A DNA stretch of 64,000 nt, from NCBI GenBank assembly GCA_945902075.1, contig CAMDMA010000001.1, positions 1 through 64,000 of the forward strand. The letters run 5' to 3'. Under the pieces are notes generated by a model that was not told where the DNA came from, did not search any database, and saw only the letters and a list, made by a program, of their open reading frames with translations. Made by a program: the position numbers and the translations under genes. The stretch is from Candidatus Kuenenia stuttgartensis. GTDB lineage: Bacteria; Planctomycetota; Phycisphaerae; Phycisphaerales; SM1A02. Below, one piece after another: positions 1 through 64,000 of this stretch. Each line of letters starts with the position of its first letter. Position 1 is the first letter of the stretch.

Positions 1-1536
1 AAGAACTTGACCAGAGATCCAAGTGTTTTCGTGAACAGTCACGAAAAACGCAGGGACAGTCCCGATTCCAAAGATGGACTCGAAGAACCAAAAGTTGTCT
101 TTCACGAGAATGCCAAATGCACTCACGACGATTCCAACTGCCATCGAACTCCATGCAGCACGCGTGGTGCCGCGAGACCAGTAGAGACCTCCGATGATGA
201 CGCTTCCCGCTGCGGAAACAAAAACGCTTGCGGTGAGCGCGCTCCACATGGCGACATATTGGTTCGGCTTGTAATTGAGCCCGAATACGAACGCAAAGAG
301 CGCGATGGCAAGAACTGAAATTTTGACGAGCCAGAGATGAGCACGCGTTGAGAGTGGCGCAGGATTGAAAAACTGTCGAATCGGCAGAACGACATCCTGC
401 ACAAAAATCGTGGCCCACGAATGGAGATAGGTATCGTCGGTCGAGAGATACGCGCCATACATCGCCGCAACGAACATGCCAAGAATTCCAGCAGGCAACA
501 CAATTCCGAGTGCCAGTGGTACGCGAGCCTCCGCCCGCATCGCATCACTTTCCAGTCCAACAAGCGTGTCATGCACAACAACGGCCTGTGCCGCGTACTC
601 GGGATGGGTAAGAAACACCTTGATGCAAACCGGAATCACAATGGCAACCAGCATCAGCACGCGCCATCTCCAGCCCGAAAGTACGCCCGCCATCTTCGCC
701 TCATGCGGCGTAATCGCTGCGGCGTTGTAGCCTTGGTCGCCCTGCCATGCGCGTGCTGTGTAGAACAAAATGAATGCACTAATCAGCCAGTAGAAAGCAT
801 TGAATTGCGATTCCGCGCCAATCCCGAGTGGATCGATCATCGACTTTCCCGCGGGTTGCGCGAGCATGGTCTCACCGATTGCGCCCCAACCGAACTTCGT
901 CAGCATGTAAAAGATAATGACGAGGAACGTGATGTTGCAGAATATTCCCTGGAGAAAGTCAGTGACCATCACTGCGATCTGACCACCAAGGAAGACAAAA
1001 AACACTGCGGTCGACAACAGCAAAATCATGAGAAATGGAAACGTGCCAACGTCCGCGCCGAGGATGACGAAGTTCTCGGGGAGTCCACAAATCCAGATAA
1101 AAAATCGGGCGCTCACTGCAGGAAAGATCGCGTAGTTGAGTACGCCAGCGACGAAGGCCACAAAGCCACAAAAGATGCGAAATGCGCGTGAGTAACGGAC
1201 CTCAAGAAACTGTGCGAGCGTGAGTGCGCGTGTCTCGCGAAATCGATACGCCACCCATCCGGTTAAGGCAATCACGATCATCAGCGGATTTTCGACGAGC
1301 CCCCACCAAACGGATGTAAAGCCCGTGTCGTAATACTGCTGGAAGTACCAGACCAGAGTGATGATTCCGACTTGTGCCATGTTGTAGGCAACACACACGA
1401 GGTAGCGCCCAGCACAGCGGTTGGCTGCGAGAAATCCTGAGACCGACTTCGAGTATTTCCGGGTGCGGAGTGCAAAACCAACAAGCACTACGAACAAGGC
1501 TGCGGGAATAAGCCAGTCAACGAGCGTCATCCTCAT
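1..1536 (-). CDS. Sodium:solute symporter family transporter, 3' end cut by window edge
   Basis: Reading the minus strand from 1536 to base 1 gives one open frame of 512 codons with no stop, so the C-terminus lies outside the window. The protein is strongly hydrophobic, with about 12 predicted membrane segments, beginning MRMTLVDWLIPAALF. It has the layout of the SSS (sodium/solute symporter) family, including a conserved-looking segment TARAWQGDQGYNAAAITPHEAK in the middle. It probably imports a small solute such as a sugar, coupled to Na+, across the inner membrane. Two in-frame ATGs (1536 and 1530) are possible starts and neither has a clear ribosome site. The next gene upstream on the same strand, 61 bases away, is an alpha-mannosidase, so a glycan or mannose-derived substrate is a reasonable inference. 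The substrate cannot be read from the sequence. Confidence 0.85.
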   Translation of the reverse strand, partial: MRMTLVDWLIPAALFVVLVGFALRTRKYSKSVSGFLAANRCAGRYLVCVAYNMAQVGIITLVWYFQQYYDTGFTSVWWGLVENPLMIVIALTGWVAYRFRETRALTLAQFLEVRYSRAFRIFCGFVAFVAGVLNYAIFPAVSARFFIWICGLPENFVILGADVGTFPFLMILLLSTAVFFVFLGGQIAVMVTDFLQGIFCNITFLVIIFYMLTKFGWGAIGETMLAQPAGKSMIDPLGIGAESQFNAFYWLISAFILFYTARAWQGDQGYNAAAITPHEAKMAGVLSGWRWRVLMLVAIVIPVCIKVFLTHPEYAAQAVVVHDTLVGLESDAMRAEARVPLALGIVLPAGILGMFVAAMYGAYLSTDDTYLHSWATIFVQDVVLPIRQFFNPAPLSTRAHLWLVKISVLAIALFAFVFGLNYKPNQYVAMWSALTASVFVSAAGSVIIGGLYWSRGTTRAAWSSMAVGIVVSAFGILVKDNFWFFESIFGIGTVPAFFVTVHENTWISGQVL

Positions 1537-1597
1537 AGAGCGCAGAATACAGCCTCTGCGAAGTTCTCCGCAGAGTCGTGGAAGGCTGTCGGCAGAT

Positions 1598-4500
1598 TCA
1601 CTCGACCCGCAGCGTGACAATCTCGAAAGGCTTCATTCGCAAAAGCGTCGCAGCGCCAGTCGAATGTGCAAGACCCTCTCGCAACATCGGCCTTTCTAGG
1701 ATGTCTACTGCTGAGACCTTTCGCGCATCAATGTTCCAGAAGATTTGGACATCTCCGCGCGCACCGCGCGTCTCGACGATGCGAAGGATACGACCCTTCC
1801 CGTTTTCCGCAGGCTTCCATGCAGCGACCTCGACACGCATGGATGCGTTTGCGAGGAGATCAAAAGGCGCCCAACCGCCCCGCAGTGTTCCCTTCATGTT
1901 TCGCGCCAACTGCATCGTTCGCAGAGGCTCGCGGAAACAATCCGCAGCGTGATCGACGCCCGCGTCGCGCCAATCACCCGCGTGCGGCATGAGCGCATAG
2001 TTAAATGCATGCTCGCCGCGATCGCACGTCGGATCAGGGAACAGCGGACTCTTAAGGAGAGAAAGCCCGAGCGTGCAACCATCGCTCGTCGAGAGCGCAC
2101 TCCGTCCGTAGCGACCGTCATCGAGGATGGCGACACCGAATCCAGGTTCTGCAACGTCCATCCACGCATGACCCGGTACTTCAAAGCGCGCCTCCTCCCA
2201 ACTTGTGTTTCGGTGGATCGGCCGCTCGAGCGCGCCATACTGCGTACCAAACCATGCATGCCGCGCACGTATCGCGCAGGGAAAGAGTGCACGAAGGAGC
2301 TGCTGTGTTTCACGCCAATCAACCTCTGTTCGAACCTCAAGCCGACCACTCGCGGCATCCAACCGATACGTCTGCCAAATTCGGCTTGACGCTCCGATCT
2401 CACGCTCCACGCGCACCTCACCACGCAGCGGGTGCGATTCCGCCACAGCGAGTTCGCAGTCATCATCAACGAGTCGACATTTGTCGAAGTAATCGCGGTC
2501 CGTATCCCATGCTTCCCAACGTCGGGGGCGATCCTCGTACAGCGCGAGTTGGTTGAGTGGAAGAAATCGCCCTCGGTCATCGCGCATGTTTGCAACGCGG
2601 CGGGAAGGAAGATGCTCAAGCTCTGCGACACGGCCAGAAAGATCGATGAAAACACGCAGTAGACCGTTCGACAACTCGATGCCGCGCTTCGTCGCTCGCA
2701 CCTCGACTGGCTCGGGGAGGGCGCTAATCTCTGCAATATCAATTACCTTCACGCCAAGTGCTGGAACATCGCGGACCTCAACCAAACCACCCGCGATCTC
2801 TACGATTCCACTTCGCGCAGTAGATGCCGAGTTTCGCACAAGCATCGGGCTACGCATTCCTCGCGTGTCTGCAAGTTTTGAGAGCGACGCCTCGAGGCGT
2901 TCTCGTTCCGAAACGGTCGTTTCGGATATCGCGACATGATCTGCGCGAGCGTCCGCATAAACCTGCTCGATCGATGAGCCCGGCAGGATATCGTGGAACT
3001 GGTTCAGCAGCGTGAGTTTCCAAACGCGATCCATACGCGCACGCAACGAGTCGAGGTCTTTTGCCTTCATGGTTGGCAACGAACACGCGAGCGCCTCCAC
3101 ATCGCGAAGTGCAGCTTCGGCAAGACGGTTCTGTCGCTTCAGCCACGCCTGGCTCGTATACGTTCCGCGATGAAGCTCGAGATACAGCTCGCCGTCCCAT
3201 GCGGCGATCCCGCGACCTGCTGCCTCAAGTGCGTCGCGCCCCGCGTGCAAGCGACCGCAAAAGACATCGACACGATGCTGCTCGAAACGCGGAAGTCCGC
3301 TGCAGTCCGAAGCAAGCTCAGCACGCGCAATTTGCCAGTCTGTTGGCCCGCCTCCTCCGTCGCCAAAACCAAAGGGCTGAAGCCATACGGGGATCGCACT
3401 TGAGAAGAAACTCTGGCCGTCCTGCACCACGAGATTCTGCTCGCCATAGAGCATGTCCTTCGGCTCAATTGACGAGTTGTAGTTGTGCCCCGGCGTGAGG
3501 TGAGTGAGAATTTCTGTTCCATCAAGTCCGCGCCACTGGAAGGTGACATGAGGAAACCGATTCGTTTCGCACCAACTCATCTTGTTCGTGATGAAGGTGT
3601 CGAGTCCACCGAGCCGAGCGATCTGCGGGAGACATGGTGGAAATCCGAATGTGTCGGGAAGGAAGAGAAAACGCTGCTTCCCCCGCACGCCGAAATGCTT
3701 CGTCCAAAATCCGGTTCCATGCACGATCTGTCGAACGAAACTCTCACCGGATGGACAAGTGCAATCCGGCTCGATCCACATCGCGCCGCCAGCCTCCCAT
3801 CGTCCTTCGGCGACGCGCGCCGCGATCTGTGCAAACAATTCAGGTGAATCTTCGCGGACATACTCGTATTGCTGGGCCTGCGAGCAGAGGAAGTGAAAAT
3901 TGGGAAAGCGCTCCTGCAAGCGAAGCACATTCGCAAAACTGCGCACGCACTTCCGTCGCGTCTCACGAATCGGCCACAGCCACGCCGTATCGATGTGCGC
4001 GTGCCCCACCGCCACGCACCCTGTTGCTGGCTCGTGGACGCCACCTTGCACAAGTTCATCGAGTGCCGATGCAGTTTCCTCCATGCCGGGCACTGGGTCG
4101 GCGGCGTCGATCGACGCGTAAATATCCCGCATTCCGCAGGCAATTTCCGTCGCTCGTGCGGAATCAGCCGGAAGCGCAAGCATCAACCGACGAAGAAAGT
4201 CCCACGCTTGAGCAAAGCGCCACGCCGCCTCGTCAACCACCACAAGTTCCGCACTCTCAAGCCGTCCGGGTTGTGGCTCGCGCCATCGAGTCTGCAATTC
4301 TGGATGATCCCACCAAAATGTCGAGATCCCAAGAGGCAAGTTGCAAGCGCCTTCGACGAGGAGATCGATCTTTTCTGAGCCCTTCGATTTCGGCATGATG
4401 AAAGCGAGATCGCGATACGGATCGAACCCCTGGAATGGAACATTGCCATTCCAAAGGGTGCCCTCCGTTCCACAGGAAAATCTCAATGCAACCGTGTGGC

Positions 4501-4762
4501 CGCGCATCTCGGCCGGCACGCAACCTGTGAGGCGAAACCAGGCGGTTGACCAAACCGGTCCCCATCGAAGCCCAAGTTTGACCTTTCGATACTTCGCCCG
4601 CTTGGCCTCGGAAAGTGGTGGATGACCGCCCTCAAGGCCAGATCCGGAGGGTTGCCAGATGCCGACATCAAGCGGCGCGCGCAATGGGAAAGCGGTGGGA
4701 ACGAGAACCTCAGAGTGAAAGTTCTCGAAGCGAATAGCGGCGTACTGGAGATTTGGAAGCAC
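1598..4762 (-). CDS. Alpha-mannosidase, glycoside hydrolase family 38 (Ams1/MAN2C1-like)
   Basis: A 1054-residue protein, the normal length for cytosolic/vacuolar class II alpha-mannosidases. It has an N-terminal beta domain, then the GH38 catalytic domain starting near residue 250 with HAHIDTAWLWP. H256 and D258 are the expected metal ligands. D333 in MWIEPDCTC is the expected nucleophile, followed by PSGESFVRQ and FLFLPDTFGF. A C-terminal mannosidase beta domain follows. There is no signal peptide, so it should act in the cytoplasm, removing alpha-mannose from imported oligosaccharides. The start is GTG at 4762 with an AGGA ribosome site seven bases upstream. It lies just upstream of the symporter on the same strand, which suggests a small uptake-and-degradation unit. 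Family assignment is firm; the exact glycan is not known. Confidence 0.93.
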   Translation of the reverse strand: MLPNLQYAAIRFENFHSEVLVPTAFPLRAPLDVGIWQPSGSGLEGGHPPLSEAKRAKYRKVKLGLRWGPVWSTAWFRLTGCVPAEMRGHTVALRFSCGTEGTLWNGNVPFQGFDPYRDLAFIMPKSKGSEKIDLLVEGACNLPLGISTFWWDHPELQTRWREPQPGRLESAELVVVDEAAWRFAQAWDFLRRLMLALPADSARATEIACGMRDIYASIDAADPVPGMEETASALDELVQGGVHEPATGCVAVGHAHIDTAWLWPIRETRRKCVRSFANVLRLQERFPNFHFLCSQAQQYEYVREDSPELFAQIAARVAEGRWEAGGAMWIEPDCTCPSGESFVRQIVHGTGFWTKHFGVRGKQRFLFLPDTFGFPPCLPQIARLGGLDTFITNKMSWCETNRFPHVTFQWRGLDGTEILTHLTPGHNYNSSIEPKDMLYGEQNLVVQDGQSFFSSAIPVWLQPFGFGDGGGGPTDWQIARAELASDCSGLPRFEQHRVDVFCGRLHAGRDALEAAGRGIAAWDGELYLELHRGTYTSQAWLKRQNRLAEAALRDVEALACSLPTMKAKDLDSLRARMDRVWKLTLLNQFHDILPGSSIEQVYADARADHVAISETTVSERERLEASLSKLADTRGMRSPMLVRNSASTARSGIVEIAGGLVEVRDVPALGVKVIDIAEISALPEPVEVRATKRGIELSNGLLRVFIDLSGRVAELEHLPSRRVANMRDDRGRFLPLNQLALYEDRPRRWEAWDTDRDYFDKCRLVDDDCELAVAESHPLRGEVRVEREIGASSRIWQTYRLDAASGRLEVRTEVDWRETQQLLRALFPCAIRARHAWFGTQYGALERPIHRNTSWEEARFEVPGHAWMDVAEPGFGVAILDDGRYGRSALSTSDGCTLGLSLLKSPLFPDPTCDRGEHAFNYALMPHAGDWRDAGVDHAADCFREPLRTMQLARNMKGTLRGGWAPFDLLANASMRVEVAAWKPAENGKGRILRIVETRGARGDVQIFWNIDARKVSAVDILERPMLREGLAHSTGAATLLRMKPFEIVTLRVE

Positions 4763-4823
4763 TTCGGCATCCTATCGCGACGGACGACTGAAATTTGCCG
4801 CGAGAGTCGGCAACAATGCGTCC

Positions 4824-6071
4824 ATGAGGAATCTCGAGAACAGCCGGCCGACAATTCGAATCATTGTCATCGCTTCGTGCCTCGCCGCAATTGCCCTAAC
4901 GGGTGCGGCGGTGGCAGCGGATGCTGGTGTGCAGCAGAGCGTGACATCCGGTGCCGAGTCGCGGTCCGCCGTGGTCGCCGAGGGTATCGCACAGATTACG
5001 GGGCTTGCAATCTCACCGCTTCTCGTTCTCGTTGGACTTGGGTGGTACGACTTCGCTCAACTTGGTGGATCGGCTGCAACCGTGGCGCTTCCACTGCACG
5101 CGAACCCGTGGCTTCTCATGCCCTGCACCGCGGTGCTTGCGCTCGCGCTTTCGAAAAAAATCCTCGCACCGGCAATTCCACTCCCGATTCGGAAGGTGCT
5201 TGATGCCGCGGAGTATTTGGAGGCAAAACTCTCTGCACTTGTTGCCGCGGGTGTCCTGCTACCAACAATCATCGCGACCATGGCCGCTGCGACGGAGCCA
5301 GATCCATCGACGGGCGCGCAGATCGCAGGCCTCAGCGCAATGCTTGGCGGCGCGTCTAGCGAAGCATGGATTCTTTATGCACTCCTCGTTCCTGCAGCAA
5401 TCGCGATCTTCCTCTCGGTGTGGATTTCGTTTCATGTGATCGATGCACTGATTGTGCTGAGTCCATTCGCAATTGTTGACACGATCCTTGTCGCTTTACG
5501 AGGATCCGTTCTTGGCATACTTGCCCTGGCATTTTTCATTAGTCCCTTCGTCGCTCTCGCACTTTGCCTTCCGCTGATTGGCCTTTCGTTTCTATTCGCT
5601 GGATGGTGTGTGCGCCTTGATCTCTTCGCGCTGTGTGTCGCAACAGACCTTCTCTTTACCCGCGAAATGACGGCGCATATGCCACCGAAACCTGCACGAA
5701 CATTTCTCGCTGCAAGAGGTTACGGAGCACCGATTCGCACCATGGGGTACGTAGAGCCAGTTCTACGCGGTGTTCGCTTCACGTATCGACCACTCTTTGT
5801 CCTACCGAAGCGCACCCTTGAGCTTGACGTCGCACACCCAACGCTTGTCTGCGGAGCGATCTGGTCGACACTCTGTGATGGGCAGACAACACGCGGTGTT
5901 GTGGCGTTTCCCCCGAGGTACTCCTCGAATGCAAAACGCATCGCGGATTGTTTTTCTGCCACACTGCGTGAGGGCTTCCTCCTTCGCAAGTGGCGCGGAC
6001 TTCGTGGAGCGCTCGCGACCATTCTTACTGGCCCGCGCATTGCTGACGAAGCGCACACTCGAACCTTGTGA
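4824..6071 (+). CDS. Uncharacterised integral membrane protein with signal peptide
   Basis: A 415-residue protein, divergent from the mannosidase gene with a 61-base gap that must hold both promoters. It begins with a signal-like segment (IIVIASCLAAIALTGAAVAADA), then a long hydrophobic part with about seven membrane segments to residue ~270. A soluble C-terminal region of about 140 residues (TYRPLFVLPKRTLELD onwards) follows. The segment around WYDFAQLGGSAATVALPLHANPW followed by LSKKILAPAIPLPIRKVLD vaguely resembles DUF4126-type membrane proteins, but I would not assign it to that family. Function unknown. Coding is supported by length, a sensible topology and codon use like the neighbours. 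Confidence 0.75.
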   Translation: MRNLENSRPTIRIIVIASCLAAIALTGAAVAADAGVQQSVTSGAESRSAVVAEGIAQITGLAISPLLVLVGLGWYDFAQLGGSAATVALPLHANPWLLMPCTAVLALALSKKILAPAIPLPIRKVLDAAEYLEAKLSALVAAGVLLPTIIATMAAATEPDPSTGAQIAGLSAMLGGASSEAWILYALLVPAAIAIFLSVWISFHVIDALIVLSPFAIVDTILVALRGSVLGILALAFFISPFVALALCLPLIGLSFLFAGWCVRLDLFALCVATDLLFTREMTAHMPPKPARTFLAARGYGAPIRTMGYVEPVLRGVRFTYRPLFVLPKRTLELDVAHPTLVCGAIWSTLCDGQTTRGVVAFPPRYSSNAKRIADCFSATLREGFLLRKWRGLRGALATILTGPRIADEAHTRTL

Positions 6072-6109
6072 ATGACGCATGGGGTCGAGCATGCAAGTAG
6101 AGTGTGCAG

Positions 6110-7006
6110 ATGGATGTGCTGCTCGAAATACTTGCAGATGTCGGGGTACTCGCGCTGTTTGCCGGTTTCGTTGCAATTCTTGCAACCGTCGTCGTTGAAC
6201 GCTTTGGTGGTTCGCTCGGCGGAGTACTGTCGAGCCTCCCGACTACGATTGTTCCCGCTGCGATCGGAATCTTTGGACGAGATTCGGATCCCGATCAATT
6301 CCGGCGCGCGATGGCGTTTGTCCCAGTCGGAATCCTGCTCAATGCGGGGTATCTCGTACTTTGGCGCATCATCCCTGCACGGCTCGGCAAGCGCTCGCGC
6401 AACCATTTACTTCTTTCGACGCTGGTTCTCGCACTCGGTGCGTGGTTCCTCGCGGCATCGACGATCATCGTGCTGCATGACTTCGCGCAGCCAACGATCG
6501 CGCAGTCGATCACCATCGGCTGTCTCGCATTCGCCGCTGGTGTACTTCTCGGGATCGCCGCGAACCGAAGCCCTCATCCAGCTCCGCGTGGTTCGCATCG
6601 TGTTAGTCCGGCCGTGCTCGCACTTCGTGGAATTGCCGCGGCGCTCGTCATCGGCGGCGCGCTCCTCCTCGCACGATTGGGGCTTCCGGTAGCGAGCGGA
6701 ATTGCTGCTGTGTTTCCCGTGATATTCACAACCATCATGGTTGCGACCTGGATCGCTCAAGGCGCGCACGTTCCAACGGGTGCTGTCGGACCAATGACGC
6801 TTGGAACCCTTAGCGTCAGCGCGTACGCACTGCTCGCGACATTGATCTTTCCATTGATGGCTACTCCTCTCGCAGCGCTCCTCTGTTGGATCTTGGCGGT
6901 CACGCTTGTGAGTGTGCCCTCTTACGTTTTCCTTCGCTCGCGGCGCGCACATCACGCTCGAACGATATCTCTTTCGAATTCGGCGAGTGTCAATACAGCG
7001 CGTTGA
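6110..7006 (+). CDS. Uncharacterised multi-pass membrane protein
   Basis: About 298 residues, with eight or nine hydrophobic helices and short loops, beginning MDVLLEILADVGVLALFAG. A GTG six bases earlier is in frame, but the ATG at 6110 is the more natural start. The pattern FGGSLGGVLSSLPTTIVPAA near residue 35, and a second similar half (GIAAVFPVIFTTIMVATWIAQG), suggests an internally duplicated transporter-like protein. No named family is recognised. It lies 38 bases downstream of another membrane protein on the same strand and may be cotranscribed with it. Its 3' end overlaps the convergent photolyase gene by 55 bases. Confidence 0.75.
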   Translation: MDVLLEILADVGVLALFAGFVAILATVVVERFGGSLGGVLSSLPTTIVPAAIGIFGRDSDPDQFRRAMAFVPVGILLNAGYLVLWRIIPARLGKRSRNHLLLSTLVLALGAWFLAASTIIVLHDFAQPTIAQSITIGCLAFAAGVLLGIAANRSPHPAPRGSHRVSPAVLALRGIAAALVIGGALLLARLGLPVASGIAAVFPVIFTTIMVATWIAQGAHVPTGAVGPMTLGTLSVSAYALLATLIFPLMATPLAALLCWILAVTLVSVPSYVFLRSRRAHHARTISLSNSASVNTAR

Positions 7007-9462
7007 TTACGCTCTGCGAATGAACCCAACACACGACCCGCGAGCCCGACTCCGGAAAGGAATGCATCCTCGACGCGTGTTCCTGACATCCAGTCGCCCG
7101 CGATGCCGATCGCGGTGTGCGCGTCGAACGCTGAGCCAACTCCAACTTCCCGCGACGCAAGCGCAAATCGAAATCGATGCGCAATCGCGTGCATCGGCTC
7201 AGGAATCGCGATGCCAAACGAGTGACCGAGCGCGCGCATCGCCGCAACCATCTCAACCGCGACAGCTGCCGGCGTGCGTTCAAGCCTTTCCTCCGACCAC
7301 TCACCTCGACCGAGCACAACCCAACGATCGACACCGTCGCACGCACGACCAGGTTTCGACGAAACGCGAGACAGCCACGCGAGTGTGCCGCCAACCTCAC
7401 TTGTGCCCGAGAGAATTTCTGCATGGTCGAAGGGAAAGTCAATCCGCACATGGGAAGCCAACATCATGGACCACATCGCTCGCATCGGTGAGCGAGAAGC
7501 AATTGCCGCGAGCCCTGGAGCACAGCTTCCAAGGAGAGCCGCAGTCTGCGGGGCTGGCGCGGTAGAGAGGACGACATCGAATTCGCCACATTCGCGCGTC
7601 GATCCATCAGCACCCGTTCCTCGGAGTATCCATCCCGTCGAGCCACGGGTCATGGATTCGATTCGGGTGTTTACCACTACATCCACGCCCTGAGCGATGT
7701 GCGCGCACAACGAACTCATACCTGGCAGCGCAACAAAGCGCTGAACTCCCTCAAGCGAGGTCACGCCATGCGCTCCGACTTCGGCAAATCGGCCATGCCA
7801 TCGCGCCACGACACCATCTGAGCTCCAACTCTCAATCCAGTGTGCGAACCGCGGGTCGCGCGCAGTGAAATACTGCGCGCCGTGGTCGAAGGCGCCAGCA
7901 TCACCCCGACGCGTACTCATGCGACCACCAACGCCGCGCGACTTCTCAAAGATCGTGACATCAACACGATGTTCCGCGAGTGTTCTCGCGCAAGCAGTTC
8001 CTGCGATTCCCGCCCCGATCACGGCAACGCGAAGCGGATACGAGCGCCTCGAAACCCTTTGAGCAAAGGTATCGATGTCGAGACGTGCAGCGTGCTCGGT
8101 GGTGGATCTCGGACGAATCGAGCCGAACACCGGGGTTTTCGGCAAGAATGGTCTATCGAAAAGTCCGAGGCACCAAAGTAGCCCGCCCGTGCTCGCTGGA
8201 TCCGCACCATCAAGAGCAAAGCGGTGGTTGAGGTCAATGAGCGTCGCGAGCGCGGACTCGGGCGAGTTCGTCCAACCAACAATCGACTTTCCCCAAGTCA
8301 TACGAACATTGTTGTGAAGTTCTCCGTGCACCACGAGCGAGCGCTGCGCGAGATCCCACAATCGGTCGCCGGTTCGCCCACTCGCAAGTTGTTCCCAAGA
8401 GAGAACCGCGCGCGGATCGCTCGCATGTTCCTGAAGCGTTCGTCGTGCCCACAGCGGTAGCGCATGCACGGACTCGTGGTCCGGTGAATGTCGGCACCAT
8501 TGGTAGGCGAGCTCGCGCCAGACCAGCAATTCCTCGAGATACTTGCTCGCTCCAACTGCATGCGCTTCACGCGCGAGTCGCATCGGCGACACCATTCCGA
8601 AATGGAGGTAGGCCGACATGCGAGAAACCCCAGGAACCGCCGCGTCGTTTCGATCCCTCGCGTAATCGGCAAGCCGCGTCGCACGAAACTCGTTCCAACG
8701 CGCGAGACCCGCTTCCGTTCCGCCCACGGTGTCGACGACGGGAGCAACAGAGTGATCAATTTCAAGGCTCGCGACGCTGTCTGAAATCGAAAGCGTGTTC
8801 CAATCGAGCTCGGGCAGTCCATGATCGACAAACGGCCAGCATTTTCCCTGCCAAGAACGCGTGGGCCACACAAGATCCACGCGCGCCGCACGCTCGCGCT
8901 CCGTCGCGTCACGAAAGGCAAATGCACGATCAAACACGCCATCAACGCGGTTCATTGGAACCACGCAGGCGGTATCGACCGCCACGACGGTCCGACCGCT
9001 TCGGCGCGCGATTGATGCGATGCGATCAGGGAATGGTGTGGACGGAAAGTCCTCGGTCACAATGAGATGGGCACGCGCCGCGAGTCGGTCGATTACCGAA
9101 TCGGATGGTGCGAGCACATCAAGCGACGCCGCGTATGGCACTCCCAGCCTGGCGAGTTGCCGAGAAAAGTCGCGCATGCCCTCGAGTAAAAACGTGGCGT
9201 GGCGGTCCGAGAGCCGCGGATGCATCCCGCCGAGCCCACTGAAGACAAGAAGTGGCAGCTGAAGACGAGTCGCCAATTCTCCAGCAAGGTCCAAAGCCGG
9301 ATTTTCATCCGCTCGCAACGCATGGTGCGCCCAATAAAGCACGAAAGCCGCACCTCCACCGGGTCCACCACCACCCACGAGCGAGGCCCGTTCCGCGAGA
9401 TGGTGCGGAACATTCGCGAGTAGATCATGAAGTGCAGCCGGGGTGTTCGTGGTATTTGGCAC
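6952..9462 (-). CDS. Class II DNA photolyase fused to a renalase-like FAD/NAD(P) oxidoreductase
   Basis: An uninterrupted 836-residue frame joins two proteins. Residues ~35-450 match class II cyclobutane-dimer photolyases: antenna-domain start FVLYWAHHALRADENPALDL, then LLVWRELAYQWCRHS, ELHNNVRMTWGKSIVGWT and LNHRFALDGADP, ending VFGSIRPRS. From residue 477 a separate FAD-binding domain begins (VAVIGAGIAGTACARTLA, then FEKSRGVGGRMSTRR and FDHGAQYFTARDPRF). This is the pattern of renalase-like NAD(P)/FAD oxidoreductases, and it closes with IGIAGDWMSGTRVEDAFLSG. The first half should repair UV dimers using light and reduced FAD. The second half could supply electrons to flavin, which is inference. 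The start is GTG with GAAGG six bases upstream. No frameshift or linker stop is visible, so the fusion looks genuine. Confidence 0.92.
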   Translation of the reverse strand: MPNTTNTPAALHDLLANVPHHLAERASLVGGGGPGGGAAFVLYWAHHALRADENPALDLAGELATRLQLPLLVFSGLGGMHPRLSDRHATFLLEGMRDFSRQLARLGVPYAASLDVLAPSDSVIDRLAARAHLIVTEDFPSTPFPDRIASIARRSGRTVVAVDTACVVPMNRVDGVFDRAFAFRDATERERAARVDLVWPTRSWQGKCWPFVDHGLPELDWNTLSISDSVASLEIDHSVAPVVDTVGGTEAGLARWNEFRATRLADYARDRNDAAVPGVSRMSAYLHFGMVSPMRLAREAHAVGASKYLEELLVWRELAYQWCRHSPDHESVHALPLWARRTLQEHASDPRAVLSWEQLASGRTGDRLWDLAQRSLVVHGELHNNVRMTWGKSIVGWTNSPESALATLIDLNHRFALDGADPASTGGLLWCLGLFDRPFLPKTPVFGSIRPRSTTEHAARLDIDTFAQRVSRRSYPLRVAVIGAGIAGTACARTLAEHRVDVTIFEKSRGVGGRMSTRRGDAGAFDHGAQYFTARDPRFAHWIESWSSDGVVARWHGRFAEVGAHGVTSLEGVQRFVALPGMSSLCAHIAQGVDVVVNTRIESMTRGSTGWILRGTGADGSTRECGEFDVVLSTAPAPQTAALLGSCAPGLAAIASRSPMRAMWSMMLASHVRIDFPFDHAEILSGTSEVGGTLAWLSRVSSKPGRACDGVDRWVVLGRGEWSEERLERTPAAVAVEMVAAMRALGHSFGIAIPEPMHAIAHRFRFALASREVGVGSAFDAHTAIGIAGDWMSGTRVEDAFLSGVGLAGRVLGSFAERNQRAVLTLAEFERDIVRA

Positions 9463-9616
9463 CGGAAACCTTCGCGACGAGCCTCAACGGGATTCGCGGA
9501 ATCCGGCTTGAATTGGCTGCCGCATGGGCGGGGCTGGGGTAGGCTCCGCAAGTCGACCTAACCGGCCTTCAATCCATGATGCGTTTTCCGGAAGTTGCCG
9601 ACACCATCCCAGCGTC

Positions 9617-10087
9617 ATGTCCTGCCAAGCAACAGTTCTCCGCCGCTTGACCGTCACCGCCTTTGCGGCTTGGATGCTTTTTTGCTGTTGTGAAAAGCGA
9701 GTCTTCGCGGCATTGGTCAGTTGCACTGCAACATCTGCGGCTCCTGACTTGACCGGAGAGGCGTCGACAGCATCCTGCTGCTCCCCACAAAGATGCTGTT
9801 CCGAGTCCTTCGGTCGCCCAGGAGGCGATCAATCGGACGACAGTGCCCCTGGCGAACCGTGGCGTTCCAGCGAGTACTGTGCGGACGGTTGTTGCAACAA
9901 GACACTCTCGCTTCATACCGCGTTTCAACTCGACCTTGATGCGATCGGAACTTTACTTCCTCCGACGGTTGCATCTGAGATCACACTTGCCGCTTCGGAA
10001 ATTCCGCTGTGTGCGAGCTTCGATCGTTCAGACGGCGGTCCACCTTCTCGACTCATTCTCGTTATCTCTGCGCGAATCCGGATCTGA
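9617..10087 (+). CDS. Cysteine-rich exported protein at head of efflux operon
   Basis: About 156 residues from ATG 9617; an in-frame ATG at 9524 would add 31 unlikely-looking residues. The N-terminus has a hydrophobic helix (LTVTAFAAWMLFCCC) that could be a signal or membrane anchor. It is followed by paired cysteines (ASCCSPQRCCSES, ADGCCNKT) and then an ordinary polar tail. No family is recognised. It sits 65 bases upstream of a TolC-like gene, on the same strand. Genes for small Cys- or His-rich periplasmic proteins often precede metal-efflux genes, so a metal- or thiol-related role is possible but unproven. Confidence 0.55.
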   Translation: MSCQATVLRRLTVTAFAAWMLFCCCEKRVFAALVSCTATSAAPDLTGEASTASCCSPQRCCSESFGRPGGDQSDDSAPGEPWRSSEYCADGCCNKTLSLHTAFQLDLDAIGTLLPPTVASEITLAASEIPLCASFDRSDGGPPSRLILVISARIRI

Positions 10088-10152
10088 GCGTCCACCGATG
10101 CCTTGAGGAGCATCGTGAGTGACCACTTTCAGACCCAGTCGCCGAGAAACGC

Positions 10153-11427
10153 ATGCATACGACCACTTTACGCATCGCCGCCTACTGCTTTATCGCAGTC
10201 CTGCCGACGATCTCCTGCGCACCCAGCGCACGCTCCTCTGATCGACAAACGCCCCGATCGGAGCTTGACACCAAGTTTCCCGCGGACTCAACACCGCTCA
10301 ACCTTGAAGCTGTAGCAGCGCGCGCTCTCGCAGTTTCGCCGCGCGTCCAAGCAACAAAATTCCGCGTGATCGCGGCGGCGTCACGCGCTGACGCTGCAGC
10401 ACGACCGCCAGATCCCACGTTGGCGATCGCGCTGGGATTACCGATCGATGGACTCGGAGGAACCGGAATTTCCGCGTCAATCATGGCGAGCCTTGGGTGG
10501 CTCCTTGCACGCGATGCCATCGTCGATGCTGCCGAGCAGGAACGCGAGATTGCAGCTCGTGAGCTCCTCGCGGCTTGTGCAGAAACCGCCGCGGATGCCC
10601 GCCGACTTGCGAGAGTCGTTGTAGCGAACAGCCGAGCGGCTGTCGCGGCCGAGCAGATTCTCGCTGCACACACTCAACTCCTTTTGATTGAACGCACCCG
10701 AGTTGAAGTCGGTGATTCACCACGCCTCGCCGTGAATCAAGCTGAAGGGGACGCCATAGCCGCACAATCGGTACTCGATGGAATCACAGCGGATGTGCAG
10801 CAAGCGAGAATGAGCCTCGCCTCAGTCTTAGACACCCCCATACTTCCTGAGTTTGAGTTGCTCGCTGACGAATCCGTCGCTACTCCGACGATCGCATCGC
10901 TCGAAGTGCTCCTCGCGGAAGTCGCGGTTCAGCGCGCGACCGCAGCACTCGCATCAATCGACACGCCACTCGGAACCAATGCCCAAGTTGGTGCGGGCTA
11001 CATGCGCGATCTTGAGGACCGACAAGCGATCGAAGGATCGATTGGTTTCTCGCTACCAATTTTCCGCCGCGGTTACGAGGTTGCCGCGGCTCAAGCGGAA
11101 CTCGCCGCGCTTGAACAGTCGCTGATCCAAGCACGCCGTACCTCAGCACTCACAAATGATCAGGCGTTACTTGTGCGCACAACAGCTGCGGAGCGTGTGA
11201 AACTTGCGCGTCGCGCCGAGATATCTGCGGGTAAGGTTCTCGCCGCGAAATTGCAATCGCATCTGCTTGGTGAGTCAACGGGAATCGAACTCGCAAGCGC
11301 GCGCGTGGTCGCTGCATCCGCTTGCCTTGAAACCGAACTTCGAACAATCGACCTTGCGGAGGCTGTCGCGCGAATTGAGTCGCGCGTCATCCAGACTCCG
11401 ACCGTCCGCGCCGAGGGAGGTTCGTGA
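10153..11427 (+). CDS. TolC-family outer membrane efflux lipoprotein
   Basis: A 424-residue protein starting MHTTTLRIAAYCFIAVLP with a lipobox (TISC) around residues 19-22, so it is probably a lipoprotein. The body is long alpha-helical, Ala/Glu/Arg-rich sequence in two similar halves. Examples are LEAVAARALAVSPRVQ near the start of half one and VEVLLAEVAVQRATAALASI-like sequence in half two. This matches the TolC/CusC outer-membrane efflux fold. It would form the outer-membrane exit channel of the pump encoded by the next four genes. The stop codon overlaps the start of the adaptor gene (TGATG), showing translational coupling. Confidence 0.85.
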   Translation: MHTTTLRIAAYCFIAVLPTISCAPSARSSDRQTPRSELDTKFPADSTPLNLEAVAARALAVSPRVQATKFRVIAAASRADAAARPPDPTLAIALGLPIDGLGGTGISASIMASLGWLLARDAIVDAAEQEREIAARELLAACAETAADARRLARVVVANSRAAVAAEQILAAHTQLLLIERTRVEVGDSPRLAVNQAEGDAIAAQSVLDGITADVQQARMSLASVLDTPILPEFELLADESVATPTIASLEVLLAEVAVQRATAALASIDTPLGTNAQVGAGYMRDLEDRQAIEGSIGFSLPIFRRGYEVAAAQAELAALEQSLIQARRTSALTNDQALLVRTTAAERVKLARRAEISAGKVLAAKLQSHLLGESTGIELASARVVAASACLETELRTIDLAEAVARIESRVIQTPTVRAEGGS

Positions 11428-12917
11428 TGAAAAACGTCACTCGATTTAACCGCACGAAACTTCTCGCACGCATTGTCGTCCCTGCTGTCCTACTCGGTTC
11501 AACCGCTGCAATTCTCGCATGGACAGGTTCGCGCTTTTTTGAACGAATACCAGATGCCGCGGTGACCCCCGTAGCGTTGGTTGCATCGGACAATTTGGCT
11601 GCTCAGCGCGTGAGCGACGGATTGCAGGCTCCTGGATGGATCGAACCGATGCCTTACGCAACCGATGTTTCATCGCTCCGTGAGGGCGTGATCGCGGAGG
11701 TACACGCGCTTGAAGGTGACCACGTCGAACTCGGCGCCCCACTCTGCACGCTTGAGCGCAAAGGCGAGGAAATCGCGCTTGCGAAGGCAGAAGCTGAACT
11801 TCGAATCGCAAATGCAGAGATCGTCTCTCGCGAGGCGAGTGCCGCGATAGCGGCACGCGAATACGAACTTGCCATCGATGCCGAACGCGCGCAAATCGTT
11901 GCTGATGTGGATGTACTAGAAGCAACGATCATGATCTCGAAAGCAGAATCAGAGATTGCCGAATCCGAGTCGCTGGAGGCAGAGTCGCGGGACGAGTTTG
12001 ATCGGAAACGACGTTTGCTTGATTCGGGGGGATCGAGCGAGGGCGAGGTTCGGCGACTTAGCCTCCGCACAGACGCACTCGCCGCGAAGTGTGCCGCCTT
12101 GCGTCATGAAAAGCTCGGCCGCGAGGCGCGACTTGACGGTGCCAAGGCAATCGCGCACGCCGCACGAATTGCTCGGACTGAACTCCTTCAGGAACGCCGC
12201 GCGCGATCGGAAACTGCCGCAGCAGTCGACAGCGCCATCGCCATGCGTGACGCGAAGAGTGCCGCGCGCGACGAAGCAAGACTCGCACTGGATCGGAGCG
12301 TAGTGCTCGCACCGATCGCAGGCACCGTGCTCAGCCGCGCCGTGCGTCCCGGCTCGCGCATCAATGGCGATTTCGGTGCGATGTTTACGCTCTTCAGCCC
12401 AGATGCACTACAGGTCCGCTGCGATATTCCACTCAAAGACGCAGCAAAGATTGCGCTCGGACTCGAAGCAGAGATCCGTGTTGATGCCCTCCCCGATCGT
12501 GTCTTCAAGGGAAAGTTGATTCGTATTGTTCCGCAGGGTGATGTCCAAAAAAATACCGTGCAATGCAAGGTTTCAATCGACTCGCCGGATGATGTGCTTC
12601 GACCCGACATGCTTGCCCGGGTACGCATCGACGGAGCGCCTGTACAGGGCGGTTCACGGACGAACGAGGCAATCGCCATTCCAGCTGAGGCACTGCGATC
12701 GCGCTCTTCACTCGCTGGAGAAGTACTTCTTGCAATTCCTGATGGCGGTGCCGCGCGAACGGAACTCCGCGCCGTCGTCATCGGCGACGGAAGGGCCAAC
12801 GGCTGGATTGAAATTTCTGCTGGCCTTTCTGCCGGTGATCGCGTTGTGCTTGACTCAAGCATCAAAGCTGGATCTCGCATTCGCCCGATCGAAACACCGA
12901 AAGGGGAAGCACCGTGA
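11427..12917 (+). CDS. HlyD/MacA-family periplasmic adaptor of an efflux pump
   Basis: About 496 residues, with one N-terminal membrane anchor (ARIVVPAVLLGSTAAILAW). A split lipoyl/barrel-sandwich domain follows: LREGVIAEVHALEGDHVELGAPL before a long coiled coil (residues ~110-280), and VVLAPIAGTVLSRAVRPGSRI after it. The beta-barrel and membrane-proximal domains end the protein (AIAIPAEALRSR, ISAGLSAGDRVVLDS). The adaptor bridges the inner-membrane ABC complex and the TolC-like channel. ATG 11427 overlaps the upstream stop by one base; a GTG just before is also in frame. The 3' end overlaps the ATPase start by four bases (GTGA). Confidence 0.9.
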   Translation: MKNVTRFNRTKLLARIVVPAVLLGSTAAILAWTGSRFFERIPDAAVTPVALVASDNLAAQRVSDGLQAPGWIEPMPYATDVSSLREGVIAEVHALEGDHVELGAPLCTLERKGEEIALAKAEAELRIANAEIVSREASAAIAAREYELAIDAERAQIVADVDVLEATIMISKAESEIAESESLEAESRDEFDRKRRLLDSGGSSEGEVRRLSLRTDALAAKCAALRHEKLGREARLDGAKAIAHAARIARTELLQERRARSETAAAVDSAIAMRDAKSAARDEARLALDRSVVLAPIAGTVLSRAVRPGSRINGDFGAMFTLFSPDALQVRCDIPLKDAAKIALGLEAEIRVDALPDRVFKGKLIRIVPQGDVQKNTVQCKVSIDSPDDVLRPDMLARVRIDGAPVQGGSRTNEAIAIPAEALRSRSSLAGEVLLAIPDGGAARTELRAVVIGDGRANGWIEISAGLSAGDRVVLDSSIKAGSRIRPIETPKGEAP

Positions 12918-13633
12918 ATAACACGCGCGAGCCATTTATCCGATGCACGGGTCTTACCAAAATCTATCGCAAGGGAGACCAAGAAATTATTCCCTTGAGC
13001 GGACTCAACCTCGTGATCGAGCGCGGTGCTTTTGTCTCACTCATGGGTCCATCGGGGTCCGGCAAGACGACCCTTCTCAATCTGCTCGCTGGTATTGACT
13101 CAGTGACCAGCGGTGAGCTTTGGATCGGGACCAATGATGTTGCACGGATGTCACGACGCCAACTGGCTTCGTGGCGGGCGCATGAGATCGGCATTATCTT
13201 TCAGTCGTACAATCTCGTTCCTGTACTTACCGCGTACGAAAACGTGGAACTACCGCTTCTTCTCCACAACATGGGAAAAAAAGAACGAGCGGAACGCGTA
13301 ATGGCGGCGCTCGAGACTGTCGCCCTCGTTGATCGTGCAGACCACTTTCCTCGCCAACTTTCGGGTGGACAAGAGCAGCGGGTTGCCATTGCTCGTGCGA
13401 TCGTGGCCGATCCTCCACTTCTTCTTGCGGACGAGCCAACGGGTGATCTCGATCGCGCGAGTGCAGACATGGTTCTTGGGTTGCTCGACACGCTTCACCG
13501 GGCGCGCGGTAGAACGATCGTCATGGTTACCCATGATCCACTCGCAGCATCGCACGCGGAACGGCAGTTGCACCTCGAGAAGGGAACCCTCGCGCGAACC
13601 GTCAGGCACGGGGACGCGGAGGCATTACTGTGA
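12914..13633 (+). CDS. ABC transporter ATP-binding protein, MacB/LolD type
   Basis: A 239-residue ATPase with every expected motif: Walker [14 protein letters not shown]-loop [18 protein letters not shown], signature [14 protein letters not shown] (the usual second Q changed to E), Walker [13 protein letters not shown] and the H-loop MVTHDP. The spacing and the [17 protein letters not shown] segment are typical of the MacB/LolD/FtsE group that works with FtsX-type permeases. It energises the pump encoded by this operon. The GTG start overlaps the adaptor stop, and the last codons overlap the permease start, so translation is coupled on both sides. Confidence 0.93.
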
Positions 13634-14784
13634 CCGTGCTTCGCACCGCCCTTCTCGCAGTACGCATCCTTGCTCGAAGTCGCGTTCGCGCTTCTCTCGC
13701 GGTGCTTGGTATCGCTGTCGCTGTATTTTTACTCTGCGCCGAGCGAGCCGTGCATAGCGGCGTCGCAGAGGCGACCTCGGCGACTGAGCGCGACACTCGG
13801 CTTGTCGTCTATCGCGCGAATCGTTTTTGTCCGTTCACGAGTCGCATACCGGAACGCTACGTTGACGACATTGTCAAGATTCCCGGCGTACGTAGCGCGG
13901 TCCCGATGCAGATCGTCGTTTCAAACTGTCGCGCGAGTCTCGATGTCGTCGTCTTTCGTGGTGTGCGCGCGACCGATGCCGAGCGGGTGATCGGCCAACG
14001 CGTGCGTTTTTTAAGCGGCTCGATGGCAGAATTTCTTGCCCGCGGTGATGCAGCACTTGTCGGCAGCGCACTCGCCGATCGACGCCGTCTCAATATTGGT
14101 GACCGATTTCAGTCCGCCGGCGTCGATGTGATCGTCGCTGGCGTCGTTGAAGCCGATAGCCTTCAAGACCGGAACGCCTGCTACGTTCATCTTCCATTTC
14201 TCCAAGATGCAGCTGGAGGAGTGCAAGGTGGTGAAGTAACCCAGTTTGAAGTCGAGGTCGACGATCCCAAGCAGCTTGTTCAAGTTGCATCCTCGATCGA
14301 TGAGTTGTTCGCGACTGACCGAGCTCCAACCTCGACGCGACCGGAAAAAGCCTTTGTTGCACGAGCTGCAGAAGATCTTGTCGCCATCGCTGCCTTTGCG
14401 GGCTGGCTTGGTATTGGCGCGCTTGTCGCTGTATTTGCACTCGTCGCCAATGCCATCGTCCTCTCACTAGAAGCTCGGACACGCGAAATCGCGGTACTGC
14501 AGTCGCTCGGATTCACAGGTCCGCTTGTTGCTTGGAGTATCGTCGTCGAGAGCCTAGTGATCGCGCTTCTCGGCAGCATTGTTGGTGGTGGCGCAGCGTA
14601 CGCAGTGCTTGCGTTCGGACATTTCGGTCTTGGTGCAGAGGGGGTCGTCGTAGAGTTTCGCCCGTCCCTTTTGGTGACAGCGACTGCGATTTCTCTTGCT
14701 TCGCTTGTCGGCATCGCCGCAGGGTTCGTACCGGCGATTTCAGTCGCTCGCAGGAGCATCGTGGAAGGGCTGAAAGCCGCATGA
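13630..14784 (+). CDS. ABC transporter permease, FtsX/MacB type (first of two)
   Basis: A 384-residue protein with one N-terminal membrane helix, then a large periplasmic domain (residues ~45-255). Three C-terminal helices follow, containing the FtsX-like loop SLEARTREIAVLQSLGFTGP. The topology is that of MacB-like mechanotransmission permeases rather than a substrate-channel importer. The GTG start overlaps the ATPase stop (GTGA). It would form a heterodimer with the next gene's product, since the operon encodes two different permeases and one ATPase. The transported substrate is not identifiable. Confidence 0.9.
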   Translation: MTVLRTALLAVRILARSRVRASLAVLGIAVAVFLLCAERAVHSGVAEATSATERDTRLVVYRANRFCPFTSRIPERYVDDIVKIPGVRSAVPMQIVVSNCRASLDVVVFRGVRATDAERVIGQRVRFLSGSMAEFLARGDAALVGSALADRRRLNIGDRFQSAGVDVIVAGVVEADSLQDRNACYVHLPFLQDAAGGVQGGEVTQFEVEVDDPKQLVQVASSIDELFATDRAPTSTRPEKAFVARAAEDLVAIAAFAGWLGIGALVAVFALVANAIVLSLEARTREIAVLQSLGFTGPLVAWSIVVESLVIALLGSIVGGGAAYAVLAFGHFGLGAEGVVVEFRPSLLVTATAISLASLVGIAAGFVPAISVARRSIVEGLKAA

Positions 14785-15950
14785 AACTCCTCCCATTCGA
14801 TTACGCGATCAGGAATCTCGGCCGCTCACCGAAGCGCCTCGCACTCGTTGCATCCGGAAGCGCGCTCGTCTCGCTTTTGGTCCTCGGAGCCGTCGCGTTT
14901 GCGCGCGGAATGGAATCCGCATTCTCAGCAAGCGGGCTCGAGACTAATGCGCTCGTCCTCGGCTCCGGAAGCGAAGAGAGCATCGAACGCAGCGAGATCC
15001 CGCCGTCAACAGCGGGAATACTCGCTGCGAGTGTCGAGGGCCTTGCCGTCTTCGCAGGTCGTCCGGTCGTTTCGCCTGAGATCGTCGTCGCGCTGCCTGT
15101 CGAGGTCTCTCGGGAACGCACGGAAGGCGACACGCTCGAGACGGCACCCCCGATCCTCGTGCGCGGCTTCGAGCAAATGGCATTCATTGCGCATCCACAG
15201 TTGCGCCTTGTCGAGGGTCGATGGCCTACAAGTGGGAGCGATGAGATTACCGCGGGACGCGAGGCACTCGCGAAACTTGGCGGTGGCTCTCCCGGCGACA
15301 CGGTGCTAATCGCGGGGGTTCCATTCGAGATCACTGGAATTTTTGACGCACATGGCACTGCGATGCATGGTGAGCTTTGGATGCAACTCGACCGACTTTC
15401 GCAACTGACCCAGCGCACAACACATTCCTGCGTTGTTGTCGCGCTTGGAGCGGCAGAGTTTGACGACATCGAAGCCTTCACCGCATCGCGGCTTGACCTC
15501 GAAACGATCGCGATGCGCGAGAGTGCGTATTACAAGCAACTCAACGCATTCTTCGCACCGATTCGAATGCTCGTCATCGCCACTGCGCTGCTCGTCTCAA
15601 CGGGGGGCGTGCTTGGTGGCATCAATGCGATGTATGCCGCATTTTCTTCACGTGTTCGTGAGGTAGGAACATTGCAGGCGCTTGGATTTTCTCGCGGCGC
15701 GATCGCGCTTTCGCTCATCACTGAGTCGACAGTTGCGTGTATCGGCGGCTCGCTCGCAGCGTGCGTCGTCGGACGAATCGTGCTTGATGGAATCGCCGTT
15801 CGCTTTTCAATGGGCTCGTTCGGCCTGACCGTCGACGCACAGGGAATCCTCGCTGCGCTGCTCGCTGGCACACTGCTTGGGATCATCGGTGCGCTCCCGG
15901 CAATCCTTCGCTCACTCTCGCTTTCCATTCCGACCGCACTTCGGTCGTAA
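14781..15950 (+). CDS. ABC transporter permease, FtsX/MacB type (second of two)
   Basis: A 389-residue protein from ATG 14781, which overlaps the upstream stop (ATGA); the frame is open further upstream but that part is not coding. It starts MKLLPFDYAIRNLGRSPKRLALV, a standard FtsX-permease opening. It then has a periplasmic domain and three C-terminal helices with the loop SSRVREVGTLQALGFSRGAIALS. It is a paralogue of the permease encoded just before it and probably pairs with it. With the TolC-like lipoprotein, the adaptor and the ATPase it completes a tripartite MacAB-TolC-like exporter. Confidence 0.9.
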   Translation: MKLLPFDYAIRNLGRSPKRLALVASGSALVSLLVLGAVAFARGMESAFSASGLETNALVLGSGSEESIERSEIPPSTAGILAASVEGLAVFAGRPVVSPEIVVALPVEVSRERTEGDTLETAPPILVRGFEQMAFIAHPQLRLVEGRWPTSGSDEITAGREALAKLGGGSPGDTVLIAGVPFEITGIFDAHGTAMHGELWMQLDRLSQLTQRTTHSCVVVALGAAEFDDIEAFTASRLDLETIAMRESAYYKQLNAFFAPIRMLVIATALLVSTGGVLGGINAMYAAFSSRVREVGTLQALGFSRGAIALSLITESTVACIGGSLAACVVGRIVLDGIAVRFSMGSFGLTVDAQGILAALLAGTLLGIIGALPAILRSLSLSIPTALRS

Positions 15951-15982
15951 ACTCCTCTCGAAACTACCAATCGGAGATCACT

Positions 15983-16510
15983 ATGTTTTCTTTCCTTGCC
16001 TCACTCGCGCTCGCATTTGTTCTTCCGCAGGCAACGCCAGCCGCTCCTGCGCCGAAAATTCCAACCACCGTTTTTGTAACGGAGAAACCGAAAGAAGCGA
16101 AGAGTGTCGCGGTCACCAAGAAGAGTGCGAAGAAGGGTGATACCGTCGTTATCGAGGCAAAAATTGGCGGACGTGCTGAGCCGTTTGTTAAAAATCGAGC
16201 CATCATGATGGTCGCGGATCGGAGCCTCAAGAGTTGTGATCAGATTCCGGGCGACAACTGCGCCAAGCCCTGGGATTACTGCTGCGAACCGCCGGAGTCG
16301 AAAAAGGCAAACCTCATGACCCTGCAGTTTGTCGGGGAAGATGGAAAGCCGCTCAAAGTCGGTGCTCAATCTGTTGGCGGACTCGAGCCGCTGGGGCTCG
16401 TCGTCTTCGAGGGAACCGTCGCGGAGAAAGACGAACAAGGAACGTTTGTCGTTACCGTGAAGCGAATCTTCGTGGAAGCGCCAGCGGGAAAACCAGTCAA
16501 AAAGTCGTAG
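15983..16510 (+). CDS. Small secreted protein of unknown function, end of efflux operon
   Basis: A 175-residue protein 32 bases after the second permease. It has a short signal peptide (MFSFLASLALAFVLPQATPA), then a Lys/Ala/Pro-rich linker. A compact domain follows, containing VVIEAKIGGRAEPFVKNRAI and a cysteine/tryptophan cluster (KSCDQIPGDNC, KPWDYCCEPPES). The beta-rich feel of the domain suggests an OB-like or similar small fold, but I cannot name a family. Its place in the operon suggests a periplasmic role with the pump. The cysteines could form disulfides or bind metal. Confidence 0.7.
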   Translation: MFSFLASLALAFVLPQATPAAPAPKIPTTVFVTEKPKEAKSVAVTKKSAKKGDTVVIEAKIGGRAEPFVKNRAIMMVADRSLKSCDQIPGDNCAKPWDYCCEPPESKKANLMTLQFVGEDGKPLKVGAQSVGGLEPLGLVVFEGTVAEKDEQGTFVVTVKRIFVEAPAGKPVKKS

Positions 16511-16534
16511 CCGCACACGCGTTACATTGCGCGC

Positions 16535-18055
16535 ATGCTTGCCAGCGAACCACTTTTCCTCGGACTCGACATCGGAACCAGCGGAACGAAGTGCGTCGTC
16601 ATCGATGCATGTGGCCTCATTGTTGCAGAGGCGACAGGTGATCATCCCGTCTCGTATCCGAAGCCGGGATGGAGCGAGCAAAATCCTGAAGACTGGTGGA
16701 AATCCACGCTGTCTGCCGTTCGTGAGGCAGTCGCCCACGTTCCGAATGCTGCGGCGCGCATTGAAAGTATCGGCCTTTCGGGTCAGATGCACGGTCTCGT
16801 CGCGGTCGACGCGCAAGGTGACACAGTCCGACCGTGCATTCTCTGGAACGACTCACGGAGTACGGAGATCTGTTCGCGACTTCAGGAGCGTGAGCCGGGG
16901 CTTGCGACACTTTTGCAAACGACGGGAAACCGAGTTTTCCCCGGCTTTCAAGGCCCGAAGTTGCTCTGGATGCGCGAGCATGAGCCGGCTGCGTTTGCGC
17001 GGACCGCAAAGGCACTCCTGCCGAAAGATTGGCTCCGCTACCGGCTTTCAAATGCGTTTATGTCTGAACCGAGCGATGCCTCGGGAACCGCGATGTTCGA
17101 CTGCGCGCGAAGAAACTGGTCCGTGGACATGATGGAAATCACGGGACTTTCGCGCACACTCTTCCCGGAGGTCGCTGAGTCTCCGGTCCTTACTACACGG
17201 CTTTCTGCGGAAGCTGCCCGCGCGCTCGGTCTGCGCGCGGGAATCGGTATCGCGGGCGGAGCTGGTGATCAGGCGGCGGCGGCCGTCGGCAGTGGCATCG
17301 TGTCGGAGGGCACGGTGAGTTGCACTATCGGGACTTCTGGCGTCGTCTTTGCCGCAAGTGAAACGTGGCGCCCTACGCCAAACGGAGAGCTTCATGCGTT
17401 TTGCCACGCCGTCCCAAATCGCTGGCATCTGATGGGCGTGATGCTGTCTGCCGGCGGAAGTCTGAGATGGTTCAGGGATACTCTCGCTCCCGACGCGCGT
17501 CACGAGGCCGCGTCACGCGGAATCGATGCGTATGAAGTGCTCGCCGAACGTGCTGCGCGCGCAACGATCGGAAGCGAAGGACTTGTCTTTCTCCCCTACC
17601 TCACCGGCGAACGCTGCCCCATTCCGGATCCTGCGATTCGTGGAGGTTTCGCGGGTCTTGATATTTCTCACAACCGCGACCATCTCGCGCGTGCAACGTT
17701 CGAGGGCATCACTGCGGGGCTCGCCGGCAACGTTGATTTGATGCGCGCGCTTGGAGTGGCTGTCCGTGAGGTCCGGATTTCTGGCGGTGGCGCGCGAAGC
17801 CCGTTCTGGCGCTCAATGTGCGCGGATATGTTTGATGCGCGTGTGACGCTTCTCGCCAGCGATGCAAGCGGTGCGTTCGGCGTTGCTCTGCTCGCTGCGG
17901 TCGGAGCAGGCGTCTTCCCAACGGTCGACGCTGCATGCGCCGCAACTGTGCGCACACACGGCGGGCAGTCCCAGGACAGCGCGCATGTTGCCGCCTACAC
18001 AACCGTCAAAGCGCGTTGCGCACTCGCGGCCCAACGCGCGCTTGGCACAGCGTGA
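16535..18055 (+). CDS. xylB: Xylulokinase (FGGY family)
   Basis: A 506-residue FGGY carbohydrate kinase. The N-terminal ATPase lobe starts LFLGLDIGTSGTKCVVID and contains IGLSGQMHGLVAVD and ILWNDSRST, which are typical of D-xylulokinase. The C-terminal lobe has CTIGTSGVVFAAS, LPYLTGERCPIPDP, GGFAGLDISHNRDHLARATFEG and ISGGGARSPFWRSMCADM. It should phosphorylate D-xylulose to xylulose 5-phosphate for the pentose phosphate pathway. No xylose isomerase or transporter is nearby, so it is an orphan kinase here. A different ketose substrate within the family cannot be excluded. Confidence 0.92.
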   Translation: MLASEPLFLGLDIGTSGTKCVVIDACGLIVAEATGDHPVSYPKPGWSEQNPEDWWKSTLSAVREAVAHVPNAAARIESIGLSGQMHGLVAVDAQGDTVRPCILWNDSRSTEICSRLQEREPGLATLLQTTGNRVFPGFQGPKLLWMREHEPAAFARTAKALLPKDWLRYRLSNAFMSEPSDASGTAMFDCARRNWSVDMMEITGLSRTLFPEVAESPVLTTRLSAEAARALGLRAGIGIAGGAGDQAAAAVGSGIVSEGTVSCTIGTSGVVFAASETWRPTPNGELHAFCHAVPNRWHLMGVMLSAGGSLRWFRDTLAPDARHEAASRGIDAYEVLAERAARATIGSEGLVFLPYLTGERCPIPDPAIRGGFAGLDISHNRDHLARATFEGITAGLAGNVDLMRALGVAVREVRISGGGARSPFWRSMCADMFDARVTLLASDASGAFGVALLAAVGAGVFPTVDAACAATVRTHGGQSQDSAHVAAYTTVKARCALAAQRALGTA

Positions 18056-18079
18056 TCGCAGAGCGTACGATCCAAAGCG

Positions 18080-18256
18080 ATGACTGTTCTCATCACCATT
18101 CTTCGCTACCTCGTCGCAATCGGCGGCATGGCCTTCGTCGCGTGGCTCGCGTGGAAACTGGTCAATCGCCAAGAAGCAAAAGATCGCGATTTCCAGCGCA
18201 AACTTGATGAAGACGATGCGCGCGCGGCGAAGGGGCGATTCGGTCCACCCCGCTGA
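18080..18256 (+). CDS. Tiny single-pass membrane protein
   Basis: An ATG at 18080 opens a 58-codon frame ending at 18256. It reads as one membrane helix (ILRYLVAIGGMAFVAWLAW) followed by a short, highly charged tail (residues 31-58, rich in Lys, Asp, Arg and Glu). Such a clean helix-plus-charged-tail arrangement, and its position 24 bases after xylB, support a real gene. Function unknown. Confidence 0.5.
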   Translation: MTVLITILRYLVAIGGMAFVAWLAWKLVNRQEAKDRDFQRKLDEDDARAAKGRFGPPR

Positions 18257-18299
18257 CACATGCTAGAAAAGCGTGCGGGTCGACCACCTTGGGCATAGG

Positions 18300-19211
18300 T
18301 CATGCAAGGCGTGATCGCAGCGTGCCCATCTTCTTCTGCAAATCTTTGCCAGGGCACAGCGTCGCAGACAATTCCTGATGCGTGTACACGCGCTTTCGCG
18401 CAACGCGATGCTTTGCCTGCGTCAACTTGATGAACTTCTCGAGCGCAGCAAGTTGCGCGGGAGGAATCGGCTGCTCTTCAAAGTTACCGAGGCACATCAC
18501 GCCGATGTTCCCGTCGTAGTTGTTCCGCGTATGGCGGCCTTCGTAACGCAGATCGCGCGCTTCCCAGACTCGACCCGCCGGATCGATGACGTAGTGGTAT
18601 GCGATATCCTTGTGCGGCCGCGTGGCATTCATCTCGCCATTCAGCACATTGACCAACCGTGCCTTGACATCGTTGACGCTCGTGCCGAAGTACGGCGAGT
18701 TTCCCTCGTGATGCACGGTGATCCGCGTCACTCTGGGCATACCTTCCATGCCCTTGGGATCCGGACGAAATGATGTCCACGCCGAGCGCGGAATGACCTT
18801 TCCGTCATACCCCGTTGGAATTTGCAAGGCGTCCGCAACCGCAGGCTTCGACTCGGGCCCGACGGTCTTCGGCGCTGTTCCTGGGATCTTCTGCGCGCGG
18901 GGAGCATTGTTCGGCTGCGCAACGCTGGGCATGGGCGAGACTGGTTGCGCGTAGCGCTTGGGCGGAAGGTTGCGTCCCTCGGCCCACAGTCCGCCAGAGT
19001 CCGCCGCGTCGCCGTTGCTCGCGCTCGCGAGGGAGCGGGCGGGTGACTGGGTGGCGCACGCGGCGAGGAATCCGAGACTTGTGAGCACAAATCCTCGACG
19101 CGCGATCTGCATCGGCGATGGAGCTCCGGCGGTCATTTCGGTCGAAACTTCCCTCCGAATCGGTTCATCGGTGCGAACAACATCGAGCGGCATCAGTGGT
19201 TCTCTCGCCAT
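18300..19211 (-). CDS. N-acetylmuramoyl-L-alanine amidase (Amidase_2/PGRP), Tat-like lipoprotein
   Basis: About 303 residues from ATG 19211, chosen because GGAG lies six bases upstream; the frame extends to 19271. A long polar N-region leads to RRGFVLTSLGFLAAC, a twin-arginine-style signal with a lipobox cysteine, then a Pro/Ala-rich linker. The amidase_2 domain begins at PRSAWTSFRPDP. Zinc ligands are the His of ITVHHEGN, the His of VYTHQEL and the Cys of LCPGKD (T7-lysozyme/PGRP type), plus the conserved Tyr of IAYHYVID. It should cleave the amide bond between muramic acid and the stem peptide. A paralogue lies directly upstream on the same strand, about 100 bases away. Confidence 0.88.
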   Translation of the reverse strand: MAREPLMPLDVVRTDEPIRREVSTEMTAGAPSPMQIARRGFVLTSLGFLAACATQSPARSLASASNGDAADSGGLWAEGRNLPPKRYAQPVSPMPSVAQPNNAPRAQKIPGTAPKTVGPESKPAVADALQIPTGYDGKVIPRSAWTSFRPDPKGMEGMPRVTRITVHHEGNSPYFGTSVNDVKARLVNVLNGEMNATRPHKDIAYHYVIDPAGRVWEARDLRYEGRHTRNNYDGNIGVMCLGNFEEQPIPPAQLAALEKFIKLTQAKHRVARKRVYTHQELSATLCPGKDLQKKMGTLRSRLA

Positions 19212-19310
19212 GATCGTCTCCAGAAAGCGCGTAGTCATCGACCGACGGACCGATCGGGCTGCAGAACCCACACAACACCGGCCGCTTCTGAGGTGAGCCG
19301 CAGACCCGGT

Positions 19311-20147
19311 CTACGCGAGCCGCTTGCGGAGACTCGCAACCTTGGGCTGCAAGTGCTTTCCGGGACACGCCGTCTCGGCATCGGGCCACTCACGGTGCGT
19401 GTACACGCGCGCCTTCGGAACGCGATAGGTTCGCATAAGTTCCCGAAGCGCTCGGTCAAGAGTCTTCAATTGCGCTGCAGTCGGCTGCTGTCGCTCAAAG
19501 TTTCCCATGACGAGCACGCCGATGTTTCCCTCGTTGCGGTACTTCACGTGCGCACCTTGCCAACGAATGGAACGCCCTTGCCACAATGTGCCCGCGCGGT
19601 CGATCACGAGGTGGTAGCCGATGTCCGCCCATCCCTTTCCGCGATGACCCATCCGGTAGAGTTCAAGGCGATCCGTCATCGATCGACTATCGGTGGTGTA
19701 AAGCACATCATCAAGACCGTCGTGATGCACGGTGATTGCCGTGACTGGGAGCATCGGATTGAGGTCAGCGATATTGGGCGGTGCTTTTGCCCACAGAAAT
19801 CGGGGCTTCGCCCACGGAAGCGCAGCCTCGCCGATTGGATTGACCTCTCCCATGGGCTTCGAGACTGGGCGCGAAACCGCAGCATTCCTCGGCATCGATG
19901 GATCCGCAGCTACGACGGTTTTCGGCATCGATTCGAGATTGGTCCACTCTGCATCGGGGAGCCGCAGCACGCGGCTTGGTGCGCACGCCGCGAGGGCGAG
20001 TGACGCACCGATTGCGCTACCCATCGCAAGAAACCCTCGACGCGGTAGGACGCGAAAATCCCCGCGAGCGACCGCTTCACGAAGGAGCAAGATTGGCGAG
20101 ATGCTGCCGTCGGTGCATGCGGAGCGCTGTGGATCTTGTGGTTCCAT
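19311..20147 (-). CDS. N-acetylmuramoyl-L-alanine amidase paralogue, Tat-like lipoprotein
   Basis: A 278-residue paralogue of the next amidase gene. It has the same plan: a ~37-residue polar leader, RRGFLAMGSAIGASLALAAC as twin-arginine signal with lipobox, a linker, and an amidase_2/PGRP domain. Zinc ligands are the His of ITVHHDGLD, the His of VYTHREW and the Cys of ACPGKH. The central segment IGYHLVIDRAGTLWQGRSI matches the family. The two proteins share the domain but little linker sequence, so the duplication is old. The likely role is peptidoglycan remodelling or recycling at the cell surface. Planctomycetes have thin peptidoglycan, so these are relevant. Confidence 0.87.
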   Translation of the reverse strand: MEPQDPQRSACTDGSISPILLLREAVARGDFRVLPRRGFLAMGSAIGASLALAACAPSRVLRLPDAEWTNLESMPKTVVAADPSMPRNAAVSRPVSKPMGEVNPIGEAALPWAKPRFLWAKAPPNIADLNPMLPVTAITVHHDGLDDVLYTTDSRSMTDRLELYRMGHRGKGWADIGYHLVIDRAGTLWQGRSIRWQGAHVKYRNEGNIGVLVMGNFERQQPTAAQLKTLDRALRELMRTYRVPKARVYTHREWPDAETACPGKHLQPKVASLRKRLA

Positions 20148-20536
20148 GAAGTCTCAAGTTTCGGCGTGAGATGGCGGCGCGTACGGTGCAGAGCCGACCA
20201 CGAATCGATTGTACGATCGACCCGCGGCACACACTTTCGTGAATCCCACCTCGGTCCCACGCTACGGCGTACACGGGCATCGGTTCGGCTGTTTGGCCAA
20301 CTCATCATGGGGTCATCCGAGGGTCTCGCGCACGCCCATCACAGACCGCAAGGAAATACAGTCGAATGATCGAAATTTGCCTGTTTTTACGCGGAGAAAG
20401 AGAAGCCCCGCGACATCGCGCTACGTCGTTTTTTCGAGCAGGGCGCGCGTGGTTGTGCTAGACTCAAAGTCCGAAACCGCGGCCCCTCGCGGACGGGCGG
20501 AGCGAACAGCTTCACGACCGAACGGACCCCTTGCGC
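20148..20536. other. Intergenic region between amidase pair and gyrB
   Basis: No convincing gene. This 389-base gap separates divergent genes and must hold both promoters. On the plus strand a possible extended -10 element, TGCTAGACT, lies at 20457-20465, about 70 bases before the gyrB start. No good -35 is visible at 17 bases. A run of T at 20429-20434 precedes it. No riboswitch or tRNA recognised. Confidence 0.4.
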
Positions 20537-23191
20537 ATGAGTGAGTCCACCCCGACCACGACCCCTATCGATCCCGCCGAAACCACAGCGCGCCTCGCTG
20601 ACATGCCCGCGGACGCTGCCCACTACACCTCCGAATCAATTCAAGTCCTCGAAGGTCTCGAGGCGATCCGAAAGCGTCCCGGCATGTATGTCGGCGGGAC
20701 TGGCCTCGGCGCGCTTCATCACTTGGTTTACGAGTGCGTCGATAACGCGATCGATGAAGTGATGGCTGGCTACGCGACCACGGTCACCGTGCGTATGGGT
20801 GTCGATGGTTCATGCACGGTGATCGATGACGGGCGCGGCATGCCTGTCGACCCGATGCGCCACGAGAATCCCGCGATCAATGGCCGCCCTGCTGTCGAGG
20901 TCATCCTCACGGAAGTGCATGCGGGCGGAAAGTTCGGCGACAACGCGTACAAGGTTTCGGGCGGACTCCATGGCGTCGGCGTGAAGTGCGTAAATGCGCT
21001 GAGCGAGTGGACCGAAGTCGAGGTCTACAAGAACGAGAAGACTTACCACATCGGATTCGCGCGCGGCGAGGTCGTAAAACCGCTCGAACTCGTAGAGACG
21101 CTGCCAAAATCGGCGGCAACAGAACGTCGCAACGGCACGCGGATCTCGTTCTTGCCTGATCCACAGATCTTCCCGGACACGGAGTTCCGCTTCGAAACGC
21201 TGGAAAATCGGCTGCGCGAACTCTCCTATCTTAATCCAGGCGTGTTCATTCGGCTCATCGATGAACGCGTCGATTCAACGGGAAATCGGCGGGAGAATAG
21301 CTTTCACAGCCCCGACGGTATTGGTGGCTATGTCGCGTGGCAGAATGCGCAGAAGACCATCCAGAGTCCAGTCATCGCTTTCAGCGCTGAAGACCCTGCA
21401 CAGTCGCTCCGCCTCGACTTCGCGATGCAATATGTCGATTCAAACGCGGAGTTGACCCTCTCGTTCGGCAACAACATCTCAAACCGCGACGGTGGAACAC
21501 ACGTTCAAGGTTTCAAGTCTGCACTAACGCGTGTCGTCAACGGCTACGCGCGCAAGAACAACTTCCTCAAAGATCTTGTGCCTTCGGGCGATGATCTGCG
21601 CGAGGGGCTTGTCACCGTGGTCAGTGTGAAACTACCCAACCCACAGTTCAACAACCAGACGAAGGAAAAACTCCTTAATCCTGAGGTAGAGCAGTTCGTC
21701 TCAGCCGCGATAGGCGAAAAGCTGGGCGCATGGCTCGAAGAGCATCCCAAAGATGCGCGTGAGATCTGCATGCGTGCAGTTCTCGCAGCGCAGGCTCGAG
21801 AAGCTGCGCGAAAAGCGCGTGAACTCATCAAGCGTAAGGGCGCACTCGATTCTGGTGGAATGCCGCACAAGCTCTCCGACTGCTCGTCAGATGATGTCGA
21901 GAAGACCGAGCTCTTTATCGTCGAGGGTGATTCCGCAGGTGGATCGGCCAAGGGTGGCCGCGACCATGTCCACCAGGCGATCTTGCCACTGCGTGGAAAG
22001 TTGCTCAATGTTGAGAAGGCACGCTTGGATAAGGTTCTCGGCTTCGAAGAAATTCGCATCCTCATTCAAGCGTTGCAATGCGGAATCGGTGAAGATTTTG
22101 ACATCGCGAAACTCCGCTACGGCCGCATCATCATCATGACCGACGCCGATGTCGACGGCTCGCACATCCGCACGTTGCTGCTGACCTTTCTGTTCCGACA
22201 AATGCCAGAGCTCGTGCGGCAAGGGAAGATCTTCATCGCGCAGCCGCCGCTCTACCAAGTCTTGCGCGGAAAGACGGCAACCTATGTGCTCAACGATCGA
22301 CGCATGACCGATGCGCTCATCGACCTTGCGCTGGCGCACGCGGCTTTCGTCGTACGTGACGCTGAAGGCGGAATCGTTCATCGCGTACAAGGCGAAGAAA
22401 TCCGTCGAATGGTGCGCGCGCTTGATCGACTTGATGAACTCGTCACGGTTTCGCGCCGACGCGGCATCGCCTTCACACGACTACTCGCGACGCGCGTACA
22501 GGATCCAACCGGCCGAGGCCGTTTGCCCTCGTGGCATCTTTCTTGGGCTGAGGGAACTGAGCTCTTCTATAGCGAGGCCGACGCGCGCGCATCGCTCGTC
22601 AATCGTGATCTCGTGCTTGACGACCTCGTCACTCCGGACCAGCGCGTCGACCGTCGTCGCATCGCAAGTCTGCGCGAACTACACGAAAATCGAGAAATTG
22701 AACGCATCATCGGACAACTCTCCAGTTGGAACATCTCGATCGAGGATTACGACCTTCTACAGGTGGAGGGCGTAACTGGTGAGAAGATGCCAACTCGCTA
22801 CGCTTGGGTGATCGAGAGCGCGAAGAGCCAAAAAATCACTGAAGAATCAACGGCAGGCGAGGGTGCAGACGACGCGCCGGAAAAGAGTGGGCGCAAGTCA
22901 AAGGAGCCGGGCATCGTCGAGGCTGCAAATGTTCCTGGCATCGTCCGGGGGCTGCTTGAAGTCGGGCGTCGAGGAATCGAAGTCAAACGCTTCAAAGGTC
23001 TCGGCGAGATGGAACCGCTGCAGCTGTGGGAAACCACGATGGATCCCGCCCGTCGAACCCTTGTCCGTGTCACCCTTGAGAGTGCAAGCGAGGCCGACAC
23101 CCTCTTCACCGTGCTCATGGGCGAGGATGTGGAGCGTCGCCGCGCATACATCGAGAAGCATGCGCTCGAAGTGAAGAACCTCGACGTCTGA
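20537..23191 (+). CDS. gyrB: DNA gyrase subunit B
   Basis: About 884 residues from ATG 20537; TTG 20531 is also in frame. The order is GHKL ATPase (YTSESIQVLEGLEAIRKRPGMYVG, ECVDNAIDE, GGLHGVGVKCVNALS), transducer domain (FNNQTKEKLLNPEV), then TOPRIM (ELFIVEGDSAGGSAKGGRD, MTDADVDGSHIRTLLL). The C-terminal gyrase motif is RFKGLGEMEPLQLWETTMDP. Between TOPRIM and this motif lies an insertion of roughly 220 residues, with a charged, low-complexity linker. It resembles the GyrB insert of Gram-negative enzymes and makes the protein longer than the ~800-residue norm. With GyrA it introduces negative supercoils using ATP. No gyrA or dnaA is next to it. Confidence 0.97.
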   Translation: MSESTPTTTPIDPAETTARLADMPADAAHYTSESIQVLEGLEAIRKRPGMYVGGTGLGALHHLVYECVDNAIDEVMAGYATTVTVRMGVDGSCTVIDDGRGMPVDPMRHENPAINGRPAVEVILTEVHAGGKFGDNAYKVSGGLHGVGVKCVNALSEWTEVEVYKNEKTYHIGFARGEVVKPLELVETLPKSAATERRNGTRISFLPDPQIFPDTEFRFETLENRLRELSYLNPGVFIRLIDERVDSTGNRRENSFHSPDGIGGYVAWQNAQKTIQSPVIAFSAEDPAQSLRLDFAMQYVDSNAELTLSFGNNISNRDGGTHVQGFKSALTRVVNGYARKNNFLKDLVPSGDDLREGLVTVVSVKLPNPQFNNQTKEKLLNPEVEQFVSAAIGEKLGAWLEEHPKDAREICMRAVLAAQAREAARKARELIKRKGALDSGGMPHKLSDCSSDDVEKTELFIVEGDSAGGSAKGGRDHVHQAILPLRGKLLNVEKARLDKVLGFEEIRILIQALQCGIGEDFDIAKLRYGRIIIMTDADVDGSHIRTLLLTFLFRQMPELVRQGKIFIAQPPLYQVLRGKTATYVLNDRRMTDALIDLALAHAAFVVRDAEGGIVHRVQGEEIRRMVRALDRLDELVTVSRRRGIAFTRLLATRVQDPTGRGRLPSWHLSWAEGTELFYSEADARASLVNRDLVLDDLVTPDQRVDRRRIASLRELHENREIERIIGQLSSWNISIEDYDLLQVEGVTGEKMPTRYAWVIESAKSQKITEESTAGEGADDAPEKSGRKSKEPGIVEAANVPGIVRGLLEVGRRGIEVKRFKGLGEMEPLQLWETTMDPARRTLVRVTLESASEADTLFTVLMGEDVERRRAYIEKHALEVKNLDV

Positions 23192-23250
23192 TTTGGCGAA
23201 GTCTCCAGCTGGGTGCGGCGACGATTGATCGATTCATACAAGTCAAAGAA

Positions 23251-23279
23251 GACGGCCCCGCGCGATGCGCGGGGCCGTC
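23251..23279. terminator. Strong bidirectional hairpin terminator
   Basis: A perfect 13-bp GC-rich stem (GACGGCCCCGCGC, 23251-23263) pairs with 23267-23279 around a 3-base GAT loop. It lies between convergent gyrB and a thioredoxin-like gene, so it can serve both. A-rich sequence precedes it (giving T-rich RNA on the minus strand); the plus-strand tail is only weakly T-rich. Confidence 0.8.
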
Positions 23280-23301
23280 TGAATTCTCGTCTGAATTCTC
23301 G
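23278..23301. repeat. 12-bp tandem duplication
   Basis: The 12 bases TCTGAATTCTCG occur twice back to back (23278-23289 and 23290-23301), immediately after the terminator hairpin. A third partial copy (TCTGA) follows. No function evident. Confidence 0.7.
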
Positions 23302-23338
23302 TCTGACTTGAACTGCGACCAACTCGATAGGCGCAGGC

Positions 23339-24649
23339 TCAGCCCTTCTTCGCGTTTTTCGCAAGCAGTTCGTCAATCGCCGCGCGGATCGCTGTTTCGT
23401 CGCTCGGATGCATACCAGCCTTGAAGACTTTTCCATCCTGATCGAGTACGGCTACGAACGGGATCCCGCGAATTCCAAAGTCGTTGTTGAAGACATCTTC
23501 AGCGGTCATCGCAACGGTCCACGTGACGCCCATGTCCTTCATAAACTCAAGCGTCTCTGCGCGTTCCTTTTTGACATCGCCCTCGCACGTCACACGTTCG
23601 CGCTTCTGGTGCGCGACCATGCCCTGCACGCTCGTGATGCCGACAACTTCAACATCCTTCTCGGGGTAGTGCTTTCGCATCTCCGCAATCTGCGGGAAGC
23701 TCCCGATGCATGGCCCACACCAGGTCGCCCAGAAGTCGAGGACAACGACCTTTCCCTTGAGATCTGCAATTGACTTCCACGGAGCAGAGCCATCAGCCCT
23801 GGAAACCCAGTCGCACGTCAGTGTCGGACACGCAAAACCGATGAGTTCGCCTCGACCAGCAGCGCCATTGACGGACTTGATCAATCGCTCAAGCACCTTC
23901 TTTTCACGACCCGACGCCTTTGCCTCTTGTGTTTGAAGTGCAGCCACCACTTGTGTGCGAATTGCGGTCGCCTTCTCCTTTGGAAGTGCCGTACCACACG
24001 CCCGCAGATATCCACCTGAAGCTGCCATCAGCGAGAGAGGAGCCTCAGCGTTGAACTTTCCTGCAAGCGACTCAAGCACGGCGGCATGCGGCTTGAGCGC
24101 GTCAGCCGAGGCGTCGCTTGCACTATCGAGTACCGCAACGCCCTCTTCGGTGGCGATTGCTTCCACAAACCCTGGGTGCCCAAGAAGCGCGGCAAACGCA
24201 AGCGGATCCGGAGCAGTCATGGAAAGCATCTTGCTTTGAACCGTCGCCCGGAAACCTGCTGCATTTGGCTCCTTTGCGCGCTCGCTGAGAACCGCAATAA
24301 AGCGCTCCGTCGCGGACGGGGAAAGACGAAGCACTGGCTCGAGCGCCGCGAGACGCTCTGAATCGAGCTCGGCAAGGTTCAAACCAACAAGCATCGCATC
24401 GACCTTTTGCGCGACCTGCGCTTGAAAGGCCGCCATCTTCTCTGGCGTTGGCTCGCCAAGGGTCTCATACTCCTTCTGAAGCGATTCAAAGAGCACCCCG
24501 ACCTTCTCCTGCAGCTCCGCTGCCGAAGGGATTCCGGCGGCTTGCGCAGCGGGCGCGGTTGCCGTGCCGTCCTGCGCAAATGGGATGACCACCGGTGTGG
24601 CGCTGAGGGCGAGGGATGTCACGATCGGAAGAAGTGCGAGTTCGAGCAT
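23339..24649 (-). CDS. Secreted TlpA-like thioredoxin-fold protein with long N-terminal domain
   Basis: A 436-residue protein. A signal-like N-terminus is followed by an Ala/Gln-rich helical region of about 270 residues. A TlpA/ResA-type redoxin domain begins near residue 280. The active site WATWCGPC (Cys311, Cys314) is intact, and the cis-Pro region reads FGIRGIPFVAVLDQDG. It should act as an extracytoplasmic thiol-disulfide oxidoreductase; a Pro between the Cys residues suits a reductant. The helical N-terminal domain is not recognised. Start ATG 24649 has GGAG six bases upstream. It is convergent with gyrB. Confidence 0.85.
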   Translation of the reverse strand: MLELALLPIVTSLALSATPVVIPFAQDGTATAPAAQAAGIPSAAELQEKVGVLFESLQKEYETLGEPTPEKMAAFQAQVAQKVDAMLVGLNLAELDSERLAALEPVLRLSPSATERFIAVLSERAKEPNAAGFRATVQSKMLSMTAPDPLAFAALLGHPGFVEAIATEEGVAVLDSASDASADALKPHAAVLESLAGKFNAEAPLSLMAASGGYLRACGTALPKEKATAIRTQVVAALQTQEAKASGREKKVLERLIKSVNGAAGRGELIGFACPTLTCDWVSRADGSAPWKSIADLKGKVVVLDFWATWCGPCIGSFPQIAEMRKHYPEKDVEVVGITSVQGMVAHQKRERVTCEGDVKKERAETLEFMKDMGVTWTVAMTAEDVFNNDFGIRGIPFVAVLDQDGKVFKAGMHPSDETAIRAAIDELLAKNAKKG

Positions 24650-25020
24650 GAAGTACTCCGGACCGAAAGAGAGAAAGAGAGTTACGAGGAGATGAGAATG
24701 TACGGCGCATCCAGACGAATGCGCTGGATCAGAACTGAGGTTAGATCGGCAGAATGAGCTCCTGTTCGGGAAGAAGTCTTGTTGGGCACGGGAGATCGGC
24801 GCTGACCCCCTTAGGAGGGCACCGAAGGCGTTTCTGAGTGCCGCCGTGGGGTCGGGCGCCTGAGTGAACTGCTTGAGGAGGCGTCCGTTGCGCCCGGCGC
24901 GCCGACGGGCTGTCCGCCCCTACAGCCCCTGCCCGCTCGCAGAGTTTCAGAAGTGCCTCGCTGCTCGACACGCCGTCGGTACTGGCTGATCGCGTCTTCC
25001 GACATCCGGGAGTTGACCGC
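24650..25020. other. Gene-poor stretch upstream of the TlpA-like gene
   Basis: No gene is assigned. Short minus-strand frames exist, for example one starting MSEDAISQYRRRVEQ at 25005, but after about 15 residues each turns into low-complexity Ser/Arg/Pro sequence. This could be the remnant of a broken gene next to the pseudogene upstream, or noise. It must contain the promoter of the TlpA-like gene on the minus strand. I see no known riboswitch or RNA here. Confidence 0.4.
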
Positions 25021-25589
25021 CTAGTCATCGCGCACAGAAGCTTCAGCCGTGCCGCAGACGAAGCCTGCTCGGACATCGAAAAATGTAAGACTCGCCGTCG
25101 AGTTGACAATGGCACTTTTTGTTGGCGCGAGGCCAAGCGTCACGAGCCCAAGTGCGCCGGGCGAGACGGCGTCGACACGAATGTCGTGTCGATGGTGTAG
25201 AGCGCGAGCATGGCAGAGTTTGGCTCGTTTTCGGCGGTCGCCTGTGCGGCACACGGACCGCGGTCACCCGCGTGATGGCGCGAACTTCAGGCCACTCCGC
25301 GATCTCCTGCGTCCTCGGGGTTTTCAACATCGTCCGCTGTCACGATGGAGATCCCGCCTCGACACATGCCCGCAACAGATCGTGACAAGAAACGGCCCTC
25401 CTGCCCGCGGACGATCGCCAACGCCGCAGGAATCAGGCCCTTGGGAACCACCTTCCATTTCTCTGCGATTGAGGAGGCGGTCATTTCGCCAATCGGCGCG
25501 GGACCGCCGGGCGTTCCGCAGTAGGAATGACAACCTGTTGAACGCGACAGGAGGAAAGCGGAGAGGGCGATGGGAAGCGCCCATGGCAC
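25021..25589 (-). pseudogene. Frameshifted conserved lipoprotein gene
   Basis: Three frames on the minus strand add up to one recognisable lipoprotein. It begins with a hydrophobic leader ending STGC (lipobox), then IPAALAIVRGQEG and RGGISIVTADDVENPED. A +1 change (25310-25318) leads into EIAEWPEVRAITRVTAVRV. A second change returns to the first frame (SAMLALYTIDTTF), and a third near 25180 leads to RVDAVSPGALGLVTLGLAPTK and FFDVRAGFVCGTAEAS. This order matches a bacterial lipoprotein family in which DTTFRVD, SPGALGL-type and FDVRTGYVYGxAEA segments are contiguous. The start is GTG 25589, six bases after queC. At least three frame changes and a short middle argue for decay. Function of the intact family is not known to me. 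Confidence 0.65.
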
Positions 25590-25595
25590 GGGCGA

Positions 25596-26270
25596 TCACG
25601 CGCCGTCGCGGATGCCCGCTTCTGCGAATCCGCGGCGACGGAGGATGCACGAATCGCAGTGACCGCACGGCACGCCTTCCGATGAAGGGTCGTAGCACGA
25701 GAGCGTTCGCCCAACCGGCACGCCCAACTCCACTGCCAATCGCACGATTCCCGCCTTCGACAACTCCTGCAACGGTGTGTGCACGCGAAAGCGCGCTCCA
25801 TCCTGCGCACCAGCCTTGGTCGCCAGATTCGCCAGACGCTCGAATGCTGAAATGAACTCCGGCCGACAATCTGGATAGCCCGAGTAGTCGATCGCGTTGA
25901 CACCGATGGCGATATCCGACGCACCAAGCGTTTCTGCATATGCGAGGGCAAACGCCAAGAAAATTGTGTTTCGCGCGGGGACGTAGGTGATCGGCACTCC
26001 GTGTGCAATATCGCGATCCGCGCGATCTTTCGGCACATCAATGTCGGCCGTGAGTGCACTACCGCCGAATACTCGAAGGTCGATCTCCGTAACCTTGTGC
26101 TCGAGTGCGCCGAGCGCTTGCGCGAGTTCCGCGGCGCGTGCGAGCTCTATGGAGTGCCGCTGTCCGTAGTGAAAACTAAGTGCGTGACACGCGTAGCCCT
26201 CGCGACGCATCCAGGCAAGGACCGTCGCGCTATCAAGCCCACCAGAGAGAAGAACAACAGCGTTTTTCAC
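25596..26270 (-). CDS. queC: 7-cyano-7-deazaguanine synthase
   Basis: About 224 residues. PP-loop ATPase motif [16 protein letters not shown] at the N-terminus, [10 protein letters not shown], and a C-terminal zinc site with four cysteines ([17 protein letters not shown]). QueC converts 7-carboxy-7-deazaguanine to preQ0 with ammonia and ATP, in queuosine synthesis. Start GTG 26270 gives the usual N-terminus and has AGGG eight bases upstream; a GTG at 26291 would add seven residues. It follows the MoxR gene by 27 bases on the same strand. No queD, queE or queF is visible here. Confidence 0.95.
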
Positions 26271-26297
26271 GGGGAATACCCTACTTTTCACCGTCGC

Positions 26298-27227
26298 TTA
26301 CACAGGGCTCGGTACGCTCTCAAGCACACGCTGCATGATTCGACGCGTGGTAAGCGTGTCACCTTGGTGCATATAGGTTCGGCTTATCACGCGATGCGCG
26401 CACACGGTGAGTACATTTGAGACGACGTCATCCGGAACGCAATAGTCTCGCCCGGCAATGAATGCAGTCGCGCGCGCCGCAGCAGCAAGTGCAAGCGCAC
26501 CTCGAGGCGAGACGCCCACCTGCAAATCTTCGGAGTTTCGCGTTGCGGTGGCGATAGCGATGATGTACTCAACGAGCGTCTGTTCCATACGAACGCGATC
26601 AACCGCCGCTTGAAGCGCAACGATTTCTTCTGCGTCCATCGCGGGGCGGAGATCAGGCAGCGCCGTGCGCGCAGGCTGCTTTCGCAGAATGCGAGCCTCA
26701 TCGTCGGGAGATGGATACCCAAGTGAGATGCGCATAAGGAATCGATCGAGTTGATTCTCGGGTAGAAAATAGGTTCCTTCAAACTCGTAGGGATTCTGTG
26801 TTGCGACCACAAGAAACGGCTGAGGAAGATGATGCACTGCTCCCTCGGCCGAGACCGTGCCATCACTCATCGCTTCCAGCATCGCCGCTTGGGTGCGTGG
26901 AGTGGTGCGGTTGATCTCGTCGGCGAGCACGACGTTGGCGAAAATTGGGCCTTCGCGAAACTCGAAAGTGCCTGAATTCTGCCGGAAAATGCTCGTTCCC
27001 GTCACATCGGATGGGAGTAGATCGGGCGTGCACTGAATACGACTAAAGGTGCAACGAATCGAACGAGCGAGCGCGTTTGCAAGCACGGTTTTTCCGACAC
27101 CCGGCACATCCTCAATCAACGCGTGTCCGCGCGCGAGGAGGCAGACGATCAGGCGGTCGACGGCCTGCGCGTTTCCCATATAGACGGAAACAATGTTCGA
27201 CCTGAGCGCGTCGATCCTGTCCTGCAT
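26298..27227 (-). CDS. MoxR-family AAA ATPase
   Basis: About 309 residues from ATG 27227. A longer in-frame start at 27299 adds an improbable leader. It has Walker A IEDVPGVGKTVLANALA, Walker B VVLADEINRTTPRTQAAMLEAM, sensor 1 FLVVATQNPYEFEGTYFLPENQLDRF and a C-terminal lid (GVSPRGALALAAAARATAFIAGRDY). MoxR proteins are chaperone-like AAA ATPases usually encoded with DUF58 and von Willebrand-factor proteins. Those partners are absent here and queC follows instead, so the client is unknown. Confidence 0.93.
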   Translation of the reverse strand: MQDRIDALRSNIVSVYMGNAQAVDRLIVCLLARGHALIEDVPGVGKTVLANALARSIRCTFSRIQCTPDLLPSDVTGTSIFRQNSGTFEFREGPIFANVVLADEINRTTPRTQAAMLEAMSDGTVSAEGAVHHLPQPFLVVATQNPYEFEGTYFLPENQLDRFLMRISLGYPSPDDEARILRKQPARTALPDLRPAMDAEEIVALQAAVDRVRMEQTLVEYIIAIATATRNSEDLQVGVSPRGALALAAAARATAFIAGRDYCVPDDVVSNVLTVCAHRVISRTYMHQGDTLTTRRIMQRVLESVPSPV

Positions 27228-27328
27228 GCGTCGAGTGTAACCGAACAATGCGCAATGTCCGTCGCCTCCGTGCGTTGTGGGTCGCTCGGCGGGTTGCATG
27301 CGCGTCGATCTAAGCCCACACTCCCAAC

Positions 27329-28210
27329 GTGCCCGAAACTACGATCCGACACAGCCTCCCCTGCATGAACTGCGGGTATGACCTCGAGGGACTCGAGGCA
27401 CGCGGCACGTGTCCAGAATGCGGGCGCTCGATTCTGGAGTCGTTGGCGGTTCGGCTTGATCTCGAAACCCCTTCATTTGAGCCCGTGCCAAACGCACCTC
27501 GCGTGGCTGCCACCATCCTCCTTGGCTCGCTCGGATGCGTTGGTGGATCGCTTGTCTTCGCCGTACTTCTCTTCGACATCGTGACATCTCTGGGTACCGA
27601 ACTGCCGCTCTCCATGCAGGTTTCGGGGTGGATCACGCGGTGGGCTCCCTCGGGAATCGCGCTTATGCGGTTGCTTGCCTTCGTCGGAACCTCCACCGGG
27701 TGCGTTGCGTTTCTCATGCTCTTACCTTGGAGGCGTGACCGACGATTTATCCGCGCAAAGATCCTCGGCTCCGCGGGATTTGCACTCTGGCTCGCCCTCG
27801 CGATCCCTGAGCCAACAACGCTTGGGGCGACCATGACATCCTTGCCGGCCGCGATGGCGCTCCTCGCGATCGCCCCGCTTTTGCGCGATCTCGGGCCCCG
27901 CTCGAGGGCCTACCGCAATGCACGCGCCACGGCGCAACGCATCGGCGGCCTCCTGTTTTCGACCGGGATTGCTGGCGGCTCTTCGCTTGCAGCTGAGATC
28001 CTCGTTCGGAATGGCCCCGACGACGACACCGTGCTCTTTCTTCGAATCGTTGCATGCGCGGCGGCGAGCCTGACGCTCGTCGGCCTGGTGTACCTTGTGC
28101 TCAATGCCGTGTGGATCGCTCGCGCAAGCGTGCGGCCGCTCCTCACCGTCGCTGAGACGTTTGGCGACGAGTCCACCGATGTACGTCGGCCCCCCACCTC
28201 CGGCGACTGA
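27329..28210 (+). CDS. Zinc-ribbon multi-pass membrane protein
   Basis: A 293-residue protein from GTG 27329. A short N-terminal zinc ribbon (CMNCGYDLEG...CPECGRSI) is followed by about seven membrane helices. Proteins with this CxxCGYDL ribbon joined to a membrane region are common in planctomycetes. Function unknown. It is divergent from the MoxR gene. Confidence 0.8.
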   Translation: MPETTIRHSLPCMNCGYDLEGLEARGTCPECGRSILESLAVRLDLETPSFEPVPNAPRVAATILLGSLGCVGGSLVFAVLLFDIVTSLGTELPLSMQVSGWITRWAPSGIALMRLLAFVGTSTGCVAFLMLLPWRRDRRFIRAKILGSAGFALWLALAIPEPTTLGATMTSLPAAMALLAIAPLLRDLGPRSRAYRNARATAQRIGGLLFSTGIAGGSSLAAEILVRNGPDDDTVLFLRIVACAAASLTLVGLVYLVLNAVWIARASVRPLLTVAETFGDESTDVRRPPTSGD

Positions 28211-28514
28211 AGCGGTCTGACCCATCACAAATCTGCCATTACGGCAGCAGTCGTTGAGGCGCATCACGAACTGTCAGAGCGCAGACCCGCGAGAGCCTGC
28301 GAGCGTATGTGGCTAAGTATCGCTTCAGCAGTTGCTTAACGACTCTTTGCCTTGAGAATTGTTGGCGCTAGAAGCACATTCGCCGGCAGGGCGGCTGGTA
28401 CGGGCTTTGTATGTCGGCCGCTCCCTCGCCAAAGCCGCGGGGAACGCGTTGCCTCCGTCCGAACCCGCCAGAGGTTCGGCGCCATCAAGACTCAGGATTT
28501 GGAGAACGACCACC
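28211..28514. promoter_or_regulatory. Leader region of groEL1, possible promoter
   Basis: No gene in this 304-base gap. A possible sigma-70-type promoter is TTGAGA (28352-28357) with CACATT (28375-28380) at 17-base spacing. The CTTGAG overlap would also suit a heat-shock sigma. I searched for a CIRCE operator (TTAGCACTC and its inverted partner) and did not find one. A ribosome site GGAG lies about ten bases before the groEL1 ATG. A small CTGCC/GGCAG inverted repeat occurs near 28233. Confidence 0.35.
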
Positions 28515-30212
28515 ATGGCCGTCAAGGAACTTTCTTTCGAAAATGAGGCCCGCAAGAGCCTCCTCGCGGGCGTCGAAAAGCTCGCCGCCGCCGTCAAGAG
28601 CACTCTCGGCCCGCGCGGCCGCAACGCCGTACTCGACAAGAGTTGGGGTGGACCAACCGTCACCAAGGACGGCGTGTCCGTGGCTGAAGAAATCGAACTT
28701 CGCGACAAGGTCGAAAACATGGGCGCAAAGCTCGTGAAGGAAGCCGCGTCGAAGACTTCCGATGATGCCGGCGATGGCACCACCACGGCGACCGTACTCG
28801 CCGAGGCGCTGATCCGCTCGGGATTCCGCCAGATCGCTGCCGGCGCTGACCCGAATTCGGTTGTGCGCGGCATGAAGAAAGCAGTCGCTGCCGTCGCCGC
28901 GAAGATCGCGGAGTCTGCGCGCCCGGTTGACAAGGTTGCGGGCGGCATTGGCGCGGTCGCATCGATCAGCGCGAACAATGATGTTGCGATTGGCAAGATC
29001 ATGGCAGAGGCGTTTGAAAAGGTCGGCAAGGACGGCGTCATCACCGTCGAAGAAGGCAAGTCGCGCGAAACCACCATCGATGTCGTTGAAGGCATGCAGT
29101 TTGACCGCGGCTACCTCAGCGCGAACTTCGTCACCAACACCGATGAGATGACCTGTGAATTCTCGAAGGCGCTTGTCCTTGTCTACGAAGACAAGATTGA
29201 CTCGCTCGCGAAGTTTGTGCCATTCCTTGAGAAGGTGATGGAGTCGAAGAAGCCGCTCCTCATCATCGCCGAAGACGTCACCGGCGAGGCGCTGAGCGCA
29301 CTCGTCATCAACAAGCTTCGCGGCGTGCTCAACGTGTGTGCCGTGAAGGCGCCGGGTTACGGCGATCGTCGCAAGGCCATGCTTGAGGACATCGCGATTC
29401 TCACTGGTGGCAAGGCCATCATGAAGGATCTCGGGATTGACCTCGATAAGGTCACGATCAAGGACCTTGGCCAGGCCAAGAAGCTCATCATCGACAGCGA
29501 TAAGACCACCGTTGTTGAAGGCGCTGGAAGCACTGTCGCCATTAAGGGACGCTGCGAGCAGATCCGCTCAGAGATCGAGCGCACCGATAGCGATTATGAC
29601 CGCGAGAAGCTTCAAGAGCGTCTTGCGAAGCTCGCAGGCGGCGTCGCCCAGATCAATGTTGGCGCCTCGAGCGAGGCTGAACTCAAGGAGAAGAAAGCAC
29701 GCGTCGAAGATGCCCTCCACGCGACTCGCGCTGCGGTTGCTGAAGGCGTCGTTGCCGGCGGTGGAACCAGCTTCATTCGCGCGCTTTCCGTGCTTGACAA
29801 GGTTCGCAAAGAAGCCATCGGCGACGAACTCGCCGGTGTCGAGACCGTCGCAGAGGCGCTGTGCGTGCCGCTGCGCACGATCGCCGACAACTCAGGCGAA
29901 AAGGGAACGGTCGTCGTTGCCAAGGTCAAGGAGATGAAGGGCGACGAAGGCTTCAACGCACTCACGCTTGAGTATGGTGACCTTGTGAAGCAAGGCGTGA
30001 TCACGCCGGCGAAGGTCGACCGTACCGCACTCCAGAATGCGGCGAGCGTCGCGGGGCTCATCCTCACATGCGACTGCGCGATCAGCGAAAAGCCACAACC
30101 GAAGGAAGCTGCAGGTGGTCACGGCCACGACCACGACCATGGCGGCATGGGTGGAATGGGCGGCATGGGCGGCATGGGTGGAATGGGTGGCATGGGCGGC
30201 ATGGGCTTCTAA
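28515..30212 (+). CDS. groEL: Chaperonin GroEL, copy 1 (GGM tail)
   Basis: A 565-residue group I chaperonin from ATG 28515 ([17 protein letters not shown]); the frame is open upstream but not coding there. It has the nucleotide-binding [13 protein letters not shown] motif and the [22 protein letters not shown] and [11 protein letters not shown] segments. The C-terminus has a short His/Asp-rich stretch ([11 protein letters not shown]) and then a GGM repeat tail of about seven units. The tail is typical of canonical GroEL and lines the cavity floor. The His-rich insert is less usual and may bind metal. It is followed by groES 88 bases on. Confidence 0.97.
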
Positions 30213-30300
30213 ACAGAGCCGATCCGACAGCCTCACCTTTCCCCTTTCGACCTGAACGAAAACACAACAACGCTTACGAACACCTCACCAGAGAAAACAC

Positions 30301-30594
30301 ATGTCTACCGTGCGACCACTCGAAGATCGAATCCTCATCAAGCCCACCGAACCCGAGACAAAGACCGCGAGCGGCCTCTTTCTCCCTGAAAGCGCGAAGG
30401 AACGCCCTATGCAGGGAACCGTCGTCGCGACAGGTCCTGGACTTCTTCTCGAGAACGGTGAGCGCGCTCCCGTCAACGTGAAGAAGGGCGACACTGTGGT
30501 GTACGGCAAGTACGCCGGCACCGAGATCGAGATCAAGAACAACACCCACGTGATCATGCGCGAGAGCGAACTGCTCGGCGTCATGGCCAAGTGA
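30301..30594 (+). CDS. groES: Co-chaperonin GroES
   Basis: A 97-residue protein with the GroES beta-barrel fold. It starts VRPLEDRILIKPTEPE, followed by the mobile-loop region TKTASGLFLPESAKERPMQGTVVATGPG, then VVYGKYAGTEIEI. It caps GroEL rings. Unusually it lies between the two groEL genes rather than before groEL, 27 bases upstream of groEL2. Confidence 0.96.
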   Translation: MSTVRPLEDRILIKPTEPETKTASGLFLPESAKERPMQGTVVATGPGLLLENGERAPVNVKKGDTVVYGKYAGTEIEIKNNTHVIMRESELLGVMAK

Positions 30595-30621
30595 TCCACG
30601 CAGTCGCGAAAGGCTCAAATT

Positions 30622-32235
30622 ATGTCGCAGAAGCAGATGAAGTTTGATGCGGCGGCGCACGCCGAATTGAAGCGTGGCGTCGACCAGCTCGTGCAAGCCG
30701 TAGCCGTGACCATGGGTCCGGTCGGGCACAACGTGCTCTTTGCAAAGAGCTACGGAAGCCCGCAAATCACAAAGGACGGCGTCACTGTCGCGAAGGAAAT
30801 CGACCTTCCGGATCCGTTCGAGAACATGGGCGCGAAGATGGTTCAGCAGGTTGCGAAGAAGACCGCGGATGTGGCCGGCGACGGCACCACCTGTGCGACT
30901 GTTCTCGCAGGTGCAATCTTCAATGGCGGTCTCAAGTACATCGCAGCTGGCGCCAACGCCGTTGCGATCCAGCGTGGAATCAACGCTGCAGCGCAGGCGG
31001 GTGCCGACGCGGTGACCGCGATGGCGCAGAAGTGCAAGGGCAAGGGCGATCTTGAGAAGGTCGCCACCGTCTCCGCCAACCACGATGTCGCGATCGGCAA
31101 GCTCATCGCCGAGGCGATCGATAAGGTCGGCGCGGATGGCGTTGTCGAGATCGAGGAAGGCAAGACTGCCGACACCACGCTCGATTACGTCGAAGGAATG
31201 TCTTTCGACAAGGGATACCTCTCGCCATATTTCATGACCGATCCCAAGCGCGCTGAGTGTGTGCTTGAGAACGCCATCATTCTCATCAACGAGAAGAAGA
31301 TCTCGAATCTGGCTGAGTTGCTCCCGCTCCTCAATAAGGTCGCATCAGCGGGTAAACCGCTCGTGATCATCGCTGAGGAAGTTGAGAACGAGGCCTTGGC
31401 AGCGCTCGTGGTGAATCGCCTGCGCGGCGTGCTCTCCGTCTGTGCTGTGAAGGCTCCTGGGTTCGGTGATCGTCGAAAGGCAATGCTGGGCGATATCGCT
31501 GTGCTCACTGGCGGGACCTTCTTCGGAGAGGACATTGGCCGGAGCCTCGAGGACATTGAACTCAAGGAACTCGGCAGCGCGAAGAAGATCGTCATCGCGA
31601 AGGACGAGACCACAATCGTTCAGGGCGGTGGAAAGACCAAGGACATCGCCGCACGCGCGGACCAGATTCGCGCGCAGATTGAGCGCACGACGAGCGACTA
31701 TGACCGCGAGAAGTTGCAAGAGCGTCTCGCGAAACTCACTTCGGGCGTTGCGATCATCTCCGTCGGTGGAGCAACCGAGCTCGCCATGAAGGAGACAAAG
31801 GATCGCGTCGACGATGCGCTTCATGCGACGCGTGCTGCTGCGAAGGAAGGCTACGTTCCCGGCGGCGGCGTCGCGCTTGTGCGTGCGATTGACGCTGTGA
31901 TCGAAGCTAAGAAGAAGGCGAAGGGTGACGAGAAGTACGGCTTTGATATCGTTGCGGAAGCCATCGGTCATCCTTGTGCGCAGATCGCGGTCAACGCTGG
32001 CTTTGATGGCGATCTCGTCGTTGAGAAGGTGCGTGAGTCGAAGCCGAACTTTGGCTTCAACGCCGCGACCGGAAACTACGAGGATCTTGTCAAGAGCGGG
32101 ATCATTGACCCCGCGCTCGTCGTGAAGACAGCACTCATCAACGCCGCCAGCGTGGCTGGGCTCATGCTCACAACCAATGTGATCGTGACCGAGGTGAAAG
32201 AAGGCACCGCGCCCGCGCAGGGCGCTGTGAGCTAA
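30622..32235 (+). CDS. groEL: Chaperonin GroEL, copy 2 (no GGM tail)
   Basis: A 537-residue chaperonin clearly different from copy 1 ([19 protein letters not shown]). It keeps the ATPase residues ([14 protein letters not shown]) and the helical segments, but ends in a short neutral tail ([11 protein letters not shown]) with no GGM repeat. The apical domain differs at many positions, so it probably has its own clients. Phylogenetically distinct multiple GroELs are known in planctomycetes and actinobacteria. It has a groES-type ribosome site and is 27 bases behind groES. Confidence 0.96.
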
Positions 32236-32243
32236 ACACACTC

Positions 32244-32273
32244 CGCCTGCATGCGGGACACCGTATGCAGGCG
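32244..32273. terminator. Strong hairpin after groEL2
   Basis: A 13-bp stem (32244-32256) with one G-T wobble pairs with 32261-32273 around a 4-base GACA loop, just after the groEL2 stop. No T-run follows, so it may be an attenuator or RNA-stabilising hairpin rather than a classic terminator. It separates groEL2 from dnaJ. Confidence 0.6.
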
Positions 32274-32356
32274 ATTTCAGATGACATCGCACGGGTGGTT
32301 CGTGCGACGAAACCAACCAACCGCGCGCGAGCGCTTCACTCTCACCGGGCAGGCGC

Positions 32357-33487
32357 ATGGCGCAGACACGCTGCTACTACGAAATCCTGTCTGTCGAGCG
32401 GACCGCTTCACAAGACGACATCAAGCGGTCTTATCGACGGCTCGCGATGAAGTGGCACCCCGATCGAAACCCCGACAATCCGGAGGCGGAAGCGGAGTTC
32501 AAGGCGTGCACTGAGTCCTACGAGGTCCTCTCAGACCCAGAACGACGTCAGCTCTACGATCGCCACGGACACGCGGGCTTGCGGCAGAATCCCGCCCACG
32601 ACTTTGGCAAGATGCATGTCAACGACATCTTCTCGATGTTCAACGACATCTTCGGGCAGCAGGCGGGTGGACGGGCGCAGCGTGGATCGGCGCGCGGATA
32701 CGACCTTGAGACCGAAGTCGAGATCGAACTCGAAGAGGCGTTTCAGGGCTGCGAACGCGAAGTCGAGTTCAAGCGTCTCGACGTGTGCGATACCTGCACC
32801 GGTTCGGGTGCGAAGCCCGGCTCGAAGCCCACGCAGTGCGCCACTTGTGGCGGACAAGGCCAGGTCGCGCAGGCGGGGTTTGGCGGCATGTTCCGAATGG
32901 TCACCACTTGCCCAGAGTGCCGCGGCCGTCGCACGATCATCAAAGACAAATGTGAGAAATGCCGAGGGCAGGGCAGAGTCGCGACGAAGCGTAAACTTGT
33001 CGTGCGCATCCCAAACGGTATCGATGACGGTCAGGTCATTCGGCTTTCTGGTGAGGGCGAGCCTACGCCACCCGAGGTTAGCCCCGAAGGAAAGGGCCCG
33101 CGCGGTGACCTCCATGTTGTGGTTCGGGTTGCTGAACACGACCGATTCGAGCGCCGTGGCACCGATCTCGTGACTGCGCATCCAATGGCGTTTGCACAAG
33201 CGGCGCTTGGTGCGACGGTCACGCTCGAAGGCATCGATGGCGAACTCGAGCTTGAGATTCCCGCCGGTAGTCAACACGGCGAAGCCGTGGTGATCGAGCG
33301 CGCAGGGATGACTGCGCTGCAATCGAAGGAGCGCGGTGACCTCCACATCGTTCTACAACTGGTTGTACCGAAGAAGTTGAGCGACGATCAGCGACGCCTC
33401 CTCGCGGAGTATGCCCAGACCGAAAAGGCCGATGTACACGCCGGTGAGCAAAGCTTCTGGAAAAAGATCAATCCGTTCGGCGGCTGA
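32357..33487 (+). CDS. dnaJ: Molecular chaperone DnaJ
   Basis: A 376-residue protein. J domain with [24 protein letters not shown] and the HPD motif ([13 protein letters not shown]). The Gly-rich linker is short. A zinc domain of four CxxCxGxG-type repeats follows ([32 protein letters not shown]); the third lacks the final Gly pattern. A C-terminal substrate-binding region with [13 protein letters not shown] ends the protein. It stimulates DnaK ATPase. GrpE follows 30 bases on; dnaK is not in the window. Confidence 0.96.
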
Positions 33488-33517
33488 GCCCTCGACGCTG
33501 CAGAAAGGCCAAAGACG

Positions 33518-34042
33518 ATGGACGACGAATTCACGACTAACCCTGAACTTGGAATGACTGATGCGGGCGATCCTGGCGAACTCGCGCAGATGATCGAGCG
33601 ACTTGCGGCAGAACGCGACGAAGCGGTTGCATCAAAACTACGTGCACAGGCCGATTTTGCGAACTTTCAGCGTCGCTCGATTGAGAACGAGGCTCGCGCA
33701 CGTGTTGGCGGCTTAACGCAACTCACGCGCTCGCTGATGCCCGTCCTTGATCATTTCGATCTTGCGCTCGTCCAAGACGCGTCGAAGTTGACCATCGAGC
33801 AGCTCACCAAGTCGATTGAAATGACGCGCGCTGAGCTGCAAAAAGCGCTTGAACAGAACGGTATCGCACGCATCGATCCCACCCCGGGGATGCCCTTTGA
33901 TCCCATGCAACACGATGCTGTAATGCGTCAACCGATGCAGGGTGTTGACCCGGGATGCGTGAGCATGCGTTTCCAGACCGGCTGGCGACTTGGTGAAACC
34001 GTTCTGCGACCTGCGAAGGTCGCCGTCGCGCCGGACGCGTGA
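33518..34042 (+). CDS. grpE: Nucleotide exchange factor GrpE
   Basis: A 174-residue protein. An N-terminal coiled coil (LAQMIERLAAERDEAVASKLRAQADFANFQRR) is followed by the GrpE head (LMPVLDHFDLAL, FDPMQHDAVMRQ, TGWRLGETVLRPAKVAVAP). It releases ADP from DnaK. Seven bases separate its stop from the next gene, so all of dnaJ-grpE-FmdB looks like one transcript. Confidence 0.95.
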   Translation: MDDEFTTNPELGMTDAGDPGELAQMIERLAAERDEAVASKLRAQADFANFQRRSIENEARARVGGLTQLTRSLMPVLDHFDLALVQDASKLTIEQLTKSIEMTRAELQKALEQNGIARIDPTPGMPFDPMQHDAVMRQPMQGVDPGCVSMRFQTGWRLGETVLRPAKVAVAPDA

Positions 34043-34049
34043 TTCCATC

Positions 34050-34736
34050 ATGCCCACCTACGAGTACATCTGCAAGGCGTGTGCGCACGAGTTCGAGGAG
34101 TTCCAGTCGATCAAAGCGGACCCCATCCGCGTGTGCCCAAATTGCGGCAAAAAAAAGGTAGATCGAAAGATCAGCATGGGAGGCGCGGTCATCTTCAAAG
34201 GTGGCGGCTTCTACGAAACGGACTATCGCAGCGAGAGTTACAAGGCAGGTGTACGAGCAGGCGAAAGCGCGGAAAAGAAGCCGGCCGACGATGCCGCGAA
34301 GGCTTCAGGCGAGGCCACGCCGACTTCCAAAGATGCTGCTCGCTCTTCCGACAAACAATCTTCTACAACGCGCGAACAGAAGTCTGACCTGACGTCGCAC
34401 GAACCTTCGCGCGCGAGCCCTGCACCGGGGAACGAACGAAAGTCTCCGCAAGATTCCACTACGGCGCGAGAAGCTGCACGAGATTCTTCACGAGATTCTT
34501 CACGCGATTCTTCACGCGATTCTTCACGAGACTCTTCACGCGATTCTTCGCATGCGGCCGCTGAGAACTCGCGCATCGATGCGCGCGCCACCCACCCTTC
34601 GCGTGTTGGGCGCGGCATCGGGAATATCGTCGGAAAATCTCCTACACCGCCCGCCACGCCAACGGGCGCAAAGCCCGCCAAATCAGCTCTCAAATCAACT
34701 GCAAAGCAGCCTACGAAGAAGTCCGGCCGGAAGTGA
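34050..34736 (+). CDS. FmdB-type zinc ribbon protein with DSSR repeats
   Basis: A 228-residue protein. The N-terminal 55 residues are an FmdB-family zinc ribbon (YEYICKACAHEFEEFQS, VCPNCGKKKVDRKISMGGAV). The rest is low-complexity Ala/Ser/Lys/Arg sequence including six tandem 12-base repeats coding for DSSR units, and a basic Pro/Lys-rich end. FmdB-like proteins are small regulators often found near chaperone or stress genes. The long basic disordered tail is unusual and suggests nucleic-acid or ribosome binding. It sits between grpE and the RNase R gene. Confidence 0.85.
   Translation: MPTYEYICKACAHEFEEFQSIKADPIRVCPNCGKKKVDRKISMGGAVIFKGGGFYETDYRSESYKAGVRAGESAEKKPADDAAKASGEATPTSKDAARSSDKQSSTTREQKSDLTSHEPSRASPAPGNERKSPQDSTTAREAARDSSRDSSRDSSRDSSRDSSRDSSHAAAENSRIDARATHPSRVGRGIGNIVGKSPTPPATPTGAKPAKSALKSTAKQPTKKSGRK
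34479..34550. repeat. 12-bp tandem repeat, six units, in the FmdB-type gene
   Basis: Six consecutive 12-base units with the pattern CG(A/C)GA(T/C)TCTTCA, differing by only one or two bases, code for Arg-Asp-Ser-Ser repeats. The near identity at DNA level indicates recent slippage expansion. Confidence 0.9.
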
Positions 34737-34791
34737 CCTCGAACTCCGCAACAGCGGAGTTGCACATGTTGACCGCGCGTACACTGCGCCC

Positions 34792-37257
34792 GTGCCACTT
34801 CGATTCAAGAGCCGCATTCTCGACCATCTCGCCCATCGCAGCTATCTGCCGATGTATGCGAACGAAATCCTCCGCCAATTGCGCGTCAGTGATCTCGATG
34901 AACCCGCCTTTGATGAGGCCGTCACCCAACTCGTCGCTGACGGCAAACTTGAGGTTGGCAAGGACGAAAAGTTGCGCCTGCCGCGGCTCCCCGACGAAGT
35001 CGAGGGCACCATCAAACTGACGCCGCGAGGCATGGGGTTTTTGAAGACCCAAATCTCGTATCGCGAGGGCGACCTCTTCATTCCGGAAGGTGAAACAAAA
35101 GACGCGGTATCCGGCGACAAGGTACGCGTGCGCGTCGTGCGACGCGGAGATCGTTGGAATCGCGGATTCGGGTCAACGCCCACCGCTGCGCGCGATGACA
35201 TCTTTGGTCGCGTGCTTGAGGTTCTTGAGCGCGGCCAGTCGCGCTTTGCGGGCGTGCTTGTTCGGCGCGGCAGCGAGTGGATTGTCGAGCCGGACGGACG
35301 CACCATCCGAAATCCGATCGTCGTGCGTGACCCTGGCGCGAAGAACGCGAAGGCTGGCGACAAGGTTGTAATCGACATCATCACCTGGCCTGAAGGTGAT
35401 TACCTCGCAGAGGGTGTCATCCTCGAAGTGCTTGGCGAAGCTGGGCGTCCTGATGTCGAGACGCAGGCAACGATCGCGACCTACATGATTCGCGAGAAGT
35501 TTCCTGACGAAGCGCTCGAGCAAGCACGCGAGGCCGCCATCTCGTTCCGCGGGATTGCTCAAACCGCTGAAACTGCTGGAAAATGGGAGGACCGTGAAGA
35601 TCTCACTGCGGAGTTCATCTTTACCATCGATCCGCCGGATGCCAAGGATTTCGATGACGCCATCTCGATTAAGCACGACCGTGTAACCGGCAATTACGAG
35701 CTTGGCGTGCACATCGCCGATGTTGCACACTTCGTCCCGCCGAGTTCACCTCTCGACGACGAAGCACGTGCGCGCGCAACGAGCGTGTATCTCCCCCGCT
35801 ACACGATTCCGATGCTTCCTGAAACGCTTTCAAACGGCGTGTGCTCCTTGCAGGAGAGCGTCGCGCGCTTCACGCTCAGTGCGTTCATCATGCTTGATTC
35901 AGATGGCAAGGTCGTCGGTCAACGCTTGGCGCGCACCGTGATCAAGTCACGCAAGCGGCTGACCTACATCGAAGCGCAGCGGTTGATCGAAGGGAAGCCC
36001 GACGAAGCGCGCATGCATGCTAAGACCGATCCGGTCTACAGCGAAGAACTGCTTGCCACACTCGCGATCGCGGATCAACTTGCGAAGACGATTCGTCGGC
36101 GACGCCAAGCCGCTGGCATGATTCATCTTGATCTCCCAGTTGTCGAGCTCGTTTATGACGCAGAGGGTCATGTCATCGACGCGGTTCCAGAAGATGATTC
36201 GTTCACGCACACGCTCATCGAAATGTTCATGGTCGAGGCGAACGAGGCCGTCGCTCGAACATTTGCTGGACTCGACACGCCACTTCTCCGTCGCATTCAC
36301 CCAGAGCCGACGTTTGGAGATATTGAGGAAGTTCGGCAGTTTGCCCGACTCGCCAAGTGGCGACTACCCGACGAGCCAACGCGAAAGGATCTGCAGGCGC
36401 TCCTTGACGCCACCCGGGGATCACCCGCGTCGCGAGCGATTCACTTCTCCGTGCTGCGTTGCATGTCGAAGGCCGTCTATTCGCCTGCACTTATTGGGCA
36501 CTACGCGCTTGCGAGCGATCATTACGCACACTTCACAAGCCCGATCCGACGCTACCCCGATCTCACCGTTCATCGCGTCGCCCATGCCTATCTCGACATC
36601 ACCGACAATGGACGCGAGTCCGGAGGCGGAAAGAAGCGCCGCGTACTTGCGCGGCAGTTATCTGAGGATCCGCGGGTTCTCGACGAAACCCAACTCATCG
36701 AAATCGGCCGCCATGCGAGCGAACGCGAGGTTGCCTCTGAAAATGCAGAGAAAGATCTTCGCACCTTCCTTGTCCTGCAGTTGCTGCATGAGAAGCACCT
36801 TGGCGACGAGTTCGATGGAACGGTCACTGGTCTCATGCCTAATGGAACGATTTTCGTTTCCATCGATCGGTACCTCGTCGACGGCGCGATTAAGAGCCGC
36901 GACATGAAGGGTGGAGATGGCCGCACCGATCGTTGGAGTGCGGATCCTCGAAGTGGCCGGCTCATCGCATCGCGGAGCGGCGCGTCAATTGGCCTAGGCG
37001 ACCGAATCAAGGTGCGCATCGCGATCATTGACCTGCGCGCACGCCAACTCGAACTGGAGATCGTCAAACTTGGTCGCGCTGCGATCGAGGTCGTCGGCGA
37101 GTTGCCAACGGCTGGCGACTCTGGAGCTCAGCGTATCGGCGAGGAATCCAAGCACTTCGTCCCCCGTCCCCGCGACGGCGGAACCGGCCGCACGGGCCGA
37201 GATAAGTTCGGCCACAAGCCCGGTTTCAAAAAGGGCCGGCGTGGACGCAAGGGCTGA
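34792..37257 (+). CDS. rnr: Ribonuclease R
   Basis: About 821 residues from GTG 34792; the open frame extends upstream into the FmdB-type gene but only this start gives a sensible N-terminus (PLRFKSRILDHLAHRSYLPM). There is a winged-helix/cold-shock N-terminal part, then the RNB catalytic domain with TIDPPDAKDFDDAISIKH (the catalytic Asp cluster) and FTSPIRRYPDLTVHRV. An S1 domain follows (FDGTVTGLMPNGTIFVSIDRYLVDG), with a Lys/Gly/Arg-rich C-tail. It degrades structured RNA 3'-5'. No clear ribosome site precedes the GTG. Confidence 0.94.
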   Translation: MPLRFKSRILDHLAHRSYLPMYANEILRQLRVSDLDEPAFDEAVTQLVADGKLEVGKDEKLRLPRLPDEVEGTIKLTPRGMGFLKTQISYREGDLFIPEGETKDAVSGDKVRVRVVRRGDRWNRGFGSTPTAARDDIFGRVLEVLERGQSRFAGVLVRRGSEWIVEPDGRTIRNPIVVRDPGAKNAKAGDKVVIDIITWPEGDYLAEGVILEVLGEAGRPDVETQATIATYMIREKFPDEALEQAREAAISFRGIAQTAETAGKWEDREDLTAEFIFTIDPPDAKDFDDAISIKHDRVTGNYELGVHIADVAHFVPPSSPLDDEARARATSVYLPRYTIPMLPETLSNGVCSLQESVARFTLSAFIMLDSDGKVVGQRLARTVIKSRKRLTYIEAQRLIEGKPDEARMHAKTDPVYSEELLATLAIADQLAKTIRRRRQAAGMIHLDLPVVELVYDAEGHVIDAVPEDDSFTHTLIEMFMVEANEAVARTFAGLDTPLLRRIHPEPTFGDIEEVRQFARLAKWRLPDEPTRKDLQALLDATRGSPASRAIHFSVLRCMSKAVYSPALIGHYALASDHYAHFTSPIRRYPDLTVHRVAHAYLDITDNGRESGGGKKRRVLARQLSEDPRVLDETQLIEIGRHASEREVASENAEKDLRTFLVLQLLHEKHLGDEFDGTVTGLMPNGTIFVSIDRYLVDGAIKSRDMKGGDGRTDRWSADPRSGRLIASRSGASIGLGDRIKVRIAIIDLRARQLELEIVKLGRAAIEVVGELPTAGDSGAQRIGEESKHFVPRPRDGGTGRTGRDKFGHKPGFKKGRRGRKG

Positions 37258-37320
37258 CGCGAACGGTCGCGCGTTCTGTTTAGCGTGAGTTCAAGCAATC
37301 ACCAACCATTCACGAAACCG

Positions 37321-37353
37321 CCCCGGAGCGATGCACATTGCATCACTCCGGGG
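37321..37353. terminator. Hairpin terminator after rnr
   Basis: CCCCGGAG pairs with CTCCGGGG and GATGCA pairs with TGCATC around a 3-base loop, with one C-A mismatch. It lies 64 bases after the rnr stop, between convergent genes. No strong T-run on the plus side. Confidence 0.65.
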
Positions 37354-37392
37354 ACGGACAGGGGTTTCGTTATGGATAGCGAGAGTCGAAAC

Positions 37393-38538
37393 TCAGCGCC
37401 AGTTCTGGAGCAGGAGTGAGAGGTCGCCTGCGTCGATCGCGCCACTCGCGTCGAGGTCCATCGGTGGGTTCACCGCGCCCCATCCTGAGAGCAACTCGGC
37501 CAAGTCCGCTGCGTTGACGGCTCCATCCGCATTGAAATCGCCGGGAGTGAGGTTGACTGGCGCGGTCGCGAAGCGGAATCCACCACCAATCGGCTGTGTA
37601 GCGTCGATGAAGAAATCAACCTCGATGAGATCCACGGTGACAAGTCCAACTTTCCAGAAGACTGTGGTCCCGGTCTTCTCAACCTCGACCTCGAACTCAA
37701 CTTCGTTGATGCCCGCGCCGGGATACTCAACCTCGGCTTCGGCAACGGCTGCGCCTAGGCCAACAACCACCAAGTTCCACTGTGCGCGAAGCTCTGCGAG
37801 CTTTGTTGCCTGAGTTCCGATTGGCTCAAACTCAGTCGAAGACAGCACAGCGCCGCCACCGACGACAACCTCCGCCAGCATGCCTGACTTGAGATTCAAC
37901 ATCAGCACTTCGACGAGCACGCCGATGTCTTCGCTTTCCGATTCCGCACCGACCGCGACCCAGCCCGCGCCCTGAGTTGACTCGGCAAGCGCAATCGCCG
38001 TTGAGACTGCGGTTGCGGGCACAGTCGTCTCAATGTCATCGTCGGCACCGTGGTGCGGAATGACGCCTCCGGTGACGCTGTCGACGTAGATCTTGGTGAC
38101 TCCATCGAAGTACTCGACCTGAAACGCGAGAATTCCCGCTTCGAGATCAAATGCGATTTTCTGAATGTCCTCGCGACCAGAAGCCTCGTTTGCGACAGGG
38201 ATAGCGCCCGCGAAGTCCAACACTGCTTCGTTGAGACGAGAGAGAATCGTCTGAAGCGTCGGCAGGTCCGACTTATTCGGCGCATCTACATCGAGGCGAA
38301 TGAACGCACCGGTCTCTCGGTCAAACCGCGGAGCCCACGCTGTGGTGAGTGCGGCATCGTAGAGCTCGCCCTCATAAACCCAGACATTGTTCCGTTCACG
38401 CTGTTCGATGCCGAGAAGCGTGCCGAGTGGCGCTGCGTCGCGGCAGAGCGAGGCCGCCGCCGCGAATCCGATATCCGCGTTGGCCGATCCAGCGATGGCG
38501 AAGAGTGAAGACACGAAAAGTGTTGCGCGAGTAGACAT
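37393..38538 (-). CDS. Secreted protein with PepSY-like domain and dockerin-like tail
   Basis: A 381-residue protein from ATG 38538. Signal peptide LFVSSLFAIAGSANA. The middle has two similar stretches, FDLEAGILAFQVEYFDGVTKIYVDSVTGGVI and MLNLKSGMLAEVVVGGGAVL, which look like PepSY-type domains. The last ~60 residues are two dockerin-like calcium repeats (GDFNADGAVNAADLAELLSGWG and MDLDASGAIDAGDLSLLLQNW). In Phycisphaerae such repeats end many secreted proteins and may mediate cell-surface assembly. No cohesin partner is visible. The ordered role is unknown. Confidence 0.78.
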   Translation of the reverse strand: MSTRATLFVSSLFAIAGSANADIGFAAAASLCRDAAPLGTLLGIEQRERNNVWVYEGELYDAALTTAWAPRFDRETGAFIRLDVDAPNKSDLPTLQTILSRLNEAVLDFAGAIPVANEASGREDIQKIAFDLEAGILAFQVEYFDGVTKIYVDSVTGGVIPHHGADDDIETTVPATAVSTAIALAESTQGAGWVAVGAESESEDIGVLVEVLMLNLKSGMLAEVVVGGGAVLSSTEFEPIGTQATKLAELRAQWNLVVVGLGAAVAEAEVEYPGAGINEVEFEVEVEKTGTTVFWKVGLVTVDLIEVDFFIDATQPIGGGFRFATAPVNLTPGDFNADGAVNAADLAELLSGWGAVNPPMDLDASGAIDAGDLSLLLQNWR

Positions 38539-38703
38539 GTATGCTCCATTTTGATGCCGAGGCGAAGGCCGCGGACGTTCGCTTGCGTGCCCCGAACAAT
38601 GGAGGTCTTCCAGTGTTGAGGATCGACCACCCCTGGCCGCACGACAAAGGAGCGCCACGCTGCGATCGAAATACTTCGCCGGGTTAAAAGCTTAAAAACG
38701 GCG

Positions 38704-38738
38704 AGACGACGGATGGGCCATGAGCCCACGCGTCGTCT
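38704..38738 (-). terminator. Rho-independent terminator of the DUF1501 operon
   Basis: AGACGACG pairs with CGTCGTCT, with an inner TGGGC/GCCCA stem. On the minus strand it is followed by CGCCGTTTTT. It lies just after the DUF1501 stop. Confidence 0.8.
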
Positions 38739-38753
38739 GCGTTTGAATTCTCG

Positions 38754-40211
38754 TTATGCGATCGCGTCGTCGATGAGGACACCGTGCACATCGGTCAGCC
38801 GCATGTCGCGACCACCGGAACGAAATGTCAGTCGACGATGATCGATCCCCATGAGGTGCATCATGGTCGCGTGCAAATCGTGGAGTTTGTATGGCTTCTC
38901 CACAGCGCGATAACCAAACTCGTCCGTTGCGCCAATGACTGTTCCACCACGCGCGCCGCCGCCGGCCATCCAGACGGTGTAGCCAAATGGATTGTGATCC
39001 CGGCCGTTCGAGCCTTGTGCAAATGGAGTGCGCCCGAACTCCCCCGCCCACACCACAAGCGTCGACTCAAGGAGTCCGCGGCGCTTGAGATCCATGATCA
39101 GTGCTGCGATCGGCTGATCAACCGCGCGCGCATTCGCTTCATGGCCGCCACGAAGATTGTCGTGCTGATCCCAGCGATCGCCGATCGTTCGCGGACAGGT
39201 GACCTCAATGAAACGCACGCCGCGCTCGACGAGACGACGCGCGAGACAACATTCACGCGCGTAGGTGCGGGTGTTTGCGTCGGGTGCATCGAATCCGTAA
39301 AGCGCTTGAGTTTCCTTGCTTTCGCCATCGAGCGAAGCCAGCTCGGGAACCGCGGCCTGCATGCGATAGGCGAGCTCATGGTTCTTGATCGCGCTATCGA
39401 TCGCTTCACTTTCGGCGTCATGTGCGAATGCGCTGTCAAGCCGCGCGATCAGCTGACGCTTACGGTTCTGTGCACCGAGTGATTCGCGCGGAGTCGCATC
39501 GGCAATCGCCTCGCCTTGCGGACGCATGATCGATCCCTGATGGCGGGCCGGAAGGAATCCCGCGGTGAAGCAGTCAAGCCCGCCGGGTGGAATGAGTCCG
39601 CCCTCGAGTACAACGAAGCCGGGAAGGTTGTCGTTCTCGTCGCCGAGGCCGTAGGAACTCCAAGCGCCCATCGATGGACGACCGGGGATCCCTGCGCCTG
39701 TATGCAGCAGATAGTTCGCATTGGTGTGCTCGCTGAACTCGCTCGTCATCGAACGGATGACGCAGAGCTCATCGGATACCCCGGCGACATGCGGGAAGAG
39801 ATCGCTCACCCAAGTACCCGACTCGCCGTATTGACGGAATTTCCAGGGCGATGCAAGCGTGTTGCCATTGTTGTTGAACTGCGTGGGCGCAGTCTTCATC
39901 GGAAATGGCTTGCCATCGAGATCCAACAGTCGCGGCTTTGGATCAAAGGTATCAACCTGCGAAGGCCCACCATCCATGTAGAGGAAGATCACGCTGCGCG
40001 CGCGTGCAGGAAGATGCGTGGCGGCAAGCGCGCGCTCGGCGAGCATTTCAGATGCGTCGCCAGCAAGCGCATGTCGACCGAAGAGTCCCGAGAACGCGAG
40101 CATTCCGAAACCGCCGCTCATCGACCGTAACGCAGCGCGGCGAGAAAGCGGCCCGGGTTGAAACTGGCCGCAATGATGCTGGAGCGCGGAGTGTTGGGGT
40201 TGATTGCTCAT
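38754..40211 (-). CDS. DUF1501 family exported protein
   Basis: About 485 residues from ATG 40211, which overlaps the stop of the upstream gene by four bases. It has a twin-arginine leader (LSRRAALRSMSGGFGMLAFS) followed by the DUF1501 sulfatase-like fold: SVIFLYMDGGPSQVDTFDPKPRLLD, HTGAGIPGRPSMGAWSSYGLG, RRGLLESTLVVWAGEFGRTPFAQ, DHNPFGYTVWMAGGGARGGT. This family is almost always encoded beside DUF1549/DUF1553 proteins in planctomycetes, as here. The substrate is unknown; carbohydrate sulfate or polymer processing at the surface is a common suggestion. Confidence 0.93.
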   Translation of the reverse strand: MSNQPQHSALQHHCGQFQPGPLSRRAALRSMSGGFGMLAFSGLFGRHALAGDASEMLAERALAATHLPARARSVIFLYMDGGPSQVDTFDPKPRLLDLDGKPFPMKTAPTQFNNNGNTLASPWKFRQYGESGTWVSDLFPHVAGVSDELCVIRSMTSEFSEHTNANYLLHTGAGIPGRPSMGAWSSYGLGDENDNLPGFVVLEGGLIPPGGLDCFTAGFLPARHQGSIMRPQGEAIADATPRESLGAQNRKRQLIARLDSAFAHDAESEAIDSAIKNHELAYRMQAAVPELASLDGESKETQALYGFDAPDANTRTYARECCLARRLVERGVRFIEVTCPRTIGDRWDQHDNLRGGHEANARAVDQPIAALIMDLKRRGLLESTLVVWAGEFGRTPFAQGSNGRDHNPFGYTVWMAGGGARGGTVIGATDEFGYRAVEKPYKLHDLHATMMHLMGIDHRRLTFRSGGRDMRLTDVHGVLIDDAIA

Positions 40212-43042
40212 CGGAGAAACACAAACTCCTTCGTAGAGAACAGCGCGTGGGCAAGGGCGCCGAATGCCGCGGCTTCGCGGGTGGCCGGCTCGGCGTCTGG
40301 GCGTGCAGCGCGCTCGTCGCGAAGCAGTTCCTGTGCCGCCTGCAGCTCCTGGGTGCCAGGCGCGCGTGCGTAGGCATGCATCCACATTGCCGCGATACGA
40401 ACTTCGTCCGTTGTCTGCTGCGCCTCAAGCTGCCCTCCCCAAAAATCTGCGAGGTTGTGCGCAAGCTCGCTGTTGAGAAGTGCAAGCGCCTGGGCGGGAA
40501 CATTCGATGAGTGCCGCTTTCCGCAGGTTGTTGCCGGAATGGGCTGATCAAACGCTTGCATGAAGGGATCGAGGAAATTGCGGCGCACAGCGATGTAGAT
40601 GCTCCGACGCCCCGCTCCATCAACAGGACCGCTTCCACCAGGACGGCCGCGCCCTTGCATGTGCTCGGTCAAGCGTGCAGGCACGCTCGGACCACCAGCA
40701 GAGAGATCGATGCGACCGCTAGCCGCGAGCATCGCATCGCGAATCGCCTCGGCGTCAAGTCTGCGCACAGCAAGAGGCGTCCACATAAACGATGGCGGTT
40801 CCTCTGCATCTGCCTCCGCGCGATAGGCGCGCGAAAGGACCACTTCGCGGATGAGTTGCTTGAATGTGATGCCACGAGCAAGCTTGGCTGCGAGATGGTC
40901 AAGGAGCGCAGGGCTCCACGGCGAAGCGCCGAGCTGACCAAAGTCATCTGGCGTGTCGACGATCGCACGCCCGAACAGCTTGAGCCACACGCGATTCGCA
41001 AGCGTTCGCCATAAGAAAGGATTGTCAGGGTTGGTGATGTCGCGTGCGAGTGACGCCCGGCCACTGCCCGAGATCTCGCCGGGAGAAACAGTTTGACGAA
41101 GCATGGAGAGTTGCGCGCGCGGGGCAGGATCGCCGTAGGCGCGAGACGAGCCGCGCACATGGATCGGTTCATCGAAGGACCCGGAATCCTCGGCGACCAA
41201 CGCGCGCACCGGCGGACTGCACGCCAGCAGCGCATCGCGCGCCGCGAGCGCACGACTCCGCGCTGCATCCGAACCAGGCTCGGCGGGATCCGCGGCCGTC
41301 GCCGTTTCGTCGATGTCCCACGCGGCGATCGGCGGCGCAACCGGGTCGTCGCTTGCGAGCACGGCGTCGACTTCGATCCAACCGGCGCCATCGTCGGTAA
41401 GTTCGATGTACGCGCGTTCGTCAGGAAAGCGCGCGAGGTCGAAGGTCTCAACGTGCCACTCCCACTCCCGTGGATCGCGCGCGGCGCGCACGGCATCCGC
41501 ATCGCCGAGCCGTCGGCGCATGCCTTCGAACAGCAATCCGTTGTTCGCGTCGAGCCAGTAGTTGTCGATCAGGACGCGCACCCAACTCGACGCTCCACGC
41601 ACGCGTACATGGAGGTAGCGCTTGGAAATGCCGAAGCTCGGAGAGCGCGCGCTTCCGACCAGTCGCGTGTCGAGACGCGCACTATCGACGGTGCCGGTCT
41701 CGGCAAGGCGCAGCGACCCGTCGGTCGCGCAGGCCACCAGTGCCGCCGAAGCGGCGAATGCATGACCAGAGCGCGACCACGCCGCCCCACCCTCTGACGC
41801 ATCATCGATGCAAATCGCGCCATTCAACTCCTCAAGCACGATGACACGCGACTGCGGCTTTGCGCCAATGGCGAGGGCTGCTTCATCGAGCGCCATCCGA
41901 CCGTCCTGCGCCAACATTCCAGCGCGCATATCGCTATCAAGAAAAGTCTCAACTCGTCGCGTGTTCCGGGCGACACCTGCAAGCGCGTAGAAGTCCTTCG
42001 TCGGAATCGGGTCGAACTTGTGGTCGTGGCAGCGCGCGCAAGCAACGGTGAGCCCGAGTAACGAGCGACCGAGCACATCGAGCGACCCCGCGATGCGATC
42101 CGCCTCGTCAACCCGCACGTCAACCGGCGAATGCGTGGCAGGACCGAGGAACCAATACGCGGTGCCCAACGGCGCGGCGTTTGTAAGTCCGAGGGCAGCG
42201 CGTGGCTCAAGCATGTCACCGGCGATCTGCTCCGCCACGAAACGCGCTGGCGGCAGATCGCGATTGAATGCATCGATCACATAGTCGCGGTAGCGCCACG
42301 CATCGGGAATCTCGTAGTCGAACTCATGCGCGAGAGTCTCGGCGTATCGCGCAAGATCGAGCCAGTGGCGGCCCCAGCGCTCACCAAACTGCGGGCTTGC
42401 CAGAGCACGATCAACGTAGGCCGCAAAGTTTGTATCGCTTGGATCGGCTGTGAACGCCCTCAGATCGGCCTCACTTGGGGGAAGACCGACGATGTCGAAC
42501 GACGCGCGACGCAGGAGGGATGCCGGCGCGACGTCGCGCGCGGGCGCCTTCGCCCCCAAGGCTTCGCGACTTGCAAGAGCAAAGCGGTCGATGTCCGTGC
42601 GCGGCCATGAGGTGTCGCGTACGGCTGGAACGGCACCATCGATGATCGGACGAAACGCCCACGGCGCGGTGTACTCGGCTCCCGCAGCGATCCACGCGCG
42701 AATCGAGGCGACGTCGGCGTCAGTCAATCGCTCGTGACCTTCCGGCGGCATGCGATCGTCCGGATCGGAAGCGGCTACTCTCACGAGGATCTCGCTCGCG
42801 TCCGGATCTCCGGCGACAATCGCGTGTTTGCCCGACCTCAGCGCAGCGGTCGCGCCCTCAAAGGTGTCGAGTCGGAGCCCTGCTTTGCGCGACTCGCCAT
42901 CGGGTCCATGACAGGAAAAGCAACGCGCGGCGAGCACCGGCCGGATCGAGCGCTCGAAGTCGACACCCGCTGCAGAATCAGCAACGATGCCGATCGAGAG
43001 AAGCGCGAACAGCGTGCAATTCAACATGTTTCGCAGTATCAC
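40208..43042 (-). CDS. Planctomycete cytochrome C/DUF1549/DUF1553 protein
   Basis: A 944-residue protein with a signal peptide (LFALLSIGIVADSAAG). Its PSCyt1 domain has a CxxCH haem site at residues 41-45 (CFSCHGP), and RMPPEGHERLTDADVASIRAWI is typical of that domain. DUF1549 follows, with SFDIVGLPPSEADLRAF, FGERWGRHWLDLARYAET and a second CxxCH (CARCHDHKFDPIPTKDFYAL). A carbohydrate-binding-like region and DUF1553 (FLWRTLANRVWLKLFGRAI, HSSNVPAQALALLNSE) end the protein. Start could be GTG 43042 or ATG 43027. It is translationally coupled to the DUF1501 gene downstream. Likely exported and haem-bearing. Confidence 0.95.
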   Translation of the reverse strand: MILRNMLNCTLFALLSIGIVADSAAGVDFERSIRPVLAARCFSCHGPDGESRKAGLRLDTFEGATAALRSGKHAIVAGDPDASEILVRVAASDPDDRMPPEGHERLTDADVASIRAWIAAGAEYTAPWAFRPIIDGAVPAVRDTSWPRTDIDRFALASREALGAKAPARDVAPASLLRRASFDIVGLPPSEADLRAFTADPSDTNFAAYVDRALASPQFGERWGRHWLDLARYAETLAHEFDYEIPDAWRYRDYVIDAFNRDLPPARFVAEQIAGDMLEPRAALGLTNAAPLGTAYWFLGPATHSPVDVRVDEADRIAGSLDVLGRSLLGLTVACARCHDHKFDPIPTKDFYALAGVARNTRRVETFLDSDMRAGMLAQDGRMALDEAALAIGAKPQSRVIVLEELNGAICIDDASEGGAAWSRSGHAFAASAALVACATDGSLRLAETGTVDSARLDTRLVGSARSPSFGISKRYLHVRVRGASSWVRVLIDNYWLDANNGLLFEGMRRRLGDADAVRAARDPREWEWHVETFDLARFPDERAYIELTDDGAGWIEVDAVLASDDPVAPPIAAWDIDETATAADPAEPGSDAARSRALAARDALLACSPPVRALVAEDSGSFDEPIHVRGSSRAYGDPAPRAQLSMLRQTVSPGEISGSGRASLARDITNPDNPFLWRTLANRVWLKLFGRAIVDTPDDFGQLGASPWSPALLDHLAAKLARGITFKQLIREVVLSRAYRAEADAEEPPSFMWTPLAVRRLDAEAIRDAMLAASGRIDLSAGGPSVPARLTEHMQGRGRPGGSGPVDGAGRRSIYIAVRRNFLDPFMQAFDQPIPATTCGKRHSSNVPAQALALLNSELAHNLADFWGGQLEAQQTTDEVRIAAMWMHAYARAPGTQELQAAQELLRDERAARPDAEPATREAAAFGALAHALFSTKEFVFLR

Positions 43043-43068
43043 CCCTGCCGATGGCGAAAGAAACCCCC

Positions 43069-43797
43069 CTAGAGAGTTTCGGCGAGGAGATTCTGCATCG
43101 AACGGAATGCACGCGTCGCGATGATGTCTCGGTAGAACATCCCTGCAGCGCGGTCGTGCGCGTGTGGATTGGTGAAGGCATGGCCCGTCGCGCCATACGC
43201 CGCAATTTGCCAGTCCGCTTTGGCCTGCGTCATCTCGTCCGCGAACCCGATCATTGCCGGCGGAGTTGCCATGGGATCGTCGTAACCGTGAAGGGCGAGA
43301 ACTTTTGCTTCGATCGGTGGCTGCACGCCAAGGTTTGGCGGCATGAAGAGCCCGTGAAAGGACACAGCCGCACGCAGCCCGGGCGCGTTGGCCCGGGCGA
43401 GATCAAGTGCGCAAAGTCCGCCGAAGCAGAAGCCGATGGCTGCGATGCGATCGGCGTCGCAGCCAACGAGGCCGCGCGCCATCGACACCGAGGCTAGCAG
43501 CCGCTGCCGAAGTGCTGCGCGATCTTCGATCCAGGGAGTCATCAACTTCGAATTCTCTTCCGGCGTCTGACCGCGGCGACCGAGCCCGTAGACATCGATC
43601 GCAAATCCCAAATAGCCAAGCGACGCGAGCATGTCGGCCTTCGAGCGCGCAAAGTCATCCTGTCCACCCCATGCATGAATCACGAGCACAACCGGGCGGG
43701 ATGCTCCCGCCGACTGCGCAGGCACAGAGAGGTAGCCCTCAAGTTCGGTTGTGCCATCGAAGTAGCTGAATGCGCCAGTCGTGGGAGCCTTGGTCAT
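43069..43797 (-). CDS. Dienelactone hydrolase family protein
   Basis: A 242-residue alpha/beta-hydrolase. The nucleophile is Cys in IGFCFGGLCALDLA, the acid is an Asp in HGYDDPMATP, and the base His is in GATGHAFTNP. This is the Cys-Asp-His triad of the dienelactone hydrolase family. There is no signal peptide. It ends 26 bases before the start of the cytochrome/DUF1549 gene and may be cotranscribed with that operon. The substrate is unknown. Confidence 0.9.
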   Translation of the reverse strand: MTKAPTTGAFSYFDGTTELEGYLSVPAQSAGASRPVVLVIHAWGGQDDFARSKADMLASLGYLGFAIDVYGLGRRGQTPEENSKLMTPWIEDRAALRQRLLASVSMARGLVGCDADRIAAIGFCFGGLCALDLARANAPGLRAAVSFHGLFMPPNLGVQPPIEAKVLALHGYDDPMATPPAMIGFADEMTQAKADWQIAAYGATGHAFTNPHAHDRAAGMFYRDIIATRAFRSMQNLLAETL

Positions 43798-44162
43798 GAA
43801 GTGAGTCTACTCAGAAAATCTCTCCGTAAAAGTGTCGGAAGTTGGAGGGGGTGATCTTCACTGGCTTAGGTTGCTCTCCGCCGGCAGGGTGCCGGAGTTC
43901 AGACACATTGGAAAGCGGGGTTTCGATGAAGCGGTCTCCGACCGCCGCGCGATGTCGCGGCATGGGTTTTTCTACGCACATGAGCAGCGATCTCGAGCGT
44001 GTTTGCCCGGTGTACGGCGCCGAGCGTCACCAGCGAGCGCGCACGACCGCGCGCGCTCCTTCGCAGATAGATGCGGCAGTCGTCGGTCGCAATCGATCGC
44101 TCCAGCGAGCGTTTCAGCGATCATCCCAGCAACCGTTTCCGCGACCGTTTCAGCGACCGTCA
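43798..44162. other. Upstream region of FG-GAP gene, coding status unclear
   Basis: The downstream gene's frame stays open back to 43842. One in-frame start (ATG 43926) has GGGG five bases upstream, but the resulting 79-residue N-extension is Arg/Ser/Gln-rich and unlike a signal peptide. A near-repeat of CGTTTCAGCGA/CCGTTTCCGCGACC occurs at 44112-44160. The stretch could be a leader or non-coding sequence. Confidence 0.4.
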
Positions 44163-45710
44163 ATGCCCGAACGCTCCGTCGCGCCGCGCTGGTATGTATC
44201 CGTCCTGGTTGCACTACTCGCTGCCGCGCTCTGGAGCGGCGAGGCCGATGGGGCGGGAGTTCACGGGGTAGTTGTCGAGAGGGTCGTCGCCGAGAGGGTG
44301 GGAGTTGAAAGGGCGCCGCCGAGGTTACACGTCGCTGCTCTCGCCGGGCCACCGCATGACGAGGTTCGACGCTTTGGCGATGTGCTCGCGGCGAATGGCC
44401 GACTCGTTGCGATTGGCGCGCCTACCGCCGGCGACGATGCGCTTTCGCCGGGGGCTGTCCACATCGTTCGTCTTGAAGACGGGAGTACGAGTGGACTCAC
44501 ACCAATTTTGTGCGCAACATTTCTCTCGCGCGAGGAAGGCGAGCACTTTGGCGGCGCGCTCGCAATGACACGCATGCGAGACCGACTTGGGCGACTCTCA
44601 ATCCTCGCCATCGGCGCGGACCGCGCGAGTGCCACGGCTCCAACTGGTCAATCATCACCCGGAACGGCGGAAGGTGCGGTCGAAATCCTTCGATCACGGT
44701 CAGATCCGAGCCAGCCTGAAGGCTCGAATCCGTGGATCCTCGAAGATCGGATTACGAGCACTGAGCCAGAGCCAGGCGCTGAGTTTGGCGGTGCATTGGC
44801 GTTCGACTCGGGATATCGCGTCCAGCTCGCGATTGGCTCGGCACGACATTCCGTTGCGGGGAAATTCGCTGCTGGAATCGTCGAGATTTTTGAACGGGCC
44901 TCTGGTGACGGCGGTCGCGAGTATGTTCCCAGCATCGACGGAGATGACGTCGAGGATTCGGTCTACCGCGGCCCGAATGTAGGCGTCGCACGACGCAGTG
45001 CACCAGAAAATCCTTGGAGCCATCGCGCGACGATCACCGCTCCCGTGCCACACTCAAGCGCATGGTTTGGACGTGCCGTCGCACTCGATGCGGACTGGCT
45101 CGCTGTCGGCGCGCCAGGCGAGGATCTCGCGGGTCACACCCCGATCAACGCAACGGGCGCGGTCCATCTCTATCGACTGCTACCCAACGGCTATCAACTC
45201 ATCGCCACACTGCACGCTCCGATTCCAGAACCATCCATGTGGTTTGGCGCGACCATCGCACTCGATGGATCCCGTCTCGCCGTCGGAGCACCACGCGCAA
45301 GCGTTGGTACCGATCGTGTCGGCGCGGTCTTCGTCTATGAACTTGTGCGTCCCCGCGAGCCTCCACTCCGACTCGACGCACCACAATCGCAATCCGGCGC
45401 TGGCTTTGGCCAATCTCTCGCCCTTCAAGACAATTTGCTCCTCGCCGGATCCCCCGGACTCGACCAACGCGACCAGAACGGCGAAATGATCGAAGACGTT
45501 GGTGCATGCTGGGCGTTTGATCTCAGCACGCCGAATTGGGTCTACGAACTCGCGGCTCCGTCAACCCATCCGTCCGCACTCTTTGGAAGCGCGTGCGCGA
45601 TTGCTGGTCTACGAGCCGACAAAACGATCTTCCCAATCGCAGGACATCTCTATGTAGAAGAGGAGGCGACTGCCCCGAGCCCGGGTGCCGCAATCTACCG
45701 CGCTCCATAG
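44163..45710 (+). CDS. Secreted FG-GAP repeat (beta-propeller) protein
   Basis: About 515 residues from ATG 44163, chosen because it gives a classic signal peptide (VSVLVALLAAALWSGEADG). Six or more FG-GAP-like repeats follow: FGDVLAANGRLVAIGAP, FGGALAM, FGGALAFDSGYRVQLAIGS, FGRAVALDADWLAVGAPGEDLAG, FGATIALDGSRLAVGAPRASVG and FGQSLALQDNLLLAGSPG. These blades form a beta-propeller typical of extracellular binding proteins. No catalytic domain is seen. It faces the dihydrouridine synthase gene convergently. Confidence 0.8.
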   Translation: MPERSVAPRWYVSVLVALLAAALWSGEADGAGVHGVVVERVVAERVGVERAPPRLHVAALAGPPHDEVRRFGDVLAANGRLVAIGAPTAGDDALSPGAVHIVRLEDGSTSGLTPILCATFLSREEGEHFGGALAMTRMRDRLGRLSILAIGADRASATAPTGQSSPGTAEGAVEILRSRSDPSQPEGSNPWILEDRITSTEPEPGAEFGGALAFDSGYRVQLAIGSARHSVAGKFAAGIVEIFERASGDGGREYVPSIDGDDVEDSVYRGPNVGVARRSAPENPWSHRATITAPVPHSSAWFGRAVALDADWLAVGAPGEDLAGHTPINATGAVHLYRLLPNGYQLIATLHAPIPEPSMWFGATIALDGSRLAVGAPRASVGTDRVGAVFVYELVRPREPPLRLDAPQSQSGAGFGQSLALQDNLLLAGSPGLDQRDQNGEMIEDVGACWAFDLSTPNWVYELAAPSTHPSALFGSACAIAGLRADKTIFPIAGHLYVEEEATAPSPGAAIYRAP

Positions 45711-45726
45711 GCGAGGAGCACCCGGC

Positions 45727-46842
45727 TCAGGCGTACCACTTGGCGAGCGTTCGCTTCCAATCGGCGACTGTCTCGCAGTCGATGTAGTCACGCTTGACCT
45801 CATCTCCACGAGGATGGTGCGTCGCGAATTTGATGCCAAACTTTCGCATTCGGCGGCCACCCGCGGCCTCGCCGTGCAGTTGCATCGCGAGCTCAAAATG
45901 CGACTCAAGCGCGTGTCGTTGCTCCGCAAGCGTCGGCTGCCGTGCAGGCTCACCTCGCATCAGTGCACGCGCTTGGGTGAAGATCCAAGGATTTCCGATA
46001 CAGCCGCGTGCGACTGAGATCCCATGAACGCCGGTGTACTCGTGCATTCGGAAGATGTCGTCCACAGTCCAGATGTCACCGGAGCCGAAGATGACCCGAT
46101 CGGGATACCGCGCAACGAGGTCACGCAGAAACTCCCACTTACCGGGGCCGAGGTACTTCTGTTCGACGGTGCGACAGTGCACAACCGCCCAGGCGTAGCC
46201 GAGCTCATAGCACGCCGCAAAAATTCGCTCGAACCGATCGGCCATCGCTGGAGTGTCATCGAACGCTCGACGGAGTTTCACTGTGCAGGGAATCTCCGAA
46301 GGGACCACCGCCCGGACCGCTCGCAAAATCTCAATCGCATCATCCGGATGCGCGAGGAAATGCCCGCCGCGGTTGGACTTCTTAATCTTTTTCACCGGAC
46401 ATGCGAGGTTGACATCGATCACGTCGTAATTCATTTTCACGAGCAACTCGCTCGCGCGCGCCATCTCTTCGGGGTGTGTACCCATCACCTGTCCCGCGAT
46501 CGGATGGTCGTCGAGGCCGGCAGCCACGTTGTCCTCAATCTCGCCCATCCCGCACTCCGTCGCGAGCAAATCAGGATCTTCCTTGCGCCGACCCTTTCCG
46601 CCGTTGATGAGCGTGCGATCAAGAAGTGCCTCCGTCACGCAAAACGGCGCCCCGTGACGCCTGGCGACCAAACGCATCGCGCCGTCGGAGTAGCCGGCGA
46701 GACCCGCTTGAAAAAAGGGCGCGTCGAAACCCGGCACAGTCGCGGGGATACGCGGATCAATCACCCATGTACGGGCGATTTCCGCAACCGAGCGCGTGAT
46801 CGGGTAATTCGGGAGGTTCGGTGGCGACAACTCAACAGACAT
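45727..46842 (-). CDS. tRNA-dihydrouridine synthase family protein
   Basis: A 371-residue TIM-barrel flavoprotein. FQAGLAGYSDGAMRLVARRHGA opens the barrel. The catalytic Cys is in IDVNLACPVKKIKKSNRGG, and VVHCRTVEQKYLGPGKWEFL with IFGSGDIWTVDDIFRMHEYTGVHGISVARGCIGNPWIF is the FMN-phosphate end. It would reduce uridine in tRNA using NADPH. It is closer to the DusB-like bacterial group than to DusA, but the subtype is not certain. Confidence 0.9.
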   Translation of the reverse strand: MSVELSPPNLPNYPITRSVAEIARTWVIDPRIPATVPGFDAPFFQAGLAGYSDGAMRLVARRHGAPFCVTEALLDRTLINGGKGRRKEDPDLLATECGMGEIEDNVAAGLDDHPIAGQVMGTHPEEMARASELLVKMNYDVIDVNLACPVKKIKKSNRGGHFLAHPDDAIEILRAVRAVVPSEIPCTVKLRRAFDDTPAMADRFERIFAACYELGYAWAVVHCRTVEQKYLGPGKWEFLRDLVARYPDRVIFGSGDIWTVDDIFRMHEYTGVHGISVARGCIGNPWIFTQARALMRGEPARQPTLAEQRHALESHFELAMQLHGEAAGGRRMRKFGIKFATHHPRGDEVKRDYIDCETVADWKRTLAKWYA

Positions 46843-46882
46843 CGTCTTCAGGGTATTCGATCGCGCGCTTGGATACGACGAC

Positions 46883-47632
46883 TTAGCGTCTGCGTCGTGA
46901 ACTCACTCCGACGAGAGCGAGAAGCGCAAGTGCACCGGGTGCAGGAATCGGCACAAGTACGAGTTGGTCCTGCGCACTTGGGCTCGAGAGTCCCAAGACA
47001 ACCGCGGACTGAAATCCCCCGACGCCGAGTGAGTTCCGGATCGCGTCATACCATCCCGAGGCCGCTCCGGACGGCGTCGATCGAAACGCGCCGAGACCGA
47101 GCGACATCTCGTTCACCATGCTCGCCGCGTCCGTTGCAGCGAAGTTCTCGTGCGAGATTTCCCAGATCGCAAGTTGAAACGCGGCCGACTTCGCATCGCG
47201 ATCGGTCACGGAACCGATCACAAGGCCGGTCGCTGGATCAACCCAGCGAGCGAACAGATCGCGAATGACGACCGCTTTGAGCGAGCCCAGTGGCCCGGGA
47301 TTCCCGCCTGTTGGAACTTGCTCTACCGCGACCTCGTCGAAAAGATAGGACGAGCCCACATTCACGCTTTGGTAGACCTCCGCGCACCATGAGAGGATGT
47401 CCTCGCCCGCAGAACGAGAGAAGTCGTGCTGGAACGCCTTGATGTTCCAGAGCGCGACCGAATCGGTCGAGTTCCACGAGAGTTGCGAGTTGTAGCCGCA
47501 CGCGGCAAACTCGCCCGACCCGTATGCATCGAGCGTCGCAGTGAATGATGCACCAGCGGCTGTTGCGAAGAAGCAGACAACCACAGTGGCGCACGCCACA
47601 GGAGCGTTCGCCACGATTTTCGAGTTGTACAT
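46883..47632 (-). CDS. Secreted protein with C-terminal sorting tail (PEP-CTERM-like)
   Basis: About 249 residues from ATG 47632, chosen for its signal peptide (VACATVVVCFFATAAGAS); the frame extends to 47716. The middle contains AFQLAIWEISHENF, as in other planctomycete secreted proteins of the thioester/choice-of-anchor kind. The C-terminus reads LVPIPAPGALALLALVGVSSRRRR: a Pro motif, one helix and a basic cluster, the signature of exosortase-type sorting tails. It is anchored or processed after export. The body is not recognised. Confidence 0.75.
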   Translation of the reverse strand: MYNSKIVANAPVACATVVVCFFATAAGASFTATLDAYGSGEFAACGYNSQLSWNSTDSVALWNIKAFQHDFSRSAGEDILSWCAEVYQSVNVGSSYLFDEVAVEQVPTGGNPGPLGSLKAVVIRDLFARWVDPATGLVIGSVTDRDAKSAAFQLAIWEISHENFAATDAASMVNEMSLGLGAFRSTPSGAASGWYDAIRNSLGVGGFQSAVVLGLSSPSAQDQLVLVPIPAPGALALLALVGVSSRRRR

Positions 47633-47833
47633 GTCCCCAAGACCTCCAAAGGACGACGGAATGTCGGCCTTCCCATATCTCTTGAAAGACAATACGACCT
47701 GTTGAACTCGATGCAAACTTCGACCGTGAAAGAACGACGAATCGCCGTCCGAAGCGAGCCGATAGAAGTCTTTACTCGGTAAACGCGAGTGTTCTCGGGG
47801 CTACTCGCTCCGCGAAGCACAAGCTGAGCTGGC

Positions 47834-48055
47834 TCAGTTCGGCCGCCATCGCGCCGCATCGACGCACGCGATGATGTGCACGATCCACCCAAGCGTTCCA
47901 AAGCTCACCGCCCACACGACGCCCGCGAGCACAAACCAAATCACCGCCGCGAGGAGGCGACCTTGAACCAACTGGCCAAGCCCTGGGATCACGAGGCTGA
48001 AAACCGCTGCCACGATATTTGCGAGACTGCCCCGACCGACTGCGCCCTGCGACAT
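47834..48055 (-). CDS. Small two-helix membrane protein
   Basis: A 73-residue protein from ATG 48055 with GGAGG four to five bases upstream, a strong site that fixes the start. Two helices: IVAAVFSLVIPGLGQLVQGR and AAVIWFVLAGVVWAVS. The end WIVHIIACVDAARWRPN resembles small membrane proteins with an IPGLGQL motif seen in many bacteria. Function unknown. It lies 59 bases after the Nudix gene on the same strand. Confidence 0.7.
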   Translation of the reverse strand: MSQGAVGRGSLANIVAAVFSLVIPGLGQLVQGRLLAAVIWFVLAGVVWAVSFGTLGWIVHIIACVDAARWRPN

Positions 48056-48114
48056 GCTGCCTCCAAATTTGAGCGATTGGTTGCGCCGCTTTTGAATCCG
48101 CTTGAGAACATCGC

Positions 48115-48660
48115 CTAGGACCGCGGGAGGGGCCAAGACTCCACGACTCGCGGCTGCATCGGTTCCTCCGCGCAGTCGATGTGGGCCATGAAAAACCCAC
48201 CGCGATGTTTGCACACATTCGGCCACATGACCTCTCGGTCTGTCATGGGAATAGACAGCTTCGCCACGTCTTCGACGGCGTGCCACTCAAGTCGACCCTC
48301 GTCAAACTCTGAGTGTGGGATTTCCGATGGATCGATCGCACGGGTCGCCTCGAAGAGGAAGATCAGCCAGTGCTCCTCGCCTTGATACGCACGCTCACTG
48401 ACGATCGAGATCAACTTGATCTCATCCGGCCTGAGCGTGATCGAAGCCTCTTCTCGAATCTCGCGGAGTGCGCAGTCGTGCGGACCCTCGCCATCTGCAA
48501 CCTCCAGCTTTCCGCCGATCGGGGAGTACATGTCCCGGTTTGGCGGCTTGCGCCGATGGAGAAGGAGGAGCCGCCCCTCTGCGTCGTAGAGGTAGCAGAG
48601 CACCGCGATCTTGTAGGGCATCGCGCGCACGTCGTGTGGATTGGGCGCAGGGGAGCTCAC
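48115..48660 (-). CDS. Nudix hydrolase
   Basis: A 181-residue protein. Nudix box GKLEVADGEGPHDCALREIREEAS, where REIREE carries the metal-binding glutamates. Two extra residues (AD) interrupt the usual spacing after the first Gly, and the final Gly is replaced by Ser, so the box is a variant. It hydrolyses a nucleoside diphosphate linked to another group; the substrate cannot be read. The GTG start overlaps the dapA stop by three bases (GTGA), so it is translated with dapA. Confidence 0.88.
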   Translation of the reverse strand: MSSPAPNPHDVRAMPYKIAVLCYLYDAEGRLLLLHRRKPPNRDMYSPIGGKLEVADGEGPHDCALREIREEASITLRPDEIKLISIVSERAYQGEEHWLIFLFEATRAIDPSEIPHSEFDEGRLEWHAVEDVAKLSIPMTDREVMWPNVCKHRGGFFMAHIDCAEEPMQPRVVESWPLPRS

Positions 48661-49565
48661 GCGCGTGCAGCCGTCTCAAGTTTCGCCAAACCGAAGTTTG
48701 CGAGAATTTCGCCGATCTTTGCCACCGCATCCTTTGAGGCTTCCGTGAGCGGCAACCGCACCGCGCCGGTATCACGCCCGAGCAGTCGCATCGCGGCCTT
48801 CAACGGAACCGGATTCACATCAAGCGAGAGCAGGCCCCTTGCGAGTGGGAAAATCTCGCGATGAATCGCTTGCGCGTCGTCGAAGCGGTCGCTCAGGAAT
48901 GCGTCGCAGAGTGCTTGAATGCGCGACGGGAGCAGGTTTGACACCACGCTGACCACGCCGCAACTGCCGCAGCCCGCAAAGGCGAGTGTGAGCGAGTCAT
49001 CGCCGGAGAGAATCGCGATATCGCAACGCTGGCGGATCTCGCTCGCGGAATCCATCGAGCCAGTCGCCTCCTTGATCGCACGGATATTTGGGTGCTTCGC
49101 AAGTCGAGCAACAGTCTCAGGGTTGATCGCGACGCCACATCGGCCGGGGATGTTGTAGAGCATCACGGGAAGCGGGCATGAATCCGCAACAGTCATGAAG
49201 TGACGATAGAGTCCTTCCTGCGAGGGCTTGTTGTAGTACGGGCTGACCTGCAGTCCCGCATCGGCGCCGAGTTCGTAGGCGAGCTTCTGCAGTTCGACCG
49301 CGTGGCGCGTGCAGTTCGAGCCTGCGCCCGCGAGCACTTGCAGGCCGCGCGGTTTGCCGCATGCGATCGCTGTCTCAACAACGAGTCGATGCTCGTCGTC
49401 TTCAAGCGTCGGCGACTCACCGGTCGTCCCGCAGGCGACGATGCCGCGGACTCCGCCGTCAGCTTGAAATGCGATTTGTTCAGCGAGGCGCGCCTCATCA
49501 ACGGCGATTCCATCGGCGGTGAAGGGCGTCACGATCGCGGTGTAGCAGCCTCGGAATTCGATCAT
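48657..49565 (-). CDS. dapA: 4-hydroxy-tetrahydrodipicolinate synthase
   Basis: A 302-residue TIM-barrel enzyme from ATG 49565 (MIEFRGCYTAIVTPFTADG). VACGTTGESPTL (substrate loop), VSPYYNKPSQEGLYRHF, MLYNIPGRCGVAI (catalytic Tyr), and the Schiff-base Lys in IRAIKEATGSMDSAS are all present. It condenses pyruvate with aspartate semialdehyde in lysine and peptidoglycan (DAP) synthesis. Cotranslated with a Nudix gene. An in-frame start at 49601 adds an unlikely leader. Confidence 0.96.
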   Translation of the reverse strand: MIEFRGCYTAIVTPFTADGIAVDEARLAEQIAFQADGGVRGIVACGTTGESPTLEDDEHRLVVETAIACGKPRGLQVLAGAGSNCTRHAVELQKLAYELGADAGLQVSPYYNKPSQEGLYRHFMTVADSCPLPVMLYNIPGRCGVAINPETVARLAKHPNIRAIKEATGSMDSASEIRQRCDIAILSGDDSLTLAFAGCGSCGVVSVVSNLLPSRIQALCDAFLSDRFDDAQAIHREIFPLARGLLSLDVNPVPLKAAMRLLGRDTGAVRLPLTEASKDAVAKIGEILANFGLAKLETAARA

Positions 49566-49665
49566 CGCGGCAGTGTAACGCGGGAAAAAAATCCGACTCA
49601 ATCTCCGCGGCGACTCGGACGACGCACGCGAGCATCATGCTCGATTGCGACTGGTTGCGGTCTCT

Positions 49666-50400
49666 TCAGCATGAACCGATCGCCCGCTTCATCCGTCCGA
49701 CGGCCTCCCGAAGGCCGACGAAAACGGCTCGCGACACAATTGCGTGCCCGATGTGAAGCTCATGAAGTCCCTCAATCGCCGCTACCGCGCGCACATTCGC
49801 CTCATTGAGCGCGTGCCCGGCGTTTGCCCGCATACCCGCCGCACGAATAGCTGCAGCCGCGCGTACGATTTTCGTGAGCTCCTTGAGAGTCGCCGGATGC
49901 CCCGCACCGTGGTCATGAAACGCATGCGCGTACGGGCCGGTGTGGATCTCGCAAAAGTCGAATCCGGCGTGTGCCGCCGCATCGATCTGGCGCTCGTCCG
50001 CATCGATGAATGCGCTCACCGGGATACCTGCGCCCTTCAGCCGCGCGACCGCCTCACGAATCCGAAACTCCTGCGACGCGACGTCGAGCCCCCCCTCAGT
50101 TGTGACTTCTTGACGCTTTTCCGGGACAAACATCGAGAGTTGTGGCAGGAGCGCGATCGCAATTGCGATCATCTCATCGGTCGCCGCCATCTCAAGATTG
50201 AGTTTCGTACGCACCACCGCTTTGAGCCGGGGAAGATCGGCGTCCTGAATGTGTCGACGATCCTCGCGTAAGTGAACGGTGATTCCGTCCGCTCCCCCCG
50301 CTTCGGCCTCGACTGCCGCCTCGACTGGATCGGGCTCATACGTGCGGCGGGCCTGGCGGACGGTCGCGACATGGTCGATGTTGACGCAAAGTTCGGGCAT
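49666..50400 (-). CDS. pdxJ: Pyridoxine 5'-phosphate synthase
   Basis: A 244-residue protein from ATG 50400 with the diagnostic N-terminus CVNIDHVATVRQARR. ADGITVHLREDRRHIQDADL, LNLEMAAT, VPEKRQEVTTEGGLDV and VRAVAAIEGLHELHIGHAIVSRAVFVGL cover the rest of the TIM barrel. It makes PNP from 3-amino-2-oxopropyl phosphate and DXP (vitamin B6). Divergent from phoU with about 90 bases between. The frame runs on upstream to 50574, but that part overlaps phoU and is not coding. Confidence 0.96.
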   Translation of the reverse strand: MPELCVNIDHVATVRQARRTYEPDPVEAAVEAEAGGADGITVHLREDRRHIQDADLPRLKAVVRTKLNLEMAATDEMIAIAIALLPQLSMFVPEKRQEVTTEGGLDVASQEFRIREAVARLKGAGIPVSAFIDADERQIDAAAHAGFDFCEIHTGPYAHAFHDHGAGHPATLKELTKIVRAAAAIRAAGMRANAGHALNEANVRAVAAIEGLHELHIGHAIVSRAVFVGLREAVGRMKRAIGSC

Positions 50401-50491
50401 GCTTCGGCGGTCCGGGAGAGCGGGGCGAGAGTTCATTCGCGGAAAGTTCGCAGCCTGACAGCATACGCGCGACCTGTATACTCGCCTCGCC

Positions 50492-51172
50492 GTGCAGACC
50501 TTCAACGAACGACTCGCACATCTCCGCAATGACATCGTCTCCCAGGGCGACCGCGTCCTCGATCTCACGCTCAAGGCCGTAGAGAGCTACTTCGATGGCG
50601 ACCGCGAAAAAGCCCGCGCTGTGGTCGCCGCCGACGAGGAGGTTGACCGGGTCGACGTCGAGATCGAGCGCGCGTCGATCCCGCTCCTTGGGATGGGAAT
50701 GACCGACGAGAAATCGATTCGTTCGGTTCTCACGATCGTGAAGGTCAACAATGAACTCGAACGCGTGGCAGACTGCGCAGTCGATGTTGCAGAAGCCGTC
50801 TTGTCCGATGTCGCCCTACCCGCGCGAATCCCCGATGTCTTCCGCGTGATGGCCAATTCGGTGATCGGCATGCTGCGCGACTCGAACCGCGCGCTTGCGG
50901 CCGGAAACGTGAGTCTCGCGCAGCAAGTCCTGCTCTTTGATGACACGGTTGCCATGCTGAAAAAGGAACTCATGCGCACTGCGCAGGAGCAAGTTGCCGC
51001 TGGCGTGCTGCCAGTCGACTATGCCTTCCGACTCCTCACCATCACCAAGTCGATCGAACGCATCGCCGACCACTGCACCAATGTTTGTGAGCAGGTGATC
51101 TACCTGCACAGCGGTCTCATCGTTCGGCACCGACCCGAGGGTTGGTCCAAGCCGTTACCGCCGTCGCCGTAA
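50492..51172 (+). CDS. phoU: Phosphate transport system regulatory protein PhoU
   Basis: A 226-residue protein from GTG 50492. Two PhoU three-helix domains: the first with IVSQGDRVLDLTLKAVESYF, VDVEIERASIPLLG and LERVADCAVDVAEAV, the second with VFRVMANSVIGMLRDSNRAL, and AFRLLTITKSIERIADHCTNVCEQVIYLHSG near the end. It links the Pst transporter and the PhoR sensor to phosphate control. No pst genes are adjacent. Confidence 0.93.
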   Translation: MQTFNERLAHLRNDIVSQGDRVLDLTLKAVESYFDGDREKARAVVAADEEVDRVDVEIERASIPLLGMGMTDEKSIRSVLTIVKVNNELERVADCAVDVAEAVLSDVALPARIPDVFRVMANSVIGMLRDSNRALAAGNVSLAQQVLLFDDTVAMLKKELMRTAQEQVAAGVLPVDYAFRLLTITKSIERIADHCTNVCEQVIYLHSGLIVRHRPEGWSKPLPPSP

Positions 51173-51234
51173 GTCGCCGAACATCATCCCGCCGCCACCA
51201 CGCGCGCCGTCAGCAGTCCAATTACGGAAACAGC

Positions 51235-52650
51235 ATGTCCCTCGTTGACACCGAAACAGCGCTCGCGCAGACTTTCGCCTCGCACGGGCAATCGCATGTC
51301 CTCCGCCACCTCAGCTCGCTCACGCCGAGCGCGCGCGTGAGCTTTCTCACGCAACTCGCTGAGGTTGACCTCGCACTCGTTGCCCGGCTCGCTCACGGCG
51401 GCGAAGACGCAAAGCTCGACTTCGCCACGCTCGCTCCTGCACCGTACGTTGCGATCGGCAACCACGCAGCCGATGCGCGCGCGCATGGTGAACAGTTGCT
51501 TCGCCACGGGAAAATCGCAGCGTTCACGGTTGCGGGCGGGCAAGGTACGCGGCTCGGATGGCGAGGTCCGAAGGGTACCTACCCCGCCACGGTCGTCACC
51601 GGAAAGCCACTCTTTCGCGTGTTCGCAGAACAGATCGCCGCTGCCGAAAAACGCTTCATCTGCGCGATCCCGTGGTACATCATGACGAGCCCACTGAATG
51701 ACGCCGATACACGCGCGTTCTTCAAGGACAACAATTGGTTCGGCCGGAATCCCGCGGATACGTTCCTCTTTCCACAAGGAACCCTGCCATCGGTGACGTT
51801 CGACGGAAAGCTCATGCTCGAAACTCCCGGGTCGCTCGCGGTCAATCCCGATGGCCACGGCGGCGCGATTCGCGCACTGCACCACAGCGGCGCGCTTGAA
51901 GACATGCACGCGCGCGGCATCGCGCACATGAGTTACTTCCAAGTCGACAACCCGCTCGTCCGAATCGTCGATCCGATTTTCCTCGGCCTACACGCGCATT
52001 CGGCAGGATCGAGTGCGGAGATGTCGAGCAAGATGGTTGCGAAGCGGGATGCCTCGGAGAAGGTCGGTGTGTTCTGCGAAAGCGCAGGAAAAACCGTCGT
52101 CGTCGAGTACAGCGACATGCCCGTCGAACTGACGAATGCGGTGGAGAGCGACGGAAGACTTCGCTTCAACGCTGGGTCAATTGCGATCCATGCGATCTCG
52201 GTCGAGTTCATGACCCGGCTGACCCACGGCTCGTCTACAGGCGATTTCGCGCTGCCTTTTCACCGTGCCAGAAAGAAAGTCCCCTATTGGTGCGACGCGC
52301 AAGGACGGACGGTTGAGCCGACGGAGCCGAATGCAACGAAGTTTGAGGCGTTCGTCTTCGACGCGCTCGCCCTCACCGCGAAGTCACTCGTGATGGAGAC
52401 CGCGCGCATCGAGGAGTTTGCGCCAATCAAGAACGCTGCTGGTGATGACAGCCCCGCATCAAGCCATCAGATTCAATCGAACCGCAACGCGGCGTGGCTT
52501 GAGCGCTTCGGCGTCAAGGTGCCACGACGACCGAATGGCGACGCCGATGCGAGCATTGAGATCGCACCTGAAACCGCACTCGAAGCAGCGGATCTCGCCA
52601 ACAGCGCACTCCCGCGCGAGATCAAGCCTGGCGAAGAAGTGGTGATTTAG
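51235..52650 (+). CDS. UDP-sugar pyrophosphorylase, UDPGP (AGX/UAP1-like) family
   Basis: A 471-residue nucleotidyltransferase from ATG 51235. It has VAGGQGTRLGWRGPKGTYP (the UTP-binding loop of the UDPGP family), PWYIMTSPLNDADTRAFF, FPQGTLPSVTFDGK, NPDGHGGAIRAL, YFQVDNPLVRIVDP and KFEAFVFDAL. This set is typical of eukaryote-like UDP-N-acetylglucosamine pyrophosphorylases (UAP/AGX), not of bacterial GlmU. The exact sugar (GlcNAc-1-P, GalNAc-1-P or Glc-1-P) is uncertain. It follows phoU by 62 bases on the same strand. Confidence 0.88.
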   Translation: MSLVDTETALAQTFASHGQSHVLRHLSSLTPSARVSFLTQLAEVDLALVARLAHGGEDAKLDFATLAPAPYVAIGNHAADARAHGEQLLRHGKIAAFTVAGGQGTRLGWRGPKGTYPATVVTGKPLFRVFAEQIAAAEKRFICAIPWYIMTSPLNDADTRAFFKDNNWFGRNPADTFLFPQGTLPSVTFDGKLMLETPGSLAVNPDGHGGAIRALHHSGALEDMHARGIAHMSYFQVDNPLVRIVDPIFLGLHAHSAGSSAEMSSKMVAKRDASEKVGVFCESAGKTVVVEYSDMPVELTNAVESDGRLRFNAGSIAIHAISVEFMTRLTHGSSTGDFALPFHRARKKVPYWCDAQGRTVEPTEPNATKFEAFVFDALALTAKSLVMETARIEEFAPIKNAAGDDSPASSHQIQSNRNAAWLERFGVKVPRRPNGDADASIEIAPETALEAADLANSALPREIKPGEEVVI

Positions 52651-53024
52651 GGCTCGATCAAAGATCGAAACAAGAATCGGATTGGGGAAACGCGCGTTTC
52701 ACCCACCACCGCTATCAGGGCACTCCGCCCTGTCTTCTTCGATCGATCATGCATCGAGATCTCCTCTGCACAAAGCGTGAATCCTTGGCTGAGAGAAAGA
52801 CCCGTCACAACCTCGGCGGACGAAAGCGCCGCTAAAAATACGATCAAAGTCGCGATTCGCGCATTCGATGTGCATTCGCGACGCGCGTCCGACTTGAGTA
52901 CATCTCCGTTGCGCACCACCCCGCCGAGGCGCTGCGCTTGTTCGCGCGAGAGTTCTGAGCGCGCCGTACGCGGCGTCTGCACGCTGCGAAGATTCGTCGC
53001 CTGACCCATCTCCTCATTACTCAT
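52647..53024 (-). CDS. Small putative membrane protein after sigma factor gene
   Basis: A 125-residue frame with codon use like the neighbours. An Arg/Glu-rich N-terminal half (TPRTARSELSREQAQRLGGV) is followed by one hydrophobic helix (IATLIVFLAALSSAEVVTGL) and a polar tail. It starts in the last copies of a 14-base repeat that carries GAGGAG plus ATG, so its exact start is ambiguous. Position directly after a sigma-factor gene and a single helix would fit an anti-sigma-like role, but no motif confirms it. Confidence 0.5.
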   Translation of the reverse strand: MSNEEMGQATNLRSVQTPRTARSELSREQAQRLGGVVRNGDVLKSDARRECTSNARIATLIVFLAALSSAEVVTGLSLSQGFTLCAEEISMHDRSKKTGRSALIAVVGETRVSPIRFLFRSLIEP

Positions 53025-53070
53025 CTCCTCGTACTCATCTCCTCGTACTCATCTCCTCGTACTCATCTCC
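53019..53070. repeat. 14-bp tandem repeat of ribosome site plus ATG
   Basis: Three perfect and one partial copy of a 14-base unit, on the minus strand GAGGAGATGAGTAC (rotating), cover 53019-53070, with a degenerate copy at 53006-53018. Each unit contains a Shine-Dalgarno core directly followed by an ATG. The repeat overlaps the sigma-factor stop codon and leads into the next gene. Confidence 0.9.
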
Positions 53071-53800
53071 CCGACACCTCGACGATCCACGCGATCTCAG
53101 CATCCATGTCATCGTCGCCCACTCCCTCGTCTCGGAGGAGCCGCACAAGCGCGCGCTCGTAGCGATACGCCGCGCGGCGCGCATGTGTGCGCGCCTCCGC
53201 TGAAGTCATTCGCAACTGCTGAGCGATCTCCGCGTATTCGAGCCCGTCGAGGTGGTGTCGACGAAAAATCTCCCACGCATTGGCGTCATGCTCGGCGACA
53301 AGCTCATGTTCGGCGAGTGTGCACGCATCCGTAAGGAGCGCACGACTCCACGCACGCTCAAACTGCTCGAAGGCACTTGGCTCGAGGCCGATCTCCTCCG
53401 CATCACGACATGATGTACTTGAAACGCACGCGCAACCAACACATGCTGGGCCAGCACCAGCTCCATCACGCGCCGCGCGGCGCAACTCGCGTTCACGTTC
53501 GCGTGCATGGAGGAGAAGCCCATTCACAAGCCAACGGCGCAGAGGCAAGCCACTGTCGCGCCATGCCGTGAGAAAGTCCTCGCGCGAGAGGCGCGACGCA
53601 AAGAAGCCATTCACAAGCGCATCCGCATCATCGATCCGACAAATCGAACTCCCAAGTACATACGCTCGCAACGGCGTTGCGTATCGACTCATCACATGCG
53701 TGTTGATCTCCTCGCGGCCACTCGCGCCCTCTACAAGCCGCGTATGAATCCATGTTGCTTGTTTCGTTGGAAACCCGCCGTCACGCTCATCGCCAGTCAT
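53063..53800 (-). CDS. RNA polymerase sigma-70 family (ECF-like) factor
   Basis: A 245-residue protein from ATG 53800, with GGGGAGG five bases upstream, a very strong site. The N-terminal region (VMSRYATPLRAYVLGS, DADALVNGFFASRLSREDFL) resembles a sigma region 2. The C-terminal region (AWEIFRRHHLDGLEYAEIAQQLRMTSAEARTHARRAAYRYERAL) is a helix-turn-helix like region 4. A Cys-rich stretch (PACVGCACVSSTSC) lies between the two. It would direct polymerase to a private regulon. It is 17 bases downstream of recJ. Confidence 0.8.
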   Translation of the reverse strand: MTGDERDGGFPTKQATWIHTRLVEGASGREEINTHVMSRYATPLRAYVLGSSICRIDDADALVNGFFASRLSREDFLTAWRDSGLPLRRWLVNGLLLHARERERELRRAARDGAGAGPACVGCACVSSTSCRDAEEIGLEPSAFEQFERAWSRALLTDACTLAEHELVAEHDANAWEIFRRHHLDGLEYAEIAQQLRMTSAEARTHARRAAYRYERALVRLLRDEGVGDDDMDAEIAWIVEVSGR

Positions 53801-53817
53801 ATTGCACCTCCCCTCGG

Positions 53818-55596
53818 CTACGTTGGACGCACGCAGAAATCAACAAGCTTCGCCTCGACCTCAGCAATGCCCCGAAAATTGTTGAGCGCGGGCTCGACGA
53901 CGACATCGATGTATGTCCCCTTTGCGAGGAACTGCGCATGTTTCGCACCGTCCCACCAGTGCATTCTCAAAAAACGCATCTGACCATTCGAGCGCTGACG
54001 CACGTTGACTTCTAAATGATTGGCGGCTCGGCCCATCACGCGTAGCTGCGTGATTTCCACGCCTTCCACAAGCATCGATGGCTTTCGATTCTCGCGTCCA
54101 AACGGGGCGAGTGCGTCGATCTGTTGAATGGTTGCGAGATCAAGATCGTCGATCGCACAGACGCAGTCGATCGAGAGCGGCGGCTTCTGCTGGTCACTCG
54201 GCGGAAGCACCGCATCCACTGCTGCCTCGAATGCCGCGGTAAACGCGGCAATACGCGATCCATCGAGTTTGACCCCCGCAGCCATCGCATGCCCGCCAAA
54301 TGCAAGCAGGTGCTCGCTGCAGTCGGCGAGCACCTTGTGCAACTCAATCCCCGGCACACTCCGACCGGATCCCTTGTACACGTCCTTGTTGCGTGTGAGG
54401 AGAATCACCGGGCAGGCATAGATGTCCACGAGTTTTGAACACACGATGCCGACGATGCCGAGATTCCACTTCTCATCAGCGAGCACAATGCCGCGTGGCT
54501 TCCCATCTCCGTGACGTGCGCGCACTTGCGCCAGCGCCTCATCGAAGATCGCGCGGTCATCGGTCCGACGTTGCTCATTCAGCTCTTCAAGAAGCGCTGA
54601 GAGTTCTTCGGCGCGCGATGCATTGGCGGTGGTGAAGAGTTCGATCGCATCCTCTGCATGGCCCATACGGCCACAGGCGTTGATCCGCGGCGCCAGCCGG
54701 AAGGCGACCTTTTCTGCGTCCACCGGCCCCGAGTCGAGCCGCGCGGAGACGAGTAGCGCGTTGAGCCCAACCACGCCGGTGTGATGAATCTCCGTCAGTC
54801 CCCGCGCGACGATCACGCGATTTTCTTCAAGCATTGGCACGACGTCTGCAACCGTGCCGATCGATGCGAGCGGGAGCAGCGAAAGTAGCCGCTTCCGCAA
54901 GACTTCCGGAAGCGGCGCGCGCTTCTCCGCCGCATCGCGCGACTCTCGATCCACCCCACACCAAACTTCAGCAATCATCCACGCAAGCTTCCACGCGACG
55001 CCCGCCCCGCAGAGCTCCCCGAATCGCTGCGCAGACGGCAGCCGCGGATGCACAACTGCGCGCGCGACGGGCACTTCTCCCGTTGGCTGCAATTCGTGGT
55101 GATCCGTGATGACAAGCTCAAGGCCGATTTCAGCCGCGACACGCGCCTCGGCGATCGCGGACACGCCGCAATCAACCGTGATCACCATGTCGACTCCCTC
55201 CGCACGCAGCGTGCGCAGGGCATCGTCATTCAAGCCATATCCCTCCTCAATCCGATGCGGCACGTAGGTGCGGATCGGCGCCTGGGGAGCGAGCGCCCGA
55301 ATCATGTGCCAGAGAATGGCTGTGGCCATGATCCCGTCGACGTCGTAATCACCGTAAATCGCGATATGGCGACCGGTCCGGAGCGCAGCGCAAATCGCGC
55401 GGGCAGCCTCGATGGTGCCGTGCATCTCCGAAGGGTGTTGCAGATGGGTCAGCTGTGGGCGGCAAAAGGTATCTCGCGCGGCGGCAGTTCGGATGCCGCG
55501 CGCGTCGAGCAGGGTGCGAACCAAGTCTGCCCCATGCGCCCTTTCGGCCGCGACGGGCGCCTCAGGTCGGATCCACCTCTTCACGGGAAACTGCAT
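53818..55596 (-). CDS. recJ: Single-stranded-DNA-specific exonuclease RecJ
   Basis: A 592-residue protein from ATG 55596 (MQFPVKRWIRPEAP). DHH phosphoesterase motifs: IYGDYDVDGIMATAIL, VDCGVSAI, VITDHHELQ, ASIGTVADVVPM, and PRINACGRMGHA (DHHA1 link). The DHHA1 RNA/DNA-binding part has GRSVPGIELHKVL and FGGHAMAAGVKL. It degrades single-stranded DNA 5'-3' in recombination and repair. It heads a three-gene unit with a sigma factor and a small membrane protein. Confidence 0.95.
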   Translation of the reverse strand: MQFPVKRWIRPEAPVAAERAHGADLVRTLLDARGIRTAAARDTFCRPQLTHLQHPSEMHGTIEAARAICAALRTGRHIAIYGDYDVDGIMATAILWHMIRALAPQAPIRTYVPHRIEEGYGLNDDALRTLRAEGVDMVITVDCGVSAIAEARVAAEIGLELVITDHHELQPTGEVPVARAVVHPRLPSAQRFGELCGAGVAWKLAWMIAEVWCGVDRESRDAAEKRAPLPEVLRKRLLSLLPLASIGTVADVVPMLEENRVIVARGLTEIHHTGVVGLNALLVSARLDSGPVDAEKVAFRLAPRINACGRMGHAEDAIELFTTANASRAEELSALLEELNEQRRTDDRAIFDEALAQVRARHGDGKPRGIVLADEKWNLGIVGIVCSKLVDIYACPVILLTRNKDVYKGSGRSVPGIELHKVLADCSEHLLAFGGHAMAAGVKLDGSRIAAFTAAFEAAVDAVLPPSDQQKPPLSIDCVCAIDDLDLATIQQIDALAPFGRENRKPSMLVEGVEITQLRVMGRAANHLEVNVRQRSNGQMRFLRMHWWDGAKHAQFLAKGTYIDVVVEPALNNFRGIAEVEAKLVDFCVRPT

Positions 55597-55747
55597 GGAG
55601 CGAGTGTACCGCGAGGCGTTCGAGCCTTGACATTCGCCTCTTCTGCGGCTCGAAATTCTCATTTTCCGATCCCGCTCAACCCCCGCATTCGAGCGACCGA
55701 TCTACTCTCCGCCCGCGCCATGCGGCGCCATGATGCCGGAGCCACCT

Positions 55748-56389
55748 ATGTCCACCAAATCGCCCGCGGTTCCCTCCCGACGCTACAAGACCGTCCTTCT
55801 CTTCGGCGCTCCCGGCGCGGGCAAGGGAACGCAGGGCAAAATTCTCGGCAGCGTGCCGGGCTTTTATCACCTCGCCTGCGGCGATGTCTTTCGCTCGCTC
55901 GATATGGCGTCGGATCTTGGCAGGAAGTTCATGGAGTTCTCCTCGCGAGGTGAACTCGTGCCTGACGAGCTGACCATCGAGATGTGGCGTCAGAACATGC
56001 ACGCGCAGACGGTGCTTTCGATCTACAAGCCGAATGTTGACCTGCTTGTCCTCGACGGAATCCCACGCAACGTGAATCAAGCGAAGCACCTTGAGCAGTA
56101 CCTTGAAGTTCTCACGGTACTGCACCTGATGTGCCCGGATGTTGAGGCGATGGTGACACGCATGCGTCGCCGCGCGCTGAAGGAAAATCGCATCGATGAT
56201 GCGGACGAGAAAGTCATCCGCCGTCGCTTTGATGTGTACGCAAACGAGACTCGACCCGTTCTCGACTTCTACCCCAAGTCGATCGTCCACGAGGTCAACG
56301 CGATGGGCTCGCCTGCCGAAGTCCTGCAGCATGTTCTCGGCGTACTCGTCCCGATTCAGAATGAGCACTTCCGAAACCCGCTTGCGTAA
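55748..56389 (+). CDS. adk: Adenylate kinase / nucleoside monophosphate kinase
   Basis: A 213-residue protein from ATG 55748, where GGAG lies six bases upstream; ATG 55730 is also in frame. P-loop LLFGAPGAGKGTQGK, LACGDVFRSL (NMP site), ELVPDELTIEMW, DGIPRNVNQAKHLEQ and RRRALKENRIDDADEKVIRRRFDVY. The LID region is short, without the zinc or long LID of E. coli Adk. It transfers phosphate from ATP to AMP (or another NMP). Divergent from recJ. Confidence 0.88.
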   Translation: MSTKSPAVPSRRYKTVLLFGAPGAGKGTQGKILGSVPGFYHLACGDVFRSLDMASDLGRKFMEFSSRGELVPDELTIEMWRQNMHAQTVLSIYKPNVDLLVLDGIPRNVNQAKHLEQYLEVLTVLHLMCPDVEAMVTRMRRRALKENRIDDADEKVIRRRFDVYANETRPVLDFYPKSIVHEVNAMGSPAEVLQHVLGVLVPIQNEHFRNPLA

Positions 56390-56406
56390 CGCCGCGTTTC
56401 AAACAC

Positions 56407-57453
56407 CTACAGTGCTTCACGAATCTCCGCATCGAGCGCATCAAGCGTTCGCTGCATCGTTTCCTCAATCGGCGCGAGTTGCCCCGCGTCTGCGTCGCGC
56501 ATGCGTCGTAGTTGCACGAGTTGCGCTTCAAGTGCGTCGAGCCGCTTGCGGAACCGTCGAACCGCATCCTCGTTCGCGCCAGCCAACTGGTAATTCATCA
56601 GTAACGCGCGCACCGACTCTAACGTGATCGGGCCGCGCGGTGACGCGTCGTCGTCAAGGCTACGGCGAACATCGACGCGCTCAGGCTTCGGGAGAAACCG
56701 CGCTGCAGCGGCCTCTGCAGTCGCCCGTCGCTCAAGGGTCGCGGGATTGATCGCGAGTGGGGCGATCGGATCACCACGATCGACGAGGTCATCGGTCGAG
56801 CCAAGCCGCACGACGAACTCAAGGTTTTCGGTGAGTTCCATGCCGTCCGGACCGAGCTGCACCTGACCCTTCGGATCACGAAGCGTCCGCCGCACCAAGA
56901 GTTTGACACTCCCGCCGGGTGGAAGCGACTGCACCACACGAATGAGATCGTTGCGATCCGCGAGTTGTACTTGGTTGACCGAAACGATGATGTCACCGGG
57001 AAGCAGCAGCTTTTCTGCGGGCATCCCTGCGACGAGCCCCGTGATTCGCACGCCACCCTCGCGGAGTCCAACCCCCTCCATTCGAATACCAAGCGCGCCG
57101 CGCGGGGCAGTGAGAATTCGCTCTCGGAGGATTGCAACCAGCACATTGCGCGCCTCATCGCTGAGGTCTTTCCGAAGGAGCAGCGCCATCAGTTCATCCG
57201 GTGTCGGACGACGCGCGATGATCGACGCTTGCGCGGAAGCGCGGTCGGCATACGCATCGGACTCAAGTGCGCGAGCAAGTTTGAGAAGTTCGTTCGATAC
57301 CTCAACACGCGCGAGGTCCGCGTCACTCGGAAGCGCCGCCGGACCGATGGCTTGTTTCGGAAGAAAGACACCGCCCACGCCGGGTCGCGGCCCAAGCTCG
57401 ATCTGGCAGAGATTCGCGGCGGCGAACGCGAGAGCGACTGCGACGGAAGGCAT
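56407..57453 (-). CDS. PDZ domain secreted protein
   Basis: A 348-residue protein from ATG 57453. Signal-like leader (SVAVALAFAAANLC), a helical region, then a PDZ domain (ALGIRMEGVGLREGGVRITGLVAGMPAEKLLLPGDIIVSVNQVQL and LIRVVQSLPPGGSVKLLV). A C-terminal coiled coil (RKRLDALEAQLVQLRRM) ends it. No protease domain is attached. It is last in the tpiA-secG-yicC-phosphotransferase run and is probably a periplasmic scaffold or regulator. Confidence 0.8.
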   Translation of the reverse strand: MPSVAVALAFAAANLCQIELGPRPGVGGVFLPKQAIGPAALPSDADLARVEVSNELLKLARALESDAYADRASAQASIIARRPTPDELMALLLRKDLSDEARNVLVAILRERILTAPRGALGIRMEGVGLREGGVRITGLVAGMPAEKLLLPGDIIVSVNQVQLADRNDLIRVVQSLPPGGSVKLLVRRTLRDPKGQVQLGPDGMELTENLEFVVRLGSTDDLVDRGDPIAPLAINPATLERRATAEAAAARFLPKPERVDVRRSLDDDASPRGPITLESVRALLMNYQLAGANEDAVRRFRKRLDALEAQLVQLRRMRDADAGQLAPIEETMQRTLDALDAEIREAL

Positions 57454-57505
57454 GGTGAAAGCGTAGCAAAGGCCCGCGAGCGAGCACGGATGAGCGGTCG
57501 AAGTC

Positions 57506-58630
57506 TTAGCCCTCAAGGATCGAGGAAATCGCGCGCGTGCGCTCGGCGATCCAGTCCATCATCGACACCGTTGCCTGAAGAAACGGCTCGGCAGGAATGC
57601 CGGCGAAATCCCCGTCGCGAGCGATTGGCGAGGCCGCTTCCGCGACGATCGCTGAGAGCATGAGCCAGGGAACAAGCGGAGCCATTGCGCGAGTTTCAAT
57701 CGAATTCACACTTCGATATCCCTCGCAAAATCCCCGCAAATTTTCGCTGACCAGCCCAATCGGCCAAAGCAACGGATCCTCGCCCACCCGATGTTTCACG
57801 GAGAACTGCAACATTGCGTTCGCGACCTCCGCCGCCACCGCCTCAAGCCGCACGCTGTCGAAGTCGATCACCGCGACGAGTGCGTCTCCGCTCCAAAGGG
57901 TGTTTCCCGGATGGAAATCACCATGACAGATGGAGCTGCGCTGAAGTGGCAGTCCCTTGTGAACGAGTTTCGACTCGATGCGATCCATGTGCGCTGAGAT
58001 GAAATCGACCGAAGCGCTCAGCCTAGGCTGCGCAGATGCCGCCGTCCGCTCACGCGCGCGCTCCGCCGCGAGGGCGAGGGCAGCTCGCACGCCGGGAAAA
58101 TCGGAGAAGCCCCCTTGCGGAAGTTCCTCAAGGAGTTCAAGGTTCGAGAACGACGCATGCATGCGCGCCAGCACCGCGCCTGCCGAGCGCGCCTGTTCGC
58201 CACGACGTTCGTAGCGGCCGCCTGCGACCCAGGCGTGGAGTTCGTACAAGCGTTCGCCAAACTCGAGCAACGTGCCGCCGCTCCGCAGCGCTATCAGTTG
58301 CGCAACCGGCACACCACCACCCGAAGCACGCGCCTGAACCGCGTGCCCCGCAGCAGCACGCTCGCGATCACGGTCGAATGTCCGTCCGCGGGCGCGGCGC
58401 TTGAGCAGGTAGTCGCCATGCTCAGCACTGATCTTCAGTTTCGCAGCCCGGCGCGAACCGCGCCGATACTCGCGAATCTCGTTGATGACGCCAATGTCAT
58501 AGTGCGAGAGAACCTGGGCGATTTCGCGCGCTTGAAACTTCTCTCGGACAAATCCAGGGCTCTCCGACTGCACGTCCCTTGCGATCGAGCGATCAAAGTG
58601 CGAATCCTCAGCTGCATTCGGATCGGCCAT
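57506..58630 (-). CDS. APH/ChoK-type phosphotransferase
   Basis: A 374-residue kinase-like protein. Catalytic loop SICHGDFHPGNTLW with the catalytic Asp, followed by ALVAVIDFDSVRLEAVAAEVANAM, the metal-binding DFD. The N-lobe has DYLLKRRARGRTF. This is the aminoglycoside/homoserine-kinase-like fold; the substrate is not known. It is three bases after yicC, so tightly coupled with it. An odd companion for YicC and SecG. Confidence 0.85.
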   Translation of the reverse strand: MADPNAAEDSHFDRSIARDVQSESPGFVREKFQAREIAQVLSHYDIGVINEIREYRRGSRRAAKLKISAEHGDYLLKRRARGRTFDRDRERAAAGHAVQARASGGGVPVAQLIALRSGGTLLEFGERLYELHAWVAGGRYERRGEQARSAGAVLARMHASFSNLELLEELPQGGFSDFPGVRAALALAAERARERTAASAQPRLSASVDFISAHMDRIESKLVHKGLPLQRSSICHGDFHPGNTLWSGDALVAVIDFDSVRLEAVAAEVANAMLQFSVKHRVGEDPLLWPIGLVSENLRGFCEGYRSVNSIETRAMAPLVPWLMLSAIVAEAASPIARDGDFAGIPAEPFLQATVSMMDWIAERTRAISSILEG

Positions 58631-58633
58631 AGC

Positions 58634-59524
58634 TCACTCCGCGTTTGCGGATTGTTCTTTGATGCGATCAATCGCGGTCTTCATCTCGACCACACGGCGG
58701 GCGATCTCGACATCTTGCGACTTACTTGCAATCGTGTTCGCCTCGCGGAGCATCTCCTGCGAGAGAAAGTCGAGCGTGCGCCCAGCAGGTTCCGTGTGCG
58801 CCGAAGAAATCACCTGCGCAAACTGCGACAGATGCCCAGTCAATCGCGCAACTTCTTCGGCAACGTCAGAGCGCTCAGCAAACACCGCCACCTCTCGAAG
58901 CAGATCGGTTTCCGCCGCGGTGACGCCAACCTCGGCGAGCAGCGAATTCATCCGCAAACGGAGTCGATCCTGATAGGCATTGGTCGCATGGGGCGCGCGC
59001 GCCGCGACATCGATGAGTGAAGTTCGGATCGTCTCGCCAAACCGCGCGAGTTCACGCGCGATTCCCTCGCCTTCGCGGGTGCGCATCTCGAGAACGCGCG
59101 TGCATGCCTCGTCGACGAGTCGAGTTAGGACGGGACGCGCGAGTTCAACCAGCTTCTCCACACCGTCGGTGCGAAGTACTCCGGGAACAGCAAGCAACGC
59201 GCCCAGATCAACCGTGGCGCGATCGCGCAATTCATCAGGCAACGCCGCGAGAAGCGCTGTCAGCGCGGTGCGCGCAGCATCTGGGTTCACCTCTACCGCC
59301 GCGACGCCACCACCGGGAACGAACCGCACCAGGACCAGCACGCTCCCCCGGCCGAGGCGCTTCGCAATGGCGGACTCAATCTCCGTTTCAAGCGTCGAAA
59401 GTTCGTCGGGAACGCGAATCGTCGCCTTGAAGAAACGGTTGTTGACGCTCTTGATCTCAACGGAATAGCGGCAGCCGTCTGAGTCGGCAGCCGCAGACCC
59501 GAAGCCTGTCATTGATCGAATCAT
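58634..59524 (-). CDS. yicC: YicC/YloC family endoribonuclease
   Basis: A 296-residue protein from ATG 59524 with the diagnostic N-terminus MIRSMTGFGSA and SVEIKSVNNRFFKATIRVP. The C-terminal domain includes AERSDVAEEVARLTGHLSQFAQVI, GRTLDFLSQEMLREANTIASKSQD and VEMKTAIDRIKEQSANAE. The family cleaves RNA and affects sRNA turnover. Upstream frame extension to 59677 overlaps the secG repeats and is not coding. Confidence 0.95.
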   Translation of the reverse strand: MIRSMTGFGSAAADSDGCRYSVEIKSVNNRFFKATIRVPDELSTLETEIESAIAKRLGRGSVLVLVRFVPGGGVAAVEVNPDAARTALTALLAALPDELRDRATVDLGALLAVPGVLRTDGVEKLVELARPVLTRLVDEACTRVLEMRTREGEGIARELARFGETIRTSLIDVAARAPHATNAYQDRLRLRMNSLLAEVGVTAAETDLLREVAVFAERSDVAEEVARLTGHLSQFAQVISSAHTEPAGRTLDFLSQEMLREANTIASKSQDVEIARRVVEMKTAIDRIKEQSANAE

Positions 59525-59537
59525 GGGTTTCGTCCGA

Positions 59538-60059
59538 TCAGCTGCCGCTCGGCGCGGGCGCCGGCTCGGTTGCAGGCGCTGGCTCAGTTGCCGGCGCCGG
59601 CTCGGTTGCCGGTGCTGGCTCGGTTGCGGGTGCTGGCTCGGTTGCAGGCGCTGTCGGCGCCGTAGTCGATCCCGCATTCGTCGGGCTCAACAACGCACGC
59701 TTCTGCTCTTCGGTCAAGGAGATCGGCTCAGGCGTGATGGTTGCTGCGGGCGTCGCCGCGCCATCGGTCGGCGCAGGGGTCTCCGTGGTGACCGCAGCCG
59801 GCGTCGCAAGTGCCTTGTTCTGAATGTTCGTGGTGATGTTCAGCCCGATCGCGAGGAGCAGATAGATCGCGAACGCCGTGATGGTCGCAACAGTGAGCGC
59901 ATCACCCGTTCGGCCACCGAAGGCCGTGTCGGTTCCGCCGCCGCCACCAAAGGCACCCGTCAAGCCGCCGCCTTGCGGACGCTGAACAAGCACAATCAAC
60001 ACAAGCGCGACCGAGACGATGATGAAGAGAACCGTGAGGATGGCGAAGAGATAGTTCAT
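59538..60059 (-). CDS. secG: Preprotein translocase subunit SecG with PATEPA repeat tail
   Basis: A 173-residue protein from ATG 60059. It has the two helices of SecG: AILTVLFIIVSVALVLIVLVQRP, then GGGLTGAFGGGGGTD (the conserved Gly loop), then ATITAFAIYLLLAIGLNI. After these, a cytoplasmic tail of about 95 residues is rich in Ala/Thr/Pro and contains five APATEP units from an 18-base tandem repeat. SecG assists SecYEG. The tail is longer than the standard SecG (~75-110 residues in all). Confidence 0.93.
   Translation of the reverse strand: MNYLFAILTVLFIIVSVALVLIVLVQRPQGGGLTGAFGGGGGTDTAFGGRTGDALTVATITAFAIYLLLAIGLNITTNIQNKALATPAAVTTETPAPTDGAATPAATITPEPISLTEEQKRALLSPTNAGSTTAPTAPATEPAPATEPAPATEPAPATEPAPATEPAPAPSGS
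59569..59653. repeat. 18-bp tandem repeat, about five units, in secG
   Basis: Four full units and one partial of an 18-base sequence (type GTTGCCGGCGCCGGCTCG on the plus strand), almost identical to each other, encode PATEPA repeats on the minus strand. The near identity indicates recent slippage. Confidence 0.9.
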
Positions 60060-60079
60060 TGGATGACCAATCAAGGGAG

Positions 60080-60847
60080 TCAGGCCCGCAAAGACGCAGC
60101 GTCGATGATCGCGGCGAAGTCGGCCGCCTGTAGCGACGCACCTCCGACAAGACCTCCATCAATCTCTTCGCGTGAGAAGAGATCTGCCGCGTTCTTCGCG
60201 TTCACCGAACCCCCGTAGATGACACGGACGCGCTCGGAGAATCGGACATCATACAAAACCCCGAGGGTTCGATGAACCGTCCGGTGGGCCTCGGCCGCGT
60301 CATCCGGAGTTGCGGTGCGACCGGTGCCGATCGCCCAAACTGGCTCGTAGGCGACCACAAGCCGGGACATGGCCTCGGCTGAGTGCCCGGCGAGCGCGCC
60401 TCGAAGCTGCAAACCGATGATTTCGTGTGTGTTTCCCGCTTCGCGCTCGACCAATGTTTCCCCGACGCAGAGCACGGGAACAAGGCCCGCATCGATCGCT
60501 CGGCCGAGCTTCTTCGAGAGCACGGCGTCGGTTTCGCCGAGGCCGTGCCGACGCTCCGAGTGGCCAATAAGCACGCTTGTGCATCCGAGATCCGCGAGCA
60601 TGCCCGCCGAAGTCTGCCCCGTGAAAGCACCCGCAATCTCGCTCGAGCAGTCCTGACCACCCACCAGCGCGCCACCAGCGACGACCGCCACTGTCGCCTG
60701 AAGAAACGGAAACGGCGGATAGATCGCAACGTCGACGCGCGGAAACGCACGCGCTTTCGTCGCCACCGCTGCCGCGAGTTCGAGCGCAGTGGCCGGGGTG
60801 GTGTTCATCTTCCAGTTGCCGCCGAGAAACGGTGTGCGCTGCGCCAT
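60080..60847 (-). CDS. tpiA: Triosephosphate isomerase
   Basis: A 255-residue TIM. GGNWKMN (substrate Lys), VLIGHSERRHGLGETD (catalytic His), VVAYEPVWAIGTGRTATPDDAAEAH (catalytic Glu and loop 6) and VIYGGSVNAKNAADLF (phosphate site). It interconverts DHAP and glyceraldehyde 3-phosphate. Twenty bases upstream of secG on the same strand. Starts next to alaS, divergently, with 117 bases between. Confidence 0.97.
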   Translation of the reverse strand: MAQRTPFLGGNWKMNTTPATALELAAAVATKARAFPRVDVAIYPPFPFLQATVAVVAGGALVGGQDCSSEIAGAFTGQTSAGMLADLGCTSVLIGHSERRHGLGETDAVLSKKLGRAIDAGLVPVLCVGETLVEREAGNTHEIIGLQLRGALAGHSAEAMSRLVVAYEPVWAIGTGRTATPDDAAEAHRTVHRTLGVLYDVRFSERVRVIYGGSVNAKNAADLFSREEIDGGLVGGASLQAADFAAIIDAASLRA

Positions 60848-60964
60848 GCGCGGAGCCTACCCGCAACAGCGCCGCCGTCGGAGCAGGACGCCATCACCAG
60901 GCGTGATGGCCAACGAAAACCTCCACACGCCAAACCGCCCCGGCTCCCCTATCTTGCTCGTCCA

Positions 60965-63865
60965 ATGTCCGCATCTACGCCCGCGCCAGCGTCCGGCCAC
61001 TCCACCCGCCCCACCACCGCCGCGGAAATCCGCCAGGCCTTCATCAACTTTTTCATTGAGAGGGCCGGGCACACATTCGCGCCTTCGAGCCCGGTCGTCC
61101 CCCACGACGATCCGACGCTGTTGTTCACAAACGCAGGCATGAACCAGTTCAAGGATGTCTTCCTTGGCCGCGGAAAGCGCGACTACACCCGCGCCGTGAA
61201 CACGCAGAAGTGCATTCGCGCGGGCGGCAAGCACAACGACCTTGAGGATGTGGGCAAGGACACCTACCACCACACCTTTTTCGAAATGCTGGGCAACTGG
61301 TCCTTCGGCGACTACTTCAAAGAGGAGTCGATTCGCTGGGGTTTTGAGCTGCTGACCAAGGTGTACGGCCTCGATCGAAATCGCCTGTACGCCACGTGGT
61401 TTGAAGGTCATCCCGCATCCGGCCTCGCGCCCGACCTTGAGGCGAAAGCGATTTGGGAGTCCCTGCTTCCCACCGACCATGTCATTCCTGGCAACATGAA
61501 GGACAACTTTTGGGAGATGGGCGAGACCGGGCCGTGCGGGCCGTGCACGGAGATCCACTTCGATCGCATCGGCGGCGGGCGCAACGCCGCGCATCTTGTG
61601 AACTCAGGTGATCCTGATGTGCTTGAGATTTGGAACCACGTCTTCATCCAGTTCAATCGCGAGCCCGACCGCTCGCTGAAGCCGCTCCCGGCGAAGCATG
61701 TCGACACCGGCATGGGACTGGAGCGACTCGTCTCCGTTATTCAAGACAAGCGTTCGAATTACGACACCGACTTGTGGACGCCGATTTTTGAGGCGATTCG
61801 TGTTCGCACCGGTGCGCGCGCGTACACCGGCAAGCTCGAAGACCACGTCGATATCGCCTATCGCGTCATCGCCGACCACATCCGCTGCCTCACAATGGCG
61901 CTCACGGATGGTGCGACTCCCTCGAACGAGGGTCGCGGCTACGTGCTGCGTCGCATCCTGCGCCGCGCCGTGCGCCACGGTCACCAGACGCTCGGTGTGC
62001 GCGGGCCGTTTCTCCGCGATCTCGTGCCTGCGGTGGTGTCAAGCCTTGGTGGCGCGTTCCCCGAGTTGGTACCTGCAGCGAAGCGCGTTGCGCAACTGAT
62101 CGAAGACGAAGAGATTCAGTTCGGAAAGACCCTTGAGCGTGGACTCGCGCTGTTTGCTGACGCCGCTCTGCGTGTGAAAAAAGTTGGCGGAAACACGATC
62201 TCTGCGGAGGATGCATTCCGGCTGCATGACACTTCGGGCTTCCCGATCGACCTCACGCAAGTGATGGCTGAGGAGGCGGGCATGACCGTTGATGTCGCCG
62301 GCTACGAGGCGTTGATGGAGTCCGCGCGCGAGCGCAGCCGAAGTGTCGGCGGCGGTGCAGAGGGCATGCACTTCCCGCCCGATGCGATTGCGAAACTCGA
62401 GGAACTCTCGATCAAGCCAACCGACGACCACGGCAAGTTTGCGGGCAAACCGACGAACGCCACCATCATGGCGATTTGGAATGGACGCAACTTCGACCAA
62501 CACGTTGAGGCTGACAGTTCGAACATGCTCGCGTTCGTCTTTGATCGCACGCCGATGTACGCGGAGATGGGCGGACAAGTTGCCGATCATGGCTCCTTCC
62601 GCACCGACCGCGCCCACTCGCATGGAAGCGAGATTGAGCGCTCAAGTGGTGGCAATGCTGTGCTTGAAATCACCGATGTGCAGCGCGCGGGCAACTATGT
62701 GCTTCACATCGGGCGCGTCACCCACGGCCGACTTGCGTGTGGCGAGATGGGTCAGCTCATGCTCGCGCGCGATCGTCGTGATGCGATACGCGCAAACCAC
62801 AGCGCAACGCACGCACTCAACTTCGCGCTGCGCGCGGTTGCAGGCGAAGATGTTGAGCAGAAGGGTTCGCTCGTCGATGACGAGAAGCTGCGCTTCGACT
62901 ATGCCGCGAAAAGTGCGCTTTCTCTCGAACAAATCGCCGAAGTTGAGCGACGCGTCAACGCCTCGATCCACGCAAACGATGTGGTCGATGCACGCGAAGT
63001 CCCGCTCGGCGTGGCGCGTGGAATCAATGGTGTACGCGCTGTATTTGGCGAGCGCTACCCCGATCCAGTTCGCGTCGTATCGATCGGCGCCACCGTCGCG
63101 GAATTGGTCTCGAAGCCTGACAACGCGAAGTGGAAAGAACTTTCGATTGAATTTTGTGGCGGCACACATGTTGGATCGATGGGCGAAGCAAAACGCTTCG
63201 TACTCGTCAGTGAAGGTGGTCTTGCCGCAGGTGTCCGTCGCGTGATCGCACTCACGGGTGCGCGCGCAATTGCCGCGCAGATGGCGGCCGACGGATTTGC
63301 AGCGCGCATGAAGGACGCGATGCGGCTCGAAGGTGACGCACTCGTTTCGGAAATGACGGACATCGCAAAGTTGATGGAAGCGCTCGAAATCGGCGCAGTC
63401 GCGCGCGCGGAGCTTGACCGGGCGATGGATCCGCTCCGAGAGAAGGCGAAGTCTGCGCGCAAGCAAGCTGAGGGTGCCGCACGCGAACTCGCCGTTGCAC
63501 AGGTGCGCGAGCTCGTCGAGGCACACACCGCGCGCGGAAGTTCGCCACTCGTCGCCATGATCAACGGAGCAGATGCGCCAGCACTGCTCGCCGCGATTGA
63601 TGCAGCCCGCGCGAAGCTCACCGAAACACCGATCCTTCTCATCTCGCCCGATTTTGAAGGCGGAAAGGTCGCAATCGCAGCCACCTGCCCAAAGAGTGCA
63701 AATGAAAAGGGCTTAAAAGCAGGCGATTGGGTGAAGGCTGCGGCGCAAGCCTGCGGCGGCGCCGGCGGCGGACGACCAGACACGGCGCAAGCTGGTGGTA
63801 AAGACCCAAGCAAGACACGCGAGGCGCTCGATGCGGCGATCGCATTCGCGTCGGGGAAGGTGTGA
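60965..63865 (+). CDS. alaS: Alanyl-tRNA synthetase
   Basis: A 966-residue synthetase from ATG 60965; the frame is open upstream across the tpiA antisense but not coding. Class II core: IRQAFINFFIERAGHTFAPSSPVVP, HTFFEMLGNWSFGDYFKEE, NFWEMGETGPCGPCTEI, DTGMGLERL. Editing domain with zinc ligands HSATH and CGGTHVGSMGEA. C-terminal C-Ala domain (LLISPDFEGGKVAIAATCPKSANEKGLKAGDWVKAAAQACGGAGGGRPDTAQAGG). About 90 residues longer than the E. coli enzyme; the extra lies in the middle. Confidence 0.97.
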   Translation: MSASTPAPASGHSTRPTTAAEIRQAFINFFIERAGHTFAPSSPVVPHDDPTLLFTNAGMNQFKDVFLGRGKRDYTRAVNTQKCIRAGGKHNDLEDVGKDTYHHTFFEMLGNWSFGDYFKEESIRWGFELLTKVYGLDRNRLYATWFEGHPASGLAPDLEAKAIWESLLPTDHVIPGNMKDNFWEMGETGPCGPCTEIHFDRIGGGRNAAHLVNSGDPDVLEIWNHVFIQFNREPDRSLKPLPAKHVDTGMGLERLVSVIQDKRSNYDTDLWTPIFEAIRVRTGARAYTGKLEDHVDIAYRVIADHIRCLTMALTDGATPSNEGRGYVLRRILRRAVRHGHQTLGVRGPFLRDLVPAVVSSLGGAFPELVPAAKRVAQLIEDEEIQFGKTLERGLALFADAALRVKKVGGNTISAEDAFRLHDTSGFPIDLTQVMAEEAGMTVDVAGYEALMESARERSRSVGGGAEGMHFPPDAIAKLEELSIKPTDDHGKFAGKPTNATIMAIWNGRNFDQHVEADSSNMLAFVFDRTPMYAEMGGQVADHGSFRTDRAHSHGSEIERSSGGNAVLEITDVQRAGNYVLHIGRVTHGRLACGEMGQLMLARDRRDAIRANHSATHALNFALRAVAGEDVEQKGSLVDDEKLRFDYAAKSALSLEQIAEVERRVNASIHANDVVDAREVPLGVARGINGVRAVFGERYPDPVRVVSIGATVAELVSKPDNAKWKELSIEFCGGTHVGSMGEAKRFVLVSEGGLAAGVRRVIALTGARAIAAQMAADGFAARMKDAMRLEGDALVSEMTDIAKLMEALEIGAVARAELDRAMDPLREKAKSARKQAEGAARELAVAQVRELVEAHTARGSSPLVAMINGADAPALLAAIDAARAKLTETPILLISPDFEGGKVAIAATCPKSANEKGLKAGDWVKAAAQACGGAGGGRPDTAQAGGKDPSKTREALDAAIAFASGKV

Positions 63866-64000
63866 TCGAGGCGGCGACGCTCCCCGAACGCACGCTCCTC
63901 GCTGCCGCAGTCGCCAATGTGCGTCTGCACGGGATGGAGCCGTGGGGATTGCACGGGCTCGCGCACTGGTGGCGCGTGCGGCACAACGGATTGCTTGTTG
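63862..64000 (+). CDS. Start of HD-domain-like protein, cut by window edge
   Basis: GTG 63862 overlaps the alaS stop (GTGA), and 46 codons are open to the edge. It begins MIEAATLPERTLLAAA, and GLHGLAHWWRVRHNGLL has the (L/S)HGxxHWxRVxxNG pattern seen at the N-terminus of some HD-like phosphohydrolase proteins. Only the N-terminus is present, so the family is tentative. Confidence 0.5.
   Translation, partial: MIEAATLPERTLLAAAVANVRLHGMEPWGLHGLAHWWRVRHNGLLV

What the first reader, a model, noticed from the sequence alone, without database searches (positions are those of the whole stretch)
6952..9462. Class II photolyase fused in one frame to a renalase-like flavoprotein
An 836-codon frame with no stop joins a complete class II photolyase (to about residue 450) to a complete FAD/NAD(P) oxidoreductase starting at residue 477. 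Photolyases need reduced FAD, and a covalently attached flavin reductase could recharge it or protect it. Photolyase and renalase-like genes are often neighbours in other bacteria, to my knowledge, but fusions seem uncommon.
Basis: partly seen in the sequence, partly recalled or inferred. Interest (0 to 1): 0.68.

Follow-up and report, generated by a model that had tools for sequence, protein, structure and literature searches.

The report
Photolyase fused to a renalase enzyme
One bacterial gene really does join a light-driven DNA-repair enzyme to a second flavin enzyme of the renalase kind; many planctomycetes share the join, and in many relatives the protein also ends in a short peptide that looks like a docking tag for the DNA-replication clamp.

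Summary
AlphaFold gives a confident two-domain body (pLDDT 93.9, pTM 0.93); the halves match M. mazei class II photolyase (Z 45.9) and Pseudomonas renalase (Z 44.3). Most mapped photolyase residues and the FAD motifs of both halves are kept. It is no artefact: 80 of 80 loci returned from genome contigs hold both halves in one frame, and the join has near-constant length (25-27 residues between two landmarks, 64 sequences). It is not rare: 22 of 393 sampled genomes of the phylum, plus one cut by contig ends. Fused photolyase halves form one clade; renalase halves do not. New here: outside the window's genus, 41 of 88 fusions end in Q-x-(x)-L-F like bacterial sliding-clamp peptides (background 2 of 329; stand-alone renalases 0 of 29). 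Stand-alone planctomycete class II photolyases meet this in 4 of 48, a looser LF test in 18 of 48. The tail seems to belong to the photolyase and to sit at the new end after fusion. The window's own protein lacks it.

The parts
6952..9462 (-). whole fusion gene, 836 aa plus stop, GTG start
   Evidence: both halves in one ORF in 90 loci
8050..9423 (-). class II-type photolyase half, residues 14-471
   Evidence: TIGR00591 281.7 bits; 3umv E 3e-49; M. mazei 4cdn Z 45.9 over 14-471
8272..8358 (-). stretch holding the Trp triad codons W369, W390, W397 (M. mazei W360, W381, W388)
   Evidence: mapped by hand through the alignment; W in 64, 64 and 63 of 64 aligned fusions
8035..8049 (-). short join between the halves, residues 472-476
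   Evidence: between the two ranges; 25-27 residues between H457 and the first G of GxGxxG in 64 sequences
7009..8034 (-). renalase half, residues 477-818
   Evidence: 4zcc E 4e-49; 4zcc Z 44.3 over 477-818
7999..8016 (-). GxGxxG dinucleotide-binding turn, residues 483-488
   Evidence: G483, G485, G488 in 64 of 64
6955..7008 (-). C-terminal tail, residues 819-836; end of a long predicted helix, no clamp-like peptide here (many relatives have one at this place)

Best explanation
A bifunctional two-flavin enzyme. The N-terminal half works as a class II-type, light-driven CPD photolyase. The C-terminal half is a renalase-type FAD domain that takes electrons from reduced nicotinamide nucleotides (renalase is known to oxidise NAD(P)H isomers). 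The two halves are held in a fixed geometry by a short join of near-constant length. The most likely reason is electron supply: the renalase flavin refills the photolyase flavin when it has been oxidised by accident, a low-flux job that a slow nicotinamide oxidase could do. Shown here: the single frame, conservation of the fusion, both folds (predicted), kept key residues, constant join length, a single clade of fused photolyase halves. Inferred: CPD repair activity, two bound FADs, NAD(P)H use, and electron transfer between halves. In many relatives (not in the window's genus) the chain also ends in a sliding-clamp-type peptide, which would bring the enzyme to DNA or replication sites; that is inferred from sequence.
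For: Both halves in one ORF in 80 of 80 loci kept. AlphaFold pLDDT 93.9, pTM 0.93 for the window protein and 92.7, 0.92 for relative L011. Folds. Key residues in 64 aligned fusions: R271, W369, W390, M388, N412, W430, R437, R450 and G483, G485, G488, G513, R514, D526, G528, P636 in 64 of 64; W397, G789, D790, E798 in 63 of 64; N272 in 62; E311 and W315 invariant. Join length 25-27 residues in 64. Fused photolyase halves on one side of one branch, SH-aLRT 96 (45 fused of 95 available, 32 of 49 and 24 of 31 stand-alone rows drawn), with members from records titled as several phyla. Independent hints of a functional link: photolyase-family frames near 3 of 29 stand-alone renalases and beside two Asticcacaulis renalase genes. 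Renalase (human) oxidises 2- and 6-dihydroNAD(P) (PMC10297141, passages); bacterial renalase was solved with NADH, NAD+ and NADPH (titles).
Against: The Trp triad is intact, so photoreduction should work unaided. Renalases described so far pass electrons to oxygen (recalled). Stand-alone renalases interleave with fused ones (AU p 0.00024 against one clade of fused halves), so coupling is not obligatory. At least 11 of 22 fused genomes also hold a separate class II photolyase, and the window's genome holds a separate photolyase that scores high with both Pfam photolyase families, so the fusion is not the cell's sole repair enzyme. 7 of 15 other genomes of the genus lack the fusion. pTM supports a defined arrangement, but no coordinates were available to see contacts or measure the flavin distance.
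Confidence: 0.45

Rival explanations
1. Two light-stress enzymes joined for co-expression only. The photolyase mends DNA, the renalase half independently clears NAD(P)H isomers that form under photo-oxidative stress, and no electrons pass between them.
For: Known renalase substrates are isomeric NAD(P)H (PMC10297141, passages, on human renalase). Renalase-like genes elsewhere sit in what look like light or oxidative-stress islands: folE in 3 of 8 and DUF3429 in 5 of 8 plasmid regions read; in Pseudomonas mendocina an FAD-dependent oxidoreductase lies with phrB in a light-regulated region (PMC9758184, passages; whether it is a renalase was not checked). Renalase halves and stand-alone renalases interleave.
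Against: Join length is nearly invariant (25-27 residues in 64 sequences) and a confident whole-chain model was obtained twice; co-expression alone would tolerate a variable linker.
Confidence: 0.35
2. The renalase half is mainly a structural or DNA-positioning module, with its oxidase chemistry reduced or lost in the fused context.
For: The window protein departs from the family consensus at one conserved tryptophan of this half (F at position 764, W in 63 of 64).
Against: The FAD-binding landmarks checked are kept in 63-64 of 64 sequences and K703/R706 in 62 of 64; a purely structural module would be expected to lose them.
Confidence: 0.1
3. Sequencing or assembly artefact that joined two neighbouring genes.
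For: None found.
Against: Both halves in one frame in 84 distinct loci, the others at 40-67% identity to the window protein and from many assemblies, records titled complete chromosomes among them (L026, L067).
Confidence: 0.01

Closest known systems
Class II CPD photolyase (M. mazei MmCPDII 2xry/4cdn; rice 3umv)
   Same: Fold over residues 14-471 (Z 45.9, rmsd 2.1, 448 residues); Trp triad and most mapped FAD, substrate and DNA residues kept.
   Different: Fused C-terminal renalase; TIGR00591 score 281.7, below its cut-off of 550; own clade apart from the stand-alone class II proteins sampled; N385 where M. mazei has Y376 and F439 where it has W431.
Bacterial renalase (Pseudomonas, 4zcc/4zcd/5krq/3kkj)
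   Same: Fold over residues 477-818 (Z 44.3, rmsd 1.6, 327 residues, 36% identity).
   Different: Attached to a photolyase by a short join instead of standing alone.
Renalase-like and photolyase-like gene neighbourhoods
   Same: Same pairing, as neighbouring genes: L165, L180 and (within 1 kb) L097 in the phylum, and two Asticcacaulis plasmids.
   Different: Separate genes. The five neighbours in L165, L180 (two) and the plasmids (two) match Pfam FAD_binding_7, one of them also DNA_photolyase; the L097 neighbour, cut by the end of the stretch, matches DNA_photolyase only. They were found with class I-like queries.
Beta-sliding-clamp clients with a QLxLF-type peptide (transposases, Y-family polymerases)
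   Same: Relatives of the window protein end in the same kind of peptide (41 of 88); consensus Q-L-x-L-F, almost always C-terminal in transposases, from PMC4549789 (passages).
   Different: No binding shown; the window's own protein and the other 7 distinct complete members of its genus lack it.

Membership tests
Class II CPD photolyase | class II photolyase fold | tested here: met
   Z 45.9 to 4cdn against about 30-32 for class I and cryptochrome entries listed; sequence E 3e-49 to 3umv against 6e-8 to 1iqr
Class II CPD photolyase | Trp electron triad and FAD-contact Asn (M. mazei W360, W381, W388, N403; residue roles recalled) | tested here: met
   W369, W390, W397, N412
Class II CPD photolyase | CPD and DNA contact residues (M. 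mazei R256, N257, E301, W305, M379, W421, R429, R441; roles recalled) | tested here: met
   R271, N272, E311, W315, M388, W430, R437, R450; the equivalents of Y376 and W431 are N385 and F439
NCBIfam TIGR00591 (phr2) | curated score cut-off 550 bits | tested here: not met
   281.7 bits; so it is described as a divergent class II-type lineage, not as a TIGR00591 member
Class II CPD photolyase | light-dependent CPD repair | not testable with these tools
   needs purified protein
Renalase | renalase fold and FAD-binding residues | tested here: met
Renalase | oxidation of 2-/6-dihydroNAD(P) | not testable with these tools
   needs assay
Beta-clamp client (window protein) | QLxLF-type peptide at the C-terminus | tested here: not met
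   0 of 8 distinct complete members of the genus, window included
Beta-clamp client (relatives) | QLxLF-type peptide at the C-terminus | tested here: met
   41 of 88 outside the genus; in the one such member modelled, L011, the tail 803-816 has pLDDT under 50
Beta-clamp client (relatives) | physical binding to DnaN | not testable with these tools
   no complex prediction or assay available

The most novel reading that the evidence does not exclude
In Planctomycetota, class II-type photolyases are clients of the replication clamp: a terminal QLxLF-like peptide, seen in LF-type form on stand-alone class II enzymes and placed at the end of the renalase half after fusion, docks them on DnaN, so that CPD repair is delivered to replicating or gapped DNA by an enzyme that carries its own nicotinamide-driven flavin reductase.
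Probability: 0.4. Interest if true: 0.78.

Novelty: new variant of a known kind. Interest (0 to 1): 0.57.

Why it matters
Photolyase must keep its FAD reduced; how cells do so other than by light is not settled (recalled). A natural, conserved fusion to a nicotinamide-using flavoprotein makes that directly testable on one chain. The clamp-like tail on relatives, not seen on 29 stand-alone renalases and in looser form frequent on stand-alone planctomycete class II photolyases, would if confirmed make photolyase part of the replication tool-belt, for which the searches made gave no paper.

Tried and rejected
Artefact: rejected. Rarity of the fusion: rejected. An operon explanation around the window gene: of nine neighbouring frames scanned, four have Pfam matches (a GH38 alpha-mannosidase and an outer-membrane/HlyD/ABC efflux set) and five have none; nothing ties them to the fusion. 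Fission remnants: reading upstream of the glycine-rich turn in 29 stand-alone renalases showed no clear photolyase remnant by eye (at most L139, weak), so whether stand-alone renalases arose by loss of the photolyase half or the fused half was exchanged stays open. A view of the inter-domain contact and flavin distance was wanted, but no coordinate file was available. Burkholderia plasmid gap beside the renalase gene: the 548-aa minus-strand frame tested there has no Pfam match; the overlapping 369-aa frame was not tested. Plasmids: 37 records matched, 25 were listed, and 8 regions were read; their gene tables are incomplete.

Literature, all as search listings unless said: photolyase with renalase, 0 papers; class II photolyase, fusion, flavin reductase, 20 listed of 281, each with 0 mentions of class II photolyase; photolyase with COG3380, 0; photolyase, Planctomycetes, fused, 4, none about this by title and abstract start; photolyase with clamp-binding motif, 0; photolyase, sliding clamp, class II, 4, none about it by title and abstract start; photolyase, FAD-dependent oxidoreductase, DUF3429, 11, of which PMC9758184 was read in passages; photolyase with clamp, replisome, DnaN, 12 listed of 127, each with 0 mentions of photolyase. 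Only an open-licence library was searched.

Limits of the tail count: the strict pattern is Q, one or two residues, L or M, then F or W, within the last 10 residues. Stand-alone planctomycete class II photolyases meet it in only 4 of 48; their 18 of 48 is the looser test ([LMI][FW] in the last 6; background 11 of 329; shuffled tails of the 49-row set mean 2.2, at most 6 in 500). Searches counted 49 rows there, one of which (L212) is from a record titled Gemmatimonadaceae; one search took it out. In the sample drawn from the phylum of L039 it is 0 of 29 by either test, so the tail is not a general class II trait; of two other stand-alone photolyases, L216 (record titled Gemmatimonadaceae) has it and L214 does not. 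Sequences are related, so Fisher's p (1.4e-29) is not a true probability; the trait changes at least 18 times on the fusion tree, so it is not one inherited event. Of 14 Y-family frames used as a positive control, 11 showed a Q..LF-type peptide (10, L247 after the wrong frame had been taken first); L251, L254 and L255 did not; in these polymerases the peptide lies about 30 to 250 residues before the end. Frames cut by a contig end (L004, L060, L068 among them) were dropped before the counts. L130 breaks frame near its end and was kept.
Full report
WHAT IS THERE. The frame at 6952-9462 is real but lies on the minus strand: 836 codons from a GTG at 9462 to a stop at 6952-6954. Profile searches find a class II photolyase model over residues 39-469 (TIGR00591, 281.7 bits, below that model's own cut-off of 550) and NAD(P)/FAD-binding families from residue 478. 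Against solved structures, residues 19-472 match rice class II photolyase (3umv, E 3e-49) and residues 478-813 match Pseudomonas renalase (4zcc, E 4e-49).

IT IS A CONSERVED ARCHITECTURE. A scan of genome contigs confirmed 260 relatives and kept the best 80; in 80 of 80 both halves lie in one open frame, as they do in the own locus and in 9 genomes of kin (8 of the genus, 1 of the family). The test was blastp cover of more than 250 photolyase and more than 200 renalase positions in one stop-to-stop frame. In one of them, G004 (L090), the start of the photolyase half lies in another frame. After six duplicates were set aside 84 distinct loci remain, the others 40-67% identical to the window protein. 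Because the 80 were ranked by similarity to the whole fusion, they say nothing about frequency. A sample of the phylum (393 genomes, at least 90% complete, drawn evenly) does: 22 carry it, and in one more (G323) it is cut by contig ends. In the window's genus 8 of 15 other genomes searched have it. Of 247 genomes from the phylum of L039 (record titled Desulfobacterales) only the centre itself showed it.

STRUCTURE. AlphaFold with 64 aligned sequences gives pLDDT 93.9 and pTM 0.93. Residues 14-471 superpose on M. mazei class II photolyase (Z 45.9, rmsd 2.1 over 448) and 477-818 on Pseudomonas renalase (Z 44.3, rmsd 1.6 over 327). A second prediction, of relative L011, gives pLDDT 92.7 and pTM 0.92.

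RESIDUES. Mapped by hand through the alignment, the Trp triad (W369, W390, W397), the FAD asparagine (N412) and substrate and DNA residues (R271, N272, E311, W315, M388, W430, R437, R450) are kept, in 62 to 64 of 64 aligned fusions. The roles are recalled from work on the M. mazei enzyme. Two positions differ: N385 for M. mazei Y376 (64 of 64 fusions) and F439 for W431 (62 of 64). In the renalase half G483, G485, G488, G513, R514, D526 and G528 are kept in 64 of 64 and G789, D790, E798 in 63 of 64; the window has F at 764 where 63 of 64 have W. Between H457 and the glycine turn there are 25-27 residues in all 64.

ORIGIN. In a tree of 101 photolyase domains the 45 fused ones are one side of one branch (SH-aLRT 96), apart from stand-alone class II enzymes of Planctomycetota and of the sample (a random draw of the rows at hand, no class I outgroup, midpoint root). 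Fused members come from records titled Planctomycetota, Pseudomonadota, Thermodesulfobacteriota, Gemmatimonadota, Myxococcota and Rhodothermota; some bin titles are doubtful. The renalase halves behave differently: stand-alone renalases of the phylum fall among them, and one clade of fused halves is rejected (AU p 0.00024, 39 against 27 rows, six rows left out, four of which one search had flagged as long-branched). Loss of the photolyase half in some lineages, or exchange of renalase halves, would both explain it; no clear photolyase remnant was seen upstream of 29 stand-alone renalases.

CONTEXT. The window neighbours give no clue. The own genome has a separate photolyase at C9:38691-40085 (PF00875 160 bits, PF03441 290 bits). 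At least 11 of 22 fused genomes have a separate class II photolyase. Elsewhere the two kinds of gene meet as neighbours: near 3 of 29 stand-alone planctomycete renalases (L165 and L180 directly beside, L097 within 1 kb with another frame between) and beside both Asticcacaulis renalase genes among 8 plasmid regions read; some of these regions also hold folE (3 of 8) or DUF3429 (5 of 8). In Pseudomonas mendocina phrB lies with an FAD-dependent oxidoreductase in a light-regulated region (PMC9758184, passages).

Outside the window's genus many fusions end, after a poorly conserved linker, in peptides such as QLDLF, QLELF, QLSLF, QKSLF or QRTLW. The pattern Q, one or two residues, L/M, F/W in the last 10 residues occurs in 41 of 88 such fusions, 0 of 8 of the window's genus (window included), 0 of 29 stand-alone renalases, 4 of 48 stand-alone planctomycete class II photolyases, 0 of 29 from the sample, and 2 of 329 other long frames from the loci at hand; shuffled tails gave a mean of 1.0 and a maximum of 5 in 500 rounds for all 96 fusions. 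In internal 10-residue windows of the same 88 proteins it occurs in 7 of 2640. In 34 of 41 cases the peptide ends at the last or next-to-last residue. A looser test, LF-like in the last six residues, is met by 18 of 48 stand-alone planctomycete class II photolyases against 11 of 329 background frames and 0 of 29 in the sample. The tail of L011 (QLELF) is predicted disordered (pLDDT under 50 over 803-816). This is the consensus and place of beta-sliding-clamp peptides (Q-L-x-L-F, almost always C-terminal in transposases; PMC4549789, passages; QLPLWG of mycobacterial ImuB, PMC10421592, passages), and Y-family polymerase frames of fused genomes carry QLALF (the window's own genome), QLSLF, QLELF and the like in 11 of 14 frames examined, there 30 to 250 residues before the end. 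The tail thus seems to go with photolyases of this phylum, and to sit at the new end when a renalase is added. Binding has not been shown.

MECHANISM. I take the fusion to be a working photolyase with an on-board nicotinamide-using flavin domain. Because a photolyase regains its reduced flavin at each repair (established chemistry, recalled), only accidental oxidation has to be mended, and a slow nicotinamide oxidase would suffice (inference). The constant join length and the predicted defined arrangement favour coupling over mere co-expression; the intact Trp triad, the existence of stand-alone renalases within the same family and the lack of a measured path keep the rival (independent clearing of NAD(P)H isomers under light stress; substrates from PMC10297141, passages) close behind.

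NOVELTY. Each half is of a known family; I found no paper on the fusion (no paper with both words) or on a clamp-bound photolyase in the open-licence library. I call it a new variant of a known kind.

Noticed in passing
C-termini of fusions outside the window's genus (within L009-L083 and L116-L134): Sliding-clamp-like Q..LF peptides end 41 of 88 fusions; none on 29 stand-alone renalases.
   Followed up: yes
L141, L144-L146, L154, L158, L184, L193, L195, L202 and others: Stand-alone planctomycete class II photolyases often end in LF-type tails (18 of 48 by the loose test, 4 of 48 by the strict one); those of the sample do not (0 of 29).
   Followed up: partly
renalase halves of fusions and stand-alone renalases among L094-L182: Fused renalase halves are not one clade although the fused photolyase halves are: fission or domain exchange.
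   Followed up: partly
G000 contig C9:36696-40085: A separate photolyase with, about 2.8 kb before its FAD domain, a weak FAD_binding_7 hit in a long frame (604 aa); similar spacing appears in G003, G006 and G011. Unexplained neighbour.
   Followed up: no
L261:4857-6026, L268:4854-6023, L165:2472-3818, L180:2583-3827: Proteins of about 390-450 aa whose only Pfam match is the photolyase FAD domain (FAD_binding_7) sit directly beside renalase-like genes.
   Followed up: partly
L024, L025, L004: Records titled Klebsiella pneumoniae, Candidatus Kuenenia and Limnohabitans carry planctomycete-type fusions (L004 looks identical to L084, from a genome of the window's genus): the bins are probably misnamed.
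   Followed up: no
L216: A very long-branched class II-like photolyase in a record titled Gemmatimonadaceae that also ends in a Q..LF-type tail.
   Followed up: no
window residue N385, codon 8308-8310 on the minus strand: All 64 aligned fusions have Asn where M. mazei class II photolyase has Tyr376, five residues before the triad tryptophan W390; meaning unknown.
   Followed up: no
G004:C69:20584-22853 (L090): In this congener the first part of the photolyase half lies in another frame than the rest; a frame break or a sequence error.
   Followed up: no
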